Below are positions 1 to 64,000 of a stretch of 64,000 bases of DNA, in pieces. The DNA comes from Halobacillus kuroshimensis DSM 18393. Its GTDB lineage: Bacteria; Bacillota; Bacilli; Bacillales; Halobacillaceae. The position numbers and the translations under genes were made by a program. How positions within the stretch are numbered: the stretch's first letter is position 1; each line of letters starts with the position of its first letter. The stretch lies in assembly GCF_000425705.1 (NCBI RefSeq), contig NZ_AUDY01000009.1, forward strand, positions 310,001 to 374,000. The letters are read 5' to 3'. The notes under the pieces were generated by a model, which worked only from the letters and a program-made list of their open reading frames with translations, did not search any database and had not been told where the DNA came from.

Positions 1-572
1 TCGACCTGTATTACATTCACTTCCCGGATGAGGATACGCCGAAAGATGAAGCGGTCGGTGCTCTGAAGGAATTGAAGGATGAAGGGAAAGTACGCTCAAT
101 AGGCGTTTCTAATTTCTCTGTTGACCAGTTGAAAGAAGCCAACAAGGACGGATATGTGGATGTGATTCAAAGTGAATATAATCTGTTCAAGCGTGGAGCG
201 GAAGAGGATATGCTTCCTTACACAGCGGACAACCATATAAGCTTTGTTCCATACTTCCCGTTTGCTTCCGGACTGTTAGCTGGTAAGTATGATAAAAATA
301 CGACGTTCAACGATCTGCGTTCAGAAAATCCGTTGTTCCAAGGAGAAGAGTTCAAAAAGAATCTGGATAAAGTTGAGAAGCTTCGTCCAATCGCTGAGGA
401 AAAAGGCGTGGATATTCCGCATATTGTCCTGTCGTGGTATTTGAATCAGCCATCCATTGATGCGGTTATCCCTGGTGCAAAACGCACCCAGCAGGTCGTC
501 GATAATCTGAAAACGCTGGATGTGAAGTTGAGCGACAATGAAATATCTAAAATCGATCAGATCTTTTCCTAA
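1..572 (+). CDS. Aldo/keto reductase, C-terminal part
   Basis: The reading frame is open from the left edge (first whole codon at 3) and encodes about 189 residues, so the N-terminus with the catalytic Asp/Tyr lies outside. It reads [13 protein letters not shown], then [11 protein letters not shown], the classic AKR beta-strand motif, and later [14 protein letters not shown], the loop that binds the 2'-phosphate side of NADPH in this superfamily. The family reduces aldehydes and ketones with NADPH in the cytosol; the substrate cannot be told from this part. The frame ends just before a strong terminator at 573-598, so it closes its transcript. Confidence 0.9.
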
Positions 573-598
573 AAGCCTGCCTTTGTGCAGGCTTTTTT
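573..598 (+). terminator. Rho-independent terminator after the aldo/keto reductase
   Basis: Stem AAGCCTGC (573-580) pairs with GCAGGCTT (587-594) and is followed by a T run. Confidence 0.85.
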
Positions 599-664
599 CT
601 CTGTGGATAGAATAAGAAAGGTGGAAGGGGTCATCCTGGAAATAGAAAAGGGAAGAGGTGGAAG

Positions 665-1009
665 ATGAAGATTCTTGGATACAGGTATGTTGATGTTTCT
701 GAACATAGTGAGGCGATGGTGGACTTTTTTCAAAACAAACTGGGCGTCGGGAATGCGTGGGAGGATACGGAGGAATATCGCGGCGGTATCTTTAAGGCAG
801 GAGACAGCTGGCTCGAGTTCTGGCACAAAAATGAGTGTATGATGCCTGTGAAAATGCTGCAGCTGGTCGTGGATGATGCGGATGCTTTTGCGGAGCACGC
901 CAAACAGCAGGGGGTTGAGGTTCACGGCCCCATTGAAGAACATGGGGAAAAGATGTATTCGACAACCGCCCCTGACGGGATGCCTGTGACCATCTTATCC
1001 TCTTTATAG
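665..1009 (+). CDS. VOC/glyoxalase-fold small protein
   Basis: Protein of 114 residues starting at ATG 665 behind AGAGGTG. It begins MKILGYRYVDVSEH and has two beta-alpha-beta-beta-beta-like halves: the first ends near SWLEFWHKNE, the second contains MLQLVVDDADAFAEHA and ends TTAPDGMPVTILSSL. This is the layout of the vicinal-oxygen-chelate (glyoxalase/bleomycin resistance/dioxygenase) superfamily. The length suits a single-subunit VOC protein that works as a dimer. The substrate is unknown and the metal ligands are not clear by eye. It stands alone between two terminators. Confidence 0.75.
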   Translation: MKILGYRYVDVSEHSEAMVDFFQNKLGVGNAWEDTEEYRGGIFKAGDSWLEFWHKNECMMPVKMLQLVVDDADAFAEHAKQQGVEVHGPIEEHGEKMYSTTAPDGMPVTILSSL

Positions 1010-1014
1010 AAAAT

Positions 1015-1042
1015 AAAAGCCCGGCCTATCAGCCGGGCTTTT
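1015..1042 (+). terminator. Rho-independent terminator after the VOC protein
   Basis: Stem AAAAGCCCGGC (1015-1025) with GCCGGGCTTTT (1032-1042). The symmetric A/T flanks allow it to work on both strands. Confidence 0.85.
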
Positions 1043-1189
1043 ATTGTATCCGGAAGTCTATTCTCTCCATTGTAAACGCATACATTTTATTTGTCTAATA
1101 TTAATACTATTTACACAAATCAAACAATGAATGCTTTATAATGGGGGATGTTGGTGTATCGTGTCAATAATTATCGGGGAGGACCACAA

Positions 1190-4100
1190 ATGAAAAAGAA
1201 AGGCCTCGTCAAAGGGGTTAGTTCAGTTGTTGTAAGCTCAATGGTGTTAGGCATGCTTGCCGGACCCGCTTATAATGTGAAAGCGGAAGCACCCACAGCG
1301 GATACGCTGTTGTTTTCGGAGTATGTGGAAGGCGGTTCCTTTAATAAAGCGCTGGAACTGTTCAATGGGACGGAAAATGATTTAGACCTTAGTCAGTTTA
1401 CGCTTGATCATCATAATGGGGGGGCCGGGGAACCTACGTATTCCTTAGAGCTTAAAGGCACACTGGACGCTGGGGAAACATATGTGATTGCTAATGAAAA
1501 AGCCTCGCAGGATATTCTGGATGTGGCTGACCAAGTGACCAATGATCAGACGATGGGCTTCAATGGAAATGATACGCTTGTCCTTAAAAAGGATGGAGTG
1601 ATTATTGATTCCATCGGACAAGTCGGTTTGAGTGATGACTTTGCTAAGGATGTTACGCTCACGAGGAAAACGGATCAGCTTGTTGGAGATGCCGATCCAT
1701 CAGATAGCTTTGATATAAACACTTCGTACAATACCCACGCCAAAGATACCATTTCTTATCTAGGAAAATACCCGGACGTAACAGAAAACGTTGATGTAAG
1801 CAAGATCAAGGATGCCCGAAGTGTTGATGATGGGACGACTGTCAAAGTACAGGGAATTGTGACGGCATCGTTTGTAGAGGGCGGACAAACCAACTTATAC
1901 ATACAGGATGATACGGCAGGCATTATCGTCCGCGCCGCTGGTCTGGATGCTTCTATTGGAGATGAAGTGACAGCACAGGGTCCTTTCGGAGCGTATAACG
2001 GCCTGCAGCAGATTGCGACTAGTGCAGATCAGGTAATCGTAACGACTGAAAACAAAGGAACGCCGGATGTTCAGCTCGTGACCAGCGCTGATTTTTCTTC
2101 TGAGCAGGGGGAAAGTGTCGAAAGTGAATACGTGAAAGTTCAGGATATTACGATCACGGATGTCAATCAGTATGGGGATTATACAGCTGAAGATGAGGAT
2201 GGTACGTTCCTGATTTCCCCGAAAACGGATTTGGAGATGGAAGTCGGTAAAACATATGAACTTGTCGAAGGTGTGGTTACATACGCATACGGTGAATACC
2301 GCCTTGTTCCCAGAGAAGAAGCGGATGTCGTTGAGACCATTTTCTCAGTAGCTGCCAGCCCGTCATCAGGTAGTGTAGTGAAAGGAGCAGAAATCAAACT
2401 TCGTACCGCCCAGCCGGATGCGTCGATCTACTACACAATGGATGGAAGTGACCCGACAAAAGAAAGTACTGCCTACACAGGTCCTATCACACTGAATGAA
2501 GATACAACGATTAAAGCTGTTGTTATCAAAGACAGTGGAGAGGTCAGTGAAACGGCGAGTTTCTCATATGAAGTCCTGGCGCCGCTTGATAACGTAGATA
2601 TCCATGATATTCAGGGTGCTGCTCATGAATCCCCTTATAAGGATATGAACGTGGAAAATGTAGACGGGGTGGTAACCGCTCTGGATGGAAGCAATGGATT
2701 CTATATGCAGGACCAGGATCCTGACAGCGATGTGGCCACTTCTGAAGGGATTTACGTCTATTCCAGGAATTCAGGAGTAAGTGTTGGAGATGCCGTCAAC
2801 GTCAATGGTCAGGTGAACGAATGGAGAGAAGACGGCTATGATGATGCGGACGATCTCTTGACAACGCAGATTAGTGCTGCTGCTGTGGAAGTGACTTCTT
2901 CTGACGAGACGCTGCCGGATACGACGGTCATTGGTGAGGACCGCATCCAGCCGACCGAAAACGTCGAGGATGACGGATTGACCAGCTTTGATGCAGAGGA
3001 GGACGCCATTGACTTTTACGAAAGTCTGGAAGGCATGGTGGTGGAACTGAAAGATGCGACCGTTACAGGACCTCCAAAGTACGATGAAGTGGCCGTTTAT
3101 GTAGACAAAAGCGAAGATCAGCGAATGACAGAAGCCGGCGGCCTGCTCATTTCCCCTGATGATTACAACCCGGAGCGGGTCCTTGTTGATATTGATGGAT
3201 ACGACGTTGATGTCACCGTAGGAGACAGGATGAATGGATCAATCACAGGTGTTGTCGGTTACGATTACAGCAATTTCAAAATCCGGACAACCGGAGATTT
3301 CCCAACGGTTGAAGGTGGCGGGACGGGACGTGAAACCTCTGACCTCCAAGTGGAAGAAGATAAATTGAATGTGGCCACGTACAACATGGAAAACTTCTCT
3401 GCGGATACCTCTCAGGAAAAAGTGGATCGAATTGCCGAGTCGATGGTCAACAATCTCAACCAGCCTGACATTATCGGACTTGTCGAAGTCCAGGACAATA
3501 ACGGCCCGACCGATGACGGGACTGTCGAGGCTGATGAGTCCTACAAGAAGCTTATCCAAGCGATTGAGAATGCCGGCGGACCGTCGTATCAGTTCACAGA
3601 TGTCGCTCCGTTGGATAAGACGGATGGCGGCCAGCCGGGAGGGAACATCCGTGTTGGATTTATTTACAACCCGGAGCGGGTTTCTCTTCCTGACAAAGAA
3701 AAAGGTGACGCTGTGACAGCGGTGGATGTAGATGAAAACGGCCTTACGCTGAATCCTGGCCGGATTGATCCTGAAAATGAAGCTTTTGATGATTCCCGTA
3801 AGCCTTTGGCTGCTGAATTCGAGTTTAACGGAGAGAAAATCGTTGTGGTCACAAGTCATTTTAACTCCAAAGGCGGAGATGATGCCCTGTTTGGAGCCAG
3901 CCATCCGATTGAACTGGGAAGCGAAGTCCAGCGCATGAAACAGGCGGAAGTCGTCAACGGCTTCGTCCAGAAAGTCGTGGATCATGTAAGTGATGCAAAC
4001 GTCGTCGTGATGGGCGACTTGAATGATTTTGAATTCTCCAACCCGATCAATGCCCTTGAAGGCGATGTGATGACAAATATGGTGGAGGAGCTTCCGGTAG

Positions 4101-5146
4101 AAGAGCGTTATTCCTATAACTATCAAGGGAACTCCCAGGTGCTGGATCACATTTTAGTGACCAACAATCTTTCCGAACGTACGTCGATCGACAGTGTCAA
4201 TATTAACGCTGACTTCTCAGAAGAAGCCGGACGCGCCAGTGACCATGACCCAATGCTTGCGCAGATTGATTTTGCGGATACCGCCGAAAGGATCTCCGGC
4301 ATAGACCGCTATCAAACAGCCATTGAAGTATCTAAAAAAGGCTGGGAGCAGTCGGGAACGGTGGTTATTGCACGCGGAGATTCATTCCCGGATGCCCTGG
4401 CAGGAGCACCGCTTGCGTATAAGCTGGATGCCCCGATTCTTTTGACGAAATCTAATAAACTATCATCCGAAGTCAAAGCAGAGTTGGATCGTCTTGGTGC
4501 GGAAAAAGCTGTCATCCTGGGCGGAGACGGGGCGGTATCCGATTATGTCCGCTACCAGCTTGAGGGTCAGGGTCTTTCTGTTGAACGTATTGACGGAAAA
4601 GACCGCTATGAGACGGCAGCCAATATTGCCGCTCGTCTCGACGGCAGCCCGGATAAAGCGATCGTAGCGGACGGAAGAAATTACCCGGATGCTTTGTCTG
4701 CAGCTTCCTTTGCCGCACAAAACGGATACCCGATTCTATTGACCAAAACGAACGAACTACCGGCTGAAACCAAACGCGCCTTAAAGAATATGGAGAGCAC
4801 GATTGTTACGGGTGGGACGAAAGCTGTGAGTGATGATGTTTTGAATCAGCTTCCCGATGCCATGCGCGTCAGTGGAGCAGACCGCTACGCGACAGCAGCG
4901 AAGATTGCCGGCGAACTCTCCGGAAATTCCAAAGCCGCTTTCGTTTCTACAGGACGTGACTTTGCTGATGCTCTGACCGGGTCTGTCCTTGCTGCAAAAT
5001 ACGGTGCGCCTATGCTTTTAGTGAAGCCGGACGATATCCCGGACAGCATTGATGATGTCATTGAAAGTATGGATTACCGTAACTTTCATGTACTTGGTGG
5101 AACAAAAGCCGTAAGCGATGATGTGCTGAACGAATTGCAGGACTAA
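1190..5146 (+). CDS. Secreted nuclease: lamin-tail, OB, EEP and three CWB2 repeats
   Basis: The start is taken at ATG 1190 behind GGGGAGGA; an in-frame ATG at 1148 has no good ribosome site and would spoil the signal peptide. The protein has 1318 residues. Order: signal peptide ending near NVKAEA; lamin-tail domain from about residue 40 (LLFSEYVEGGSFNKALELF); OB-like segments (VQGIVTASFVEGG); chitobiase-type C-terminal domain near 390-460 (DGSDPTKES); endonuclease/exonuclease/phosphatase domain near 725-1025 with NVATYNMENF, GLVEVQDNNG, SHFNSKGG, VMGDLNDFEF and SDHDPM, which carry the acidic metal site and catalytic histidines; three CWB2 repeats from about 1033 (ERISGIDRYQTA). This is the ExeM/NucH-like extracellular DNase plan with wall anchoring. 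It probably degrades extracellular DNA at the cell surface and lies next to a matching 5'-nucleotidase. Confidence 0.88.
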   Translation: MKKKGLVKGVSSVVVSSMVLGMLAGPAYNVKAEAPTADTLLFSEYVEGGSFNKALELFNGTENDLDLSQFTLDHHNGGAGEPTYSLELKGTLDAGETYVIANEKASQDILDVADQVTNDQTMGFNGNDTLVLKKDGVIIDSIGQVGLSDDFAKDVTLTRKTDQLVGDADPSDSFDINTSYNTHAKDTISYLGKYPDVTENVDVSKIKDARSVDDGTTVKVQGIVTASFVEGGQTNLYIQDDTAGIIVRAAGLDASIGDEVTAQGPFGAYNGLQQIATSADQVIVTTENKGTPDVQLVTSADFSSEQGESVESEYVKVQDITITDVNQYGDYTAEDEDGTFLISPKTDLEMEVGKTYELVEGVVTYAYGEYRLVPREEADVVETIFSVAASPSSGSVVKGAEIKLRTAQPDASIYYTMDGSDPTKESTAYTGPITLNEDTTIKAVVIKDSGEVSETASFSYEVLAPLDNVDIHDIQGAAHESPYKDMNVENVDGVVTALDGSNGFYMQDQDPDSDVATSEGIYVYSRNSGVSVGDAVNVNGQVNEWREDGYDDADDLLTTQISAAAVEVTSSDETLPDTTVIGEDRIQPTENVEDDGLTSFDAEEDAIDFYESLEGMVVELKDATVTGPPKYDEVAVYVDKSEDQRMTEAGGLLISPDDYNPERVLVDIDGYDVDVTVGDRMNGSITGVVGYDYSNFKIRTTGDFPTVEGGGTGRETSDLQVEEDKLNVATYNMENFSADTSQEKVDRIAESMVNNLNQPDIIGLVEVQDNNGPTDDGTVEADESYKKLIQAIENAGGPSYQFTDVAPLDKTDGGQPGGNIRVGFIYNPERVSLPDKEKGDAVTAVDVDENGLTLNPGRIDPENEAFDDSRKPLAAEFEFNGEKIVVVTSHFNSKGGDDALFGASHPIELGSEVQRMKQAEVVNGFVQKVVDHVSDANVVVMGDLNDFEFSNPINALEGDVMTNMVEELPVEERYSYNYQGNSQVLDHILVTNNLSERTSIDSVNINADFSEEAGRASDHDPMLAQIDFADTAERISGIDRYQTAIEVSKKGWEQSGTVVIARGDSFPDALAGAPLAYKLDAPILLTKSNKLSSEVKAELDRLGAEKAVILGGDGAVSDYVRYQLEGQGLSVERIDGKDRYETAANIAARLDGSPDKAIVADGRNYPDALSAASFAAQNGYPILLTKTNELPAETKRALKNMESTIVTGGTKAVSDDVLNQLPDAMRVSGADRYATAAKIAGELSGNSKAAFVSTGRDFADALTGSVLAAKYGAPMLLVKPDDIPDSIDDVIESMDYRNFHVLGGTKAVSDDVLNELQD

Positions 5147-5167
5147 AACTTTTAATCTATTCCTCCA

Positions 5168-5218
5168 GCATCGGATCTGCCCTGCCTTGCAACAACTGAA
5201 GCGGGACAGAGCTGATGC
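5168..5218 (+). other. Long imperfect hairpin between nuclease and 5'-nucleotidase
   Basis: The arms at 5168-5185 and 5201-5218 pair at 16 of 18 positions (two G-U) around a 15-base loop. No T run follows, so it is not a standard terminator. It could be an RNA-processing or stability element dividing the two messages, or an operator. The downstream ribosome site (AAAAGGGGAG) lies just after it. Confidence 0.55.
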
Positions 5219-5249
5219 CGGAGATTTATAAAAGGGGAGAATGTAGAAA

Positions 5250-7727
5250 ATGAAAAATCTGAACTTGAAAGTATTGGCAACAGCCGCTGTGACAAGTGCC
5301 ATTGCGTTGGGAACTCTAGCCATCCCTGGAGGAGAAGTGAAAGCCGCTGAAGGTGACTTTGACTTAACGATTATGCATACGAACGATACGCATGCACACT
5401 TGGAGAACGTGCCGCGCCGCGTGACCATCATTGAACAGATCCGTGCTGACCGTGACCATTCTATCCTTCTTGATGCAGGGGATGTGTTCTCAGGTACGCT
5501 TTTCTATAATCAGTACAAAGGGCTTGCAGATGTCCAGTTCATGAACATGCTTGATTATGATGCGATGGTTCCAGGAAACCATGAATTTGATGATGGTCCT
5601 TCTGTGTTTGCTGATTTTATTGATCAAGCGGAATTCCCGATTGTCAGTGCCAACATTGACTACAGCAAGGACGAGCGCTTGAACGGATTGTTCAACGATG
5701 AAATCGGCATGCCTGGGGACAATGGAAATATTTATCCTGCTTCAGTGATCGATGTGGATGGTGAAAAAGTCGGTGTATTCGGTTTGACGACTGAAGAAAC
5801 GAAGTTCCTTGCCAATTCTGGGGACACCATTGATTTTGAAAACTATCTCCAAAAGGCTGAAGATACAGTGAAGATGCTAGAAGGAGAAGGGGTCGATAAA
5901 ATTGTCGCTTTGACCCACCTTGGCGTTAATTATGACAAAACGCTTGCTCAGGAAGTGGAAGGGGTAGACGTTGTTGTCGGATCTCACAGTCATACCAAAC
6001 TGGAGGAACCTCTTGTCTTTAACGAAGATGCTGAACCGACACTTGTCGTACAGGCAGAGGAATATGGAAATTACATCGGTGATTTGGAAGTTTCCTTTGA
6101 TGATGAAGGTGTCCTTACGGAGTGGGACGGAAAACTCATTGATGTTGATGAAGAAGATGAAAACGAAGAATATGTGATTGAATCCGATAAAGAGGCGGCC
6201 GAACTGCTTGCTGAACTGGAGAAGCCACTTGATGAATTGAAGAAAGAAGTCGTTGGAGAAACGACGGTGGCCTTGAACGGAGAACGAAGTGATGTAAGAA
6301 GTGGGGAAACCAACCTCGGGAACTTAATCACAGATAGTATGCTTGCCAAAGCTAAAGAAAAAGTTCCCTCCACGACGATGGCTATTCAAAATGGCGGAGG
6401 CATTCGGGCTTCCATTGACCAAGGACCAATCACTATGGGAGAAGTCCTTACAACGATGCCATTTGGTAATACCCTTGTCACTCTGGACTTAACAGGGCAG
6501 CAGGTGTGGGATGCTCTTGAAAATGCAGTGAGTGACATCGAGAATACCGGCGGCCGTTTTGCCCATGTATCTGGAATGAAATATACGTTCGATCGCTCGA
6601 ATAAAGCAGGAGACCGTATCGTTAATGTCAAAGTGAAAACAGACGATGGATATGAAGCGCTTGATCTGGACAAAGAATACACGGTGGCTACGAACGCCTT
6701 TATCGCCGCAGGTGGCGATGGATATGAAACATTCAAGGAAGCCAAGGATGCCGGTAAGATGACAGAATTATTCTTTGTAGACTATGAAGTATTCAATGAA
6801 TACCTGGAAGAACAGGGCACGGTTTCTCCTGATGAAGAATCCCGTATTGTTGAAAAAACGACAGAACGTGTGAGTGGAGAGGATCGTTACCAAACCGCCG
6901 TTGAGATTTCTAAAAAAGGCTGGGATTCTGCTGACACAGTCATCATTGCCCGGGGAGATGAGTTTGCGGACGCTCTTGCGGGTGCTCCTCTAGCCTACAA
7001 GGAAGACGCGCCGATCCTTTTGACAAAGTCCGGAAATCTGAACAGTGAAGTTGCTGCGGAAATTAAGCGCCTGGGAGCTGAAAAAGCTATCATTCTTGGT
7101 GGGACCGGTGCCGTTTCTGAATACGTGAAATACAAATTGACTGGAATGGGTGTCGATGTAGATCGCATCTCTGGGAAGACACGCTTTGACACAGCGGCCA
7201 ATATTGCCGCCCGTCTTGACGGTAATCCTGAGAATGTCATTGTAGCGGATGGTTTCAACTATCCAGACGCTCTGGCTGTGGCTCCTTATGCTGCCAAGGA
7301 AGGTTATCCGATTCTTCTTTCCAAAACAGATGAGCTTCCATCGATTACCAAAACAGCGCTTAGTGACTTCGATCAGAGTATCGTTGTAGGTGGAACGAAT
7401 GCGATTTCTAAAGAGGTCGAAGCGATGCTTCCTGACGCTTCCCGTTACAGTGGTCAAACGCGTTATGAAACAGCTTCTTCCATTGCCGAACAGCTGGGTG
7501 TGAAGGAAGGGAAGACATTCGTAGCGAATGGTCAGAACTTCGCTGACGCTTTATCGGGCTCTGTTCTGGCTGCGAAGGAAGAAGCCTCCATGCTCCTCGT
7601 TAAGCCGGATCAGCTTCCGAAATCTACGAAAGACACGATTGGAAAGCTTGAAATCAACAACTTCCAAGTACTCGGCGGTACAAATGCGGTCAGTGATGAA
7701 GTGGCAGAGGGATTGGAGCAGAAATAA
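5250..7727 (+). CDS. Secreted 5'-nucleotidase (UshA family) with three CWB2 repeats
   Basis: Protein of 825 residues starting at ATG 5250 behind AAAAGGGGAG. A signal peptide ends near EVKAAEG. The metallophosphatase domain has HTNDTHAHLEN (about 45-55), LLDAGDVFSG (about 73-82), PGNHEFDDG (about 108) and GSHSHT (about 243), which are the two-metal ligands of the family. The 5'-nucleotidase C-terminal domain runs to about 510 with NGGGIRASIDQG and FGNTLVTLDL. Three CWB2 repeats follow from about 540 (ERVSGEDRYQTA). The family removes phosphate from extracellular nucleotides. The CWB2 part is closely similar to that of the upstream nuclease, so both are likely displayed on the same wall polymer and act in sequence. 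Confidence 0.92.
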   Translation: MKNLNLKVLATAAVTSAIALGTLAIPGGEVKAAEGDFDLTIMHTNDTHAHLENVPRRVTIIEQIRADRDHSILLDAGDVFSGTLFYNQYKGLADVQFMNMLDYDAMVPGNHEFDDGPSVFADFIDQAEFPIVSANIDYSKDERLNGLFNDEIGMPGDNGNIYPASVIDVDGEKVGVFGLTTEETKFLANSGDTIDFENYLQKAEDTVKMLEGEGVDKIVALTHLGVNYDKTLAQEVEGVDVVVGSHSHTKLEEPLVFNEDAEPTLVVQAEEYGNYIGDLEVSFDDEGVLTEWDGKLIDVDEEDENEEYVIESDKEAAELLAELEKPLDELKKEVVGETTVALNGERSDVRSGETNLGNLITDSMLAKAKEKVPSTTMAIQNGGGIRASIDQGPITMGEVLTTMPFGNTLVTLDLTGQQVWDALENAVSDIENTGGRFAHVSGMKYTFDRSNKAGDRIVNVKVKTDDGYEALDLDKEYTVATNAFIAAGGDGYETFKEAKDAGKMTELFFVDYEVFNEYLEEQGTVSPDEESRIVEKTTERVSGEDRYQTAVEISKKGWDSADTVIIARGDEFADALAGAPLAYKEDAPILLTKSGNLNSEVAAEIKRLGAEKAIILGGTGAVSEYVKYKLTGMGVDVDRISGKTRFDTAANIAARLDGNPENVIVADGFNYPDALAVAPYAAKEGYPILLSKTDELPSITKTALSDFDQSIVVGGTNAISKEVEAMLPDASRYSGQTRYETASSIAEQLGVKEGKTFVANGQNFADALSGSVLAAKEEASMLLVKPDQLPKSTKDTIGKLEINNFQVLGGTNAVSDEVAEGLEQK

Positions 7728-7738
7728 GCACATCAGTA

Positions 7739-7769
7739 AAAAGCCTCTGGTTATAAACCAGGGGCTTTT
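7739..7769 (+). terminator. Rho-independent terminator after the 5'-nucleotidase
   Basis: Stem AAGCCTCTGGTT with AACCAGGGGCTT, separated by a short loop, then a T run. Confidence 0.85.
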
Positions 7770-7807
7770 CATTTGGATGATAGGAAGGAAAGAATATTGA
7801 AAATAAA

Positions 7808-7836
7808 TTGACAATTATGGTTGAGACTAGTAGAGT
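7808..7836 (+). promoter_or_regulatory. Sigma-A promoter of the riboswitch-mmuP-mmuM transcript
   Basis: TTGACA at 7808-7813, 17-bp spacer, TAGAGT at 7831-7836. The start would fall just upstream of the riboswitch P1 stem. Confidence 0.75.
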
Positions 7837-7849
7837 AATAAAAAAATAT

Positions 7850-7950
7850 CTTATCCAGAGAGGTGGAGGGACTGGCCCTTGGAAGCCTCAGCAGCAGGTC
7901 TTTGAGATACTGTGCTAATTCCAGCGGGTGAACAATCCTGATCGATAAGA
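7850..7950 (+). promoter_or_regulatory. SAM-I (S-box) riboswitch
   Basis: P1 is formed by CTTATC (7850-7855) and GATAAG (7944-7949). Inside are the conserved S-box blocks AGAGAGGTGGAGGGACTGG, CCCTTGGAAGCC and TGTGCTAATTCC, with GCGGG and CCTGATCGATAAGAG at the 3' side. The class binds S-adenosylmethionine and stops transcription when it is abundant. The terminator at 7977-8003 provides the off switch, so the next two genes are expected to be on under methionine/SAM limitation. Confidence 0.95.
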
Positions 7951-7976
7951 GACTTCCATCTATTATTTGTCAGTTG

Positions 7977-8003
7977 ACGCACTCATTCATGGGTGCGTTT
8001 TTT
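7977..8003 (+). terminator. SAM riboswitch expression-platform terminator
   Basis: ACGCACTC (7977-7984) pairs with GGGTGCGT (7991-7998), followed by TTTTTT. Confidence 0.88.
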
Positions 8004-8037
8004 AATTGTTTGCCCACCATAACAGGGGGGGAGACGA

Positions 8038-9447
8038 ATGGAATATCAGTTTAAAAGAGAAATGAAGACGAGACACCTGTTGATGCTTTCACTGGGAGGA
8101 GTTATCGGCACGGGACTGTTTTTAAGCTCAGGGTACACCATCCAGCAGGCCGGCCCGTTCGGGACAATCCTAGCCTATTTGATTGGTGCTTTGGTCGTGT
8201 ATCTGGTTATGCTCTGTTTAGGGGAGCTGGCCGTTCATAACCCTGAAACAGGGGCTTTTCATACATACGCTCATAACTACATAGGGCCGGGGACAGGCTT
8301 TACCGTAGCATGGCTGTACTGGCTGACGTGGACGGTAGCTCTTGGGTCAGAATTCACTGCTGCCGGACTCTTGATGCAGCGATGGTTTCCCGATGTAAGT
8401 GTGTGGATTTGGAGTGCGTTGTTTGCCGTTCTTATTTTTGGATTGAATGCCTTCAGCGTAAAGTTTTTTGCTGAGGCAGAATTTTGGTTTTCCTCTGTCA
8501 AAGTGGCAGCCATTGTCCTTTTTATCATCATCGGATTTGGGGCCGCCTTTGGGTGGATGCAGATGTCGGGGGCAGAACCGGCGCCATTCTTTTCAAATCT
8601 TACGAGTGAAGGCTTGTTCCCAAATGGAATAACAGCCATTTTCATGACGATGCTTGCGGTCAATTTTGCTTTTTCCGGTACAGAATTGATCGGGATTGCC
8701 GCAGGGGAAACGAAGGATCCAGCCAAAAACATACCGACGGCAATCCGGACAACAGTGGCACGGCTGATCATTTTCTTCATTGGAACGATTGTCATTCTAT
8801 CCATCTTCCTTCCCAGTGAAGCGGCGGGAGTTGTGGAAAGTCCGTTTGTCGCTGTCCTTGACCGTATCGGTATCCCTTATGCGGCTGATGTCATGAACTT
8901 TGTTATATTAACCGCTATCCTTTCCGCGGCCAACTCCGGATTATACGCATCAGCCCGGATGCTGTGGTCACTCGCGGACAAGGAAACCATCTCACCGGTG
9001 TTTGCGAAGCTGACAAAAAAGGGAGTTCCTTTGACAGCGATCATCTTCAGTATGCTTGGCGGCGGTCTGGCACTGCTTTCCAGTGTCATTGCCCCGGATA
9101 CGGTTTATATCGTTCTGGTATCGATCTCAGGGCTGGCGGTTGTGGTCGTCTGGATGAGCATCAGCGCTTCGCACTTCCTTTTCCGTCGGGCCCACCGGCG
9201 TGCAGGAGGAGAGGATGGTGACTTATCCTACAAAGCTCCGTGGTACCCGGTGGTTCCGATTACGGCATTCCTTCTATGCCTGGCCTCCTGCATCGGCATC
9301 GCTTTTGATCCGGCACAGCGGATCGCCTTGTACTGCGGAGTTCCATTCATCGCCTTCTGCTATGCGGCTTATTATGTGAGAGAATCTATGAAAAAGAAAA
9401 GGGGAATAAAGCATGTCCAACAAACAAAATCGATCCAATCCCATTGA
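8038..9447 (+). CDS. mmuP: S-methylmethionine / amino acid permease, APC family
   Basis: Protein of 469 residues with about 12 membrane segments. The N-terminus [20 protein letters not shown] is the consensus first helix of amino acid permeases, and [17 protein letters not shown] is the conserved segment after helix 2. The start at 8038 has GGGGGGAG upstream. The assignment to S-methylmethionine rather than another amino acid rests on the SAM riboswitch ahead of it and on the homocysteine S-methyltransferase whose start lies 35 bases inside the permease reading frame; this is the mmuP-mmuM pairing known from other bacteria. It would import S-methylmethionine as a methyl donor for methionine synthesis. 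Confidence 0.85.
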
Positions 9448-10360
9448 AGCACTCCTGGAAAAACAATCGGTTGTTCTTCTGGATGGAGCTCTGGCAACAG
9501 AGCTGGAATCCTACGGATGTGACCTTGATGATCCTTTATGGTCCGCGAAAGTGTTATTGGAAAAACCAGAAGCGATCAAAGCTGTCCATGCCTCCTACTA
9601 CAGGGCAGGAGCAGACATCAGTATCACCGCCAGTTATCAGGCGACGATTGATGGTTTCGCTAAACGAGGGTTATCAGAGGAAGAGGCGGTCACTCTTATT
9701 CGAAAAACGGTCACCCTGGCCGGTGAAGCACGGGATGAAGTGTGGAAGGAGAATCCAGAGAGGCCGAGGCCGCTTACAGCCGCTTCTGTCGGACCCTATG
9801 GTGCTTATTTAGCGGATGGCTCGGAATATACCGGTCATTACGGCGTCACGGATCAACTTTTATATGATTTTCATCAACCACGTATACAGGCGCTTGTTGA
9901 AGCCGGTGCTGACGTTTTAGCGGTTGAAACGCTGCCTTCTCTACAGGAAGCAAAGGTGATTGGTTCTATTTTTCAGGAGTATCCGTCTGCCTCTGCATGG
10001 ATTTCCTTTACATTAAAGGATGGTCAATCCATCAGTGAAGGAATTCCGCTCAAGGAGGTGGCTGAAGCATTGGAGGGCAGCAGGCAGGTGGCAGCGATCG
10101 GGGTGAACTGTGCGACGCTGGAGCATGCGGCTGAAGCTTTACAAGAGCTGGGGCGCTATTCGACCAAACCGCTCATTGTCTATCCAAACTCAGGGGAAGA
10201 TTATAATCCGGAAACGAAAACGTGGCATGGATCCACCAGCCGTCTTGATTTTCATGAGCAGTCCAGCATCTGGTACGAGTATGGGGCAAGGCTTATCGGT
10301 GGCTGCTGCAGAACGACGCCCGCTCATATAAAAAAGCTGGCGGAAATATGGAAATCATAA
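9413..10360 (+). CDS. mmuM: Homocysteine S-methyltransferase
   Basis: Protein of 315 residues, of normal length for the cobalamin-independent MmuM/YbgG type. It starts [17 protein letters not shown], then [15 protein letters not shown]; the zinc-thiolate ligands are visible as the Cys in [10 protein letters not shown] and the two Cys in [11 protein letters not shown]. It transfers a methyl group from S-methylmethionine (or SAM) to homocysteine, giving methionine, in the cytosol. It overlaps the permease gene by 35 bases in another frame, so the two are translationally linked and both are under the upstream SAM riboswitch. Confidence 0.93.
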
Positions 10361-10437
10361 AGAGTAGCACGATTTGTTCAACCATCTTTTTAATCCATGC
10401 TGTTGCAGCGGCATGATTCTACCTTATTTACAAGAAG

Positions 10438-10466
10438 TTTACATAAACTTTACATTTGGGTAGAAT
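10438..10466 (+). promoter_or_regulatory. Promoter of the LTA synthase gene
   Basis: TTTACA (10438-10443), 17-bp spacer, TAGAAT (10461-10466), about 18 bases before the start codon. Confidence 0.65.
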
Positions 10467-10483
10467 AATAGAGAGGTGTTTAT

Positions 10484-12361
10484 ATGAAAGATTCGATAAA
10501 ACGTTTACTAACCAGTTATTTCTTTTACTTTCTTATTATGATTTCCTTGAAGTTTATAATTTTGCGTTATCTGCTTCTTCAAGATACGAGTATTTGGGCA
10601 GGAATTTGGTATGATGCTTCGTTTATCTTGATTTTTATGGCTCTCATTGAGCTTGTCTTTAAGCGGGGCAAAGCGGCTGCCTATCTTGTTCTCGATTTGT
10701 TTTTGTCTCTTTTGTTTATTGGGATGTTGATTTACGAGCGTTACTTCGGAACCGTTCCTACATACTATGACCTATCCCAGCTTAATCAAGTTGGCAGTGT
10801 GAATGAAAGCATGTGGCTGCTCGTCAATGGCACAGACTTTCTGTTTCTCGCAGATCTGCTTCTGCTTGTTGTCATTTGGATTGTGGGCAGGACATGGACG
10901 TATCCAACGAAACAAACGTCCAATTTCGCTATGTCTGTCTTCCTTATTGCGGGTCTTGTGATTGCCATTTTCAATTTTCAAATGAATAAAGGAGAGCCCA
11001 TTCTCGACAGCGCTCTTTTTGCTAAAGAAAACGGATTATTCAATACGCAGTTTGTTCAGTATTACCAGGACCAGACGAACAGTGAAAAAGCCTTCGCTTT
11101 TTCCGGTGAGGATCAGAATGTCACGCAGCAGAAAATAGAAGAGCTGAAAGGCAATTCTTATACACCGATGAGCGAGCATGACTACTTCGGGGTGGCGGAA
11201 GATCGGAACTTGATCGTCGTCCAGATTGAATCCCTGCAGGACTTCGTAATTGGTGAATCGATCGATGGCCAGGAAATTACACCGAACATTAATGAATGGC
11301 TGAACGATAGTATGTATTTCACCGATGTCTATCAGCAGATCGGTTCAGGCAATACATCAGACGCTGAGTTCCTCATGAATACGTCACTTTATCCATTAGG
11401 AAAAAAAGCGACCACCGATCAAGTCGGCGGCATGGAACTTCCTTCTCTGCCAAGAATGCTTGATGAAAAGTCGTATCATAACGTGACCATGCATGCCGAT
11501 GAGGTGGAGTACTGGAACAGGGACGAGCTTTATCCGGCTCTTGGTTTCGATGATTATTATGATGATAAGTTTTACGGGGAGAAAGACACGGTGGGCTTCG
11601 GACCATCGGATGGCTGGTTTTACCACCGCTCGATGGGGGCGATTGATGAAATCGACGAGGAGTATGACAAGTTCTATGCCCATGTGCTGTCGCTGACGAG
11701 CCATACACCGTTTGAAATGCCCGCAGATAAAGAAGGTCTGGATCTTCCATCTGAGTATGAAGGAACTTTAACAGGGAACTATCTCCAGTCCGTTCACTAT
11801 GCGGATCAGGCGCTTGGGGAGTTCTTCCAGGACTTGAAAGACCGCGGCCTCTGGGAGGAGTCAGTCATTGCCCTCTACGGCGACCACTCCGGCCTTCACG
11901 GCAAACTGCTTAAAGACGAGGATCAGGATCTTCTTGCTGACTTTTTAGGGGAGAGGTACTCCCTGTTGAACCGTTTTAATATCCCGTTTATTGTAGGTGT
12001 CCCCGGTGAGGAGGAGCTGACAGGGACGGTCGATCACACCGGAGGACAGATTGATATGATGCCGACGCTCCTGAATCTGCTGGGCGTGGAACCGGAGTCC
12101 CTGTACTTTGGACATAACCTGCTTCATTATGAGAACAACCTGCTCGGTATGCGTTACTATGTTCCAACCAGCTCGTTCTTGAACAATGGAACCTTCTATA
12201 TTGCACAGAACAGCCGCTTCGATGCACGTATATTGAATATGCAAACAAACGAGCGGATTGAAGGTGCGTATAAAGACCCGAATCATGCCTTTAAAGAGGA
12301 AAGAGAAGACATCCTCCAATTGCTCCAATGGTCGGATGCCTACTTTGAAAGCCTGCGTTAA
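10484..12361 (+). CDS. Lipoteichoic acid synthase-family membrane enzyme
   Basis: Protein of 625 residues. Five hydrophobic helices occupy about residues 10-160, followed by an extracellular sulfatase-fold domain. Residues expected for LtaS-type glycerolphosphate transferases are present: Glu in VVQIESLQDF, the catalytic Thr291 in GSGNTSDAEF, and Asp-His in LYGDHSG near 466. The family moves glycerol phosphate from phosphatidylglycerol to growing lipoteichoic acid or primes it. B. subtilis has four paralogues (LtaS, YfnI, YqgS, YvgJ) and I cannot choose among them. It is monocistronic with its own promoter and terminator. Confidence 0.9.
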   Translation: MKDSIKRLLTSYFFYFLIMISLKFIILRYLLLQDTSIWAGIWYDASFILIFMALIELVFKRGKAAAYLVLDLFLSLLFIGMLIYERYFGTVPTYYDLSQLNQVGSVNESMWLLVNGTDFLFLADLLLLVVIWIVGRTWTYPTKQTSNFAMSVFLIAGLVIAIFNFQMNKGEPILDSALFAKENGLFNTQFVQYYQDQTNSEKAFAFSGEDQNVTQQKIEELKGNSYTPMSEHDYFGVAEDRNLIVVQIESLQDFVIGESIDGQEITPNINEWLNDSMYFTDVYQQIGSGNTSDAEFLMNTSLYPLGKKATTDQVGGMELPSLPRMLDEKSYHNVTMHADEVEYWNRDELYPALGFDDYYDDKFYGEKDTVGFGPSDGWFYHRSMGAIDEIDEEYDKFYAHVLSLTSHTPFEMPADKEGLDLPSEYEGTLTGNYLQSVHYADQALGEFFQDLKDRGLWEESVIALYGDHSGLHGKLLKDEDQDLLADFLGERYSLLNRFNIPFIVGVPGEEELTGTVDHTGGQIDMMPTLLNLLGVEPESLYFGHNLLHYENNLLGMRYYVPTSSFLNNGTFYIAQNSRFDARILNMQTNERIEGAYKDPNHAFKEEREDILQLLQWSDAYFESLR

Positions 12362-12375
12362 AATAAGAAGTATAA

Positions 12376-12412
12376 GGAACCTTGTCCTATATTGGGTAAG
12401 GTTCTTTTTTTC
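12376..12412 (+). terminator. Rho-independent terminator after the LTA synthase
   Basis: GGAACCTT (12376-12383) pairs with AAGGTTCT (12398-12405), followed by T7. Confidence 0.82.
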
Positions 12413-12585
12413 TGTCGGGAATTGATAGAATAATGAATCTTTAATGGAATGGTGTCCTTCTGTTTACAAAATGGAAGGTTTTTGGTAGTTTATGAGTTGT
12501 GTCTTCTATGATTAGGTACATAGGACTATTGTGAACAAAAGTTGTAAATCTACTATTATATTTTCTGCTGTCCATTATAAAAGTA

Positions 12586-12614
12586 TTGTCGAACGATGAG
12601 GCTTATTCTATAAT
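12586..12614 (+). promoter_or_regulatory. Promoter of the pgs operon
   Basis: TTGTCG (12586-12591), 17-bp spacer, perfect TATAAT (12609-12614), about 45 bases before pgsB. The AT-rich stretch 12413-12585 holds no gene I can support and may carry regulator sites. Confidence 0.7.
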
Positions 12615-12659
12615 TATCTAGTCTATTGAAGAAATATGTTTAAGAGGAAGTGAGCTCAT

Positions 12660-13841
12660 ATGCTACTGATCCCTATTGTGCTGATCATCGTTCTTGCTGC
12701 TGGTATTTATGAATGGCAGCGCCATAAAAAGAACATCGATGCTCTGCCGATACGCGTCAACATCAACGGGGTACGTGGGAAATCCACGGTTACACGTCTT
12801 GTTACGGGGATTGTAAAAGAAGCGGGTTACAAAACGATTGGAAAGACAACAGGAACCTCTGCACGGATGATTTTCTGGGATACACCGGAAGAACAGCCGA
12901 TCAAACGGCGTCCGGAAGGTCCGAACATCAGGGAGCAGAGAATGGTTGTGAAGGAAGCCGTAGATCGTGGTGCAGAGGCCCTCGTCAGTGAGTGCATGGC
13001 AGTCAATCCCGACTACCAGATCACATTCCAGGAAAAGATGCTTCAGGCCAATATCGGGGTTATCGTAAACGTCCTGGAAGACCATATGGATGTTCTGGGG
13101 CCGACATTGGAAGAGGTGGCTGAATCCTTTACCGCAACGATTCCATACAACGGTCACTTAATTGTGTCAGAAAGTCCTTATGTTGAAAAGTTTAAAGAGA
13201 TTGCAGCGAAACGGAACACCGAGGTGATTGTGGCTGATAACAGCCGAATTTCCGATTCGTTTTTACTGCAATTTGAATATATGGTATTTCCTGAAAACGC
13301 TTCGTTAGCTTTAGGCGTCGCTCAGGCCCTTGGTATCGATGAGGAAACAGCATACAGAGGAATGCTGAACGCTCAGCCGGACCCGGGAGCCATGAGGATC
13401 CTCCCGATGGGAGACCAAGAAAAACCGTCATACTTCGTGAACGGTTTTGCGGCGAATGACGCCGTTTCCACGATTAATATATGGAAACGTGTGGAGTTCC
13501 TCGGATATCCGACAAAGAATCCGATTGTCGTTATGAACTGCCGGGAAGACCGTGTGGATCGTACGGAACAGTTTGCCCGTGACGTTCTTCCTTACATTCC
13601 AACTGATACGCTTGTGTTAATCGGGGAAACGACCGAACCGATCGTCACTGCGGTTAACGAAGGAAAGATCAAAGTGGAAACGCTGCTGGATTTGGAAGGG
13701 AAGTCCACGGATCAGATTATGGATGTCCTTTCAGAGATGTTCACGGACCGCGTCATTTATGGAGTTGGAAACATTCACGGAGCTGCAGAACCGATGATTG
13801 AACGAATGCAGGATTATAAGATTCAAACAAGCGTCAGCTGA
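12660..13841 (+). CDS. pgsB: Poly-gamma-glutamate synthase subunit PgsB/CapB
   Basis: Protein of 393 residues, exactly the length of B. subtilis PgsB. An N-terminal membrane helix (about 2-15) is followed by the Mur-ligase-like ATP site NGVRGKSTVTRL (residues 36-47), then EALVSECMAVNP and VNVLEDHMDVLGPT, typical of the family. It is the ATP-dependent amide ligase that joins glutamate by gamma bonds, working with PgsC and PgsA at the membrane. It starts at ATG 12660 behind AGAGGAAG and is the first gene of the operon, 19 bases before pgsC. Confidence 0.97.
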   Translation: MLLIPIVLIIVLAAGIYEWQRHKKNIDALPIRVNINGVRGKSTVTRLVTGIVKEAGYKTIGKTTGTSARMIFWDTPEEQPIKRRPEGPNIREQRMVVKEAVDRGAEALVSECMAVNPDYQITFQEKMLQANIGVIVNVLEDHMDVLGPTLEEVAESFTATIPYNGHLIVSESPYVEKFKEIAAKRNTEVIVADNSRISDSFLLQFEYMVFPENASLALGVAQALGIDEETAYRGMLNAQPDPGAMRILPMGDQEKPSYFVNGFAANDAVSTINIWKRVEFLGYPTKNPIVVMNCREDRVDRTEQFARDVLPYIPTDTLVLIGETTEPIVTAVNEGKIKVETLLDLEGKSTDQIMDVLSEMFTDRVIYGVGNIHGAAEPMIERMQDYKIQTSVS

Positions 13842-13860
13842 CGAGGGGGAAACGAAGGAA

Positions 13861-14310
13861 ATGTTTGGTTCGGATTTATATATATCCCTTGTATTAGGGA
13901 TCATTTTAAGCTTGATTTTTGCTGAGAAAACGGGTGTCCTGCCCGCAGGTCTCGTTGTACCCGGATATCTGGCTTTGGTCTTTGACCAGCCGATTTTTAT
14001 TGCAGTAGTCTTTTTTATCAGTTTGCTCACGTATGTGATTGTCACGTTTGGAGTTTCGAAGTTCACGATTTTGTACGGACGCAGAAAGTTTGCGGCGATG
14101 CTGAGTGTGGGAATTGTGCTCAAGCTGCTGTTTGATTTCCTGTATCCGGTTGTTCCATTTGAGATTATGGAATTCCGCGGCATCGGAGTTATTGTACCAG
14201 GGTTGATCGCTAATACGATGCAGAAGCAGGGCTTGGTTGTCACAACAGCAAGTACATTGCTGCTCAGCGGTCTGACTTTCTTGATCATGACCATTTATTA
14301 CCTGATTTAA
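13861..14310 (+). CDS. pgsC: Poly-gamma-glutamate synthase subunit PgsC/CapC
   Basis: Start chosen at ATG 13861 behind GAAGGA, giving 149 residues, the known PgsC length; a longer frame from 13798 lies within pgsB. It is an integral membrane protein with four or five helices, beginning MFGSDLYISLVLGIILSL and including AEKTGVLPAGLVVPGYLAL and GVIVPGLIANTMQKQG. With PgsB it forms the catalytic membrane part of the synthase. Twelve bases separate it from pgsA. Confidence 0.96.
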   Translation: MFGSDLYISLVLGIILSLIFAEKTGVLPAGLVVPGYLALVFDQPIFIAVVFFISLLTYVIVTFGVSKFTILYGRRKFAAMLSVGIVLKLLFDFLYPVVPFEIMEFRGIGVIVPGLIANTMQKQGLVVTTASTLLLSGLTFLIMTIYYLI

Positions 14311-14322
14311 GGTGGATATCAC

Positions 14323-15480
14323 ATGTCTAAACAATTAGATTTCAAAGAGAAACTGCTGAAGAGAATTAAGCGTGATAAAAAAGCGACCTCAAAGCATGTA
14401 TTCATCGCTTTGGCTGTTACGTTCCTGTTTATTGCGGGATTTGAAATGTTTTATACCCAGCCTGTCCCGGAAGCTGAATCCAGAGAAGATTCTGAGTTCA
14501 GTGCCACATTCGTAGGCGATATGATGTTTGGGCGGCACGTGCTGGAGGTTACAGAGAATAAAGGGACCGACTTTCTTTTTGAAAATGTGGCCCCGTACTT
14601 CCAGAGTTCTGATTATGTGACGGGGAACTTTGAGAATGCTGTCACTCTTCAGGATGAAGAGAATTACCAGATGCTTGAAAAATCGATTCATTTAAGTTCA
14701 GATGCTTCACCTGTTCAATCGCTGGCGAGGATGAACTTCACGAACATCAATCTTGCCAACAACCACACCATGGACTTCGGGGAGCAGGGGATGATGGAAA
14801 CCATAGCATCCCTTAACGAAGCAGGACTTCCTTATGTGGGTGCAGGGGAAAACATCGAAGAAGCTCAGGAGATTGATTATCAGGAAATCAACGGTTTGAA
14901 CGTTGCGACTCTTGGGTTTTCTGATGTTCCTGTAGCCGGTTCCGAGGCCCTCCAGTTCCGTGCAGGTGTGGCAGATGCTGATCCGGAACAATTCCTGCCT
15001 TTAGTACAGGAAGCGAGTGAAAACTCGGATATGGTCTTTGTCCATATCCACTGGGGAGCCGAGTACGATAACGAACCGCACCCGAGACAGCGGAAACTGG
15101 CCGAGGCGATTGTGGATGCAGGAGCAGATGTCATCATCGGCCACCACCCTCACGTCTTATCACCGGTGGAAGTGTATAAGGATTCTGTAATCTTTTACAG
15201 TCTCGGAAACTTTATTTTTGACCAGGGATGGTCCAGAACGCGCGATAGTGCTCTGGTCAATTATCATTTGATGGATGATGGGACAGGCCGCTTCGAAATC
15301 CTGCCTATGAGGATCAGGGAAGCGAGACCTTCCTTGACGACCAACCCTTATAATCAGAAGAAAATCTTTCTGCAGTTGACTCGTGGAGAGCCACAGGAAA
15401 ACTTCACAGAGGAGAACGGCAGATTAACGATAGAAGTCGATCATTCTTCCATTTTAGAGCAGAAAAATAACAGCCAGTAA
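14323..15480 (+). CDS. pgsA: Poly-gamma-glutamate synthase subunit PgsA/CapA
   Basis: Protein of 385 residues starting at ATG 14323 behind AAGGTGG. A short cytoplasmic N-terminus and one membrane helix (about 24-42) are followed by an extracellular metallophosphatase-fold domain with TFVGDMMFGRHV, NLANNHTMDFG, HWGAEYDNEPHPRQR and GHHPHVLSPVEVY, all hallmarks of CapA proteins. It is needed for PGA synthesis or export; the exact chemistry is not settled in the family. It lies third in the pgsBCA order. Confidence 0.96.
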   Translation: MSKQLDFKEKLLKRIKRDKKATSKHVFIALAVTFLFIAGFEMFYTQPVPEAESREDSEFSATFVGDMMFGRHVLEVTENKGTDFLFENVAPYFQSSDYVTGNFENAVTLQDEENYQMLEKSIHLSSDASPVQSLARMNFTNINLANNHTMDFGEQGMMETIASLNEAGLPYVGAGENIEEAQEIDYQEINGLNVATLGFSDVPVAGSEALQFRAGVADADPEQFLPLVQEASENSDMVFVHIHWGAEYDNEPHPRQRKLAEAIVDAGADVIIGHHPHVLSPVEVYKDSVIFYSLGNFIFDQGWSRTRDSALVNYHLMDDGTGRFEILPMRIREARPSLTTNPYNQKKIFLQLTRGEPQENFTEENGRLTIEVDHSSILEQKNNSQ

Positions 15481-15517
15481 TTGTATACCGGCGTTCTACA
15501 TTAAAAAAGGAGTGCGT

Positions 15518-15901
15518 ATGAAGATGAAAGTAGTTAAATCGGTGTTTCCATTTGTTTTGTTGTTCGGAGCTATGTTTTTTATGACGCAGTATAAGCAGCT
15601 GGAAACATTGTCTGCTACAGAGGCGTACCAAATTGATGTATTCCAGCAGGAAGCGGAGGCAGCGGCTGAGGAGCAGACAGAACCGTTGACGGCATCAGCA
15701 GAAACGAGTGCCGGCATGGAGAGTGTCCAGTCCGAGCAGCCTCAGACGGAAGCCGCTGTAGAAAATGATTATGCTGTCACAAGTGATGGGAGTATTGTCC
15801 GTGTTTATAACAACTCCGGTGAACAGGTCTATCAAACGACATTGACCGACTGGGAGCAGAACCGCGAACAGTACTATGAAAAGTATAAGCTTGGATCATG
15901 A
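15518..15901 (+). CDS. Small membrane protein in the pgsE/capE position
   Basis: Start ATG 15518 is preferred because AAGGAG (15507-15512) is 5 bases upstream; an in-frame GTG at 15512 overlaps the ribosome site. The protein has 127 residues: one N-terminal hydrophobic helix (VFPFVLLFGAMFFM), an Ala/Glu/Gln-rich linker, and a C-terminal part with TSDGSIVRVYNNSGEQVYQ and DWEQNREQYYEKYK. It follows pgsA by 37 bases and ends the operon before a terminator. PgsE/CapE of B. subtilis and B. anthracis sits in this place but is only about 50 residues. The first part resembles it in layout only, so orthology is an inference. Confidence 0.75.
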   Translation: MKMKVVKSVFPFVLLFGAMFFMTQYKQLETLSATEAYQIDVFQQEAEAAAEEQTEPLTASAETSAGMESVQSEQPQTEAAVENDYAVTSDGSIVRVYNNSGEQVYQTTLTDWEQNREQYYEKYKLGS

Positions 15902-15906
15902 TGTTG

Positions 15907-15936
15907 GAGCACATTCTTAGGAATGTGCTCTTTTTC
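15907..15936 (+). terminator. Terminator of the pgs operon
   Basis: Perfect 10-bp stem GAGCACATTC (15907-15916) / GAATGTGCTC (15921-15930) with TTTTT. Confidence 0.92.
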
Positions 15937-15951
15937 TAAAGCATAGAGCAT

Positions 15952-15980
15952 TTGTTGTTTGAAAGTTTTTATCATATAAT
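15952..15980 (+). promoter_or_regulatory. Promoter of the gamma-glutamyltransferase gene
   Basis: TTGTTG (15952-15957), 17-bp spacer, TATAAT (15975-15980), followed by a leader of about 120 bases. Confidence 0.6.
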
Positions 15981-16105
15981 AGAAATCGTTCTGAAAATAC
16001 TAAAATTACATGGGGAATGTTATAGAGACATAAAGGACCAAAGATTTACGAAAGCTATAAATCTTAAATCAATCATTTAAAAAGATGAAAGGTGCGTCGG
16101 GATGG

Positions 16106-17749
16106 ATGGAGAATAAAGGGTTGTTTATTACCCTCTTTATCATTGTGGTTGTAGGCGTTGGTATTGTGTACTACAGTCAAGGGAAGTTTCAGAGTGATGA
16201 AGTGGATTACGAAGTGGAGACGACGGATCCGATTGAAACGACGAATGGCTTCGGGGTCAGTTCGACACACCCGCTTGCCGTTCAAGTGGGTATGGAAGTT
16301 TTGGAAAATGGAGGAAATGCTGTTGATGCAGCTGTTGCGGTTACATATACCCTTGGTGTTGTAGAACCGTATGGCTCCGGAATCGGGGGCGGAGGCGAAA
16401 TGCTGGTTCTTCCAAGTGACGCAGACACCCCGAAAAGTTATAACTATAAAGAGATCGCACCGCTTTCCGGTGGCGATCCACAGTACAATTTCGCTATTCC
16501 AGGCATTGTCAAAGGTATGGAAGCCATCCATGAAGACTATGGTACGACAGATATAGCCGAGTTGATCGACCCTGCTGTCACCTATGCAGAGGAAGGCTTT
16601 ACAACGGACAAGCACTTGACAGATCGTCTGCAGGGAGCGGCTTACCGAATGAATATGAGTCAGCTTCAGAACTTTTATCCACAAGGGCAGCCGGTTGAGC
16701 CGAACCAGACACTGAAACAACCGGAACTGGCCGAAACGCTCCGTAAAATCCAGGAGCAGGGGTCTTCCGTTCTTTACTCTGGTGAAATTGCGGAGCAGAT
16801 TGCCGCAGAAGTCAACGGAGTGGAAGTCAGCGACTTCGGCGCTTATGAAGTTGTCGAGAGCGAACCGGTCCAAGGGGAATTTGCCGGATTCGATGTGTAT
16901 GCGTCTCCGCCGCCTCTTGCAGGGGCAACGACCATTCAATCCCTGCAGATGGCTGAAATGCTTGATATTAAAAGTTCACAGGGAACCTCTTCGGATTTCA
17001 TCCACTTGATCGGTGAAATTTCTAAACGGACCTATGATGATCGCCTGAGTGAAATCGCTGACCCTGATTTCCATAAGATCGAAACGGATAAGATCATGAC
17101 GAAGGAATACTCCGAGGAAATGGCTTCTACGATTTCCATGGATAAATTATCGGAGAACTACGAAGTCGATGATTCGATTGCTGATATCGAAGATGATGAT
17201 AACACGACCCACTTCGTCATTGTTGATAAAGACGGCATGATGGTGACAGCGACGCACTCCTTGAGTAACTTCTTTGGATCCGGGAAGAACGTTGCTGGAA
17301 TCTTCCTGAATGATACGATGAGAAATTTCAGTTTGACCGGGTTGAAACCGAATGATAAGGAGCCGGGTAAACGTCCGCGCAGTTTTACTTCACCGACGAT
17401 TCTAACGAGTGACGAGAAAAAAATCGGCATTGGTACACCGGGAGGGAAACGGATTCCGCAGGTGCTGACACAGGTGCTGACCCGTAATCTCCTGTTCGAT
17501 GTACCGATTGAAGAAGCGATTGCGGCTCCGCGTTTTTACATCGAGGATGACAATCTATTCGTAGAAGAAGATTTTGATCCTGCTGTAAGGCAGGAACTGG
17601 AAGAACGAGGATATACCGTATACCTGGAAGACTCTGCTTTCTATTACGGCGGAGTGCAGGCGCTCGTTGTTGATAAGGTCAACAACACGATGTACGGCGG
17701 GAAAGATGACCGCCGTGATGGAGCCTGGCAGGTGAAAGACAGCGAATAA
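16106..17749 (+). CDS. Membrane-anchored gamma-glutamyltransferase, CapD-like
   Basis: Start ATG 16106 is favoured (AAAGGTG 11 bases upstream); an in-frame ATG at 16085 has no ribosome site. It gives 547 residues. An N-terminal helix (about 6-22) replaces a cleavable signal. The Ntn-hydrolase body has GGNAVDAAVAVTYTLGVVEP, GSGIGGGGE and the self-cleavage site DDDNTTHFVIVD; Thr367 after Asn would be the new N-terminal nucleophile of the small subunit. SNFFGSGKNV and RPRSFTSPT follow. In this position CapD/PgsD-type enzymes cleave PGA and either anchor it to peptidoglycan or release it, whereas ordinary GGT acts on glutathione. The PGA context favours the former. It has its own promoter and terminator. 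Confidence 0.88.
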   Translation: MENKGLFITLFIIVVVGVGIVYYSQGKFQSDEVDYEVETTDPIETTNGFGVSSTHPLAVQVGMEVLENGGNAVDAAVAVTYTLGVVEPYGSGIGGGGEMLVLPSDADTPKSYNYKEIAPLSGGDPQYNFAIPGIVKGMEAIHEDYGTTDIAELIDPAVTYAEEGFTTDKHLTDRLQGAAYRMNMSQLQNFYPQGQPVEPNQTLKQPELAETLRKIQEQGSSVLYSGEIAEQIAAEVNGVEVSDFGAYEVVESEPVQGEFAGFDVYASPPPLAGATTIQSLQMAEMLDIKSSQGTSSDFIHLIGEISKRTYDDRLSEIADPDFHKIETDKIMTKEYSEEMASTISMDKLSENYEVDDSIADIEDDDNTTHFVIVDKDGMMVTATHSLSNFFGSGKNVAGIFLNDTMRNFSLTGLKPNDKEPGKRPRSFTSPTILTSDEKKIGIGTPGGKRIPQVLTQVLTRNLLFDVPIEEAIAAPRFYIEDDNLFVEEDFDPAVRQELEERGYTVYLEDSAFYYGGVQALVVDKVNNTMYGGKDDRRDGAWQVKDSE

Positions 17750-17761
17750 TGTAAACAAATG

Positions 17762-17802
17762 AAGACTGCCGTCCGATATTAGGACTGCAGTCTTATTTTT
17801 TT
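17762..17802 (+). terminator. Terminator after the gamma-glutamyltransferase
   Basis: A 13-bp stem with one mismatch (17762-17774 with 17782-17794), then ATTTTTTT. Confidence 0.88.
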
Positions 17803-17831
17803 GAGCTTATTTATAAAGCAGAGGAGAAGTG

Positions 17832-19442
17832 ATGGTGAAACGATTTTATTATGGAGTGTTGACGTTGCTGGTTTGTACGGTTTTATTGTTGGAGGAAAAG
17901 CCTGTGGATGCCGCTCTGACGTCCGTTGTGGAAGAAGCTGAGAAGCATGTAGGTGTTCCTTATCAATACGGTGGTGAATCTCCTGCCGAAGGATTCGACA
18001 GCTCAGGGTTCAGCCAGTATGTATACCAGGAAGGGGCCGGCATAGATCTGCCGAGGACCGTCCGCGATCAGGCGGCGTTCGGAGCTTCTGTACAGAACAA
18101 TGAGCTTCAATCAGGGGATCTGCTCTTCTTTAGTAAAGATGAGTCGAGCGGTGTGACCCATGTCGGTATCTATGCGGGAAATCAAACGATGATCCACGCC
18201 TCAGCATCCAAAGGCATTGAAGTCATCAATTATGAGAACAGCAGCTATTGGTCTTCCCGTTATACGAAAGCCGTGCGGGTGAATGAAGAACCGGCCGGGT
18301 CTTCTGTTTCAGCTTCTCATCCGGTTGCCGTGGAGGCCTTAACACATGTAGGCGCGCCTTATGTCTACGGTGGAGAGCAGCCGGATGGTTTTGACAGTTC
18401 GGGGTTTGTGCAGTATGTGATCCAGAGTGTGCTGAATTTTGAAATGCCTCGGACGTTGTCCCAACAGATTGGGATGGGAGAGCCAGTGTCCCGGGAATCA
18501 ATCCAGGAAGGTGACGTCCTCTTCTTCAGCAAGGATGGAAGTGCTCCATCTCATGCCGCGATTTATGTAGGCCGTGATCAAATCGTCCACCCTACCTTAT
18601 CCAGTGGTGTAGAAGTGACCGCATTTGAAGGAAGCAGCTATTGGAGCGGCAATTTTATGGAAGCCCGCAGAATTACAGAAGGTCCTCAAATCGCTGAAGA
18701 TCATGATCTCGTAGCAGAGGCCTTGAAATACTTAGGTGTCCCTTATGTCTTTGGGGGTGAATCACCGGAAACAGGCTTTGACTGTTCCGCCTTCACGCGG
18801 CATGTTTTTGAAAAGGCCAGGCAGATCTTCCTGCCTCGTTCCACGGATCAGCAGTGGCAGGTAGGCGAAGACGTGGACCTTGCTGATATCCAGCCGGGGG
18901 ACGTCGTCTTTTTCAGTGACACGTACAGAGAAGGCATTTCTCACAACGGGATTTATGTCGGAGACGGGCAGTTTATTCACGCCTCCCGCTCAGAACAGGT
19001 GACCATTTCCTACTTGAGCGAATCGTACTGGCAGGAAAAGTTCACCGGTGTAAAACGGTTTGACGGTCTGCAGATTCCGAAAGAACATCCGGTCGTTTCC
19101 GAAGCGACCCAATTCATCGGAGAAGTTTCTTATCAGTCCGGAGGGACCACGCCGGACGGGTTTGATACGGCAGGATTCGTTCAATACGCGTTCCAGCAGG
19201 GAGCGGGGATTTCTCTGCCGCGTTATGCGGACGACCAATGGAATACTGGGACAGAAGTAGCGAAGGAAGATTTACAGCCTGGGGACATCGTGTTCTTTCA
19301 GGCCAGCTACTTGAACCCTGCAATATATATCGGGAACGGCCAGGTGGTCCATGTGACGTTATCGGATGGTGTGAGAGTCACGAACATGCATTCCAACAGC
19401 TACTGGGCCCCTAAATATTACGGCGCTAAAAGGATCAACTGA
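17832..19442 (+). CDS. Secreted protein with four tandem NlpC/P60 domains, PgdS-like
   Basis: Start ATG 17832 is 5 bases after AGGAG; an in-frame GTG at 17829 is too close. It has 536 residues: a signal peptide (to about residue 28), then four NlpC/P60 domains of about 130 residues. The cysteine motif reads GFDSSGF in domains 1 and 2, GFDCSAF in domain 3 and GFDTAGF in domain 4, so only domain 3 (Cys near 318, His near 371 and 383) has the full site. Domains 1 and 2 keep both histidines; domain 4 loses the first (NPAIYIG). NlpC/P60 enzymes cut gamma-glutamyl bonds in peptidoglycan peptides. PgdS of B. subtilis, next to its pgs operon, is a tandem NlpC/P60 PGA hydrolase, so a PGA hydrolase is the best guess; a wall hydrolase is possible. 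Confidence 0.87.
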   Translation: MVKRFYYGVLTLLVCTVLLLEEKPVDAALTSVVEEAEKHVGVPYQYGGESPAEGFDSSGFSQYVYQEGAGIDLPRTVRDQAAFGASVQNNELQSGDLLFFSKDESSGVTHVGIYAGNQTMIHASASKGIEVINYENSSYWSSRYTKAVRVNEEPAGSSVSASHPVAVEALTHVGAPYVYGGEQPDGFDSSGFVQYVIQSVLNFEMPRTLSQQIGMGEPVSRESIQEGDVLFFSKDGSAPSHAAIYVGRDQIVHPTLSSGVEVTAFEGSSYWSGNFMEARRITEGPQIAEDHDLVAEALKYLGVPYVFGGESPETGFDCSAFTRHVFEKARQIFLPRSTDQQWQVGEDVDLADIQPGDVVFFSDTYREGISHNGIYVGDGQFIHASRSEQVTISYLSESYWQEKFTGVKRFDGLQIPKEHPVVSEATQFIGEVSYQSGGTTPDGFDTAGFVQYAFQQGAGISLPRYADDQWNTGTEVAKEDLQPGDIVFFQASYLNPAIYIGNGQVVHVTLSDGVRVTNMHSNSYWAPKYYGAKRIN

Positions 19443-19445
19443 ATG

Positions 19446-19867
19446 CTAGGAGGACCGCGCTTCCCTGCGCGGTCTTTTTTTATGGAACGTGGACTTCCGC
19501 AGCTTCCAGTGGACCACGGCCATCATGAAAAGGACACCGGTCCAGTCTTTAGCGATGTCGATCACGGAAAACGACCGGCCGGGGGTGAACCATTGGTGAC
19601 ACTCGTCTACGACCCCGTACATCATGCTGAATATACCGGCAGCGACACTTGTCCCTTGGGTCAATTTCCCATGAACGCACAAAGCTGTGATGATCAACCC
19701 ATATAACAGGGCGAACTCTATCAAATGCATGGCTTCAAGACATGCCCCTAAGGTTACAGCCATATCAGGATCCACTCTTTCACTACTGTAATCGGGTAGC
19801 TGGACTGCAGCCATATGACAGCCATATATAGAAGGGGAAGAAGAATCACCGTCATTTTTTTCACCAT
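19446..19867 (-). pseudogene. VanZ-family membrane protein, frameshifted
   Basis: A good start exists on the minus strand: ATG at 19867 with AGGAG 8 bases upstream. The first frame reads MVKKMTVILLPLLYMAVIW then LQSSYP and soon stops. From there the next frame continues with PDYSSERVDPDMAVT, AMHLIEFALLYGL and DECHQWFTPGRSFSVIDI, the VanZ core. Adding one C in the CCC run at 19794-19796 joins both into a normal-size VanZ protein of about 140 residues. Either the gene is broken by a one-base deletion or this is a homopolymer sequencing error. VanZ-like proteins are small membrane proteins of poorly known role, some giving low-level glycopeptide tolerance. Confidence 0.8.
19453..19481 (+). terminator. 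Terminator after the NlpC/P60 gene
   Basis: GACCGCGC (19453-19460) / GCGCGGTC (19467-19474) and T7. It overlaps the 3' end of the convergent VanZ-like frame. Confidence 0.88.
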
Positions 19868-19927
19868 AAGATCAACTCCTATAGCTGTCAGTTTCGGTGG
19901 AAAGCGGAAGTTTTATACAAAAATCAA

Positions 19928-19957
19928 TTGTCATAATTGGTAGATTTTTTATATAAT
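19928..19957 (+). promoter_or_regulatory. Promoter of the LCP gene
   Basis: TTGTCA (19928-19933), 18-bp spacer, TATAAT (19952-19957). Confidence 0.65.
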
Positions 19958-19994
19958 GGTTGATAGATTGCTTGAAAAAATTGGAGGAACGAGA

Positions 19995-20936
19995 ATGAGC
20001 CGTTTACAAGAGAAAAAGAAAAAGAGAGGCCGTTGGTGGAAGATTCCCCTGCTGTTTGTCAGTATCCTTATCGCAGCTGGAGGGATTTATCTATTTACGG
20101 TCTATAATGGTGCCAAAGCGACGGTCGATAAAAAAATGAATGAAGAGGTCGCATCGATTGATCATGAGTTGACGGAAAAGAAAGTCCGGGATAAAGAGCC
20201 GTTGAATATCCTTCTGCTCGGAGTAGATGAACGCTCTAATGATTCCGGTCGGTCCGACGCTTTAATGGTGCTCTCTCTTGATCCGGATCATAACCGAAGC
20301 CAGATTGTCAGTATTCCAAGAGATACGCGGACAGAGATGGTCGGGGACTCCAGTCATAATGGAGAGCAGGATAAAATCAACCACGCCTACGCTTTTGGCG
20401 GGACGGATATGGCGATTCAGACCGTGGAGAATTTCCTCGACATCGATCTGGATTATTATGTTCGGATGAATATGGAAGGCCTTGCTGAAATGGTCGATGC
20501 TGTAGGCGGCATTACTGTCCAGAATTCCCTTGATTGGCAGGGGAGCAACGGCTACCACTATAAAAAGGGAGAACTGAATCTGAACGGCGAAGAGACCCTC
20601 GGGTACGTCCGCATGAGATATGAGGATCCTCAAGGGGATGCTGGACGTAACGAACGTCAGCGCGAAGTCATCCAAGGTGTGATTGAAAAAGGAGCAAGCT
20701 TTGGCTCCGTCAATAAAATCGGGGACATGCTTGATGTGCTTGGTGGGAATGTTACGACCAATATGGACTTTACAGTTATGAAGGATCTGATGTTGAATTA
20801 CGGCAGCGCCCGCAAAAACATGACAACCTATCAGATGACCGGAAGTGGTACAAGAATAGACGGCATCTATTATCTGCTGGTTTCAGATGATGAAGTGGAT
20901 AAAGTCCGTTCACAGATTCAGGGATACCAATCATAA
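19995..20936 (+). CDS. LytR-CpsA-Psr (LCP) family wall-polymer ligase
   Basis: Start ATG 19995 follows TTGGAGGAACGAGA; an upstream in-frame ATG at 19956 lies within the promoter -10. It has 313 residues: a basic N-terminus, one membrane helix (about 15-34) and the extracellular LCP domain. Signatures are LNILLLGVDER, SGRSDALMVLSLD, SIPRDTRTEM (Arg residues that bind pyrophosphate) and GYVRMRYEDPQGDAGRNERQ. LCP enzymes transfer undecaprenyl-linked polymers such as teichoic acid or capsule onto peptidoglycan. Placed beside PGA genes and not far from CWB2 surface proteins, it may attach the anionic polymer that such proteins bind; that is inference. Confidence 0.92.
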   Translation: MSRLQEKKKKRGRWWKIPLLFVSILIAAGGIYLFTVYNGAKATVDKKMNEEVASIDHELTEKKVRDKEPLNILLLGVDERSNDSGRSDALMVLSLDPDHNRSQIVSIPRDTRTEMVGDSSHNGEQDKINHAYAFGGTDMAIQTVENFLDIDLDYYVRMNMEGLAEMVDAVGGITVQNSLDWQGSNGYHYKKGELNLNGEETLGYVRMRYEDPQGDAGRNERQREVIQGVIEKGASFGSVNKIGDMLDVLGGNVTTNMDFTVMKDLMLNYGSARKNMTTYQMTGSGTRIDGIYYLLVSDDEVDKVRSQIQGYQS

Positions 20937-20939
20937 AAA

Positions 20940-20966
20940 AAGCGTCCCTATCAGGGGCGCTTTTTT
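20940..20966 (+). terminator. Terminator after the LCP gene
   Basis: AAGCGTCCC (20940-20948) / GGGGCGCTT (20954-20962) and T6. It may also serve the convergent ABC gene. Confidence 0.87.
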
Positions 20967-21047
20967 ATCGTGAAAATAGGATATGTGCTGAAATAAGTCT
21001 GTGCGTTTTTTCAGGATGGTCACATGCCGCATACTCGCTGGAAAAGT

Positions 21048-22775
21048 TTATCCTTCGATGCGCAGCTGATGGCGGGCAAAATCCTGATAGAGTGTATGAG
21101 TGGCGAAGAGCTCATCATGACTGCCTATACCTGTAACCTCTCCTTTTTCCAAAAAAACAATCCGATCGGCATCGACAATGGTCGATAACCGGTGTGCAAT
21201 GACAAGCGTTGTCCGGCCCTTCATCAAATTCTTCAACGCGTGCTGAACCACAACTTCTGACTGACTATCCAGGCTGGAGGTGGCTTCATCAAGCATCAGA
21301 ATCTCCGGATCTCTCAGCAGGGCGCGTGCAATAGCGATCCGCTGCCGCTGTCCTCCTGATAGTTTAATTCCCCGCTCTCCGACTTCTGTTTCATATCCAT
21401 TGGCGAGTTCGTTGATAAAAGGATGGGCATAAGCCATTTCAGCGGCCTGGATCACTTTCTCCCGTGTCACTTCGTCCTCTAATCCATAGGTGAGGTTCTC
21501 CATAATGGTCCCTGCATAAATCGGACTGTCCTGGGATACATAGCCTAGTTTTTTTCTCCACGATTTTAGTGCATAATGGCTGATCGGTTCGCTTCCGTAA
21601 AGGATTTGCCCGGACGCTGGCTTGTAAAATTGCTCAATCAATGAAAACATGGTCGTTTTCCCACTTCCACTGGGACCGACAACAGCGGTGACCTGTCCTT
21701 TTTCAGCAGTGAAGGAAACCTCTTTTAAAATCGGTTCATCCGGCTGGTAGTGAAACGATACATGACGGACAGCCAGGTTCTGGTGGTCAGGTACGTTTCC
21801 TGTTCCTTTTTCCAGCTCTTCCTCATCCAGCTCAAGAATGGTCAGCACTTTCTCTGTCGCCCCAATCGTTTTCTGGAACTGGGTCACAAACACGACCATC
21901 TGGGTGATCGGCATAATAATCTGAAACAGGTAGATGAAAAAGGCAGCCAGTTCACCAGCTGTCATTGCTCCCGAACTCACTCTTATGCCGCCAAATCCGA
22001 TAATCAAAACAAGCACGACAATAATTAAGGAGGACACAAGAGGGGACATCAGAGCCTGAATAACACCCTCACGAACGCCGAGACGGTAAAGCTTCCGTAT
22101 ATCTCTCCGGCCGTTGTCCCACTCCATCGTTTCTGCGTTGGATGCTTTCACGAGTCTGATTTCAGAAATCACCCGAGTGAGGTGAGCGGAAAAGCCGGCG
22201 GTCTCTGCCTGCAGGTTCCGTGAAATCTCGGCCATTTTCCGTCCGACAGGGATCAGAAACAGCAGGGATAACGGAATAATGGAAAACATAACAAGGGTCA
22301 GAGGCCAGTCCAGGTAAAACAAAATAATGATAGCGCCAACGACGGAAATCACACCTGTAATAAAGCCGGTGAAATGCTCGGTAATCAGATTTTTTATGAC
22401 ACCCGTATCGTTGGTCATCCGGCTGACCGCATCCCCGGTTTCATGTTCATCATAATAGCTGACGGGGAGCACAAGCAGTTTTTTCCACAATCGCTCACGA
22501 AGCGAAGCAATGATGTGCTGCCCCACTTTTGCCAGCACATAAACAGAGACGCCGCCGGCCAGAGCCTGGATGAAGAAAGCAGCAATGATGCCGATGATGA
22601 CGGCTGTACTCAGCTGACTTACATCAAAGTTATCGATCAGCCGGCTGGCGAGCAGGGGAATGGCGAGGCTTGCCATCGTGGTCAGCAGACTGAGCCCTAT
22701 TCCGATGCTGAATAACAGCCTGGGGGGCTGGGTGGTGCGGATGAGGGTGATGAGTTGTTTCCATTTTGGTTTCAT
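21048..22775 (-). CDS. ABC exporter half-transporter (BmrA-like multidrug/lipid type)
   Basis: Protein of 575 residues with the transmembrane domain fused to the nucleotide-binding domain. About six helices fill residues 20-310. The ATPase has Walker A GPSGSGKTT (near 365), signature LSGGQRQRIAIA (472), Walker B EILMLDEATSS (Glu 497 catalytic) and the switch His in VIAHRLS (528), all intact, so a homodimer could be active. The N-terminus, MKPKWKQLITLIR, and the opening helix resemble BmrA of B. subtilis. The substrate is unknown. It starts at 22775 behind AAGGAAA and stands alone on the minus strand. Confidence 0.9.
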   Translation of the reverse strand: MKPKWKQLITLIRTTQPPRLLFSIGIGLSLLTTMASLAIPLLASRLIDNFDVSQLSTAVIIGIIAAFFIQALAGGVSVYVLAKVGQHIIASLRERLWKKLLVLPVSYYDEHETGDAVSRMTNDTGVIKNLITEHFTGFITGVISVVGAIIILFYLDWPLTLVMFSIIPLSLLFLIPVGRKMAEISRNLQAETAGFSAHLTRVISEIRLVKASNAETMEWDNGRRDIRKLYRLGVREGVIQALMSPLVSSLIIVVLVLIIGFGGIRVSSGAMTAGELAAFFIYLFQIIMPITQMVVFVTQFQKTIGATEKVLTILELDEEELEKGTGNVPDHQNLAVRHVSFHYQPDEPILKEVSFTAEKGQVTAVVGPSGSGKTTMFSLIEQFYKPASGQILYGSEPISHYALKSWRKKLGYVSQDSPIYAGTIMENLTYGLEDEVTREKVIQAAEMAYAHPFINELANGYETEVGERGIKLSGGQRQRIAIARALLRDPEILMLDEATSSLDSQSEVVVQHALKNLMKGRTTLVIAHRLSTIVDADRIVFLEKGEVTGIGSHDELFATHTLYQDFARHQLRIEG

Positions 22776-23221
22776 TCTATGACTTTCCTTTCAATATGAA
22801 CTTCTCTGTTATCTATTATAAAGAAGTTTATCCTCCTATTCTTGTTTTACGCTTATACATCCACCCCGTATTTTTAAGTCGTTCAACAGCTGATAAAGGG
22901 GAGTGAATGTTCTTTATTATGTATATATGTGAAATTATTTGAGAGTCATAATGTGGTAAACATTCCTTTGTAAACCAAAAATAGAAGATATATTAAGTAA
23001 TATAAAGATAATGAAACTTAATTAGCAATAAATGGCTTATAAAGTTTCTAAAGGATTTAAAATGGAGGAATATACCACTTTATAACAATGGTTCTTCTAT
23101 ATTATACTGGGTATAGTTCTCAATAATGAACGATATTGGAAGCCTCCAGCTTCTTTTATTTTTTATCCACTTGTTTCCTTTAAAGAATGATTTTTCTATA
23201 AAACGCAGAGAGGTGAGAGGT
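22776..23221. other. AT-rich intergenic region between divergent genes
   Basis: No gene is supported in these 446 bases. A short hairpin GAAGC-CTCCA-GCTTC (23139-23153) followed by TTTTATTTTTT lies about 70 bases before the next gene and could be a weak leader terminator. A minus-strand TATAAT before the ABC gene (near 22819) may be its -10. Confidence 0.5.
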
Positions 23222-23992
23222 ATGATTGATTTGAACTGCAAAATCCTTCCTGGAACAGGAGAGGGGCCTGAGTCGATGCACGGGAGCCTGGCGATGGCAC
23301 AAAAAGCTGCTGAACAGGGTGTGGAAACCATTGTAGCCGCTCCGCGGTTTCAACCTGAGCGGAATCCAAGAGAAGTGAAAAACCAATGTGAAGAGTTAAA
23401 CAGGGAACTGTTTGAACAAGGCATTGAGGTGAATATCCTCCCAGGACATGAAGTGAAGATCTACGGTGAACTTGTCGATGATCTTAAAAATGGTTACATT
23501 ATACCGATGAATGAGAAGACCCCATACATTTACGTGGTGTTCTCTAACAAGGACATCCCACATTATGCCAAGCAGGTCCTGTATGACATGCAGATGGAAG
23601 GGTTTATTCCTGTCATCGTGCACCCAGAACAGAATCAGGTGTTCCAGCAGCAGCCGGATCTGTTGTACCAATTTGTCAAAAATGGTGCCGTTACTCAGAT
23701 TTCAGCGGCTAGCTTAGCGAATAAACAGGGAAAACCATCCCAAAAGCTCGCGCTGCAGATGATCCGTCATAACCTGGCGCATGTGGTTGCTTCCCATGCT
23801 GTGGATGATAAGAAAAAAGGCTCTTTCTTAAGGCAGGCCTATGATAAGATTCAAAAAACTTTTGGATCTGATGTGATGTACCAGTTTATGGAGAATGCGC
23901 ATGTGCTCCTGGATGGAGAGATGGTTTATACAGACCCACCGGAACGGATGAAAACGAAAAAGACACTTGGGATCTTCCCATTTCAATCGTAA
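23222..23992 (+). CDS. CpsB/YwqE-like PHP protein lacking most metal ligands
   Basis: Start ATG 23222 behind GAGAGGTGAGAGG gives 256 residues, the size of CpsB/YwqE tyrosine phosphatases; a longer frame from 23126 is untranslated leader. Colinearity with YwqE is clear along the whole length (ILPG, GSLAMAQKAAEQG, GHEVKIYGEL, EGFIPVIVHPEQ, ASLANKQGK, LGIFPF). But the HxH motif (IDIHCH in the family) reads IDLNCK, the PHH motif reads PRF, and the SDAH motif reads SHAV. Only the Glu of GHE and the His of HPE remain. A trinuclear metal site cannot form, so it is probably a non-catalytic binding protein. No BY-kinase (CpsC/CpsD) is in the window. Confidence 0.8.
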   Translation: MIDLNCKILPGTGEGPESMHGSLAMAQKAAEQGVETIVAAPRFQPERNPREVKNQCEELNRELFEQGIEVNILPGHEVKIYGELVDDLKNGYIIPMNEKTPYIYVVFSNKDIPHYAKQVLYDMQMEGFIPVIVHPEQNQVFQQQPDLLYQFVKNGAVTQISAASLANKQGKPSQKLALQMIRHNLAHVVASHAVDDKKKGSFLRQAYDKIQKTFGSDVMYQFMENAHVLLDGEMVYTDPPERMKTKKTLGIFPFQS

Positions 23993-23993
23993 G

Positions 23994-24024
23994 CGCTGGA
24001 TGCCTCAGGTCCAGCGTTTTCTTT
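23994..24024 (+). terminator. Terminator after the CpsB-like gene
   Basis: CGCTGGA / TCCAGCG with a 9-base loop, then TTTTCTTT. Its 3' arm and T tract are the start of a duplicated 40-bp unit. Confidence 0.75.
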
Positions 24025-24090
24025 ATGCTTGATAAACGTCAGGGTCATTCCCAGCGTTTTCTTTATGCTTGATAAACGTCAGGGTCATTC
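24011..24090 (+). repeat. Perfect tandem duplication of 40 bp
   Basis: Bases 24011-24050 and 24051-24090 are identical. Each copy starts with CCAGCGTTTTCTTTATGC, the 3' half of the terminator, and ends AGGGTCATTC. Only the first copy has the partner arm, so the second is not a second terminator. Likely a recent slippage or recombination event. Confidence 0.95.
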
Positions 24091-24209
24091 AGGCCGGGTA
24101 TAAAGTCAATATTTAAAAAACCTGCAGCCCCATGTAAACTAAAAGGAGGATCCGGGCATCGGACTAAAACCAGTCCCGTATTCTCTACTACATAAAAAGG
24201 AGTACATAT

Positions 24210-26276
24210 ATGAACGGGAACTTCGTACGATCGATAATTGCTGCTGCAGCCTTCTTTGTGATGTTCAGTTTAATGATTCCAGCGATCCATGCTGAGGAGG
24301 GAGAACAGGTTCACCTGATCGTAAAATACAAAGATAACGTCACCTCACAGTCAGGGGAAAAGTCTTTCCCGGTGGATGTAGTACCAGTTGATAAAGAAAA
24401 AGTTGCTCAGAAACAAAAGGAACTGTCGAAGGATCCTGAGGTGGAATACATCGAAACAGATGTAAAAGTGTATGCCCAGGGGGAAATCCCCCACGACCCT
24501 TATTACCTTAATCAGAAAGAGACTTTTGATGCTATGAATGTCGAAGAAGCCTGGTCGGCCTATGAAAAGGTTAGAGGAAAGGATCCCGTTGTTGCGGTCA
24601 TTGATTCCGGAGTGAGTCTCAAGCATCCCGACCTGCAGGGGAGATTAGTCGAGGGGACAAATATTCTCGAACCATCAGAGAAACCGGAAGATACCTTTGG
24701 GCATGGAACTCATGTCGCCGGTTTGATTGGTGCGGTTACAAATAATAACCTCGGCGTTTCATCCTTATCCACGGGAGATGTGCAGATGATGCCCGTAAAA
24801 GTGATGGAGGCTAAGTCCGGGAATTTGTCCGACGTGATTGAAGGTATTGATTATGCGGTAGAACAGGGCGTAGATATCATCAACTTAAGCCTTGGAACGT
24901 ATGTATACCGGACAGCACTGGCCGATGCTGTTGAATTTGCTGAACAGGAAGGCGTCCTCGTCGTGGCTGCCGCTGGGAATGATGATCGGGAAAAAGCCTT
25001 GTACCCGGCTGCTTTGGATCCGGTAATTTCTGTCGGAAGTTATGATCTGGGAGAAAAAGAAAAAGCTTCTTTTTCCAATTATGGCCCTGAAGTTGATGTC
25101 ATCACTCCGGGAACAGGCCTTTTTAGTACCTACCTGGAAAATGGGTATATGAGCATGGGAGGAACAAGCATGTCCTCCGGTCATGTGAGTGGCCTTGCTG
25201 CATTAGTTGAAAACCACGCTCCTTTTTTAAAGGCGGGGCAGGTGCAGCGGTTGATTGTGAATGCAGCAGAACCTGTTTCCAGTACGTATGAACTGGGAGA
25301 GGGGATGATTGACGCAAAGAAAACGCTTGACCAGGTTCGGGATTACCAGCGGATATCCGGAGCCACATCCGTTGAAACGTCGACAGCCATTTCTGAAAAA
25401 GGATGGGACGCTCTACAGGAAGAGACGTTGACCATTGACGGAAAAAAAGAACAAGGGAAATTCGTGATTTTGGCTACAGGAAAGGATTTTCCTGATAGTC
25501 TGGCTGCATCACCGCTTGCTTCTTATCTAGACAGCCCTGTTCTGTTAGAACGCCGGAGTGAACTCTCCCAGTCGATTAAAGATGAATTGAAGCGGCTGGA
25601 CGCGACCGACGTCATCATTATCGGAGGAGAAGTGGCGGTTCCTTCTGGAGTGGCGGACGATGTTAAAAGATCCGGCTATGATGTCCACAGGATTAAGGGA
25701 GCGGACAGGTATGAGACCGCTGTAGCTGTGAACGAATCCATTCCTTACGATACAAATAAAGGATTCGTTGTTTCAGGTCAGGAATTCCCTGATGCTTTAT
25801 CGGCATCGGCGTACAGCGGAGTAAAGCAGTATCCGATTTTATATGTGAAGCAGGGTGAAATTCCAGAAGCTGTCCAAGCATATATGGAAGAAGAAGGCAT
25901 TACCAAGAATTATATTGTCGGAGGAACCCAGCCAATTTCTGAAAAGGTCGCTACAGCGCTTCCCGATGCCAATCCACTAAGGGTTTCAGGGAAAAACCGA
26001 TATGAGACGAATAAGGCGATGCATCAGACCTTTGGCTCTCCTTCTGCCGGTACGCTCTATTTTACAACTGGACAGAACTTCCCAGACGCGATGGCAGCTG
26101 CTCCTCTGGCCGTGAAAACGGGAAGCCCGGTTATTTTGACGAACGAAAGGTATGCACCTGTAACAGCTGAAAGCATCCGGCGGTTCGATGAACGTTCCAG
26201 TTATTACTTGATTGGAGGAACCCAGCCTGTACCTCCAGAGCATGCGTGGGAAATAGATGATATTTTTTACCGGTAA
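24210..26276 (+). CDS. Secreted subtilisin-like protease (S8) with three CWB2 repeats
   Basis: Protein of 688 residues from ATG 24210 behind AAAAAGGAG. A signal peptide ends near IHAEEG and a short I9-like propeptide follows (about 30-90). The catalytic triad is Asp132 (VAVIDSGVSLKHP), His165 (FGHGTHVAG) and Ser320 (GGTSMSSGHVSG), with the oxyanion Asn in VAAAGNDD. The Ser motif is slightly unusual: SSGHVSG where ATPHVAG is common. CWB2 repeats run from about 380 to the end, with typical phrases such as GFVVSGQEFPDALSASAY and YIVGGTQPISEKVA. The CWB2 part should hold the protease on the wall. The substrate is unknown. Confidence 0.92.
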   Translation: MNGNFVRSIIAAAAFFVMFSLMIPAIHAEEGEQVHLIVKYKDNVTSQSGEKSFPVDVVPVDKEKVAQKQKELSKDPEVEYIETDVKVYAQGEIPHDPYYLNQKETFDAMNVEEAWSAYEKVRGKDPVVAVIDSGVSLKHPDLQGRLVEGTNILEPSEKPEDTFGHGTHVAGLIGAVTNNNLGVSSLSTGDVQMMPVKVMEAKSGNLSDVIEGIDYAVEQGVDIINLSLGTYVYRTALADAVEFAEQEGVLVVAAAGNDDREKALYPAALDPVISVGSYDLGEKEKASFSNYGPEVDVITPGTGLFSTYLENGYMSMGGTSMSSGHVSGLAALVENHAPFLKAGQVQRLIVNAAEPVSSTYELGEGMIDAKKTLDQVRDYQRISGATSVETSTAISEKGWDALQEETLTIDGKKEQGKFVILATGKDFPDSLAASPLASYLDSPVLLERRSELSQSIKDELKRLDATDVIIIGGEVAVPSGVADDVKRSGYDVHRIKGADRYETAVAVNESIPYDTNKGFVVSGQEFPDALSASAYSGVKQYPILYVKQGEIPEAVQAYMEEEGITKNYIVGGTQPISEKVATALPDANPLRVSGKNRYETNKAMHQTFGSPSAGTLYFTTGQNFPDAMAAAPLAVKTGSPVILTNERYAPVTAESIRRFDERSSYYLIGGTQPVPPEHAWEIDDIFYR

Positions 26277-26393
26277 TTAATAATAGGAAGAAAGTCGGTT
26301 TTCTCTATGGAGATATATGCTTCTTCTGCAGAGTCTTTCATAGGACAAAGGTGCGAGAGGGGATTCAGAAATCTTAAGGAAAGGAGGTTTTGT

Positions 26394-26798
26394 ATGGCAA
26401 TTTCCTATGCTTCAACGACAGAGGACATCACCCGGGATGATCTACAGATGTTATTTCACTCTGTGGAATGGGATTCAGGCAGCTATCCTGATGAACTGCT
26501 ACAAGCTATTCAAGGATCACATTCCGTGATGACAGCTTGGGACGGCAGACGGTTGATTGGTTTAGTGAATGCGTTGTCTGATGGTGTATTGACCGTTTAT
26601 TTTCATTACATGCTGATCGACCCGGAGTACCAGGGCAGAGGTATTGGGAAAGTCATGATGGACCACATGCTGGATCGATACAAAACATACCGGACGAAGG
26701 TGCTGATCGCCTATCCGGACGTGGTGGAGTTTTATGGAAAACTTGGTTTTCAAAAAGAAGAGGGAACCACGCCTCTATTCATTTCGCACCTTATTTAA
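26394..26798 (+). CDS. GNAT-family N-acetyltransferase
   Basis: Start ATG 26394 is 6 bases after AAGGAGG; an upstream in-frame ATG at 26307 has no ribosome site. It has 134 residues. The acetyl-CoA-binding motif is MLIDPEYQGRGIGKVMMDHM (about 75-94), with Q/RxxGxG/A as YQGRGIGK, and a C-terminal FYGKLGFQKEEGTTP strand. The N-terminal DLQMLFHSVEWDSGSYP segment is typical of small GNATs like YpeA. The acceptor is unknown. It lies between two subtilase genes and has a terminator after it. Confidence 0.88.
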   Translation: MAISYASTTEDITRDDLQMLFHSVEWDSGSYPDELLQAIQGSHSVMTAWDGRRLIGLVNALSDGVLTVYFHYMLIDPEYQGRGIGKVMMDHMLDRYKTYRTKVLIAYPDVVEFYGKLGFQKEEGTTPLFISHLI

Positions 26799-26842
26799 CA
26801 CTTCTCGTTCATGTGCATGATTTTTCATAGGAAGAATGGCTG

Positions 26843-26868
26843 AACCCGGTGAAATCACCGGGTTTTTT
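26843..26868 (+). terminator. Terminator after the acetyltransferase
   Basis: AACCCGGTGA (26843-26852) / TCACCGGGTT with a 2-base AA gap and T6. Confidence 0.85.
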
Positions 26869-26904
26869 ATTTGTCTCAAATATTCTAAATTGAGCGAATA
26901 TTCA

Positions 26905-26933
26905 TTGACGATATTCAGAGGATAACGTACAAT
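26905..26933 (+). promoter_or_regulatory. Promoter of the large subtilase gene
   Basis: TTGACG (26905-26910), 17-bp spacer, TACAAT (26928-26933); leader of about 85 bases. Confidence 0.65.
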
Positions 26934-27023
26934 CTAATTTGTAATATTTTGAAATATTTATGAAAAAAAAGGAGGCATAGAAATTCTCATTGTTGGACCA
27001 ATATCATAGGGAGGTCATTTACT

Positions 27024-30000
27024 TTGGTGGCTGAGAAAAATAAAAAGAATGTGAAGAAGAAGGCATTATCGGTGTTAGCCAGTGCGGCTATTGTGGCGTC
27101 TTCGTTTGCAGGGATTGGTACATATGGAACAACAGGAGTTCAGGCAGAAACAAAAGCGGCGAAGTCTTTTAATACGTTAATGAATTATGATGAAGTCGTT
27201 TCCCTCGCTAACAGCTCAGAATCAAAACAAGAACTGGTCATTATCGGTGACGGGAAAACGGATGCGACAAAACAGTTGGAGAAGCTGGGTGTCAAGGTCA
27301 TCCAAAACCATAAAAACTACGGCTATCTGGCTGAAGTTCCGACCAATAAAATTCTGGATATCGTAAAGCTTGATTCGGTTCGTACTGTTGGGGAGAACCA
27401 GGAGCTTGAACTTGCACCGGTCAATCCTGATGAATTGAATACGGACGGCCAGGACCAGGTGGATAAAGATGCAGTTGTTGACCCGGATCAGGTGGAGACC
27501 CATCCATCTACAGGCGTTGATGGTTTCCACGATAAATTCAGCGGTGAAGGTGTCCGTATTGGAATCATCGACTCTGGTCCAGACCCAGGACACGAATCTT
27601 TCACAAATCTTCCGGAAGTTGATGAAGATGCAGATGAAACTTCTGAGGAAGTATTTGAGGAAACGAGAAAATATGGGGATTCCCACATTACAGACGTCAG
27701 AGACTATACGATTTCCAATGAATTCATAGACCGTCCTTACGCCGCTGAGGAGCGTTATTCCAGCTACAAGGAATATACGGGTCAGAACGCCAATTATCTG
27801 GCGGAAGGGGATGTACCATTCTTTGATGAGTTTGAAGAAGGGGACACGATTTACGAAGGCATTTTCAAGACCGAGGGGATCGACTCTCCCGATGACAAGT
27901 TGTATTACGGAGAAACCTGGTTCGAAGCCAAGGCCGACCTTAATGGCGATGGTGAGTCTGGAGAAACCTTCGGCGACTGGTTCCCTGTCCTTCTAGCAGG
28001 GGATGAAGTCTATGTGGATACAGACTTTGATTCTGACTTCACAGATGAGACAGCCTACAAAGAAGGCGAAACGGGTACTTTTGATATCGACCCTACGGAT
28101 GATGTAGCCGGTGCCAACTTCCGTGTGAACAATTTGGAAGAGCAAAAACTATTAAACAATGAAACTCAGGAATTCGATGCTGTGAAGAAGGTCAACTTGT
28201 TTACAGACTTCAACGGTCACGGTTCCCACGTTGCCGGAATTTCTGCAGCTAATGGACCTCTGAAATCCAACGCTACAGGAGCGATAGCCGGTGAAGGTGT
28301 AGCTCCGGAAGCTGAGCTTGTCGGTCTTCGTGTGTTCAAAGAAGAAGGCGGAGCTTATACGTGGAGTATTCAACGCGCGATGATTGACGCTGCCCTGCCT
28401 GAATCTAAAGGTGGATACGGTGTCGATGTTGCCAACTTAAGCCTTGGCTCTCTGCCGGACTTGAATGATGGCGGCGGAAGTTACGGCGAGTTGATGACAC
28501 TGCTCAGCGATCAATACGATATCGTTTTTGTTACATCTGCAGGGAACAGCGGACCAGGAATTGATACGGTCGGTTCACCTGGGGACGTAGCCAGCGTCAT
28601 TTCTGTTGGTGCACATATTGATGAGCAGATGTGGGCGAAGGAATACGGTGCCTACCCTTACGGTAAAGATGAAGACGGTAATCCGCTTAAAGGGGATGGC
28701 CTCTGGTACTTCTCCTCTGTAGGACCGAATGAAGCCGGAGACCAGAAGCCGGATATCGTAGCGCCTGGTTCTGCGTATGCAGCTCAGCCTGTCCACCAGT
28801 TCCCAGAAGGCCATGCATATGATGTCCTCCAAGGAACGAGTATGTCCGCGCCGCATGTAGCCGGGGCTGTAGCATTGCTTAAATCAGCTGCAGAAAAAGA
28901 CCGTCTGCCATTTGATTATGAACTGGCCCGCGAAGCACTCGTGCAGACAGCGGATAAACTGGACGGTTACAACCGTGCTCAGGAAGGTCAGGGGCTGATC
29001 AATGTTCCAGCTGCCTACGAGTACATGAGAGATAATTTTGTCAATGAAGTGGAAAATGTCGATGTAACCGTCTTCCACGGTGAAAAAATTTCCGGCGGAC
29101 CTGGATTGTATGTGCGTAACAAGGACATTCCAGAAACCGTGGAAGTGTTGATTGAAAACACTTCTGATCAAGCCAAGACTCTTGGTATTTCCGCCTCCCA
29201 TGACTGGTTTACACCATCGGTTGATGAAGTCAAACTCGGTGCAGGCGAATATGAGTATATCGATGTCGAGTATGATGCATCCAAGCTTGAAACAGGTGTG
29301 AACGCAGGGAACTTAATCATTGATGATGCTTCTACACCTTATGTCGAAGCCAGAAGTGCCCAGACGATCATCACTGGCTATGAGTTCACGAAAGAAAACA
29401 AACACCGCTTCAGAACGACAGACGAAGTGCAGTCTTCCCAGACAAAAGGCTACACCTTCGACGTTGATTCCGGTGTTAGTGAACTGCGCTTCTCCTTGAA
29501 CGCTCTGAAGGAAAGCGGAGAGTTCCAAGGCCGTGTCCGTATGCTTGTGTTTAATCCAGATGGCACACAGGTGAATGATTTTGTCGGATATGCCGGCTAC
29601 GACGGCATTGATGTCGAAGATGTTGTTGTTCCATCTCCGAAGGCCGGCATATGGGAAGTTCATGTTTATGGAACGATTGCTCCTCAAGAAGGTAAAGAAA
29701 TGAACAAGTACACCTTAGATGCTGTCGCCCAGGATATTGTCAGTGAGCCGGGCAGCATCGATCTTGGTAAAGTCGGATCATCTGAAACCTTCGAAAAAGA
29801 AGTATCCTTTACCAACTACATGAAAGAAGCGGCAAACGTGAAGTTTGAAACGATAGGCTTCAGCGGCCCTATTAACAAAACCATCGAAGGAACAGTCACT
29901 CAGGAAGTCGACGAAATTCCGAACGATGGAGATTTGATTGATGTTGAAATCAAGAACAATGTCTCCTTGAGCGTAGATGTGGCTCCAGCTGAGCCGGTTG

Positions 30001-31316
30001 ATCTGGATCTGTTCCTATTCAACGAAGATGGAGATGAAGTCGCATCCAGTGCCTCCAGCTCCAATGATGAAGCTTTCACTGTAACAGGTCTTCCTGATGG
30101 AAACTATCAGATTGCTGTGGATTACTTCGGTACGGGTTCAGCTTCCGTCGATTACACGCTGAACATGACCGAAGAGAAGCTTCTATCCTATGATTCTGAT
30201 GAAAAAGGCGAAGGTTCTGTTACTACAGATGCTAAAGCTACTAAACTTGGCGTCGGTGAAACTGTAGACGTTCCTCTTTCCATCACGACTCCAGAACAGC
30301 CGATCAAAGGCTACGCTGGTCTGTACATGGTGGATGCCGATACAGATGAAGTGCTGGACTTAGTACCAGTTACAACGGATGCAGACGTCGTCCATGTCCT
30401 TTCCGGTAAAACGCGTGAAGGTACAGCGCTTGAAATTTCCCAGGACCTTTACCCGGATGGTGGTGCGGATACCGTTGTAGTAACGACGGCTTATAACTTC
30501 CCGGATGCCTTGTCTGCTGGACCAATGGCTTCTGCAGCAGAAGCGCCGGTCATCCCAGTAAACAGAGATGGGAAGCTGAGCAAGGAAGCGTTGAAAGAAA
30601 TTGAGCGCCTTGGTGCTGAAAACGTCTATCTTGTCGGTGGAGAAGGCGTCGTTTCTCCTGATGTCTTCGCTCAGTTGAATACGATCAGCATTGCCTCTGA
30701 TCAAATTGAGCGTGTTTCCGGTGATACTCGTTACAGCACAAACCTTGAGATCGTAGAAAAACTGCAGAACGACTTTGATTTTGAAGGAAATGGTGTATTC
30801 CTTGCGACAGGTAAAAACTATGCGGATGCGTTGAGTGCCGCTTCCATCGCAGGTGCCGAGGGCATGCCGATTGTATTGACAAACGGCAAGGATCTATCCG
30901 ACGAAGCTCTGGCTGTCCTTGAAAACGAAGACGTTTATGTGGTTGGTGGAACAGGCGTCATCTCTGATGAGGTCGCTGACCAGGCGAAAGAAGTTGCCGT
31001 TTCTGTGGAGCGCCTGTCCGGTGCGAACCGTTATGGCACGCTCGTCAGCATTTTGGAAGAGTTCGAGCCGAATGCAACGAACCTATTTGCTGCAAGCGGA
31101 CGTAACTATCCAGATGCTCTTGCATCTGCACCGCTTGTAACAGGTAAAGATGGTATGCTTCTGCTCGTTCAGCCTGATGATCTTCCGAAAGAAGTGGATG
31201 CGTACTTAACGAAGTATGTGTATACCCATGATATCTCTTCTGTAACTGTTCTCGGCGGCGATGCTGCTGTTGGACCAGAAGCGAAGGAAGATCTACAGAA
31301 CAAAGTTACCAAATAA
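27024..31316 (+). CDS. Large secreted subtilase (S8) with acidic insert and three CWB2 repeats
   Basis: Protein of 1430 residues. The start is TTG 27024, 7 bases after GGGAGGT; GTG 27027 is the alternative. A long signal peptide ends near GVQAETKA, and an I9-like propeptide follows. The triad is Asp183 (GIIDSGPDPGHE), His399 (FNGHGSHVAG) and Ser606 (GTSMSAPHVAG), with Asn in VTSAGNSGPG. The Asp-His gap is about 216 residues, far above the usual 35-45, because of a very acidic insert that holds an EF-hand-like loop DLNGDGESGE. After the protease come beta-sandwich regions, including a PPC-like segment (PDGNYQIAVDYFG), and three CWB2 repeats from about 1123. It is probably a wall-bound, calcium-stabilised protease of a salt-adapted cell. 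Confidence 0.92.
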   Translation: MVAEKNKKNVKKKALSVLASAAIVASSFAGIGTYGTTGVQAETKAAKSFNTLMNYDEVVSLANSSESKQELVIIGDGKTDATKQLEKLGVKVIQNHKNYGYLAEVPTNKILDIVKLDSVRTVGENQELELAPVNPDELNTDGQDQVDKDAVVDPDQVETHPSTGVDGFHDKFSGEGVRIGIIDSGPDPGHESFTNLPEVDEDADETSEEVFEETRKYGDSHITDVRDYTISNEFIDRPYAAEERYSSYKEYTGQNANYLAEGDVPFFDEFEEGDTIYEGIFKTEGIDSPDDKLYYGETWFEAKADLNGDGESGETFGDWFPVLLAGDEVYVDTDFDSDFTDETAYKEGETGTFDIDPTDDVAGANFRVNNLEEQKLLNNETQEFDAVKKVNLFTDFNGHGSHVAGISAANGPLKSNATGAIAGEGVAPEAELVGLRVFKEEGGAYTWSIQRAMIDAALPESKGGYGVDVANLSLGSLPDLNDGGGSYGELMTLLSDQYDIVFVTSAGNSGPGIDTVGSPGDVASVISVGAHIDEQMWAKEYGAYPYGKDEDGNPLKGDGLWYFSSVGPNEAGDQKPDIVAPGSAYAAQPVHQFPEGHAYDVLQGTSMSAPHVAGAVALLKSAAEKDRLPFDYELAREALVQTADKLDGYNRAQEGQGLINVPAAYEYMRDNFVNEVENVDVTVFHGEKISGGPGLYVRNKDIPETVEVLIENTSDQAKTLGISASHDWFTPSVDEVKLGAGEYEYIDVEYDASKLETGVNAGNLIIDDASTPYVEARSAQTIITGYEFTKENKHRFRTTDEVQSSQTKGYTFDVDSGVSELRFSLNALKESGEFQGRVRMLVFNPDGTQVNDFVGYAGYDGIDVEDVVVPSPKAGIWEVHVYGTIAPQEGKEMNKYTLDAVAQDIVSEPGSIDLGKVGSSETFEKEVSFTNYMKEAANVKFETIGFSGPINKTIEGTVTQEVDEIPNDGDLIDVEIKNNVSLSVDVAPAEPVDLDLFLFNEDGDEVASSASSSNDEAFTVTGLPDGNYQIAVDYFGTGSASVDYTLNMTEEKLLSYDSDEKGEGSVTTDAKATKLGVGETVDVPLSITTPEQPIKGYAGLYMVDADTDEVLDLVPVTTDADVVHVLSGKTREGTALEISQDLYPDGGADTVVVTTAYNFPDALSAGPMASAAEAPVIPVNRDGKLSKEALKEIERLGAENVYLVGGEGVVSPDVFAQLNTISIASDQIERVSGDTRYSTNLEIVEKLQNDFDFEGNGVFLATGKNYADALSAASIAGAEGMPIVLTNGKDLSDEALAVLENEDVYVVGGTGVISDEVADQAKEVAVSVERLSGANRYGTLVSILEEFEPNATNLFAASGRNYPDALASAPLVTGKDGMLLLVQPDDLPKEVDAYLTKYVYTHDISSVTVLGGDAAVGPEAKEDLQNKVTK

Positions 31317-31327
31317 GCTGCTTGGGA

Positions 31328-31354
31328 AGAGCCCTCCATATTGGAGGGTTCTTT
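31328..31354 (+). terminator. Terminator after the large subtilase
   Basis: AGAGCCCTCCA / TTGGAGGGTTCT around TA, with a short T tract. Confidence 0.8.
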
Positions 31355-31365
31355 AAATAGTAAAA

Positions 31366-31512
31366 ACTACTTGTGGTCCCGTAGATCTGCTCATGCTGCG
31401 CGTGAATGGTCACGTCGTGCTTATCAGTGGATCTTCAGTTCTTGTTGTTCCCGCAGGCGTCACCACCGAACGCTCCACGTGCCCAGCCAAATAGAGAGCG
31501 GTCCTCTGTTTG
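31366..31512. repeat. Bacillaceae-type dispersed intergenic repeat, one copy
   Basis: On the minus strand this stretch reads GGTGACGCCTGCGGGAACAA, then ACTGAAGATCCACT and ATCTACGGGACCACAAG. From memory, a family of noncoding elements built on GACTCCTGCGGGA... is scattered between genes of Halobacillus, Oceanobacillus and related genomes. The base composition and lack of codon structure differ from nearby genes. Only one copy is in the window, so the repeat claim rests on recollection. The 61-codon frame across it is not a gene. Confidence 0.55.
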
Positions 31513-31800
31513 AACATACGTAAAAAAAGGGATTTTTTAGATTCGGAACCGCATAGCTCGTTTTCCTCTTTAAAAAAAACGAACGGCCAGGATACCTTCG
31601 TATGGTTTTCCTGAGGTGCCTGGACGTTCTTACGCGGAAAGGAAAGGGGCGGAAGGTACCGAAATCACGTAGTTTCTATCTATGCGGAAGCACCCTCTGT
31701 ACCGGCATTACATTCATTATATTTCCATGGTAAAAATTGTAGTACAATGTTCCTGATTCCTCCGACCAAAATCCTATCAATCTATGTTGTTTTTTGTGAA
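31513..31800. other. Gene-free region before glpF with a strong hairpin
   Basis: No coding frame is supported. The arms at 31581-31596 (GAACGGCCAGGATACC) and 31615-31629 (GGTGCCTGGACGTTC) form a stem of about 14 bp around an 18-base loop, without a T run. It may be the end of the dispersed repeat or an RNA structure. Confidence 0.5.
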
Positions 31801-31806
31801 TATATG

Positions 31807-31835
31807 TTGACAGCGTTTTCAGAAAGCGCTATAGT
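31807..31835 (+). promoter_or_regulatory. Promoter of the glpF-glpK transcript
   Basis: TTGACA (31807-31812), 17-bp spacer, TATAGT (31830-31835). Confidence 0.85.
31808..31821 (+). promoter_or_regulatory. CcpA cre site over the glpF -35 box
   Basis: TGACAGCGTTTTCA matches the cre consensus TGWNANCGNTNWCA at all positions. It overlaps the -35 box, so CcpA would block transcription when preferred sugars are present. Confidence 0.85.
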
Positions 31836-31870
31836 ATTAGTAACAAGTTAAGCATGTGGCGGAGATATGG

Positions 31871-31930
31871 AGACCCACACTATTTTGCATACAGCCTCAT
31901 TCGTATGCACCTTAGTGCGGGTCTTTTTTT
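31871..31930 (+). terminator. GlpP-type leader terminator before glpF
   Basis: An outer stem (31871-31883 with 31911-31923, AGACCC...GGGTCT) encloses an inner stem GCATAC/GTATGC and ends in T7. A terminator here, between promoter and glpF, matches the B. subtilis glpFK leader, where glycerol-3-phosphate-bound GlpP causes antitermination. GlpP itself is not in the window. Confidence 0.82.
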
Positions 31931-31973
31931 GGACACATGCCCCTTGAAAATTGAGAAAGAAGAGGTGAACAAC

Positions 31974-32804
31974 ATGTCCGAATTCTTAGCTGAACTGATT
32001 GGAACGATGATTCTGATCATCTTTGGTGGCGGTGTTGTTGGAGGGGTCGTTCTTAAGAATACAAAAGCAGAAGGGTCAGGCTGGGTCGTCATAACCATTG
32101 CCTGGGGTCTGGCTGTTACGATGGGCGTTTACGCCGTCGGCAGCTTTACAGGGGCTCACATCAACCCGGCTGTAACGATCAGCTTCGCAGTGATTGGTGA
32201 GTTTCCTTGGACGAAGGTTCCCCTTTATGTATCTGCTCAAATGATCGGAGCTATGATCGGGGCGGCTGTCGTATTCCTGAACTACCTGCCACACTGGAGA
32301 GAAACGAAAGATCAGGGAGCCAAACTGGCGGTGTTTGCTACTGATCCAGCCGTACGCAGTCCTTTTTCCAACCTTGTAAGTGAAATTATTGGAACATTTG
32401 TCCTTATTATGGGTCTTTTATTTATCGGTGCCAACGAATTTACAGAAGGATTGAATCCACTGATTGTAGGTGCGTTGATCATCGCGATCGGTATGTCGCT
32501 TGGTGGAGCGACAGGGTATGCGATCAACCCTGCCCGTGACCTTGGCCCCCGTATTGCCCATGCACTGCTTCCGATTCCTGGAAAAGGCGGATCAGACTGG
32601 GGTTACTCCTGGATACCGGTTGTCGGACCGATTTTAGGCGGTATCTATGGTGCACTATTCTACCGGGCCATGTTTATGTCTGATTTCTCTGCGGGCTTCT
32701 GGCTGATGTCTGTCGTGATGGCGGTCATCCTGATTGGAGCAGCTAATGCAGAGATTAAAAAGGGGAAGACATTAGGTAATCAAGTAGAAGAAAAAATCAG
32801 CTGA
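31974..32804 (+). CDS. glpF: Glycerol uptake facilitator (aquaglyceroporin)
   Basis: Start ATG 31974 behind AGAGGTGAAC; the longer frame from 31854 overlaps the leader terminator. It has 276 residues, six membrane helices and two half-helices bearing GAHINPAVT and YAINPARDLGPR; the second, NPARD, is typical of glycerol-conducting rather than strictly water-conducting MIP channels. It lets glycerol enter the cell by diffusion. glpK follows 21 bases later in the same transcript, under cre and a GlpP-type leader. Confidence 0.96.
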   Translation: MSEFLAELIGTMILIIFGGGVVGGVVLKNTKAEGSGWVVITIAWGLAVTMGVYAVGSFTGAHINPAVTISFAVIGEFPWTKVPLYVSAQMIGAMIGAAVVFLNYLPHWRETKDQGAKLAVFATDPAVRSPFSNLVSEIIGTFVLIMGLLFIGANEFTEGLNPLIVGALIIAIGMSLGGATGYAINPARDLGPRIAHALLPIPGKGGSDWGYSWIPVVGPILGGIYGALFYRAMFMSDFSAGFWLMSVVMAVILIGAANAEIKKGKTLGNQVEEKIS

Positions 32805-32825
32805 AACGAAAAGGAGAGGGTTTGA

Positions 32826-34319
<1,494 letters not shown>

Positions 34320-34326
34320 TCAAATG

Positions 34327-34355
34327 AAGGGTACCTCTGATTATCAGAGGTGCCC
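34327..34355 (+). other. Hairpin between glpK and dhaK
   Basis: GGGTACCTCTGAT pairs with ATCAGAGGTGCCC, but only ATTCTT follows, so it is a weak terminator at best. It may stabilise the glpFK message 3' end while allowing read-through into dhaKLM. Confidence 0.6.
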
Positions 34356-34381
34356 ATTCTTATAAAGCGAGGGGAAAATCG

Positions 34382-35377
34382 ATGAAAAAATTAATCAACG
34401 ATCCAAATCTTGTGATTACAGAAATGCTTGATGGATTTGTCGCTGCTCATTCTTCTTCTGTGAAAAGGGTGGAGAATACAACTGTTGTTGCGAGGAAAAA
34501 TGCGCCCGTTTCCGGGAAAGTCGGTATTGTCAGTGGAGGCGGAAGCGGACATGAGCCGGCCCACGCCGGGTATGTCGGGGAAGGCATGCTGGATGCAGCT
34601 GTCTCCGGTGAAGTTTTTACATCGCCCACCCCTGACCAGGTCTTCGAAGCGATCAAAGCTGTAGACAGCGGAAAAGGCGTGCTGCTTGTTATTAAAAACT
34701 ACACCGGTGATGTGATGAACTTTGAAATGGCTGCTGAACTCGCCGAAGCAGAAGGGATTCAAGTGGATCAAGTCGTTGTTAATGACGATGTTGCCGTAGA
34801 AGACAGTTCTTTTACTACAGGACGGCGTGGAGTGGCAGGAACGGTTTTCGTTCATAAATTGGCAGGCGCAATGGCTGAGACGGGAGCATCACTTGAAGAA
34901 GTGAAACAGACGGCAGAAAAAGTGGTTCAACACGTACGCACGATGGGTGTCGCACTAAGTCCATGTATCATGCCGTCTTCAGGGGAAGAAAGCTTCGAAC
35001 TCGGCGATAAGGAAATCGAAATGGGAATCGGAATCCACGGCGAACCGGGCATAGAGAAAAAGCCTCTCGTATCCGCAGACGAGATCACAGACGAGATGGT
35101 CGAGCGCATTCTTCCTGAACTCGAATTGAACGGAAACGACGAAGTCGCCGTCATGGTGAACGGCATGGGAGCGACACCGGAAATGGAACTTTACATCGTG
35201 AACCGTAAAGTGCATGAACTGCTGGCCGAGAAGAGTGTCACCGTTTCTCATACGTTCGTAGGAGAATATATGACGTCTCTTGAAATGGCCGGATGTTCGA
35301 TTACGGTTCTGAAAGTGGACGACCAATTGAAAGAACTGCTGGATGCCCCAAGTCAAGCACCGGCTTTCCGTATATAA
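34382..35377 (+). CDS. dhaK: PTS-dependent dihydroxyacetone kinase, substrate-binding subunit
   Basis: Protein of 331 residues from ATG 34382 behind GCGAGGGG. It shows VGIVSGGGSGHEPAHAGYVG near the N-terminus and MGIGIHGEPG with His219, equivalent to E. coli DhaK His218, which binds dihydroxyacetone covalently as a hemiaminal. DhaK pairs with DhaL, which carries ADP, and DhaM, which relays phosphate from HPr. The product is dihydroxyacetone phosphate. It begins a three-gene operon. Confidence 0.96.
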   Translation: MKKLINDPNLVITEMLDGFVAAHSSSVKRVENTTVVARKNAPVSGKVGIVSGGGSGHEPAHAGYVGEGMLDAAVSGEVFTSPTPDQVFEAIKAVDSGKGVLLVIKNYTGDVMNFEMAAELAEAEGIQVDQVVVNDDVAVEDSSFTTGRRGVAGTVFVHKLAGAMAETGASLEEVKQTAEKVVQHVRTMGVALSPCIMPSSGEESFELGDKEIEMGIGIHGEPGIEKKPLVSADEITDEMVERILPELELNGNDEVAVMVNGMGATPEMELYIVNRKVHELLAEKSVTVSHTFVGEYMTSLEMAGCSITVLKVDDQLKELLDAPSQAPAFRI

Positions 35378-35390
35378 AGGAGTGTTTCAG

Positions 35391-35999
35391 ATGAATGTCA
35401 ATCAAACGGCAGCATGGATCACACACTACAATCAGCATCTCCAGGATCAAAAAGACTACTTAACATCCCTGGACAGGAAGATTGGTGACGGTGATCACGG
35501 AATCAATATGGCAAGAGGATTCGCTGAAGCTGCCAAGGCAGTGGAGGCAGAAACGTTTGAGACATCAGCAGACGTGTTGAAAAAGGCCGCTATGACGGTG
35601 ATGTCCAAGGTTGGCGGAGCTTCGGGCCCGTTATATGGGACAGCCTTATTGAAAATGTCCATGGCCGCTAAAGGAAAAAACGTCGAAGGGGATGTTTTTG
35701 CGGAAATGTTTGAAGCCGCGATTGACGGGATCAAACAGCGGGGAAAAGCAGAAACCGGAGAAAAAACGATGCTCGATGTGTGGGTTCCTGTTCTTGAGGA
35801 AGTGAAGAGCAGCGGATTTGATGCAGCGATTGTAGAAGAAACCGCTCAGAAGGCTATGGAAGCGACGAAAGATCTAACCGCTACAAAAGGGAGAGCCTCC
35901 TACTTGAAAGAGCGTTCCAAAGGACATTTGGATCCTGGTGCCGTTTCTTCCTATTACTTATTTGTGAGCCTTGCTGAGGCGCTGAAGGAGGAAGGCTGA
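35391..35999 (+). CDS. dhaL: Dihydroxyacetone kinase ADP-binding subunit
   Basis: Start ATG 35391 behind AAAGGAGTG, 14 bases after dhaK; a frame opening at 35343 lies inside dhaK. It has 202 residues. The Mg-ADP site is IGDGDHGINMARG (Asp33, Asp35, His36) with GGASGPLYG and a DPGAVS segment near the end. It keeps ADP as a bound cofactor that is rephosphorylated by DhaM. Its stop overlaps the dhaM start by one base (TGATG), implying coupled translation. Confidence 0.95.
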   Translation: MNVNQTAAWITHYNQHLQDQKDYLTSLDRKIGDGDHGINMARGFAEAAKAVEAETFETSADVLKKAAMTVMSKVGGASGPLYGTALLKMSMAAKGKNVEGDVFAEMFEAAIDGIKQRGKAETGEKTMLDVWVPVLEEVKSSGFDAAIVEETAQKAMEATKDLTATKGRASYLKERSKGHLDPGAVSSYYLFVSLAEALKEEG

Positions 36000-36379
36000 T
36001 GGCTGTAGGAATTCTACTAGTCTCGCATAGTGAGAAGGTGGCGGAGGGTGTAAAAGATCTTATTCATCAGGTTGTCGGTGATCTTCCAATCGAAGCCGCA
36101 GGAGGCACGGATGAGGGAGAGCTTGGCACAAGCTTTGAAAAGATCCAGACCGCTTTGGAGAAGGTCACAAAAAAAGCTGAAAGCACCATCGTTTTTTATG
36201 ACCTCGGCAGTGCACGGATGAATGCTGAGATGGCCATTGAAGTCAGAGAGTCCGATCAAATCAAACTTGTCGCCCACCCGATACTGGAAGGGGCTTATCT
36301 TGCTGCTGTCGAAGCGAGTATAGATAAAAGTCTGGAAGAGATCCTGGATTCGCTTGAAAAAGAATTTGGAAAATCGTAA
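35999..36379 (+). CDS. dhaM: PTS dihydroxyacetone phosphotransfer protein, EIIA domain only
   Basis: Protein of 126 residues with the mannose-type EIIA fold: GILLVSHSEKVAEG with His10 as the phosphate acceptor, then AGGTDEGELGTSFEKI and FYDLGSARMNAEMA. Unlike E. coli DhaM it has no fused HPr or EI-like domains, so it must use the general HPr of the cell. It overlaps dhaL by one base and ends the operon before a terminator. Confidence 0.94.
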   Translation: MAVGILLVSHSEKVAEGVKDLIHQVVGDLPIEAAGGTDEGELGTSFEKIQTALEKVTKKAESTIVFYDLGSARMNAEMAIEVRESDQIKLVAHPILEGAYLAAVEASIDKSLEEILDSLEKEFGKS

Positions 36380-36385
36380 TCAAAA

Positions 36386-36411
36386 AACCACGCCGATTTG
36401 GCGTGGTTTTA
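36386..36411 (+). terminator. Terminator of dhaKLM
   Basis: AACCACGCC (36386-36394) / GGCGTGGTT (36400-36408) followed by TT. Confidence 0.85.
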
Positions 36412-36542
36412 TTCATATGGTTGAACTTGGTCTTCCTGTTTTCTTTGGAAAATCCAAACACCGGCGATGAGAAGCAGGTGGTACTGCTTCCATTTGACTT
36501 TTTATGGTATCTATAGACGTATAGGCAGCGATTTCGTTTTAC

Positions 36543-36914
36543 TTATTTCAATTTAATTTGTACCGGTTTGCTTTTTTGTTTATCCTTTGAATCATTTGTT
36601 TTCCTGTCTTCCTTTTGCAGAGCCGTTCGTTTTATTGAACTTGTTACATCGTGTATCATATCGCCCATATCGTGAACGGAATCAATTAAGGGATCAACGG
36701 CTTCCATTTTTCCTTTTACATCAGCTGAAATTTTGTTGGCTTCGTGGATCAGTTCTTCAGCCTCATCTGTAATGCTGTTGACTGATTTTCGAGCGTCAGA
36801 CAGCGTCTCTTTGGTTTCAGTCAGTGTGGCCATGAGTTTTCGTAATGTGAAGATTAAAAAGATGACGAGACAAATAAACCCGACCGCTGCAATGCTAACA
36901 CTCCACTCAATTAT
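36543..36914 (-). CDS. DUF948-family membrane protein with non-AUG start
   Basis: The first ATG in frame (36833) gives only the soluble coiled-coil part, starting MATLTETKETLSDARKSVN. Upstream the frame stays open and encodes a perfect membrane helix, EWSVSIAAVGFICLVIF then LIFTLRKL, as DUF948 proteins have. A strong GGAGG at 36923-36927 sits 8 bases before ATA at 36914 and 11 before ATT at 36911; no ATG, GTG or TTG is in frame there. So the start is probably ATA or ATT. The family is general-stress-like, of unknown function, with one N-terminal helix and a heptad-rich tail (residues about 30-95). The C-terminus is Lys-rich. Confidence 0.75.
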   Translation of the reverse strand: MIEWSVSIAAVGFICLVIFLIFTLRKLMATLTETKETLSDARKSVNSITDEAEELIHEANKISADVKGKMEAVDPLIDSVHDMGDMIHDVTSSIKRTALQKEDRKTNDSKDKQKSKPVQIKLK

Positions 36915-36927
36915 TGAAATTACCTCC

Positions 36928-37275
36928 CTTCTTCTCTCTAAATCTATGGAAGGGGAGGCTCGGACATTCCTGTTATCTGGAAGATGCCTGTGCTCAATAC
37001 TTTTTCAATAATAAAGTGGGGGAGGCGGGTATCGTGAGGAATTGTTTATAAAAAGGATTCACCAGGTTCAAGCAGTTCGAGGAATATGATAACCGGAGAA
37101 AAGATGAGTGGAACCTTCTCGGCAAATAAGAGTTCTCCCTGTTCGTCCTAGTAACTATATACACCCAGTTCATACAGTTATGATAGACTGAAAATCTAAA
37201 AAAATAGGCTGAAGTTAATGAACTAGTGGAGCAATTTCAAAAGACCATTTCCAATTTTGGTACAAAACTGTAATA
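36928..37275. other. Intergenic region with no supported gene
   Basis: These roughly 350 bases between the DUF948 gene and the alkyl sulfatase terminator show no codon structure, promoter of note or repeat that I can defend. Confidence 0.5.
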
Positions 37276-37309
37276 AACCAAGTACTATTGTGAGCGACAG
37301 TACTTGGTT
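37276..37309 (-). terminator. Terminator after the alkyl sulfatase gene
   Basis: A perfect 11-bp stem: AACCAAGTACT (37276-37286) with AGTACTTGGTT (37299-37309). On the minus strand it is followed by TATTAC, so the U tract is short. Confidence 0.72.
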
Positions 37310-37320
37310 TTAAGTCGAAG

Positions 37321-39270
37321 TTAATTCTTTTTTTGTTTTAATGGAGTCATAATAGGGAAATCTGTGTCAATCTGATCAAGAGCCCATAAGAATTGATGCC
37401 ATTTCTTGATATCTCCTATGACTTTAATGGAAGAAGGGGAAGGGCGGTTGTTGGTGGTGGCTAACTCATATAACGTTTCTTTGTTCATGATGACTTTCAC
37501 TTGATCCTCTTGTAATTCATTTGATAAGTAACGAAAGATGCCTCGTTTGATTTCCGTTAAAGCTTTTCCCTCCCGATCCAGAATAATGAAGTTTAATTTA
37601 AAATCATAGTCTCCAGCGATCAACCCGTTTATACGTATGCTTAACATGTTCAACACTTGTTCCAGTGTCATAATATCGAGAACCTCTGTTGTGATGGTAG
37701 ACTGTTGGATCGGAATAATTCCATAACGCAGTTCTTGGGCCCCCATCAAATATTCATTTCGCCACGGACCGGATTCTGCGATGTAGCCAAGCTGCTCCAA
37801 AGCGTCCGCACAAAGGTATTTGGCTTTCTTATTGGATGGGTTTGCGAAGATGACATGCTTGGTAACTTCCGCAACCCATTGGTAATCGCCTTCTCTAAAG
37901 CTTTCTTTAGCTTTCTTGATGACTTCATCCTCTCCGCCCATATAATCCACATATTTTTTGGAGGACTCTTCCGGGAGGAGCTTGTTTAAATCGACTGGAT
38001 TGCCGTTATACCAGCCCATATATTTTTGGTACACCGCTTTAGAGTTGTGGTTGACAGTGCCGTAAAAAGAACTGTTGAACCACTCGTCTTTTATACTTTC
38101 AGGGAAGGTTACCATCCTTCCTACTTGATCGATGGTGTAGCCTTGATTGATCAACCTAAGTGTTTGATCATTAATATATTGGTACATGTCCCGCTGTTTT
38201 TCCATATAATCGATACAGTATTCTCTTCCGTGCCTCGGCCAATTATGCACTTCAAATACAGATGTCATGCTTTCTCCAAAAAGATCAATGGCCTGCTGGA
38301 TATATTTAGCCCAGGCTACGGGGTCACGCACTTCAGCTCCACGTAATGTATAGATGTTATGAAGCGAAGCTGTACAGTTCTCTCCAATACAGAGACTCTT
38401 TTCTTCAGGGAAATAGGTGTTCATTTCAGCCGGAGCTTCTGTATCCGGGGTGATCTGGAATTTCACTCTTACGCCATCGATGACTTTCTCGACATAGGGT
38501 TCATCCTTGAGGGGGGAGATTTCTTGAGCGGAGTTGATTAGAGTCACCACACCAGTGGATACATATTTTCCGATGCCGCTGTCTACTTGACCTTTTTCCC
38601 CGCGGGGCAGCACCTCTCCATACATATAAAATCCTCGCCTCGACATGGCCATGCCTGCGGTCACGTTTTCTTCCAGCGCTGCACTTAAAAATCCATTTGG
38701 TGCAAAAATTTTCACATCATTTGTTGTTCCCCTATTGAGAACTCCATCCACACCGCCATAATGATCCACGTGTGAATGAGAAAAAATGATCGCACTAACC
38801 GGGAATCTGCCAAAATAGCTGTCAATTAATTCAAAGGCGGCTTCTGCTGTTTCTTTGCTTGTAAGACAATCTAACACAATCCAGCCTGTCTTTCCGCGAA
38901 TAATACTTAAATTAGCAAGGTCAAAGCCTCTCACCTGATAAATGTTTTCTGTCACTTGGAAAAGTCCTGCATTCAAATTCAGTTTTCCCTGGTACCATAA
39001 TTTCGGATTCACGGATGAAGGGAGTTTTTCTTTAAGCAGAAATTCATAGCGCTTTAAATCCCAAACAGGAAGAAGTGAATCCTCTGGTTTGATCACGGGA
39101 AAGGGGACGTTTTTCAACACACTTCGTGTGGCCCACTCCTGTTCAATTTTCAGTCTACCCCAAGGCAGGTTCTTTCTTATTGCTTCGTTGATTTCTTGGG
39201 TTTTCATCGTCGCATCTTTGCGAAAAGGGGTGAATGCTGCCTCCAGCTGCTCCTTGTCGTTTTGTTCCAT
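37321..39270 (-). CDS. Alkyl sulfatase, metallo-beta-lactamase type (SdsA1/BDS1-like)
   Basis: Protein of 649 residues from ATG 39270 behind GGAGGTGAC. The dizinc motif SHSHVDHYGG places His165, His167, Asp169 and His170; further ligands lie in ENCTASLHN and FEVHNWPRHG. A helical dimerisation domain follows (about 380-510) and an SCP2-like C-terminal domain (about 525-645), the order known for SdsA1. The family hydrolyses primary alkyl sulfates such as dodecyl sulfate to alcohol and sulfate. No signal peptide is visible, so unlike SdsA1 it is probably cytosolic. An alpha/beta hydrolase gene lies upstream on the same strand. Confidence 0.92.
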   Translation of the reverse strand: MEQNDKEQLEAAFTPFRKDATMKTQEINEAIRKNLPWGRLKIEQEWATRSVLKNVPFPVIKPEDSLLPVWDLKRYEFLLKEKLPSSVNPKLWYQGKLNLNAGLFQVTENIYQVRGFDLANLSIIRGKTGWIVLDCLTSKETAEAAFELIDSYFGRFPVSAIIFSHSHVDHYGGVDGVLNRGTTNDVKIFAPNGFLSAALEENVTAGMAMSRRGFYMYGEVLPRGEKGQVDSGIGKYVSTGVVTLINSAQEISPLKDEPYVEKVIDGVRVKFQITPDTEAPAEMNTYFPEEKSLCIGENCTASLHNIYTLRGAEVRDPVAWAKYIQQAIDLFGESMTSVFEVHNWPRHGREYCIDYMEKQRDMYQYINDQTLRLINQGYTIDQVGRMVTFPESIKDEWFNSSFYGTVNHNSKAVYQKYMGWYNGNPVDLNKLLPEESSKKYVDYMGGEDEVIKKAKESFREGDYQWVAEVTKHVIFANPSNKKAKYLCADALEQLGYIAESGPWRNEYLMGAQELRYGIIPIQQSTITTEVLDIMTLEQVLNMLSIRINGLIAGDYDFKLNFIILDREGKALTEIKRGIFRYLSNELQEDQVKVIMNKETLYELATTNNRPSPSSIKVIGDIKKWHQFLWALDQIDTDFPIMTPLKQKKN

Positions 39271-39414
39271 GAAATGTCACCTCCAATGAATTATAGTATT
39301 CAGGTGAATTTCCTAACATGTATGGATCCTTGTACAAAATATGAGCAGAGGTCCCCTTAGGACTTGAGGCGCAAATATTAGGTCTGTCTCATGAAGTGAA
39401 GGCTAGAACCTTCC

Positions 39415-40236
39415 CTATAAGCGAATTTTTGTGCCATTTACTTCAAAAGGACCTGTGGTTTCAGCCCCTTTAGACTTCATAAAAGACAACGAATATTGGT
39501 TGAACGTGTGGGGAGCATCCAGGTTTACGACGTGTCCGGATCCCTTCACTTCAATAAAGTCAGCGTTAGGAAGCCCTTCGATATCCTCCCATACATGATC
39601 GATGAACATATGATCTCCTTCCCCCATCATGTAAAGCTTCGGAACATGGGCCGCTGGTTCAACCGCAGTTGTAAACGTACCTCTGACGGTCGGAGCGATG
39701 TCATACCAGCCGAGGAATTCGTTTCTTTTCATTTGGGCCGCCTCTTTAATAAACGAATTTCTGGATTCCTGATGATTTTTACGTGGCATAAGGATGTGAG
39801 CGAATATTGTATAGAGCCACATGTGCGGCACGAACTTTTTCACCATGCTGCCGATCAGCAGCAGCAGTTTAGGCAGTGGTGTGATTTTCGTAATCACTCC
39901 GCCAAGGACAGCCGTTTCGACACGATTGGGAGCAATGGCAAGGATTTGATGAGCAACGACGGCCCCCAGTGATATTCCCACCATATGGGCTTTGCGAATA
40001 CCGATCTCATCGAGGACATCGACAACATCTCGTGCTGCCCGATTAAATGAAAAATCTTCAACGTCAAGAACGCTTGGAGATTTTTTGTGCCCTCTTAAAT
40101 GCACGGCGACCACATTGAAATGGTTTCGATAACTTTTGATTTGAGGGAAGAAGATATTTGCACTTCCCCCGATACCGTGAATGAGAAATACATACTCTTT
40201 ATTTGGATCATTACCGAAAATCTTATATTCTAACAA
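39415..40236 (-). CDS. Alpha/beta hydrolase
   Basis: Protein of 273 residues. It has HGIGGSANIFFPQ (oxyanion loop, residues 20-32), nucleophile elbow MVGISLGAV with Ser89, and the catalytic His in GSGHVVNLDAP near 245; the acid is likely an Asp in MGEGDHMFIDH. The family covers esterases, lipases and C-C hydrolases; no substrate can be named. It lies upstream of the alkyl sulfatase (gap 39271-39414, nothing supported there) and divergent from the acyl-CoA island. Confidence 0.88.
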   Translation of the reverse strand: MLEYKIFGNDPNKEYVFLIHGIGGSANIFFPQIKSYRNHFNVVAVHLRGHKKSPSVLDVEDFSFNRAARDVVDVLDEIGIRKAHMVGISLGAVVAHQILAIAPNRVETAVLGGVITKITPLPKLLLLIGSMVKKFVPHMWLYTIFAHILMPRKNHQESRNSFIKEAAQMKRNEFLGWYDIAPTVRGTFTTAVEPAAHVPKLYMMGEGDHMFIDHVWEDIEGLPNADFIEVKGSGHVVNLDAPHTFNQYSLSFMKSKGAETTGPFEVNGTKIRL

Positions 40237-40417
40237 CTATCTTTCTCCTGTCTATAAAAAAATCCTTCAGAATATTTATAACATACTGAGTACCATTATT
40301 GTTCAAATCCCTGAATTCTTCAGCACATTCTTCGCTCGCTTTCTTTCTAAGCTGCACTTCCCAGGGAAGAAGGAAAAACAGGTATGGATAATTTTTGCAG
40401 TAATTTTCTGAAAGGTG

Positions 40418-40446
40418 TTGTATTTTGAGAAAATTTAAAATAATAT
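40418..40446 (+). promoter_or_regulatory. Promoter of the acyl-CoA catabolic island
   Basis: TTGTAT (40418-40423), 17-bp spacer, TAATAT (40441-40446). The predicted start falls on the palindrome at 40455-40476. Confidence 0.55.
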
Positions 40447-40454
40447 AAAAAGTA

Positions 40455-40476
40455 ACATACCCACCGGTAGGTATGT
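40455..40476 (+). promoter_or_regulatory. Palindromic operator, probable TetR-family site
   Basis: A 22-bp inverted repeat with 10 of 11 base pairs symmetric, half-site ACATACC and core ACCGGT. It sits right after the -10 box. The TetR gene at 46591 in the same island is the natural candidate regulator. Core ACCGGT is common in operators of this family, from general knowledge. Confidence 0.7.
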
Positions 40477-40506
40477 GAACTCTCAGTGAGGAAAGAGGTT
40501 GATCAC

Positions 40507-41676
40507 ATGCATTTACGCTTGACCGATGAACAGGAAATGGTGAGAAAAACCATTCGTAAATTTGTGGAAAAGGAACTAATACCTCTGGAAAATGATGTGC
40601 TTCGGAATGAACGGGAAGGAAAGCCGAGCCTTCCGGAAGGAAAGATGGAAGAGCTACAACAGAAAGCGAAGGAAGCAGGCTTCTGGGGAATCAATACACC
40701 GGCTGACTATGGCGGCGCAGATTTAGGGCAGATGATGCTGGCCATCGTTCAAATGGAAGTCGCAAGAACGTTTGTGCCTTTCCAGTTTGGCGGTTCTGCC
40801 GACAATATCCTTTATTACGGAAATGAGAAGCAGAAGGAAACGTACTTAATCCCGACGATTCAGGGAGAGAAGAAATCCTGTTTTGCGATGACAGAACCAG
40901 GGGCGGGATCGGATACGAGGAACCTTCGGACAACAGCGGTGAAGGATGGCAGTGACTGGGTGATCAATGGAGAGAAAACATTCATCACCGGTGGAAATGA
41001 AGCAGACTTTGTAATGGTCATTGCGGTAACCAACAAAGAGCTTCATCAAGAATCGAATGGACGAAAAGGGGTTACGTGTTTCATTGCGGATCGTTCGATG
41101 GGCTGGGAATCAGAGTACATCCATACGATGGGGGAATGGGGTCCGGCAGCTCTCATTTTTGATAATGTCCGGGTTCCTGAAGAAAACATCCTCGGAGAGA
41201 TTGATCATGGGTATGATCTCGGTCTTGAGTGGATCGGGTTTGCCCGCTGGATCGTCGGAGCACGGGCGGTTGGTGCAGCCGAGCGTCTGCTGAACATGGC
41301 GATCGATTATGCGAACGAACGCGAAACCTTCGGAAAACCGATTGGGGAGCGGCAGGCGATTCAATGGCAGATTGCGGATTCAGCTGTGGAGGTGGAAGCA
41401 GCGAAATGGCTCGTCCTAAACGCGGCATTTACGTTGGACCAAGGTGAGGATAACCGGCATTACGCATCCATGGCCAAACTGTATGGAGCGAACATGGGCA
41501 ACAATGTGATCGACCGTGTTCTGCAGATTCACGGCGGTATGGGCTATACGCGGGAACTGCCGATTGAACGGTGGTACAGGGAAGCAAGACTGTGGCGGAT
41601 TTATGACGGGACAGACGAGATTCAACGGTTGATCATATCCAGAAATCTATTAAAAGGCCATGTGAAGATTGGTTGA
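40507..41676 (+). CDS. Acyl-CoA dehydrogenase (first of three)
   Basis: Start ATG 40507, 8 bases after AAAGAGG; a GTG at 40486 lacks support. It has 389 residues. It shows the FAD/substrate motifs CFAMTEPGAGSDTRNLRTT and WVINGEKTFITGG, and the C-terminal helix with QIHGGMGYTRELPIERWYR. The position of the usual catalytic Glu (YEGT) reads IYDGTDEIQR, with Asp in its place. The family makes trans-2-enoyl-CoA and passes electrons to ETF. First gene of the island, directly downstream of the palindromic operator. Confidence 0.92.
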   Translation: MHLRLTDEQEMVRKTIRKFVEKELIPLENDVLRNEREGKPSLPEGKMEELQQKAKEAGFWGINTPADYGGADLGQMMLAIVQMEVARTFVPFQFGGSADNILYYGNEKQKETYLIPTIQGEKKSCFAMTEPGAGSDTRNLRTTAVKDGSDWVINGEKTFITGGNEADFVMVIAVTNKELHQESNGRKGVTCFIADRSMGWESEYIHTMGEWGPAALIFDNVRVPEENILGEIDHGYDLGLEWIGFARWIVGARAVGAAERLLNMAIDYANERETFGKPIGERQAIQWQIADSAVEVEAAKWLVLNAAFTLDQGEDNRHYASMAKLYGANMGNNVIDRVLQIHGGMGYTRELPIERWYREARLWRIYDGTDEIQRLIISRNLLKGHVKIG

Positions 41677-41691
41677 TGGAGGAGGTATAGG

Positions 41692-42456
41692 ATGAGGGAG
41701 AGATTTAAAGACAGGACAGCTTTTATTACCGGTGGGAGCCGTGGTATCGGAAAAGGTATAGCCCGCCATTTCGCAGAAAACGGAGCGAAGGTGGCCGTCA
41801 TTGACGTCAATGAGGAAGCGCTTCAGGAACTGGAGGCAGAATTCCGTGACGAAGGCTTTGAAGTCTTCTGCCAAAAAGCGGATGTGACACAGTACAAAGA
41901 AGTCGAAAATGCTGTAAAGGAGACCCACGAGCGGTTTGGATCGGTCGATATTCTGATTAACAACGCCGGTGTCATCCGTGATAATATGCTCTACAAAATG
42001 ACGGATGAGGACTGGGATACCGTGATGGATGTCCATTTAAAAGGATCCTTTCATGCAGCCAGAGCCGTTCAGTCGTATATGGTGGAACAGAAGTACGGCC
42101 GAATCGTGAACATTTCCTCGACTTCTGCGCTCGGAAACCGTGGTCAGGCGAACTATGCGACTGCTAAAGCCGGTCTGCAGGGCTTCACAAAGACACTGGC
42201 GATTGAGCTTGGCAAGTACGGCGTGACTGCCAATGCGGTGGCTCCGGGATTTATTGAAACCGATATGACAAAAACAACGGCCGCCCGGATCGGGATTACT
42301 TTTGATGAGCTTGTCCAGGCCAGTGTGGCTCAGATTCCTTCCGGCCGAAGCGGTAAGCCGGAGGATATAGCGCATACCGCAGCTTTTTTTGCGGATGAAG
42401 CGTCATCTTTTGTCAACGGCCAGGTCATTTATGTCGCAGGTGGACCAAGAACGTAA
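41692..42456 (+). CDS. Short-chain dehydrogenase/reductase (FabG-like), first of three
   Basis: Protein of 254 residues from ATG 41692 behind GGAGGAGG. Classical SDR features: ITGGSRGIGKGIA (cofactor loop), DINEEALQE-type acidic residue after beta-2 (here IDVNEEALQ, suggesting NAD), NNAGVIRDN, ISSTSALGNRG with Ser, and YATAKAGLQ with Tyr and Lys. Probable role: 3-hydroxyacyl-CoA dehydrogenase or related alcohol oxidation in the pathway. It lies 15 bases after the first dehydrogenase gene. Confidence 0.9.
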   Translation: MRERFKDRTAFITGGSRGIGKGIARHFAENGAKVAVIDVNEEALQELEAEFRDEGFEVFCQKADVTQYKEVENAVKETHERFGSVDILINNAGVIRDNMLYKMTDEDWDTVMDVHLKGSFHAARAVQSYMVEQKYGRIVNISSTSALGNRGQANYATAKAGLQGFTKTLAIELGKYGVTANAVAPGFIETDMTKTTAARIGITFDELVQASVAQIPSGRSGKPEDIAHTAAFFADEASSFVNGQVIYVAGGPRT

Positions 42457-42474
42457 CGAAAAGGAGAGGTGTCC

Positions 42475-42909
42475 GTGTTTAAAGAAGCGGTAGGAAAAAA
42501 ATCGACGCCGGTAAAGAACGTCGTTGAACGTAGCGCTGTGAAGAAGTTCGCAGAAGCCATCGGGGACCCGCATCCGTTGTTTATCGATGAAGAAGCGGTA
42601 CAGCGGAATATTGCTCCGCCTACCTTTCCGCGGGTGTTTGAATATGGTGGGATCGAGGGACTCCACCTCCCTGAAAAAGGCTTGATTCACGGGGAGCAGC
42701 ACTACCACTACAACCGGCCGCTTTATGTGGGTGAAGATGTTTATTGTTACGCCCAGGTGGACGATTATTATGAGCGGAGCGGCCGGAGCGGTGATATGGG
42801 ATTTCTTAAAGTGAAGCGTTACGGCGAAGATATTGACGGCCGGCTCATTTTTTCAGAAGAACAGGTTGTGATCATTACGGAAGCAGTCAGAAAGGGGATG
42901 AACGTATGA
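42475..42909 (+). CDS. MaoC-like hot-dog protein, FAS1-dehydratase type
   Basis: Start GTG 42475 is 8 bases after AGGAG; GTG 42469 is too close. It has 144 residues. A hot-dog fold is suggested by FAEAIGDPHPLFIDEEA and GLIHGEQHYHYNRPLYVGE. The hydratase dyad motif is not clear in this chain. The next gene, overlapping by 4 bases, encodes a second MaoC chain with the full motif. Such pairs form heterodimeric hydratases (for example ChsH1-ChsH2 of steroid degradation), the likely arrangement here. Confidence 0.82.
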   Translation: MFKEAVGKKSTPVKNVVERSAVKKFAEAIGDPHPLFIDEEAVQRNIAPPTFPRVFEYGGIEGLHLPEKGLIHGEQHYHYNRPLYVGEDVYCYAQVDDYYERSGRSGDMGFLKVKRYGEDIDGRLIFSEEQVVIITEAVRKGMNV

Positions 42910-43325
42910 ACCCAATGTACGGCGTCCAGCCCGGAGATAAGCTGAAAACCATGACGCTTCCGGCGGTAACGAGACTTGATTTAATCAAATATGCCGGTGC
43001 ATCCGGCGATTATAATCCGATTCATACGATTGATGAAGAAGCGGAGAAAGCCGGGCTTCCCGGCGTGATTGCACATGGGATGTGGACGATGGGAAGTCTT
43101 GCCAAGCTGTTCACTCCTTTTTATGAAGATGGATTTATCCAGGATTATTCCATCCGTTTTCAGGGGATGGTGTTTGTCGGCGACGTCCTGACACTGCATG
43201 CGGATGTAGTCAGCCACGAGGAATCGATGATTACATTTGATGTCTATGCGAGAAACCAGCAGGAAAAAGATGTGATTCGTGGAAATGTGGTATTTAGGAA
43301 GCATTTAGAAACTTCAGCTACATAA
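42906..43325 (+). CDS. MaoC-like enoyl-CoA hydratase chain
   Basis: Protein of 139 residues; ATG 42906 overlaps the upstream stop (ATGA). It shows the R-specific hydratase/MaoC motif [20 protein letters not shown], with Asp and His as catalytic dyad, followed by [11 protein letters not shown]. It would hydrate an enoyl-CoA, alone or with the preceding chain. Confidence 0.88.
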
Positions 43326-43338
43326 AGGGGGAAGAGCG

Positions 43339-44571
43339 ATGTATTTTGAGCATTCTGAGAAAGTAAAAGAGCTGCAGGAGAAACTGACGACATTCATGGA
43401 GGATCACATCTATCCGAATGAAGCCTTGTATGAGGAGCAATTGAAAAAGGAAGACCGCTTTTCTGAAATTCCTAAGATTATGGAGGAACTGAAAGCGAAG
43501 GCAAAAGAAGAGGGATTGTGGAACTTATTTCTCCCTGAAAGTGAATACGGGGCCGGGCTCACCAATATGGAATATGCCCCGCTGTGCGAGATTATAGGGC
43601 GTTCGGCGATTGCACCAGAAGTGTTCAACTGTGCTGCACCGGATACAGGCAATATGGAGGTGCTCGTCCGCTACGGGACAGAGGAGCAGAAAAAGCAGTG
43701 GCTTGAGCCATTGCTGCGCGGGGAAATCCGTTCCTGCTTTTCGATGACAGAGCCGGATGTCGCTTCTTCCGATGCTACAAACGTGCAGACGAGTATCACG
43801 AAAGTCGGAGATGAGTACGTCATTAACGGGACAAAATGGTGGTCGTCAGGTGCCGGGGACCCCCGCTGTAAAATCAGTATTGTTATGGGGAAAAACGATC
43901 CGGATGCCGCGCGTCATGAGCAGCAGTCGATGATCCTCGTACCGCTGGATTCCGAAGGGGTGACGATAAAGCGCTTACTTCCTGTGTTCGGCTATGATCA
44001 TGCCCCACATGGGCATGCGGAGATTGAATTCAAGGATGTGCGTGTACCGGCCTCCAATCTGCTGTGGGATGAAGGGAAAGGATTTGCCATTGCCCAGGGC
44101 CGGCTTGGACCGGGGCGGATTCACCACTGTATGCGTACGATCGGTGCAGCTGAGCGGGCGCTTGAGCTGATGTGTGAACGTGTGCAAAGCAGGCAGGCTT
44201 TTGGAAAACCGCTGGCTGACCAAGGGGTGGTCCGGGAGTGGATTGCAGATTCCCGGATTGAGATTGAACAAGCTCGCCTGCTTACATTAAAAGCGGCCTA
44301 CATGATGGATACGGTCGGCAACAAGGAAGCTAAATCTGAAATTGCCATGATTAAGGTGGTGGCCCCGAACATGGCGTTGAAAGTCATTGACCGCGCCATA
44401 CAGGCCTTCGGTGCGGCCGGTGTAAGCGGAGATTTTGAACTGGCAGCGAACTGGGCCAACATCCGTACATTACGACTGGCGGACGGGCCTGATGAAGTCC
44501 ACCGCCGGGCGATCGCCAAATATGAACTAGCCAAAGACTATGGAAGGAATGCGGTCCATGCACGCCAGTGA
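43339..44571 (+). CDS. Acyl-CoA dehydrogenase (second of three), ACAD10/11-like
   Basis: Protein of 410 residues from ATG 43339 behind AAGGGGGAAG. It has [20 protein letters not shown] and [19 protein letters not shown], motifs of the ACAD10/11-type branch that often takes long or unusual acyl groups, and ends with [19 protein letters not shown] and [14 protein letters not shown]. The YEGT Glu is not present; the loop reads ADGPDEV, as is common in this branch. Its end overlaps the next gene. Confidence 0.9.
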
Positions 44572-45331
44572 GCTGTTCGATCTTACAGGTAAAGTAGCTG
44601 TCGTAACAGGCGGTGGACGGGGCCTGGGCAGACAGATGGCCGAAGGTCTGGCAGAATCCGGGGCCCATGTGGTCGTTTGTTCAAGAAAGTATGAGCCCTG
44701 CCTGGAAGTGAGTGAGCGGCTAAAAGAGCACGGAGGCGATTCTCTTGCCTTCGCCTGTGATGTGACGGACCCGGATTCTGTTCAGAAAGTCGTGGACAAA
44801 ACGATGGATCACTTCGGGAAGATTGACATTCTCGTCAACAACAGCGGGGCCACATGGGGGGCTCCTGTCGAGGACATGCCCCTGAGCGCGTGGCAGAAAG
44901 TATTCCAAGTGAATGTGACCGGCACCTTTCTCATGTCACAGGCGGTCGGTCGTGTCATGCTGGAGCAGGAGGAGGGGGCCATCATTAACATCTCCTCTGT
45001 CGCAGGCATGAAAGGATCGGACCCGGAGTATATGGATACGATCGGCTACAATTCCAGCAAGGGTGCTGTTTTAACCTTTACTAAGGATCTGGCTGTGAAA
45101 TGGGGGCCGCGGGGCATCCGCGTCAATGCCATAGCGCCGGGGTTTTTCCCGACCAAAATGTCAGAAGTACTTATGGAGCGCAGCAGTGAGGCGTTCTTGA
45201 AGAACACCCCGCTCCGGAAGTTTGGAAGTGAAGATGATTTAAAAGGTGCGGTCATTTTTTTAAGTTCCAAAGCAGCGAAACACATCACCGGTGATGTCAT
45301 CATCGTGGATGGTGGATCGCATGCCATGTAA
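44558..45331 (+). CDS. Short-chain dehydrogenase/reductase, second of three
   Basis: Start ATG 44558 (GGAAGG about 11 bases upstream) is preferred over ATG 44540 and 44549. It has 257 residues and overlaps the preceding gene by 14 bases. Motifs: [38 protein letters not shown] and YNSSKGAVL. In the NNAG motif Ala is replaced by Ser. The role is probably oxidation of a hydroxyacyl-CoA or reduction of a keto intermediate; which one cannot be told. Confidence 0.88.
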
Positions 45332-45346
45332 AAAAGGAGGATGCTC

Positions 45347-46522
45347 ATGAGTAACCGTGAAGCCGTCATTGTTTCAGCCGTCAGAACAGCCATTGGCAGA
45401 CAAGGGGGGACCCTGGCATCTATACCGGCTCATGTACTTGGAGCCGAAGTCATCAAAGAAGCCGTCAATCGTTCAGGTGCATCCCCCGGGCATATTGAAG
45501 ACGTCATCTTTGGAAACGTGTTGAGCGGTGGCGGAAACATAGCGAGACTTTCAGCTTTGCAGTCCGGGTTATCAATGGAGCTTCCCGGCCTGACCGTGGA
45601 CCGGCAGTGTGGGTCGGGCTTGAATGCCATCCACCTGGCTGCCCAGGCCATTGAAGCCGGGCATGGGGATATTTATGTCGCAGGGGGAACGGAGAGTATG
45701 AGTCGGGCGCCGTACTTGATGGATAAGCCTGCTCGGGCCTACAGCCCGTCCCCGCCGAAATTCAGAGGGTCGCAGCTTTCACCTGAGGAGATCGGGGATC
45801 CTCCAATGGGAATAACAGCCGAAAACCTGGCCGAAAACTATCATATCTCCAGAGAAGCCCAGGATCAGTTCGCACAGACGAGTCAGGAGCGAATGGCGGC
45901 GGCTGTAGAAGACGGACGTTTTGCTGAACAGATCGTTCCCCTTCACATCCCTGTGAAAAAAGGGGACCCGGTGGTTTTTGATAAAGATGAGCACCCGCGC
46001 CCAAACTCTACGCTTGAGGGCATGGCGAAGCTTCCACCGGCTTTTCGGAGTGAAGGGTCCGTGACGGCAGCCAACAGCTCAGGGTTAAATGATGCGGCTT
46101 CAGCTCTTACGATCATGTCTCAGGTAAAAGCGGAGGAAATTGGAGCTTCTCCTATGGCTAAAGTCCTCGGCTGTACGGTTGCAGGTGTTGACCCGAACCT
46201 TATGGGCATCGGTCCGGTGCCGGCAGTAAAGAAAGTACTGGAGAAGACAGGCTTATCGCTGGAGGATATGGACGTCATCGAAATCAACGAGGCTTTCGCT
46301 GCTCAGGTGCTGGCCTGCCAGGCGGAGCTGAACATGGATATGGATATAGTGAATGTGAACGGGGGTGCCATTGCCCACGGTCATCCGCTTGGCGCTACCG
46401 GGGCAATCCTTGCAGTAAAAGCCATTTATGAACTGCAGCGGCAGAAATCCTCTTATGCGCTGGTGACGGCTTGTATCGGCGGCGGGCAGGGAATAGCTAT
46501 GATTCTGGAACGTGCAAAATAA
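45347..46522 (+). CDS. Acetyl-CoA acyltransferase (thiolase), first of two
   Basis: Start ATG 45347, 6 bases after AAGGAGG; ATG 45341 abuts the ribosome site. It has 391 residues. Catalytic Cys is in [31 protein letters not shown] follows, then [25 protein letters not shown] (His) and [11 protein letters not shown] (second Cys). All residues for thiolytic cleavage are present. It releases acetyl-CoA (or propionyl-CoA) from a 3-ketoacyl-CoA. Confidence 0.94.
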
Positions 46523-46590
46523 GGTCTCTTTCATAAAAAACGGGGATGTTATAATAAAATCACTTCCCAACATGAAAGGACACGGTATCT

Positions 46591-47160
46591 ATGAAACAGG
46601 AAATCATTCAAACAAGTATTCATTTATTTGATAAAAAAGGCTTCACCGAAACGTCTCTCCAGGAAATCGTCGAGGAGATCGGCGTGACAAAAGGAACATT
46701 TTATTACTACTTTAAAAATAAACAGGAGCTGCTGACAGATATCCATCTGGATTTCATTGAATTCCTGCTCGGAAACCAGCAGAAAATTCTAAACGACACC
46801 CAACAGGATTCCAAGGACAAACTGCACTCGATGATTTTCATGGTGCTGGACAGCATCAAGTACAGGAAGAAGAGTGCACGGATCTTTTTCCGTGAAATGC
46901 GCAACCTCGGCCCTGATTATTTAGAACAGATTGTAGAAAAAAGGGACCAGTTCCGCGTCAACCTCCAACAGCTGGTGGAAGAAGGAATCGAAAAGGGAGA
47001 TTTCCAAAGCAGTCTGGATCCGAACATGGTGACAAGAGGAATCCTTGGAATGACGAACTGGAGTTATTACTGGTTTGACCCGGACCGGGAAGTGTCGGCT
47101 GAAGAACTGACGAACATATACTTGTCGATGATCTTAAATGGAATCAGCTCCAAGGAATGA
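46591..47160 (+). CDS. TetR-family transcriptional regulator
   Basis: Protein of 189 residues. The helix-turn-helix is IVEEIGVTKGTFYYYFKNKQ (residues about 27-46), preceded by TSIHLFDKKGFTETSLQ. The C-terminal ligand domain is of the kind seen in acyl-CoA-responsive FadR/YsiA and KstR2 regulators. A TATAAT at 46550-46555 with a weak -35 may give it its own promoter. It probably represses the island by binding the palindrome at 40455-40476 until an acyl-CoA intermediate appears; this link is inference. Confidence 0.9.
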   Translation: MKQEIIQTSIHLFDKKGFTETSLQEIVEEIGVTKGTFYYYFKNKQELLTDIHLDFIEFLLGNQQKILNDTQQDSKDKLHSMIFMVLDSIKYRKKSARIFFREMRNLGPDYLEQIVEKRDQFRVNLQQLVEEGIEKGDFQSSLDPNMVTRGILGMTNWSYYWFDPDREVSAEELTNIYLSMILNGISSKE

Positions 47161-47222
47161 TCAAGCCTTTTTCGTAAGGCTTCGGCATTCACATACTGAC
47201 TGGTAGGAATGGATGGTGTGAG

Positions 47223-47636
47223 ATGATTTATAAAACCACGGTAGGGATCAGGTTTTCTGAAACGGATATGGCCGGTCATGTGAATAACACGAGTTATTTC
47301 ATTTATTTGGAGGAAGCGCGGGGAAAGTTTTTTCGGGACTTGTTTCACTCCCAGGAGAATACGCTCGGCCGATTTATCCTCGCGTCAACGAAGTGTGATT
47401 TCATCAGTCAGGCCTATTTCGGACAGAACCTGCTCATCGAAACGACGATTTCAAAAATTGGAAACTCCAGTTTCACATTTTCCCACCGCGTTTATGTTGA
47501 AGGCACCGACCAGCTTGTAGCTGCATCGGAAGCGGTGGTTGTCCATTTCAATTATGAAAGGCAGAAGAGCGAAGCCCTGCCGTCGGAATGGCGGATGATG
47601 CTTGAGGATTACGTAAAAAAGGGGGTGAACCTTTGA
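47223..47636 (+). CDS. Acyl-CoA thioesterase, 4HBT hot-dog family
   Basis: Protein of 137 residues from ATG 47223 behind GGTGTGAG. The 4-hydroxybenzoyl-CoA thioesterase-like motif is FSETDMAGHVNNTSYFIYLE, with the catalytic Asp before the helix. It would free CoA from stalled or dead-end acyl-CoAs. Its stop overlaps the TTG start of the next gene. Confidence 0.88.
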   Translation: MIYKTTVGIRFSETDMAGHVNNTSYFIYLEEARGKFFRDLFHSQENTLGRFILASTKCDFISQAYFGQNLLIETTISKIGNSSFTFSHRVYVEGTDQLVAASEAVVVHFNYERQKSEALPSEWRMMLEDYVKKGVNL

Positions 47637-48394
47637 GCCGTTTTACAAACAAAGTGGCCGTTGTAACAGGAGCGGGCAGTGGGATCGGGGAGCAGACAGC
47701 CAAAAAGCTTGCCCGTGAAGGAGCGTCTGTCGTGCTTGTCGGGCGGACAAAGGAAAAACTGGAGCGGGTGGCCGCTGACATTCTGGAAAACGAAGGGGCA
47801 GAGGTCTTTGTTTTCCAGGCGGATGTGAAAAGCGAGAACCAAGTAGGCGCACTTGCTTCCTTCGTCAAAGAAACGTTTGGGGATCTGCATATCCTTGTGA
47901 ACAATGCGGGAACATCGGGCAATGCGACGATTATGGATCTTGGTGCTGATGAATGGGACAGGATTCAGGAAACGAATGTCAAAAGTGTGTTTCTGACCTC
48001 CAAGGCGCTTGGGAAAATTATGATGGAAGGTTCGGAGGGTGCACGGGCCATCGTCAATGTGGCATCCCTTTCCGGCCATAAGGCAGGAGCGAAAATCCCG
48101 CATTACAGTTCATCGAAAGCGGCGGTGATTCATTTTACACGCTCCCTTGCCCTTGAATTTGCTGAAAAAGGGATCCGCGTCAATTCCGTATCACCGGGAT
48201 TCGCTGAAACCCCGATGACGGCGGATGGTCTGAAGAACAAACGCTTTGAAGAAGCTGTCAATCGCAATACAGCCCTTGGAAGAGTCGGACAGCCGGAGGA
48301 AATCGCCAGCGTCATCTGTTTTGCTGCCTCCGATGAAGCCTCTTACATGACAGGTTCAGATCTTCTTGTTGATGGAGGCTGGCTCATAAAGTAG
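47633..48394 (+). CDS. Short-chain dehydrogenase/reductase, third of three
   Basis: The start is TTG 47633, 5 bases after GGGGGTG, overlapping the thioesterase stop by 4 bases; no ATG fits. It has 253 residues: VTGAGSGIGEQTA, NNAGTSGNA, VASLSGHKAG and YSSSKAAVIH. The residue after beta-2 is VGRTKEKLE (Arg), which suggests NADP(H) preference, unlike the first SDR. The reaction is not identifiable. Confidence 0.88.
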   Translation: MSRFTNKVAVVTGAGSGIGEQTAKKLAREGASVVLVGRTKEKLERVAADILENEGAEVFVFQADVKSENQVGALASFVKETFGDLHILVNNAGTSGNATIMDLGADEWDRIQETNVKSVFLTSKALGKIMMEGSEGARAIVNVASLSGHKAGAKIPHYSSSKAAVIHFTRSLALEFAEKGIRVNSVSPGFAETPMTADGLKNKRFEEAVNRNTALGRVGQPEEIASVICFAASDEASYMTGSDLLVDGGWLIK

Positions 48395-48409
48395 TCTGTC
48401 CACATTTTT

Positions 48410-48423
48410 TGGTAACGCTTACA
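48410..48423 (+). promoter_or_regulatory. Candidate CcpA cre site before the acyl-CoA ligase
   Basis: TGGTAACGCTTACA fits TGWNANCGNTNWCA with a single mismatch (G at W), 7 bases before the ligase ribosome site. As an internal site it would work as a roadblock. Confidence 0.55.
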
Positions 48424-48441
48424 TTAAAGAGGAGTGATCTC

Positions 48442-50121
48442 ATGCTGACCAAGCATTATGATTTCTGGCCGACGTTAACGAAGACACTCACGATTCCTGA
48501 AACAACACTCTACGATAACCTGCGTATGTCCGCGGAGCGCTATCCAACCCATGAAGCGATTCACTATTATGGAACAGGCCTTTCCTACGGGGAATTGAAA
48601 GAGCAGGTAGACCGCCTTGCCGGATACCTTCAAGTTCATTTGAACGTGGACAAGGGTGATAAAGTCTTGTTGTTCATGCAGAATTCTCCGCAGTTCATTA
48701 TCGGGTATTATGCCATTTTACGAGCGGGAGCGGTCGTTGTACCGATTAACCCGATGCTGAAGACGAATGAACTGGAGTTTTATGTGAAAGATGGTGCCAT
48801 CAATCATGCCCTTGCTGGTCAGGAACTGATGGATGTAATCGAACCGCTCTTGGAATCGACATCCCTGTCATCTATTGTAGCCGCGGCCTACTCTGACTAT
48901 GTGAAGGAATCCGGCAGCGTGGACCTGCCGCCGGAAGTGTCGGCTGCTAAACAAGTGTATACCAGAGAGGCCGTTCACGTATGGTCAGAGGCTCTTGCCC
49001 TGCATGTGCCTGCCAGAGACGTCGTGGCGAGTGCCGATGATCTCGCCGTCATGCCGTATACGTCAGGAACGACCGGACTTCCCAAAGGCTGTATGCATAC
49101 CCACAGGACCGTCCAGGCGAATACACTCGGTGCCTATTACTGGTCGCGCGTGACGATGGATGCCCGCTCTCTCGGGACGCTTCCACTGTTCCACGTCACC
49201 GGTATGGTCCACAGCATGCACATGCCGATTTACAGCGGAAGCACAATGGTACTTATGACGCGTTGGAACAGGGAAACTGCCCGGCAGCTCCTGCGCAGTG
49301 AGCAGTGTACACACTGGGTGACGATCAGTACGATGCTTGTGGATTTTCTGGCAAACCCTGAACTGCAGGCCGGGGACATGGCTTCCCTTCATGGCATATC
49401 CGGAGGGGGCGCTGCTTTCCCGAAGGCACTTGGCGAAAAATTGTACAAGCTGACAGGCCTTGAATTTGTGGAGGGCTACGGACTTTCAGAAACGATCGCC
49501 CAGACCCACTTCAATCCGCAGGAGCGGCCGAAAATGCAGTGCCTCGGCATCCCTTCCTTTGATGTCGATTCCAGAATCATCGACCCAGGGACGCTTGAAG
49601 AAGTGGGCGTCGGGGAAATTGGTGAAATTGTCGTCAATGGCCCCCAGGTGATGACCGGGTATTACAACCGGGAGGATGAAAACGAGCATGCGTTTATCGA
49701 TATTGAAGGGAAGTCCTTTTTCAGAACTGGAGATATTGGACGCTATGACGAAGAGGGCTACTTTTTCATGGTCGATCGTCTGAAGCGGATGATCAACGCA
49801 TCCGGCTACAACGTATGGCCGACAGAAGTCGAGTCTGCGCTCTACGATCATCCAGCAGTCCAGCAGGCGTGTGTCGTCGGGGTTCCTGATCCGAGAAAAG
49901 GAGAGGAAATCAAAGCATTTGTCATTTTGAATGACGGCGTTGAAGGAGAGATCACAGAAGATGCGATCATTTCCTGGGCCAAAGAAAAGATGGCTGCCTA
50001 TAAATATCCACGCAAGGTGGAATTTGTGGAGGCATTCCCGATGACCAACAGCGGGAAAATCCTCTGGCGCAAGCTTCAGGAACAGGAACGGCAGAAGGCA
50101 GAAACGGGGCCACTGGAATAA
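48442..50121 (+). CDS. AMP-forming acyl-CoA synthetase/ligase
   Basis: Start ATG 48442 behind GAGGAG; a frame from 48409 includes the intergenic cre-like site. It has 559 residues. The phosphate-binding loop is MPYTSGTTGLPKGC (about 203-216), GYGLSETIAQTHFNP and FFRTGDIGRYDEEGY are the adenylation motifs, and the C-terminal catalytic Lys is in TNSGKILWRKL. It activates a carboxylic acid with ATP and CoA, the entry step of the pathway. The acid is unknown. A terminator lies after it. Confidence 0.92.
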   Translation: MLTKHYDFWPTLTKTLTIPETTLYDNLRMSAERYPTHEAIHYYGTGLSYGELKEQVDRLAGYLQVHLNVDKGDKVLLFMQNSPQFIIGYYAILRAGAVVVPINPMLKTNELEFYVKDGAINHALAGQELMDVIEPLLESTSLSSIVAAAYSDYVKESGSVDLPPEVSAAKQVYTREAVHVWSEALALHVPARDVVASADDLAVMPYTSGTTGLPKGCMHTHRTVQANTLGAYYWSRVTMDARSLGTLPLFHVTGMVHSMHMPIYSGSTMVLMTRWNRETARQLLRSEQCTHWVTISTMLVDFLANPELQAGDMASLHGISGGGAAFPKALGEKLYKLTGLEFVEGYGLSETIAQTHFNPQERPKMQCLGIPSFDVDSRIIDPGTLEEVGVGEIGEIVVNGPQVMTGYYNREDENEHAFIDIEGKSFFRTGDIGRYDEEGYFFMVDRLKRMINASGYNVWPTEVESALYDHPAVQQACVVGVPDPRKGEEIKAFVILNDGVEGEITEDAIISWAKEKMAAYKYPRKVEFVEAFPMTNSGKILWRKLQEQERQKAETGPLE

Positions 50122-50127
50122 AAACAC

Positions 50128-50160
50128 CCGGTCCCGGAAAATCCGGGACCGGCCGCTTTT
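50128..50160 (+). terminator. Terminator between the ligase and the ABC importer genes
   Basis: A perfect 10-bp stem CCGGTCCCGG / CCGGGACCGG, with only CCGCTTTT after it. Since no promoter is visible before the next gene, partial read-through is likely. Confidence 0.75.
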
Positions 50161-50185
50161 AAATTGAAGGTAAAGGGGACGTTCC

Positions 50186-51049
50186 ATGGATATCTTCATT
50201 CAGCAGGTGTTTAATGGTTTGACGATTGGCAGTGTCTACAGTCTGGTGGCGCTTGGTCTGACACTTGTGTACGGCATCCTTCACATTCCGAACTTTGCCC
50301 ATGGCGCACTATACATGCTGGGTGCGTACATAACATTGACGATGATGCTTTTGTGGGGCATCCATTACTGGATTGCGATGGCTGTATCGGTTCTTGTTGT
50401 CGGTCTGCTTGGTGTGTTAATGGACAGACTGGTGTTTCACCCCCTTCGTAATGCACCGCCGATCCATGACAAAATTGCGGCTATCGGTATTCTATTGTTT
50501 CTTGAAGCCTTTGCCCAGCTGATCTGGGGAGCAGACTACCGTACGATGGAAACGCCATATGGTCAGGTCGTCAACCTTTTCGGAATGACCGCAACGACGC
50601 AGCGTGTCCTCATTAATATTGGAGCTGTCGTCGTCATGATTCTGCTTTATTTGTTTTTGAAAAAGACGTACGCCGGCTCCACGATCATTGCTATGGCACA
50701 GAACCGCGAAGGCGCCAGTCTTGTCGGCATCAACACAAGCCGGGTCGCCATGCTGACGTTCATGCTGTCCGGGGGACTGGCTGCTGTTGCTGCTTCTTTA
50801 TCCGCACCCATCAACCTTGTATTTCCCGGTATGGGGCATCTCGTCATTTTGAAAGCTTTTGTCATTATTATTCTTGGTGGGATGGGCAGCGTACCCGGAG
50901 CTATTTTAGGTGGGTACATTCTAGGGTTTACCGAAAGTCTTGGAGCCACGTATATCTCCAATGACTATAAGGATATCATCGCCTTTTTAATGCTTGTGAT
51001 CATTCTGTCGATCAAGCCTAAAGGATTGTTTTCAAGGGAGGGCTTTTAA
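50186..51049 (+). CDS. Branched-chain amino acid-type ABC importer permease, LivH-like
   Basis: Protein of 287 residues with about eight helices. The N-terminus FIQQVFNGLTIGSVYSLVA and LALVYGI-like LGLTLVYGILHIPNFAHGA match LivH. It forms the membrane channel with the next gene product. In catabolic clusters the Liv/HAA type often imports organic or aromatic acids rather than amino acids, and the setting here suggests that. It ends one base before the next start. Confidence 0.92.
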   Translation: MDIFIQQVFNGLTIGSVYSLVALGLTLVYGILHIPNFAHGALYMLGAYITLTMMLLWGIHYWIAMAVSVLVVGLLGVLMDRLVFHPLRNAPPIHDKIAAIGILLFLEAFAQLIWGADYRTMETPYGQVVNLFGMTATTQRVLINIGAVVVMILLYLFLKKTYAGSTIIAMAQNREGASLVGINTSRVAMLTFMLSGGLAAVAASLSAPINLVFPGMGHLVILKAFVIIILGGMGSVPGAILGGYILGFTESLGATYISNDYKDIIAFLMLVIILSIKPKGLFSREGF

Positions 51050-52072
51050 TTGGTCTCACTTCTGAAAAACAGGGGATGGATCATAGGGTTTATCGCTGCC
51101 GGCGTTTTATTTCCCTTTGTTCTGCCCAACGCTTATTTTCTGCATATTTTAACGCTCGCCTTTATTTGGATGATTGCTGTTTACGGTTTGAATCTACTGG
51201 CCGGTTATACCGGTTATTTGTCCCTGGCTCATGCTGGATTTTTTGCCGTCGGTGCCTACGGGTTGGGATTGTTGACGGTCAAGACAGGAATGAACTACTG
51301 GCTCGCGCTCATTCTGGCCTGTTTAATCACAAGTGCTGTCGGATTGGTCGTCGGTCTCGTTGCCTTAAGGACGAGGGAGCACTTTTTTGCCATCTATACG
51401 CTTTGTGTCGGATATATCATCTACCTCATCATCGACAAATGGGACAGCTTAACCGGCGGTGTACGCGGGTTGATCGGCATCCCTGAACCTTCCAATATCG
51501 GACCCATATCCTTCCAGACGCCGATTTCTCAATACTACTTAATTTTTGCTTTTCTTCTGTTCACGATTCTGGTTATGTACCGGATCGTCCATTCCTTGAC
51601 CGGCCGGACTTTTATAGCGATCCGCAACAGTGAAGACCTGGCCCGCACCCTTGGCATATCTACAATGAAAAATAAACTGATGGTTTTTGTCCTCTCGGCG
51701 TTTTTCGCCGGACTTGCCGGGGCTTTATATGCTTCCTTCATCCGCTTCATCGGTCCGGACATTGGTTATATTACAATTATTTTTGACCTGCTGACCTATC
51801 TGTTGGTCGGCGGTATCGGAACACTCGCAGGTCCCATTGTAGGAACCTTCCTCATTGTCGCCTTGTCCCAGTCGCTGCAGTTTCTTCAGGATTACCGGAT
51901 GCTCATCTTCGGCCCACTCTTAACCTTATTGATTATTTTTTATCCGCGTGGAATCGCTGGAGCCTATCATGACTGGCGTTTGAAACGGAAGTCTGCTCAG
52001 CGGACGCGTCCGCAGAAGGAGCAGGAGTACTTTGAGACAGAAGAATCGGAGAAACAGGTGAAGGAGGGATGA
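51050..52072 (+). CDS. Branched-chain amino acid-type ABC importer permease, LivM-like
   Basis: The start is TTG 51050, right after the livH-like stop, with AAGGGAGGG upstream. It has 340 residues and about ten helices. The LivM motifs LNLLAGYTGYLSLAHAGFFA and GGIGTLAGPIVGTFL are present. The C-terminal tail after the last helix is charged (KEQEYFETEESEKQ). It partners the LivH-like protein. Confidence 0.92.
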   Translation: MVSLLKNRGWIIGFIAAGVLFPFVLPNAYFLHILTLAFIWMIAVYGLNLLAGYTGYLSLAHAGFFAVGAYGLGLLTVKTGMNYWLALILACLITSAVGLVVGLVALRTREHFFAIYTLCVGYIIYLIIDKWDSLTGGVRGLIGIPEPSNIGPISFQTPISQYYLIFAFLLFTILVMYRIVHSLTGRTFIAIRNSEDLARTLGISTMKNKLMVFVLSAFFAGLAGALYASFIRFIGPDIGYITIIFDLLTYLLVGGIGTLAGPIVGTFLIVALSQSLQFLQDYRMLIFGPLLTLLIIFYPRGIAGAYHDWRLKRKSAQRTRPQKEQEYFETEESEKQVKEG

Positions 52073-52074
52073 GC

Positions 52075-52839
52075 ATGTTGATGGAGACAAAAAAGCTGAC
52101 GAAGCAGTTTGGTGGTCTTACGGCTGTCAACGACGTGGATTTTACGATCGAAAAAGGGAAGATCAATGCGATTATCGGACCGAACGGAGCCGGAAAGTCC
52201 ACCTTTTTCAACCTGCTGAGCGGTACGTACACCCCTTCCGCCGGTCAGGTGTTTTATAAAGGACAGGATATTACGAAACGGCCGCCGGATAAAATCGCAA
52301 GGCTTGGCGTTGCCCGGACGTTTCAGACGACGCATTTGTTTGAAGAATCCACCGTGCTTGATAACGTGATTGTCGGTCACCGCCTCCGGACGTCATCGAA
52401 CTTATGGGATGCCGTATTCCGTACAAGGCGTTTCAAGTTTGAAGAAAAGAAGTGTCGGGATAAAGCGATGGAAGTATTGGAATTCGTCGAGCTCACACAT
52501 GTCATGGACGAGCAGGCGGGAAGCATCACGCAGGAGGAGAAGAAGCGGGTGGCCTTCGCCCTTGCCCTTGCCACGGATCCCGAAGTCGTCTTTCTGGATG
52601 AACCGACAGCAGGTATCAATCCCGGGGAAACCGAAGGGCTGGCCTCTCTGATGGAAAAAATGGTGCAGCGGGGCATTACCGTCTGCTTGATTGAGCACAA
52701 AATGAAAATGATCATGAAGCTTGCGGACAAAATCATGGTTTTGAATTATGGAGAAAAAATCGCAGAAGGAACGTCTGAGGAAATCATGAACAACCAAGCG
52801 GTCATCGAAGCTTACTTAGGAGGCGGTGCGAGTGCTTGA
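52075..52839 (+). CDS. ABC importer ATPase, LivG-like, with altered signature motif
   Basis: Start ATG 52075 is 7 bases after AAGGAGG; ATG 52069 is too close. It has 254 residues. Walker A is GPNGAGKSTF, Walker B VVFLDEPTAGINP, and the switch His is in LIEHKM. The signature motif, LSYGQQRRLEIA in usual LivG, reads SITQEEKKRVAF (from about residue 149), losing Leu-Ser-Gly-Gly identity. The partner LivF-like protein has a perfect signature, so one of the two ATP sites in the heterodimer is predicted to be degenerate. Confidence 0.9.
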   Translation: MLMETKKLTKQFGGLTAVNDVDFTIEKGKINAIIGPNGAGKSTFFNLLSGTYTPSAGQVFYKGQDITKRPPDKIARLGVARTFQTTHLFEESTVLDNVIVGHRLRTSSNLWDAVFRTRRFKFEEKKCRDKAMEVLEFVELTHVMDEQAGSITQEEKKRVAFALALATDPEVVFLDEPTAGINPGETEGLASLMEKMVQRGITVCLIEHKMKMIMKLADKIMVLNYGEKIAEGTSEEIMNNQAVIEAYLGGGASA

Positions 52840-53539
52840 GTTAACCGATGTTTCGATTCAGTATGGATCTTTTACCGCTGTGGAAAACATTAATATTCAC
52901 GTAGGAAAGGGAGAGCTCGTCGTTCTGCTCGGTTCAAACGGTGCAGGAAAAAGTTCGACGTTTAACACGATCAGCGGACTGCAGAAACCGAGTGCCGGAA
53001 CTATTGTTTTCGAGGACCGCCCGATTCAAGGGGCTGGCCCTGATAAAATTGTCCGGTCAGGCATTGTCCAGTGCGCTGAAGACCGGAAGCTCTTTCCGCA
53101 GATGACAGTCAAGGAAAACCTGGTGATGGGAGGCTATGTGCATCGGAGGAAGCGGAAGCAGGTGAATCAGTCTTTGCAGGATGTCTTTGAACTGTTCCCG
53201 ATTTTACAAGAGAAAAAGGATCAGCCTGCAGGCTCCTTAAGCGGCGGACAGCAGCAAATGCTTGCGATCGGGCGTGCGCTCATGGCTCAACCGAAGCTGT
53301 TGCTGCTGGATGAGCCTTCCATCGGACTCGCTCCGCTGATTGTCGAGCAGATGTTTGAGGTGATACAGAAAATCAATCAAGACGGAACGACGGTCCTGCT
53401 CGCCGAGCAGAATGCATTCGCCGCTTTGAAAATTGCCGACCGCGGCTATGTCTTTGAGAGTGGATCCGTCGTTGTGGAGGGGACAGCAGAAGAACTGCTG
53501 GCAAACGATACGGTACGTAAAGCTTATATCGGAGCCTGA
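52832..53539 (+). CDS. ABC importer ATPase, LivF-like
   Basis: Start GTG 52832, 8 bases after AGGAGG, is preferred over GTG 52826. It has 235 residues and overlaps the preceding gene by 8 bases. Walker A GSNGAGKSS, signature LSGGQQQMLAIGRALM, Walker B LLLLDEPSIGLAP and LLAEQNAFAAL are all intact. It should supply the canonical signature motif of the importer. Confidence 0.94.
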   Translation: MLELTDVSIQYGSFTAVENINIHVGKGELVVLLGSNGAGKSSTFNTISGLQKPSAGTIVFEDRPIQGAGPDKIVRSGIVQCAEDRKLFPQMTVKENLVMGGYVHRRKRKQVNQSLQDVFELFPILQEKKDQPAGSLSGGQQQMLAIGRALMAQPKLLLLDEPSIGLAPLIVEQMFEVIQKINQDGTTVLLAEQNAFAALKIADRGYVFESGSVVVEGTAEELLANDTVRKAYIGA

Positions 53540-53599
53540 TGGCAGCGTTCTGCTTTTGTTTGGTCTGCAACAAACATTTCATATCTAGGGGGATCTCTT

Positions 53600-54823
53600 A
53601 TGAAAATGATCAAAGGTTCAGCTGTTTTCCTATTGGCCGTCCTGCTTCTGCTTCTCGCTGGCTGTATTGATAATCCATCGAACCAGTCCACAAGCGGAGG
53701 AAGCAGTGAGACTGAATCCGAAGCACCGGAAGTTGAAGAAGGAGAGGAAGTTGTCAGTATCGGCTACAGTGGTCCATTGAGCGGTCCGGCTGCCTATTAC
53801 GGCGAGCGTACATTAAATGGACTCAAGCTGGCTGTTGATGAAATCAACAACAATGGCGGCTTTGAGATTGAAGATCAGACGTACAAGTTCAACCTCGTAT
53901 CGCTGGATGATAAGTACCTGCCGAATGAAACCGCAGCCAATGCAAAACGCCTGCTTCAGGAAAACGACACTCCGGTCATTTTCTCTCCACACAGCGGCGG
54001 AATCAAGGCAATGCAGGTATTTAACGAACAGGAGAACTTTTTGATTGGTGCCTATACGAGTGAGCCTGCCGTTACAGCTGAAGGAAACACGTTAACCGTA
54101 CGTGTACCTCCAAGCTATGATGGCTATCTTGAACCATTCACATCCTATGCGATGGAAAACCACGGCATGAAGCTGGCCGCCCTGCCAACATCCTCTCAGT
54201 ACGGGAAGGACTGGACAGAAGCGATCGTGCCTTACTGGGAGGAACAAGGCGGAGAAGTGGTGTACAATTCCTCGATTGATTTTTCCAAGGATACCGACTT
54301 TTTCACCCTTGTGACCAATGCCTTGAAGGAAAATCCTGACGTTCTGTTCATCGGAGGTCCCTCTGAACCGACCGCTAAAGTAGCGAAGCAGGCCAGGGAA
54401 CTTGGATTCGAAGGCGGGTTTATGATTATGGACCAGGCCAAGCTGGATGAGATGGAGGCGGTTACCGGATCGTATGAATCATTGGAAGGGTCCGTCGGGG
54501 TTCTGCCACTGGCCAATTCCGAATACCCGGGGACGCCCGCTTTTATCGAAAAATATAAAGAGGAGCACAATGAAGTGCCGGGATCTGAAGCAGGGTACCA
54601 TTATGTAGCGATGAACATTTTGATGGAAGCGATGAAGGCGGCAGGCAGCGTCGATGATCCGAAAGCCATCCGTGACCATATACAGGACGGCCTTGATGCC
54701 CTGCCGGAAGAAAAAGAAGTGTACACCATTGAAGAGATCGGGGAAGATGGCGGGTTTGCGACGGATTTAAGCATTGCTGCTGTGGAAAATGGTGAAATCG
54801 TAACGATTGAAGTCAACGATTGA
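53600..54823 (+). CDS. Importer substrate-binding lipoprotein, LivK-like
   Basis: Protein of 407 residues from ATG 53600 behind AGGGGGAT. The lipoprotein signal is MKMIKGSAVFLLAVL then LLLLAGC, with Cys at about 23; an acidic Ser/Glu linker follows. The periplasmic-binding-type-1 domain begins VSIGYSGPLSGPAAYYGE and includes NGLKLAVDEINNNGG, KRLLQENDTPVIFSPHSGG and ASYDGYLEPF-like PPSYDGYLEPF. Type-1 folds of this kind bind amino acids or aromatic/organic acids. The ligand would tell the substrate of the whole island. Confidence 0.92.
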   Translation: MKMIKGSAVFLLAVLLLLLAGCIDNPSNQSTSGGSSETESEAPEVEEGEEVVSIGYSGPLSGPAAYYGERTLNGLKLAVDEINNNGGFEIEDQTYKFNLVSLDDKYLPNETAANAKRLLQENDTPVIFSPHSGGIKAMQVFNEQENFLIGAYTSEPAVTAEGNTLTVRVPPSYDGYLEPFTSYAMENHGMKLAALPTSSQYGKDWTEAIVPYWEEQGGEVVYNSSIDFSKDTDFFTLVTNALKENPDVLFIGGPSEPTAKVAKQARELGFEGGFMIMDQAKLDEMEAVTGSYESLEGSVGVLPLANSEYPGTPAFIEKYKEEHNEVPGSEAGYHYVAMNILMEAMKAAGSVDDPKAIRDHIQDGLDALPEEKEVYTIEEIGEDGGFATDLSIAAVENGEIVTIEVND

Positions 54824-54834
54824 TGGTACCTGAC

Positions 54835-54876
54835 AACCTGGCGGTGACTCCTATAGCATCGCCGGGTTTCTTTTTT
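54835..54876 (+). terminator. Terminator after the binding protein
   Basis: AACCTGGCGGTG (54835-54846) pairs with CATCGCCGGGTT (54857-54868) with one weak pair, then TTTCTTTTTT. Confidence 0.82.
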
Positions 54877-54899
54877 CAAGGAGGAAGGAGAGGCGAAAG

Positions 54900-56051
54900 A
54901 TGGATTTTCAACTGGACGAACAGACGACGGCGTTGAAAAAGAGTGTCAGAGCTTTTGTACAGTCAGAAGTGGAAGCGGCTGCCGCCGTCATTGAAAAGGA
55001 AGATCATATTCCTGAAGCGATTATGAAAATGTCCCGCGACCTCGGATTGTTCGGATTAAGCATCCCGGAGGAATACGGCGGATTAGGCATTTCAATGGTC
55101 GGAAAATGTGCCTTGTATGAGGAAATCGGAGCGACCCACAACGGATATACAACAGTGATCGGCGCTCACACAGGTATTGGCAGCGTGGGAATTGTCGAGC
55201 TTGGGACTGAAGAGCAGAAAGCTAAGTATCTGCCGCCAATGGCAGCGGGGATATCACTGGGGGCTTTTGCCCTGACTGAGCCTGGAGCAGGATCCAACGC
55301 CAGCGCTCTAAAGACAACGGCGGTGAAACAAGGAAGCCGCTACATTCTGAACGGGACGAAGCAATACATTACGAATGCAACGGTGGCAGATGTGTTTACG
55401 GTTATGGCCGTTACCGATCCGGAAAAAGGGGCAAAGGGGATCACTTCGTTCATTGTAGAAAAGGATTTTCCCGGTTTCAAGGTCGGAGCTGTGGAACCGA
55501 AAATGGGCCTGCACGGCTCTCAATCAGCCGAAATCATTCTCGAAGATTGTGAAGTCCCGGAAGAAAATGTGCTTGGAAAAGAAGGGGAAGGGTATGTGAA
55601 TGCCTTGAAGATTCTTGCCAACGGCCGTGCCGGACTTGCCGCAAGGAACCTGGGCTCCTGTCAGAAACTGCTCGACATGTCGATGCAGTATGTAGAGGAG
55701 CGCCAGCAGTTCGAGGTCCCGATTATCGAGCACCAGGCGGTCGCCCATATGATATCGGAAATGGCTGTGGAAATCGAAGCGCTCCGTTCCTTTACGTACC
55801 GGGTGGCGTGGATGGTGGATCAAGGGAAAAAGGTCATTAAAGAAGCCGCCATGCTGAAGCTTTATGGATCGGAAGTGTATAACCGCGTGGCGGATAAGGC
55901 GGTTCAGGTGCACGGAGGGATCGGCTATATCTCAGATTATCCGGTGGAACGCTTTTACAGAGATGCGAGAATTACAAGAATTTATGAAGGGACTTCAGAG
56001 ATTCAAAAGAATATCATAGCCGGGCAGCTGCGGAAGGAATATGCCCGCTGA
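54900..56051 (+). CDS. Acyl-CoA dehydrogenase (third of three), canonical
   Basis: Protein of 383 residues, normal length, from ATG 54900 behind AAGGAGGAAGGAG. It has [57 protein letters not shown] and [11 protein letters not shown] with the catalytic Glu near 363. Unlike the other two island enzymes it has all residues of a short/medium-chain acyl-CoA dehydrogenase. Seventeen bases separate it from the second thiolase. Confidence 0.94.
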
Positions 56052-56067
56052 TGGATGGAGGGATCCA

Positions 56068-57255
56068 ATGAACGAGGAAATCGTCATCGTCAGTGCTGTT
56101 CGGACTCCTGTCGGCCGATATGGCGGTTCGCTGAGGAATGAATCTTCCGGCCATCTCGCATCTCACGCGATCAAAGGGGCGGTATCCACGGCCGGGCTGA
56201 AGGGGGACGATATCAGCGAAGTGATTCTTGGAGAAGTCCGGCAGACGACAGAAGCATCGAACGTGGCCCGTGTGGCTTCTTTGAGAGCAGGAATTCCTGA
56301 ATCATCCCCGGCATACACGATCAATCGGTTGTGCGCATCCGGTATGGAAGCGATCGCTTCTGGTGTCCAGCAGATTGTCTTTCAACAGGCAGATATTGTA
56401 GTGGCGGGCGGCACAGAGAGTATGAGCCGCGCACCTATATATTTAAGACAGGCAAGGTTTGGGGAAGGAGCCCCTGTCTTAGTGGACTCCCATAAGGAAG
56501 CCGGTCAGCAGCCAAAAGAAATGTACGGGCCTGACCTCGGGATGGGTATAACCGCTGAAAATGTCGCCGAACGCTATGGGATCTCAAGAGAAGATCAGGA
56601 TTTATTTGCGCTTGAGAGCCAGCGGCGTGCTGCTGCTGCTGCAGTGGAGGCAGGGGTTTTTTTAGATGAAGTGATTCCTTATGAAGTGAAAGGTAGAAAA
56701 GGGATTCAAACGATCAAGATTGATGAGCACCCCCGACCGGAAACGACAAAGGAAAAGCTGGCTTCTCTACGTCCGGTGTTTAAGGATAACGGCACAGTAA
56801 CCGCCGGCAATTCCTGTGGACGTAATGATGGGGCCTCAGCTGTTGTCATGATGACAAGGGAAAAGGCAGATGAAATGGGGTGTGTCCCCCTTGTCAAAAT
56901 CACGGACTGGGCGGTGGCTGGTGTCTCCCCGGAAGTCATGGGAATCGGTCCTGTACCCGCTGTCCAAAAGCTGATGGACCGCACAGGCTTGAGTCTGAAG
57001 GATATCAGGTTGATAGAGTTGAATGAAGCTTTTGCTGCCCAGGCACTTGCCGTTATCCGGGAGCTGGAAGTGGATTCTGATATCGTGAACGTCAACGGCG
57101 GAGCGATTGCTCTAGGCCATCCCGTCGGGGCAAGTGGGACCCGGATTGTGACGACGCTGATTCATGAAATGAAGCGGAGAAAGGAAAGGTATGGACTCGC
57201 TGCGTTGTGTGCAGGTGGCGGTCAAGGAATGGCCATGCTGTTTGAACGTGTTTAA
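56068..57255 (+). CDS. Acetyl-CoA acyltransferase (thiolase), second of two
   Basis: Start ATG 56068 behind GGAGGGATCCA; the frame from 56041 lies in the preceding gene. It has 395 residues. Catalytic Cys in [18 protein letters not shown], then [42 protein letters not shown] and [11 protein letters not shown]. It is colinear with the thiolase at 45347 but clearly diverged, suggesting different chain specificity or a second cleavage step. Confidence 0.94.
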
Positions 57256-57284
57256 GGAAGGAATCTTAGAAAGGGAGCGGTGTT

Positions 57285-58064
57285 GTGGAATATCAAAACA
57301 TAGCGTATGTGAAAGAAGATCGTCTCGCTTATATTGTTATTAATCGTCCTGAGGTCCGGAATGCCTTAAGTCAGGCCGTGCTCGATGAAATGGAGGACGC
57401 GCTGGGCCGGGCAGAGGGAGATGATGACGTAGGCGTCGTCATTTTCACCGGACAGGGAGAGAAAGCATTTGCCGCCGGCGCTGATATTCAGCAGCTGACC
57501 GAAGCGGAAGCGGTGGATGCATTGAAGAGCGGCGATATGCAGCAGTTGTACGATAAGATCGAAGCTTACCAAAAGCCGACGATAGCCATGGTCAATGGCT
57601 TTGCGCTTGGTGGCGGCTGTGAACTGGCGATGTGCTGTGACATCCGTATCGCCTCCATCCACGCTTCCTTCGGTCTTCCTGAATTGTCATTGTCCATCAT
57701 CCCGGGCGCCGGAGGTACCCAGCGCCTGACCCGTTTAGTGGGGAAAGGAAAGGCATTGGAAATGATTTTGACAGGGAAAAGAATATCCGCAGAAGAAGCC
57801 CTGGCGATCGGTCTTGTCACGAAAGTGGTTACGCCGGAACGACTGCGCACAGAGGTCGAGGACACATGTGCCAGCATTCTGGCAAAAGGCCCACTCGCCG
57901 TCCAGCTCGCAAAACTTTCGGTTCATATGGGAGCAGAAACTGATATGAAGACGGCATTAATGCTGGAACGTCTCTCTCAGGCGGTCCTGTTCAACTCAGA
58001 GGACAAAAATGAAGGGGCACGGGCATTTCTTGAAAAAAGAAAGCCTTCTTTTGAAGGCAGATAA
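57285..58064 (+). CDS. Enoyl-CoA hydratase/isomerase family protein
   Basis: The start is GTG 57285, 7 bases after AAGGGAG. It has 259 residues, the crotonase size. Oxyanion-hole segments are FAAGADIQQL and FALGGGCELAMCCDIR, and the Glu pair lies in GGCELAM and GLPELSLSIIPGAGGTQ. It hydrates trans-2-enoyl-CoA to 3-hydroxyacyl-CoA. It is the last gene of the island and is followed by a terminator. Confidence 0.94.
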   Translation: MEYQNIAYVKEDRLAYIVINRPEVRNALSQAVLDEMEDALGRAEGDDDVGVVIFTGQGEKAFAAGADIQQLTEAEAVDALKSGDMQQLYDKIEAYQKPTIAMVNGFALGGGCELAMCCDIRIASIHASFGLPELSLSIIPGAGGTQRLTRLVGKGKALEMILTGKRISAEEALAIGLVTKVVTPERLRTEVEDTCASILAKGPLAVQLAKLSVHMGAETDMKTALMLERLSQAVLFNSEDKNEGARAFLEKRKPSFEGR

Positions 58065-58068
58065 CAGG

Positions 58069-58092
58069 AAAGGGCGGATTTCCGCCCTTTTT
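58069..58092 (+). terminator. Terminator of the acyl-CoA island
   Basis: AAAGGGCGG / CCGCCCTTT around ATTT with T5. Confidence 0.9.
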
Positions 58093-58152
58093 GTGATTTC
58101 CAGAGGATTTCCCGGGAAATATGAATCAGGCATCAGGAGTGATTTAGTAATT

Positions 58153-58252
58153 GGTTGATATAATTCCATTTTGACCGATATATTTCAAATTTGGCTGATA
58201 TAATCCCAATTTAATTGATATATTCAAAAACTAATTGATATATGGATAAAAA
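58153..58252 (+). repeat. Five imperfect 20-bp tandem repeats
   Basis: Units begin at 58153, 58173, 58193, 58213 and 58233; each is exactly 20 bp with the invariant core GATATA (for example GGTTGATATAATTCCATTTT and GGCTGATATAATCCCAATTT). The period equals about two DNA helix turns. The gene-free space 58065-58379 otherwise holds only the terminator before it and the MarR leader. Confidence 0.9.
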
Positions 58253-58379
58253 AATGGATATCCAGCGCCTCTAACACTCAGTTCCTCATTCTTCCTACCG
58301 GTTTACAAAACTCCCCACAACCTTTAAAATCGTCTGTATGCCAAATACTTACCTAAGTAAATAATTAAGGGGTGATAGG

Positions 58380-58817
58380 ATGGAACGCTCCGATCATAAT
58401 ATTCTCCACCTGTTAAATCAGCAGGTGCGGCGGTTGAACCAAAGGATGAATGAAAAACTGAAGGAATACGATTTGTACATGTCGCAGTGGGTGATCATAT
58501 ATACGCTTCATACGATGGGGCCGATGACGCAGAAAGAAATCTGGCAGTATTTGAATGTGGAAGCTCCGACGGTTACAAGGACCATTACCCGTTTGGAGGA
58601 AAAGGGGTGGCTCGTCCGTAAGCAGGGAGCCGATAAGCGGCAGCGGATCATTCACATATCTCCAGAAGCAGAACAGCTCAGAGATGAGATATCTACGAGT
58701 ATTCGAAAGTATGAAAACGAGCAGCTGCTTGGGCTTACGAAAGAGGAAGAACATCAGCTCCGGCATCTTTTAGAAAAAATGATGATGGAGGAGGGGGATC
58801 TTAATGCAGAAGACTAA
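58380..58817 (+). CDS. MarR-family transcriptional regulator
   Basis: Protein of 145 residues from ATG 58380 behind AAGGGGTGA. The winged helix-turn-helix has MTQKEIWQYLNVEAPTVTRT and ITRLEEKGWLVRKQGADKRQ with the wing Asp-Lys-Arg. MarR proteins usually repress the exporter gene beside them; here the MFS gene overlaps its end by 14 bases. The five 20-bp repeats upstream could hold its binding sites. Confidence 0.93.
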   Translation: MERSDHNILHLLNQQVRRLNQRMNEKLKEYDLYMSQWVIIYTLHTMGPMTQKEIWQYLNVEAPTVTRTITRLEEKGWLVRKQGADKRQRIIHISPEAEQLRDEISTSIRKYENEQLLGLTKEEEHQLRHLLEKMMMEEGDLNAED

Positions 58818-60012
58818 TCAGCCAATTTGGACGAAAAACTTTATCAGTGTATCGCTGACGCACTTTTTTGTGTTCGTCACGTTTTACGCTCTGCTTACCA
58901 CCCTCCCTATTTACGTGATCGATGAACTTGGCGGCAATGAGGCCCAGGGTGGTCTCGTCGTCACCGCCATTATGGTGGCAGCCATTTTGATCCGGCCGTT
59001 TTCCGGTAAATTTTTGGAGAAGACGGGTAAGAAAAAAGGACTTATTGCGGCGGCCTCCCTTTATTTGCTTACCATGATCTTTTATCTGACGGTCTCTGAA
59101 TTTGAAGGACTGATGGCCCTGAGGTTTATTCACGGTCTGTCCTTCGCCGTTGTAACGACAGCAACGGGAGCTATTGCGGCAGATGTTGTTCCCGCACAGA
59201 GACGCGGAGAAGGACTTGGATATTTTGCGATGTCCATGAATGTGGCTGTCGTTGTCGGTCCGTTTGTCGGTCTTTCCATTCTTCAGGCGGCACCTTTTGA
59301 GACTTTGTTTATCGTTTTAAGTGCGTTTATGCTGCTTGGTGTAATTAGTTCATTGATGATTCGTTCTTCAGGTGAAAAAGCCGTACAGAAGACTGAACAG
59401 AAAGCAGCAAAGGTATCTTTCCATGATTTATTTGAAACACGAGCCCTGCCGACGGCCTTGATTGCCAGCCTTGTTGCTTTTTCCTATTCCAGTATCGTGT
59501 CGTTTATATCCGTATACGCGAATTCACTAGGGCTCGGAGGCGTATCCAGTTACTTCTTTGTCGTCTTCGCTGTCGTGATGATTGTTTCACGCCCTTCTCT
59601 CGGCCGGGCGTTTGATAATAAAGGACCGAGCATTGTCATTCTGCCGAGTCTGCTTATTTTTGCAGGAGGCTTGATCCTGCTTGGGTACATCGATTCCTTA
59701 TGGGGAATGCTGCTGGCCGGAGCCATCGTCGGACTTGGTTATGGATCACTGCTTCCGAGTTTCCAAACGATGGCTGTCCAGTCTGCTCCAGAGCATAGGA
59801 GCGGCCATGCTACAGCCACCTTTTTCATGATGTATGACACCGGAATAGCAGCAGGATCTTATGTTTTAGGGCTGATGGTTTCCATGACAAGTTTCAGTGT
59901 GACCTATCAGATCAGCGGGATTCTCGTTCTTCTAGTACTCGGAATCTTTTATTATGCTTATACACGCCAACAGAAAACGCGGATGGTAAAAGAGAGAGCT
60001 GAAGAAGTCTGA
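58804..60012 (+). CDS. MFS transporter, probable drug efflux
   Basis: Protein of 402 residues with about 12 helices, from ATG 58804 behind GGAGGGGGATC, overlapping the MarR gene by 14 bases. The loop between helices 2 and 3 has RPFSGKFLEKTGKKKG, the MFS motif A, and RFIHGLSFAVVTTATGAIAA is in helix 4-5. With a co-transcribed MarR repressor, export of a toxic compound is likely; the substrate is unknown. Confidence 0.9.
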   Translation: MQKTNQPIWTKNFISVSLTHFFVFVTFYALLTTLPIYVIDELGGNEAQGGLVVTAIMVAAILIRPFSGKFLEKTGKKKGLIAAASLYLLTMIFYLTVSEFEGLMALRFIHGLSFAVVTTATGAIAADVVPAQRRGEGLGYFAMSMNVAVVVGPFVGLSILQAAPFETLFIVLSAFMLLGVISSLMIRSSGEKAVQKTEQKAAKVSFHDLFETRALPTALIASLVAFSYSSIVSFISVYANSLGLGGVSSYFFVVFAVVMIVSRPSLGRAFDNKGPSIVILPSLLIFAGGLILLGYIDSLWGMLLAGAIVGLGYGSLLPSFQTMAVQSAPEHRSGHATATFFMMYDTGIAAGSYVLGLMVSMTSFSVTYQISGILVLLVLGIFYYAYTRQQKTRMVKERAEEV

Positions 60013-60075
60013 TGCGGCAGCTTTTTCTATAAAAAGCATCTCATTTGGCTACACTGAAAACAAAGAGGTGGTCAA

Positions 60076-60183
60076 ATGATGAAAGAAGAAGGGAACTTCA
60101 CGAAGGGACTGTTTTGGGCGGTTTTGTTATCGGTTCCTTTGTGGGGATTGATTTTCACAGCAGTCTATATGTTAATAAATTAA
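60076..60183 (+). CDS. Small membrane protein of 35 residues
   Basis: ATG 60076 (or 60079) follows AAAGAGGTGG. The peptide reads MMKEEGNFTKGLFWAVLLSV then PLWGLIFTAVYMLIN: a short charged head and one membrane helix, ending at TAA 60181. It has a proper ribosome site, coding-like base use and a terminator right after it, 63 bases beyond the MFS gene. It may be an accessory peptide of the transporter or unrelated. No homologue is recognised. Confidence 0.68.
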   Translation: MMKEEGNFTKGLFWAVLLSVPLWGLIFTAVYMLIN

Positions 60184-60193
60184 ATTGATTTTA

Positions 60194-60225
60194 AAGCAGG
60201 GCCCCTGACAGGGGTCCTGCTTTTT
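60194..60225 (+). terminator. Terminator after the MarR-MFS-small protein genes
   Basis: AAGCAGGGCCCCT pairs with AGGGGTCCTGCTT (one mismatch), followed by T5. Confidence 0.88.
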
Positions 60226-60303
60226 CGTAATTATGAACGCTGATAAAGTTCTTTTCCATTTCTTTGATTCATCTTTATTTACCAAATATTTTAAAAATTA
60301 TAC

Positions 60304-60333
60304 TTGCTTTTCTGTATGCGCTTCCATTAGAAT
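60304..60333 (+). promoter_or_regulatory. Promoter of the putative sulfoquinovose operon with a cre-like site
   Basis: TTGCTT (60304-60309), 18-bp spacer, TAGAAT (60328-60333). The spacer contains TGTATGCGCTTCCA (60313-60326), matching the cre consensus at 12 of 14 positions, so CcpA repression is plausible. Confidence 0.5.
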
Positions 60334-60344
60334 GGATAACAACA

Positions 60345-60376
60345 AAAGGTACCTATGTATTTTTAAAGGTAGTTAT
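60345..60376 (+). promoter_or_regulatory. Direct repeat in the operon leader, candidate operator
   Basis: AAAGGTACCTAT (60345-60356) and AAAGGTAGTTAT (60365-60376) match at 10 of 12 positions and are spaced exactly 20 bp, two helix turns apart, between the promoter and the first gene. Confidence 0.5.
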
Positions 60377-60397
60377 CTTTTAATGGGGAGGAACAAT

Positions 60398-61084
60398 ATG
60401 CTAAAGACTATTCAGAAGTGTAATGAAGGTATGGAAATCCACCATATTGATGAGGCGTCCTTCCACTTGTTTGGAAGAGTGCATGAGAATTTTCCAAAAG
60501 ATCGTTTACTAGACAAAATGAAAGACGTCTCTATTCCAGCGGAAGGGAATGTCTACGAACCCGCTAATCTAAGGTTGGAAACAGCAGGGGATAAAGAAAA
60601 AATTGAGAACTTCTACTATGGTGGGATGCCTGTCCAGATTGGTTTTTGTGTTGGTAAGAACTCACATTTAGGAGGGTTGGAATTCCACAAGGGAAGCGAA
60701 TTCAACATAGCTGTCACTGATATGATTCTTTTAATAGGTCATTTTAATGATATAAAAGATCATACGTTTTCAACAGAGCATTTAAGGGCGTTTTACGTGC
60801 CTGAGGGTTATGTAGTCGAATTGTTTCAAACCACCTTACACTTAGCTCCTTGTAAAGTATCTGAAGAAGGGTTTAAAACGATTGTTATTCTTCCAGAAGG
60901 CACAAACACCCCTTTAAATGATTCAGCTGTCGAGCAGGATCTCCTTCTATTTAAGAAAAATAAGTGGCTGCTATCCCATAAGGATCATCAGCGTTTTGTA
61001 TCTGAAGGAGCCCATGTTGGTATAAAAGGTCCTAACGTTTTTGTGAATTATTTAATGGAGCGAGAGGGAGGAAAGCAGCAATGA
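60398..61084 (+). CDS. DUF4867-family protein (SftX-like position)
   Basis: Start ATG 60398 behind GGGGAGGAAC; the frame from 60233 spans the promoter. It has 228 residues. Recognisable family text: IHHIDEASFHLFGRVHENF, EGNVYEPANLRLE, GGMPVQIGFCVGKNSHLGGL then EFHKGSEFNIAVTD, AFYVPEGYVVELFQTTLHLA and LPEGTNTPL. It looks like a cupin-type beta protein with several histidines, but no function is proven. As I recall, a DUF4867 protein named SftX is encoded in Bacillus sulfo-transaldolase clusters. Here it is first in the operon and overlaps the transporter gene by 4 bases. An uronate isomerase (KduI-like) is an alternative idea, less likely. Confidence 0.78.
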   Translation: MLKTIQKCNEGMEIHHIDEASFHLFGRVHENFPKDRLLDKMKDVSIPAEGNVYEPANLRLETAGDKEKIENFYYGGMPVQIGFCVGKNSHLGGLEFHKGSEFNIAVTDMILLIGHFNDIKDHTFSTEHLRAFYVPEGYVVELFQTTLHLAPCKVSEEGFKTIVILPEGTNTPLNDSAVEQDLLLFKKNKWLLSHKDHQRFVSEGAHVGIKGPNVFVNYLMEREGGKQQ

Positions 61085-62838
61085 ATCTCTTTTTTACACT
61101 GATTACATGTGTCTTGTTCATGGGTTTGGTTGGCTGGGTGTCTTATCGAAAAGCCAAGGGACAGGTGAATGATTCCGACGGATACTTTCTAGCGGGAAGA
61201 GGCTTGACAGGCGGATTTATTGCAGGAAGTCTCCTGCTCACAAATTTGTCTGCTGAACAATTAATAGGGTTGAATGGTCAGGCCTATCGTACAAATCTTT
61301 CAAATATGGCCTGGGAAGTAACCGCTCCCATTGCAGTCATCATTATGGCTTTGGTCTTACTTCCGAAATATCTGGGTGGTGCATTTTCAACGCTTCCTGA
61401 ATTTTTAAGTACCCGCTTTGATGATGGGGTAAGAAGGTATATCGTTGTTCTGTTTATGCTGGGGTATGCGTTCGTGACGATTCCTTCTGTTCTTTATTCA
61501 GGTGCACTGGCTGTTTTAAAACTATTTGATGTTCCTTCACTTTTAGGTATATCTTTTGAGTCATCGGTATGGCTGGTCATATGGGTCATCGGTATTATCG
61601 GTGCTGTTTATGCTATCTTTGGTGGTTTAAGAGCCGTAGCTGTGTCTGACACATTAAATGGAATCGGCCTTTTGCTGATCGGTTTGATGATTCCTGTTAT
61701 CGGATTGTTTGCCCTTGGAGATGGAAACTTCTTTAGAGGATTTGAAACGATGGCCACAGAAAATGCTGATAAGTTGAATGCTATTGGTGGAAAGGAAGAC
61801 TCTGTACCATTTTCAGCAATTTTTACAGGAATGATTTTCATGAATATGTTTTACTGGGGAACGAACCAGTATGTCATTCAGCGGGCTCTCGGAGCTAAAA
61901 ACCTTGCTGAAGGTCAAAAAGGGGTTCTGTTTTCAGGTTTTTACAAGCTCCTCGTTCCAATTTTAATGATGATTCCAGGTGTTATCGCTTTTCATTTGTA
62001 TGGTTCCGGATTTAAAACCGTCGATTTAGCTTACCCAACTATGGTTACTAATTTGATGCCGACCATTTTCTCCGGATTGTTTCTTGCAGTGCTGCTCGGC
62101 GCGGTCTTCTCCAGCTTTAACTCATTGTTGAATTCTGCTGCGACCATGTTCGCTCTGGATGTTTACAAGCCAGGCTTTAAACCGGATGCATCCGATGAGC
62201 AGTTGATTCGGGTTAGTAAATATTTTGGAACCATTCTGGCTTTGGTGTCCTTTTTTATTTCACCGATGCTGATGAGTGCACCGGATGGCCTTTGGGACAT
62301 CATCCGTAAGTTTACTGGTTTCTTCAACATTCCAATCATTGCTATTGTCCTTGTAGGGATTGCATCGAAATTTGTCCCCCCTCTGGGAGCAAAAATAGCT
62401 GTCATCTTTCATGTAGTGACCTACTATATGCTGGTATGGGGTTTAAATCAGTTGTTTGGTATTGAAATTACCATGAACTTTATCCATATCTCTGCTATTC
62501 TTTTCTTCATCGAAGTAGGAATTATGCTGGTTGTGGGATATATACGGCCGCTTTCAGAACCGTATTCTTTCAAACATGCACCAAAAGTGAGCATGGTACC
62601 ATGGAAGTACGCGATCCCTACAGCTATTATTCTCTTAAGTTTAATTGTATTCGTTTACATTACCTTCTCTCCAATAGGATTGGCATACCCGGATGCTGTC
62701 GTTTCGTCATGGTTCTGGGCAGCGTCAGGCGGTTTAATTGGATTGACAACTGTAACCTTAGTATTTGCTCTGAAAAAGTGGGACAAGAAGTATGATCAAG
62801 TTTTAGAAAATCAAACCAAAAAAGCGGCAAATTTATAG
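61081..62838 (+). CDS. Sodium:solute symporter (SSS) family, probable sulfo-sugar importer
   Basis: Protein of 585 residues; ATG 61081 overlaps the upstream stop (ATGA). About 14 helices. The N-terminus has DGYFLAGRGLTGGFIAGSLL then LTNLSAEQLIGLNGQAY, the sodium-site helix of SGLT-like symporters, with GGLRAVAVSDTLNGIGLL and FSSFNSLLNSAATMFALDVY later. Its relatives carry sugars, and it lies between DUF4867 and a sulfoquinovosidase-like gene. Sodium-driven uptake of sulfoquinovose or its glycerol glycoside is therefore a reasonable inference; a sodium-coupled carrier suits a halophile. Confidence 0.88.
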   Translation: MNLFFTLITCVLFMGLVGWVSYRKAKGQVNDSDGYFLAGRGLTGGFIAGSLLLTNLSAEQLIGLNGQAYRTNLSNMAWEVTAPIAVIIMALVLLPKYLGGAFSTLPEFLSTRFDDGVRRYIVVLFMLGYAFVTIPSVLYSGALAVLKLFDVPSLLGISFESSVWLVIWVIGIIGAVYAIFGGLRAVAVSDTLNGIGLLLIGLMIPVIGLFALGDGNFFRGFETMATENADKLNAIGGKEDSVPFSAIFTGMIFMNMFYWGTNQYVIQRALGAKNLAEGQKGVLFSGFYKLLVPILMMIPGVIAFHLYGSGFKTVDLAYPTMVTNLMPTIFSGLFLAVLLGAVFSSFNSLLNSAATMFALDVYKPGFKPDASDEQLIRVSKYFGTILALVSFFISPMLMSAPDGLWDIIRKFTGFFNIPIIAIVLVGIASKFVPPLGAKIAVIFHVVTYYMLVWGLNQLFGIEITMNFIHISAILFFIEVGIMLVVGYIRPLSEPYSFKHAPKVSMVPWKYAIPTAIILLSLIVFVYITFSPIGLAYPDAVVSSWFWAASGGLIGLTTVTLVFALKKWDKKYDQVLENQTKKAANL

Positions 62839-62850
62839 GAGGTACCAATT

Positions 62851-64000
62851 ATGCAGACTAAACTAAAGCAAGGATTGGACATTCACACTAATGGGGGAAC
62901 CTTTGAGGTTACATTGGACAGTAAATCTATTTTTAAGCATTCCCCAGCTTCTCCATGTTTATATGTCGGAAGCGGGGAAGAGACTATTGAGATGTATCGA
63001 GGGAATTATCATATTGAAGATTATGTTGTGGAAAGGTTCGGGTTGAAGACCTACGAAATAAGCCGAAAAAGAGATGATGGTTTTCAAATAGACTTTAAAA
63101 GAACGCCTGCAGACACAGAAGTGTTAACAGTGGATTTCCTCTACAAAGACCATAATTTAAAACTAACTTTTTCTGGTGATCGTGAGACGTACAGCCGTTT
63201 TTGGATCCGGATTGCCGCTGATTCTGATGAGAAGATCTATGGATGTGGGGAGCAGATGTCCCATTTGAACCTGCGTGGAAAAAACTTCCCGTTATGGACT
63301 TCAGAACCTGGCGTAGGAAGAAATAAAAAGACGTATACGACATTTCTTGCGGATGTTCATGACAAAGCAGGCGGCGATTATTATCATACGAATTTTCCGC
63401 AGCCAACGTACCTTTCCTCTAAGAAATACTTCTGTCATGTCGATACGACAGCTTACGCAGATTTTGATTTCCGTAAAGATCAATATCATGAGCTGCAAAT
63501 GTGGGAAGTTCCTGAACACATCATGTTTGAAACAGGAGCGGATTTTAAAGAGCTGGTTTCTCGTTTAACGAAGCATCTTGGAAGGCAGCCGGAGCTTCCA
63601 GAATGGACGTATGATGGAATATGGCTGGGGATGCAGGGAGGAACGGATGCTGTTCAGAAAAAAATAGATGAGGCCCGGGAAAAAGGATTGAAGGTGGGAG
63701 CTGTATGGGCTCAGGACTGGCAGGGGAAACGTTTCACTTCCTTTGGACGTCGGTTGAACTGGAACTGGCAGTGGGATGCGAATGAATATCCTGGTCTGGA
63801 TCAAAAGCTTAAAGAATGGAAAGAGCAGGGCATTCGTTTTCTAGGCTACATCAACCCATATTTAATTCTTGATGGACCGCTGTATCAAGAAGCTGCTGCG
63901 AAAAACTACTTTGTGCTGAATCAAAAAGATGACATTTACCTAGTCGATTTTGGAGAGTTTGACTGTGGAATTGTAGACTTGACCAACCCAGACGCTTTCG
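62851..64000 (+). CDS. GH31 sulfoquinovosidase-like enzyme, N-terminal 383 residues
   Basis: ATG 62851 follows ATAGGAGG; the frame is open to the window edge. After a beta-sandwich domain (to about 225) the barrel contains AVWAQDWQGKRFTSFGRRLN followed by WNWQW. This aligns with E. coli YihQ, and Gln288, Arg301 and Trp304 fall at the same numbers as the YihQ residues that recognise the sulfonate group. Ordinary alpha-glucosidases lack this set. FLGYINPYLILDG and DFGEFDCGIVDLTNPDAF continue the match. The nucleophile and acid/base Asp (405 and 472 in YihQ) lie past the edge. It would hydrolyse sulfoquinovosyl glycerol to sulfoquinovose. No signal peptide, so cytosolic. Confidence 0.88.
   Translation, partial: MQTKLKQGLDIHTNGGTFEVTLDSKSIFKHSPASPCLYVGSGEETIEMYRGNYHIEDYVVERFGLKTYEISRKRDDGFQIDFKRTPADTEVLTVDFLYKDHNLKLTFSGDRETYSRFWIRIAADSDEKIYGCGEQMSHLNLRGKNFPLWTSEPGVGRNKKTYTTFLADVHDKAGGDYYHTNFPQPTYLSSKKYFCHVDTTAYADFDFRKDQYHELQMWEVPEHIMFETGADFKELVSRLTKHLGRQPELPEWTYDGIWLGMQGGTDAVQKKIDEAREKGLKVGAVWAQDWQGKRFTSFGRRLNWNWQWDANEYPGLDQKLKEWKEQGIRFLGYINPYLILDGPLYQEAAAKNYFVLNQKDDIYLVDFGEFDCGIVDLTNPDAF

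Follow-up and report, generated by a model that had tools for sequence, protein, structure and literature searches.

Which pathway is encoded by the gene cluster that begins at the right end of the analysed window, a 64,000-nucleotide stretch of the Halobacillus kuroshimensis DSM 18393 genome (C2:310001-374000)? A first-pass annotation confined to the window had read the cluster as the start of a probable operon by which a halophilic Bacillaceae uses sulfoquinovose and had assigned it to the sulfo-transaldolase route. We read on past the window edge, in a wider stretch around the operon (L002, in which a position plus 57999 gives the window position), and found sulfoglycolysis genes downstream, where their absence had been named as counter-evidence. 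The gene content to the right of the window agrees with a sulfoquinovose operon in this Halobacillus; the first-pass annotation was correct in outline but mistaken about the pathway it named. We put the probability that the nine-gene set is instead a sulfo-EMP2 operon at about 95%, judging from sequence, and its host very probably uses sulfoquinovose, the head-group sugar of plant sulfolipids, as a nutrient.

A nine-gene operon on one strand

The operon comprises nine genes in the order SqvB/DUF4867, SSS, GH31, SqvD, SqiK, GntR, SqiA, SlaB and AEC, all on the + strand and spaced by small gaps or overlaps; the first three lie inside the end of the window and the other six past its right edge. 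The first gene (60398..61084, 228 aa) encodes a sqvB/sftX-like DUF4867 cupin, identified by PF16161 (E 2e-69 in a profile search), PDB 9gyy (E 1.3e-60) and conserved residues. Its stop at 61084 overlaps by 4 bases the start at 61081 of a gene for an SSS-family Na+/solute symporter (61081..62838, 585 aa; PF00474, E 1.2e-45; NF007790, 707.4 bits with a cut-off of 401). A 12-base gap then separates the SSS stop at 62838 from the start at 62851 of a GH31 gene for a putative sulfoquinovosidase of the YihQ/SftG type (PF01055), of which the window holds 62851..64000, the first 383 of 683 aa, and L002:4852-6903 the whole. This packing is as it had first been described, and E-values far below chance level rule out chance for the family matches. 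Beyond the edge follow sqvD (L002:6979-8322), encoding an isomerase, sqiK (L002:8335-9501), a PFK-family kinase, gntR (L002: about 9491-10222), a GntR/UTRA regulator, sqiA (L002:10238-11128), a class II aldolase, slaB (L002:11146-12582), an aldehyde dehydrogenase, and a gene for an AEC (Mem_trans) permease (L002:12597-13538). An MFS gene lies upstream of the operon, and csiD, encoding glutarate dioxygenase, and lhgO begin about 300 bases past its end and look like seemingly unrelated glutarate catabolism.

A GH31 protein with the residues of a sulfoquinovosidase

Gln288, Arg301 and Trp304 of the GH31 protein stand at exactly the numbers first given for them, and in the alignment with E. coli YihQ (5aed, 869.6 bits) the numbering is, as had been claimed, identical over the key stretches. 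Asp405, Asp472 and Tyr508, whose absence had been named as evidence against a sulfoquinovosidase, are present beyond the window edge, and all six residues are invariant in 27 of 27 GH31 proteins, our own included. We take Gln288, Arg301, Trp304 and Tyr508 to bind the sulfonate and the two aspartates to be catalytic. The protein also scores 1020.8 bits against PDB 8r56 and 882.2 bits against 6pnr, the latter being E. rectale SftG, whose sulfoquinovosidase activity has been measured (PMC11968277).

Generic NCBIfam names would suit an ordinary operon for alpha-glucosides or another hexose, made up of GH31, isomerase, phosphofructokinase (PFK) and fructose-bisphosphate aldolase homologues: the GH31 protein is labelled alpha-glucosidase only, and the kinase and the aldolase are named in similarly general terms. 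Such an operon is nevertheless highly improbable, since the GH31 protein carries the Gln288/Arg301/Trp304/Tyr508 set with its presumed sulfonate-binding role, the DUF4867 protein matches PDB 9gyy, the gene order is conserved with the sulfo-EMP2 species Alkalicoccus urumqiensis, and SqvD, which is L-fucose-isomerase-like, scores 791.8 bits against the NCBIfam equivalog for sulfoquinovose isomerase, NF048012, above its cut-off of 700. In a search of the PDB, SqvD had just two matches, with E-values around 1.

Kinase and class II aldolase genes instead of a transaldolase gene

Sulfo-EMP2 combines SqvD with the PF00365 kinase SqiK and the PF01116 aldolase SqiA, and in aerobic Bacilli the sulfolactaldehyde (SLA) formed is oxidised to sulfolactate (PMC9594981); identical enzymes are named in PMC12890257. 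By family, all four parts are present here: SqvD, a PF00365 kinase (SqiK, E 6.1e-53), a PF01116 aldolase (SqiA, E 6.9e-101) and an SLA dehydrogenase (SlaB, PF00171). SqvD and SlaB are the isomerase and the sulfolactaldehyde enzyme that had been predicted immediately to the right of the window, but the sulfo-transaldolase predicted with them is not among the nine genes; its place is held by a class II aldolase together with a PFK-type kinase. A sulfo-transaldolase (sulfo-TAL/SFT) operon, in which a transaldolase would cleave sulfofructose directly, shares DUF4867 and SqvD with this locus, and that of E. rectale also has a GH31 sulfoquinovosidase; such an operon is very improbable here all the same, as kinase and class II aldolase stand in it and PF00923 finds no match there, its only match in the genome lying at C2:52231-52857, about 320 kb away. 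DUF4867, first taken as a sign of the sulfo-transaldolase pathway, does occur there, but also in transketolase and EMP2 clusters, a network cluster of 127 holding 86 transaldolase, 15 transketolase and 23 EMP2 members (PMC11968277).

The kinase of the proposed sulfo-EMP2 pathway immediately follows SqvD in all 40 loci (our own and 39 related ones). Its NCBIfam name is that of a diphosphate-dependent PFK subfamily (NF010675, 327.5 bits, cut-off 273), and its best PDB relatives, 3k2q and 3hno, are PPi-dependent like the best profile. We lean towards ATP rather than PPi as the phosphoryl donor, because the residue taken to decide the donor is Gly in all 40 loci. SqiA, present in 38 of the 40, scores 429 bits against PDB 8q57/8q58, which carry generic PDB names and which we take to be sulfo-EMP2 aldolases, versus 235.7 bits against the best chain named fructose-bisphosphate aldolase. 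SlaB contains a His/Asn pair and a Phe-Asn-Val tripeptide and lacks a second cysteine; the pair is described from B. megaterium and B. urumqiensis and the tripeptide from B. megaterium (PMC10599462). His and Asn each recur in 36 of 38 best aldehyde dehydrogenase matches, two of these 38 loci being without an orthologue. Among the 25 aldehyde dehydrogenase families listed of 43 in NCBIfam, none is matched by SlaB over its cut-off, and the SlaB of B. urumqiensis, the nearest one studied so far, could not be expressed (PMC8873060).

Predicted flux, uptake and release

Judging from position and family, the SSS symporter would import sulfoquinovose or its glycerol glycoside, sulfoquinovosyl glycerol, and the GH31 enzyme would free sulfoquinovose. 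SqvD would convert this to sulfofructose, perhaps helped by SqvB/DUF4867 through ring opening or mutarotation, and SqiK would phosphorylate sulfofructose at C1. The predicted products of SqiA acting on sulfofructose-1-phosphate are dihydroxyacetone phosphate, which would feed glycolysis, and sulfolactaldehyde, which SlaB would turn into sulfolactate. Desulfonation in the same cell by SuyAB or Xsc was considered and rejected: PF04295, presumably the domain carried by SuyB, has 0 matches in the genome (5 of 14 control genomes are positive), and Xsc has none over the cut-off, its 8 weaker matches reaching 280.1 bits at best against 676.4. Because the genome is without either, sulfolactate is probably released from the cell.

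The AEC permease, by its position and family, would offer sulfolactate an exit. Of 40 clusters, 26 have both an SSS and an AEC gene, 11 have neither, 2 have SSS alone and 1 has AEC alone (Fisher p 3.8e-7, a value that ignores the kinship of the genomes). That the permease is the sulfolactate exporter, forming an import/export pair with the symporter, is a tentative proposal; a literature search joining AEC ("auxin efflux carrier") with sulfolactate and sulfoquinovose, in those wordings, found nothing.

A conserved metal-site pattern in DUF4867

The motif Glu-x-His-x3-Glu and a later His are kept in 35 of 35 DUF4867 copies compared, which places the ligand pattern of the predicted 2His-2Glu metal site reported in PMC11968277 in every one of them. 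PDB 9gyy is probably the B. megaterium protein of that paper, in which mutarotase and kinase tests on a SqvB relative were negative. With three close Halobacillus copies the DUF4867 protein of this operon shares just 59-60% identity, against 78-97% for the other eight proteins. Replacement by a foreign copy was rejected, and fast drift is the simpler account, because the same three copies stay its nearest among the loci compared. SqvB accompanies GH31 in 26 of 27 clusters and is found in 9 of 13 without it, a difference too weak, given related genomes, to tie the two together.

Putative control sites upstream of the operon

The interval first assigned to the operon began at 60304, which is unlikely as a gene start, ATG 60398 behind GGGGAGG being the most likely start of DUF4867, and which is the first base of an inferred -35 box. 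The putative sigma-A promoter (60304..60333, + strand) consists of TTGCTT (60304-60309), an 18-base spacer and TAGAAT (60328-60333); between it and the upstream MFS gene a hairpin resembling an intrinsic terminator, with a T run (60193..60225, + strand), was found by eye. Related loci show, again by eye, a similar promoter arrangement ahead of the operon.

Between -35 and -10 lies a CcpA cre-type site (60313..60327, no strand assigned) with 0 mismatches to the consensus. In the 130 bases upstream of 23 operons that contain GH31 and in which SqvB adjoins SSS, the best match was perfect in 17 and had one mismatch in 4, giving 21 of 23 operons with 0-1 mismatches, a level that 5.4% of dinucleotide shuffles reached. 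The misses were L019 (2 mismatches) and L025 (3), two or fewer mismatches being at chance level (52% of shuffles). Just after the -10 box, the inverted repeat TACCT-N12-AGGTA (60350..60371, no strand assigned) is a candidate GntR operator; repeats stand at a similar place in related loci, by eye. Control would probably be exerted by GntR from within the operon and by CcpA at the promoter cre site.

Constant and exchangeable parts among 40 loci

We collected the 39 related loci by scanning named genomes once with SqvD as the query; of 54 stretches that matched, 39 were confirmed. This set leans to close relatives and leaves transaldolase clusters unsampled. Each locus spans about 10 kb on either side, one stretch (L026) being shortened by a contig end, so a gene scored absent may lie further off, and the counts are set by identity thresholds. 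With these bounds, SqvD and SqiK are present in 40 of 40, SqiA and GntR in 38, SlaB in 36, SqvB in 35, SSS in 28, and GH31 and AEC in 27 each; all nine occur together in 22, our own included. The closest named loci belong to Halobacillus litoralis, H. faecis and H. aidingensis (SqvD 93-94% identical). GH31 alone serves as the predicted glycosidase in 26 loci and a GH188-like protein alone in 13, with both in 1 and neither in 0. The GH188-like protein of L021 finds its best PDB matches in 8qc2, 8zn9 and 8qc3; the first and last of these are SqgA, sulfoquinovosidases that depend on NAD (PMC10755693).

Several loci depart from this layout. L026, L028 and L039 have a threonine synthase gene and are without SqvB and SlaB, L026 and L039 also without SqiA; L024 is without GntR and SlaB orthologues, L025 without a GntR over threshold, and L035 and L038 without SqvB. 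At looser thresholds, L004-L006 also have a Gfo/Idh protein of 23-25% identity together with a divergent ABC system.

The comparison separates constant parts (SqvD, SqiK and nearly always SqiA) from swapping ones (GH31 or GH188-like; SSS with AEC or ABC) and yields concrete candidates for the exporter and the control sites.

An 11.4-kb island

The operon forms an 11.4-kb island that is missing from a close relative of the same genus (G010), which has no SqiK match at E 1e-50. In G010 the MFS gene, csiD and lhgO stand side by side with 90-95% protein identity to the H. kuroshimensis locus, the MFS gene being incomplete at the end of the stretch compared. The alignment of the two loci is interrupted between L002:2169 and L002:13597, with 47 bases in G010 and 11,427 here; gain or loss therefore took the entire operon at once. 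The G+C content of the island is 43.0%, versus 47.4% in the window, and no mobility gene is found among the genes assigned in it. SqiK occurs in 5 of 22 genomes of the genus (our own included); in one of them (G019) some 270 kb separate it from csiD, and the operon site therefore differs between species.

Comparison with known systems

A 2025 paper (PMC11968277) already covers the sulfo-EMP2 pathway, the presence of DUF4867 in EMP2 clusters and a DUF4867 locus from Halobacillus faecis; among three papers naming both Halobacillus and sulfoquinovose, it was the only one whose title concerns sulfoglycolysis. Our additions are modest: the cre site in the promoters, the 11.4-kb island, the mutual exclusivity of GH31 and GH188-like glycosidases in 39 of 40 loci, and AEC travelling with SSS. 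One more Halobacillus joins the probable sulfoquinovose feeders that would release sulfolactate for others to desulfonate.

Alkalicoccus urumqiensis was formerly named Bacillus urumqiensis, the name under which it featured in the first work on sulfo-EMP2. Its locus (L037) has DUF4867, GH31, SqvD, SqiK, GntR, SqiA and SlaB in identical order at 33-67% identity; it differs in having no SSS gene, with an ABC sugar transporter nearby on the other strand, and in an AEC gene about 0.8 kb apart from SlaB. Halobacillus faecis (L005), whose DUF4867 is given in the Fig. 4C legend of PMC11968277, has all nine genes in identical order with proteins 60-96% identical, but no match to CsiD, LhgO or the upstream MFS protein within its 21 kb. 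In B. megaterium and E. rectale the sulfo-TAL/SFT clusters likewise have DUF4867 and an SqvD-type isomerase, with a GH31 gene as well in E. rectale, but where they have a transaldolase, the Halobacillus operon pairs a kinase with a class II aldolase (PMC11968277, PMC9594981).

Within the predicted sulfo-EMP2 operon, the DUF4867 protein SqvB (window positions 60398-61084) evolves much faster than its neighbors, sharing 59-60% identity with three close Halobacillus copies, as compared with 78-97% for the remaining eight operon proteins. Despite this divergence, its metal-site residues are unchanged in all 35 copies compared. Immediately downstream of the 11.4-kb island that carries the operon lies csiD-lhgO (13837-16008 of L002, the same-genome stretch reaching past the window's end), which, judging by family, would convert glutarate to 2-oxoglutarate; 14 of the 22 Halobacillus genomes compared have csiD.

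Among the 40 loci compared, only that of Bacillus solitudinis (L025, 13500-21335) has both GH31 and GH188-like genes above our thresholds. It also contains an SSS gene plus ABC transporter parts and a second SqiK-like stretch, and perhaps represents two adjoining sulfoquinovose modules. The clusters of Lentibacillus salicampi (L026), Virgibacillus subterraneus (L028), and Lentibacillus persicus (L039) contain an ABC transporter, SqvD, SqiK, GntR, and a GH188-like gene; at our identity thresholds, neither SqvB nor SlaB was found in the compared stretches of these three loci, nor SqiA in those of L026, which ends early at its contig end, and L039. A threonine-synthase-like gene follows all three clusters, the L028 copy matching profile PRK08197 at 647.5 bits (cut-off, 303).

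SqiK (L002, 8335-9501) carries the GG(N/D)GT and PKTVDND motifs at all 40 loci. Set against its apparent affinity, by best matches, with the PPi-dependent branch of PFKs, these motifs point to a possible switch of phosphoryl donor.
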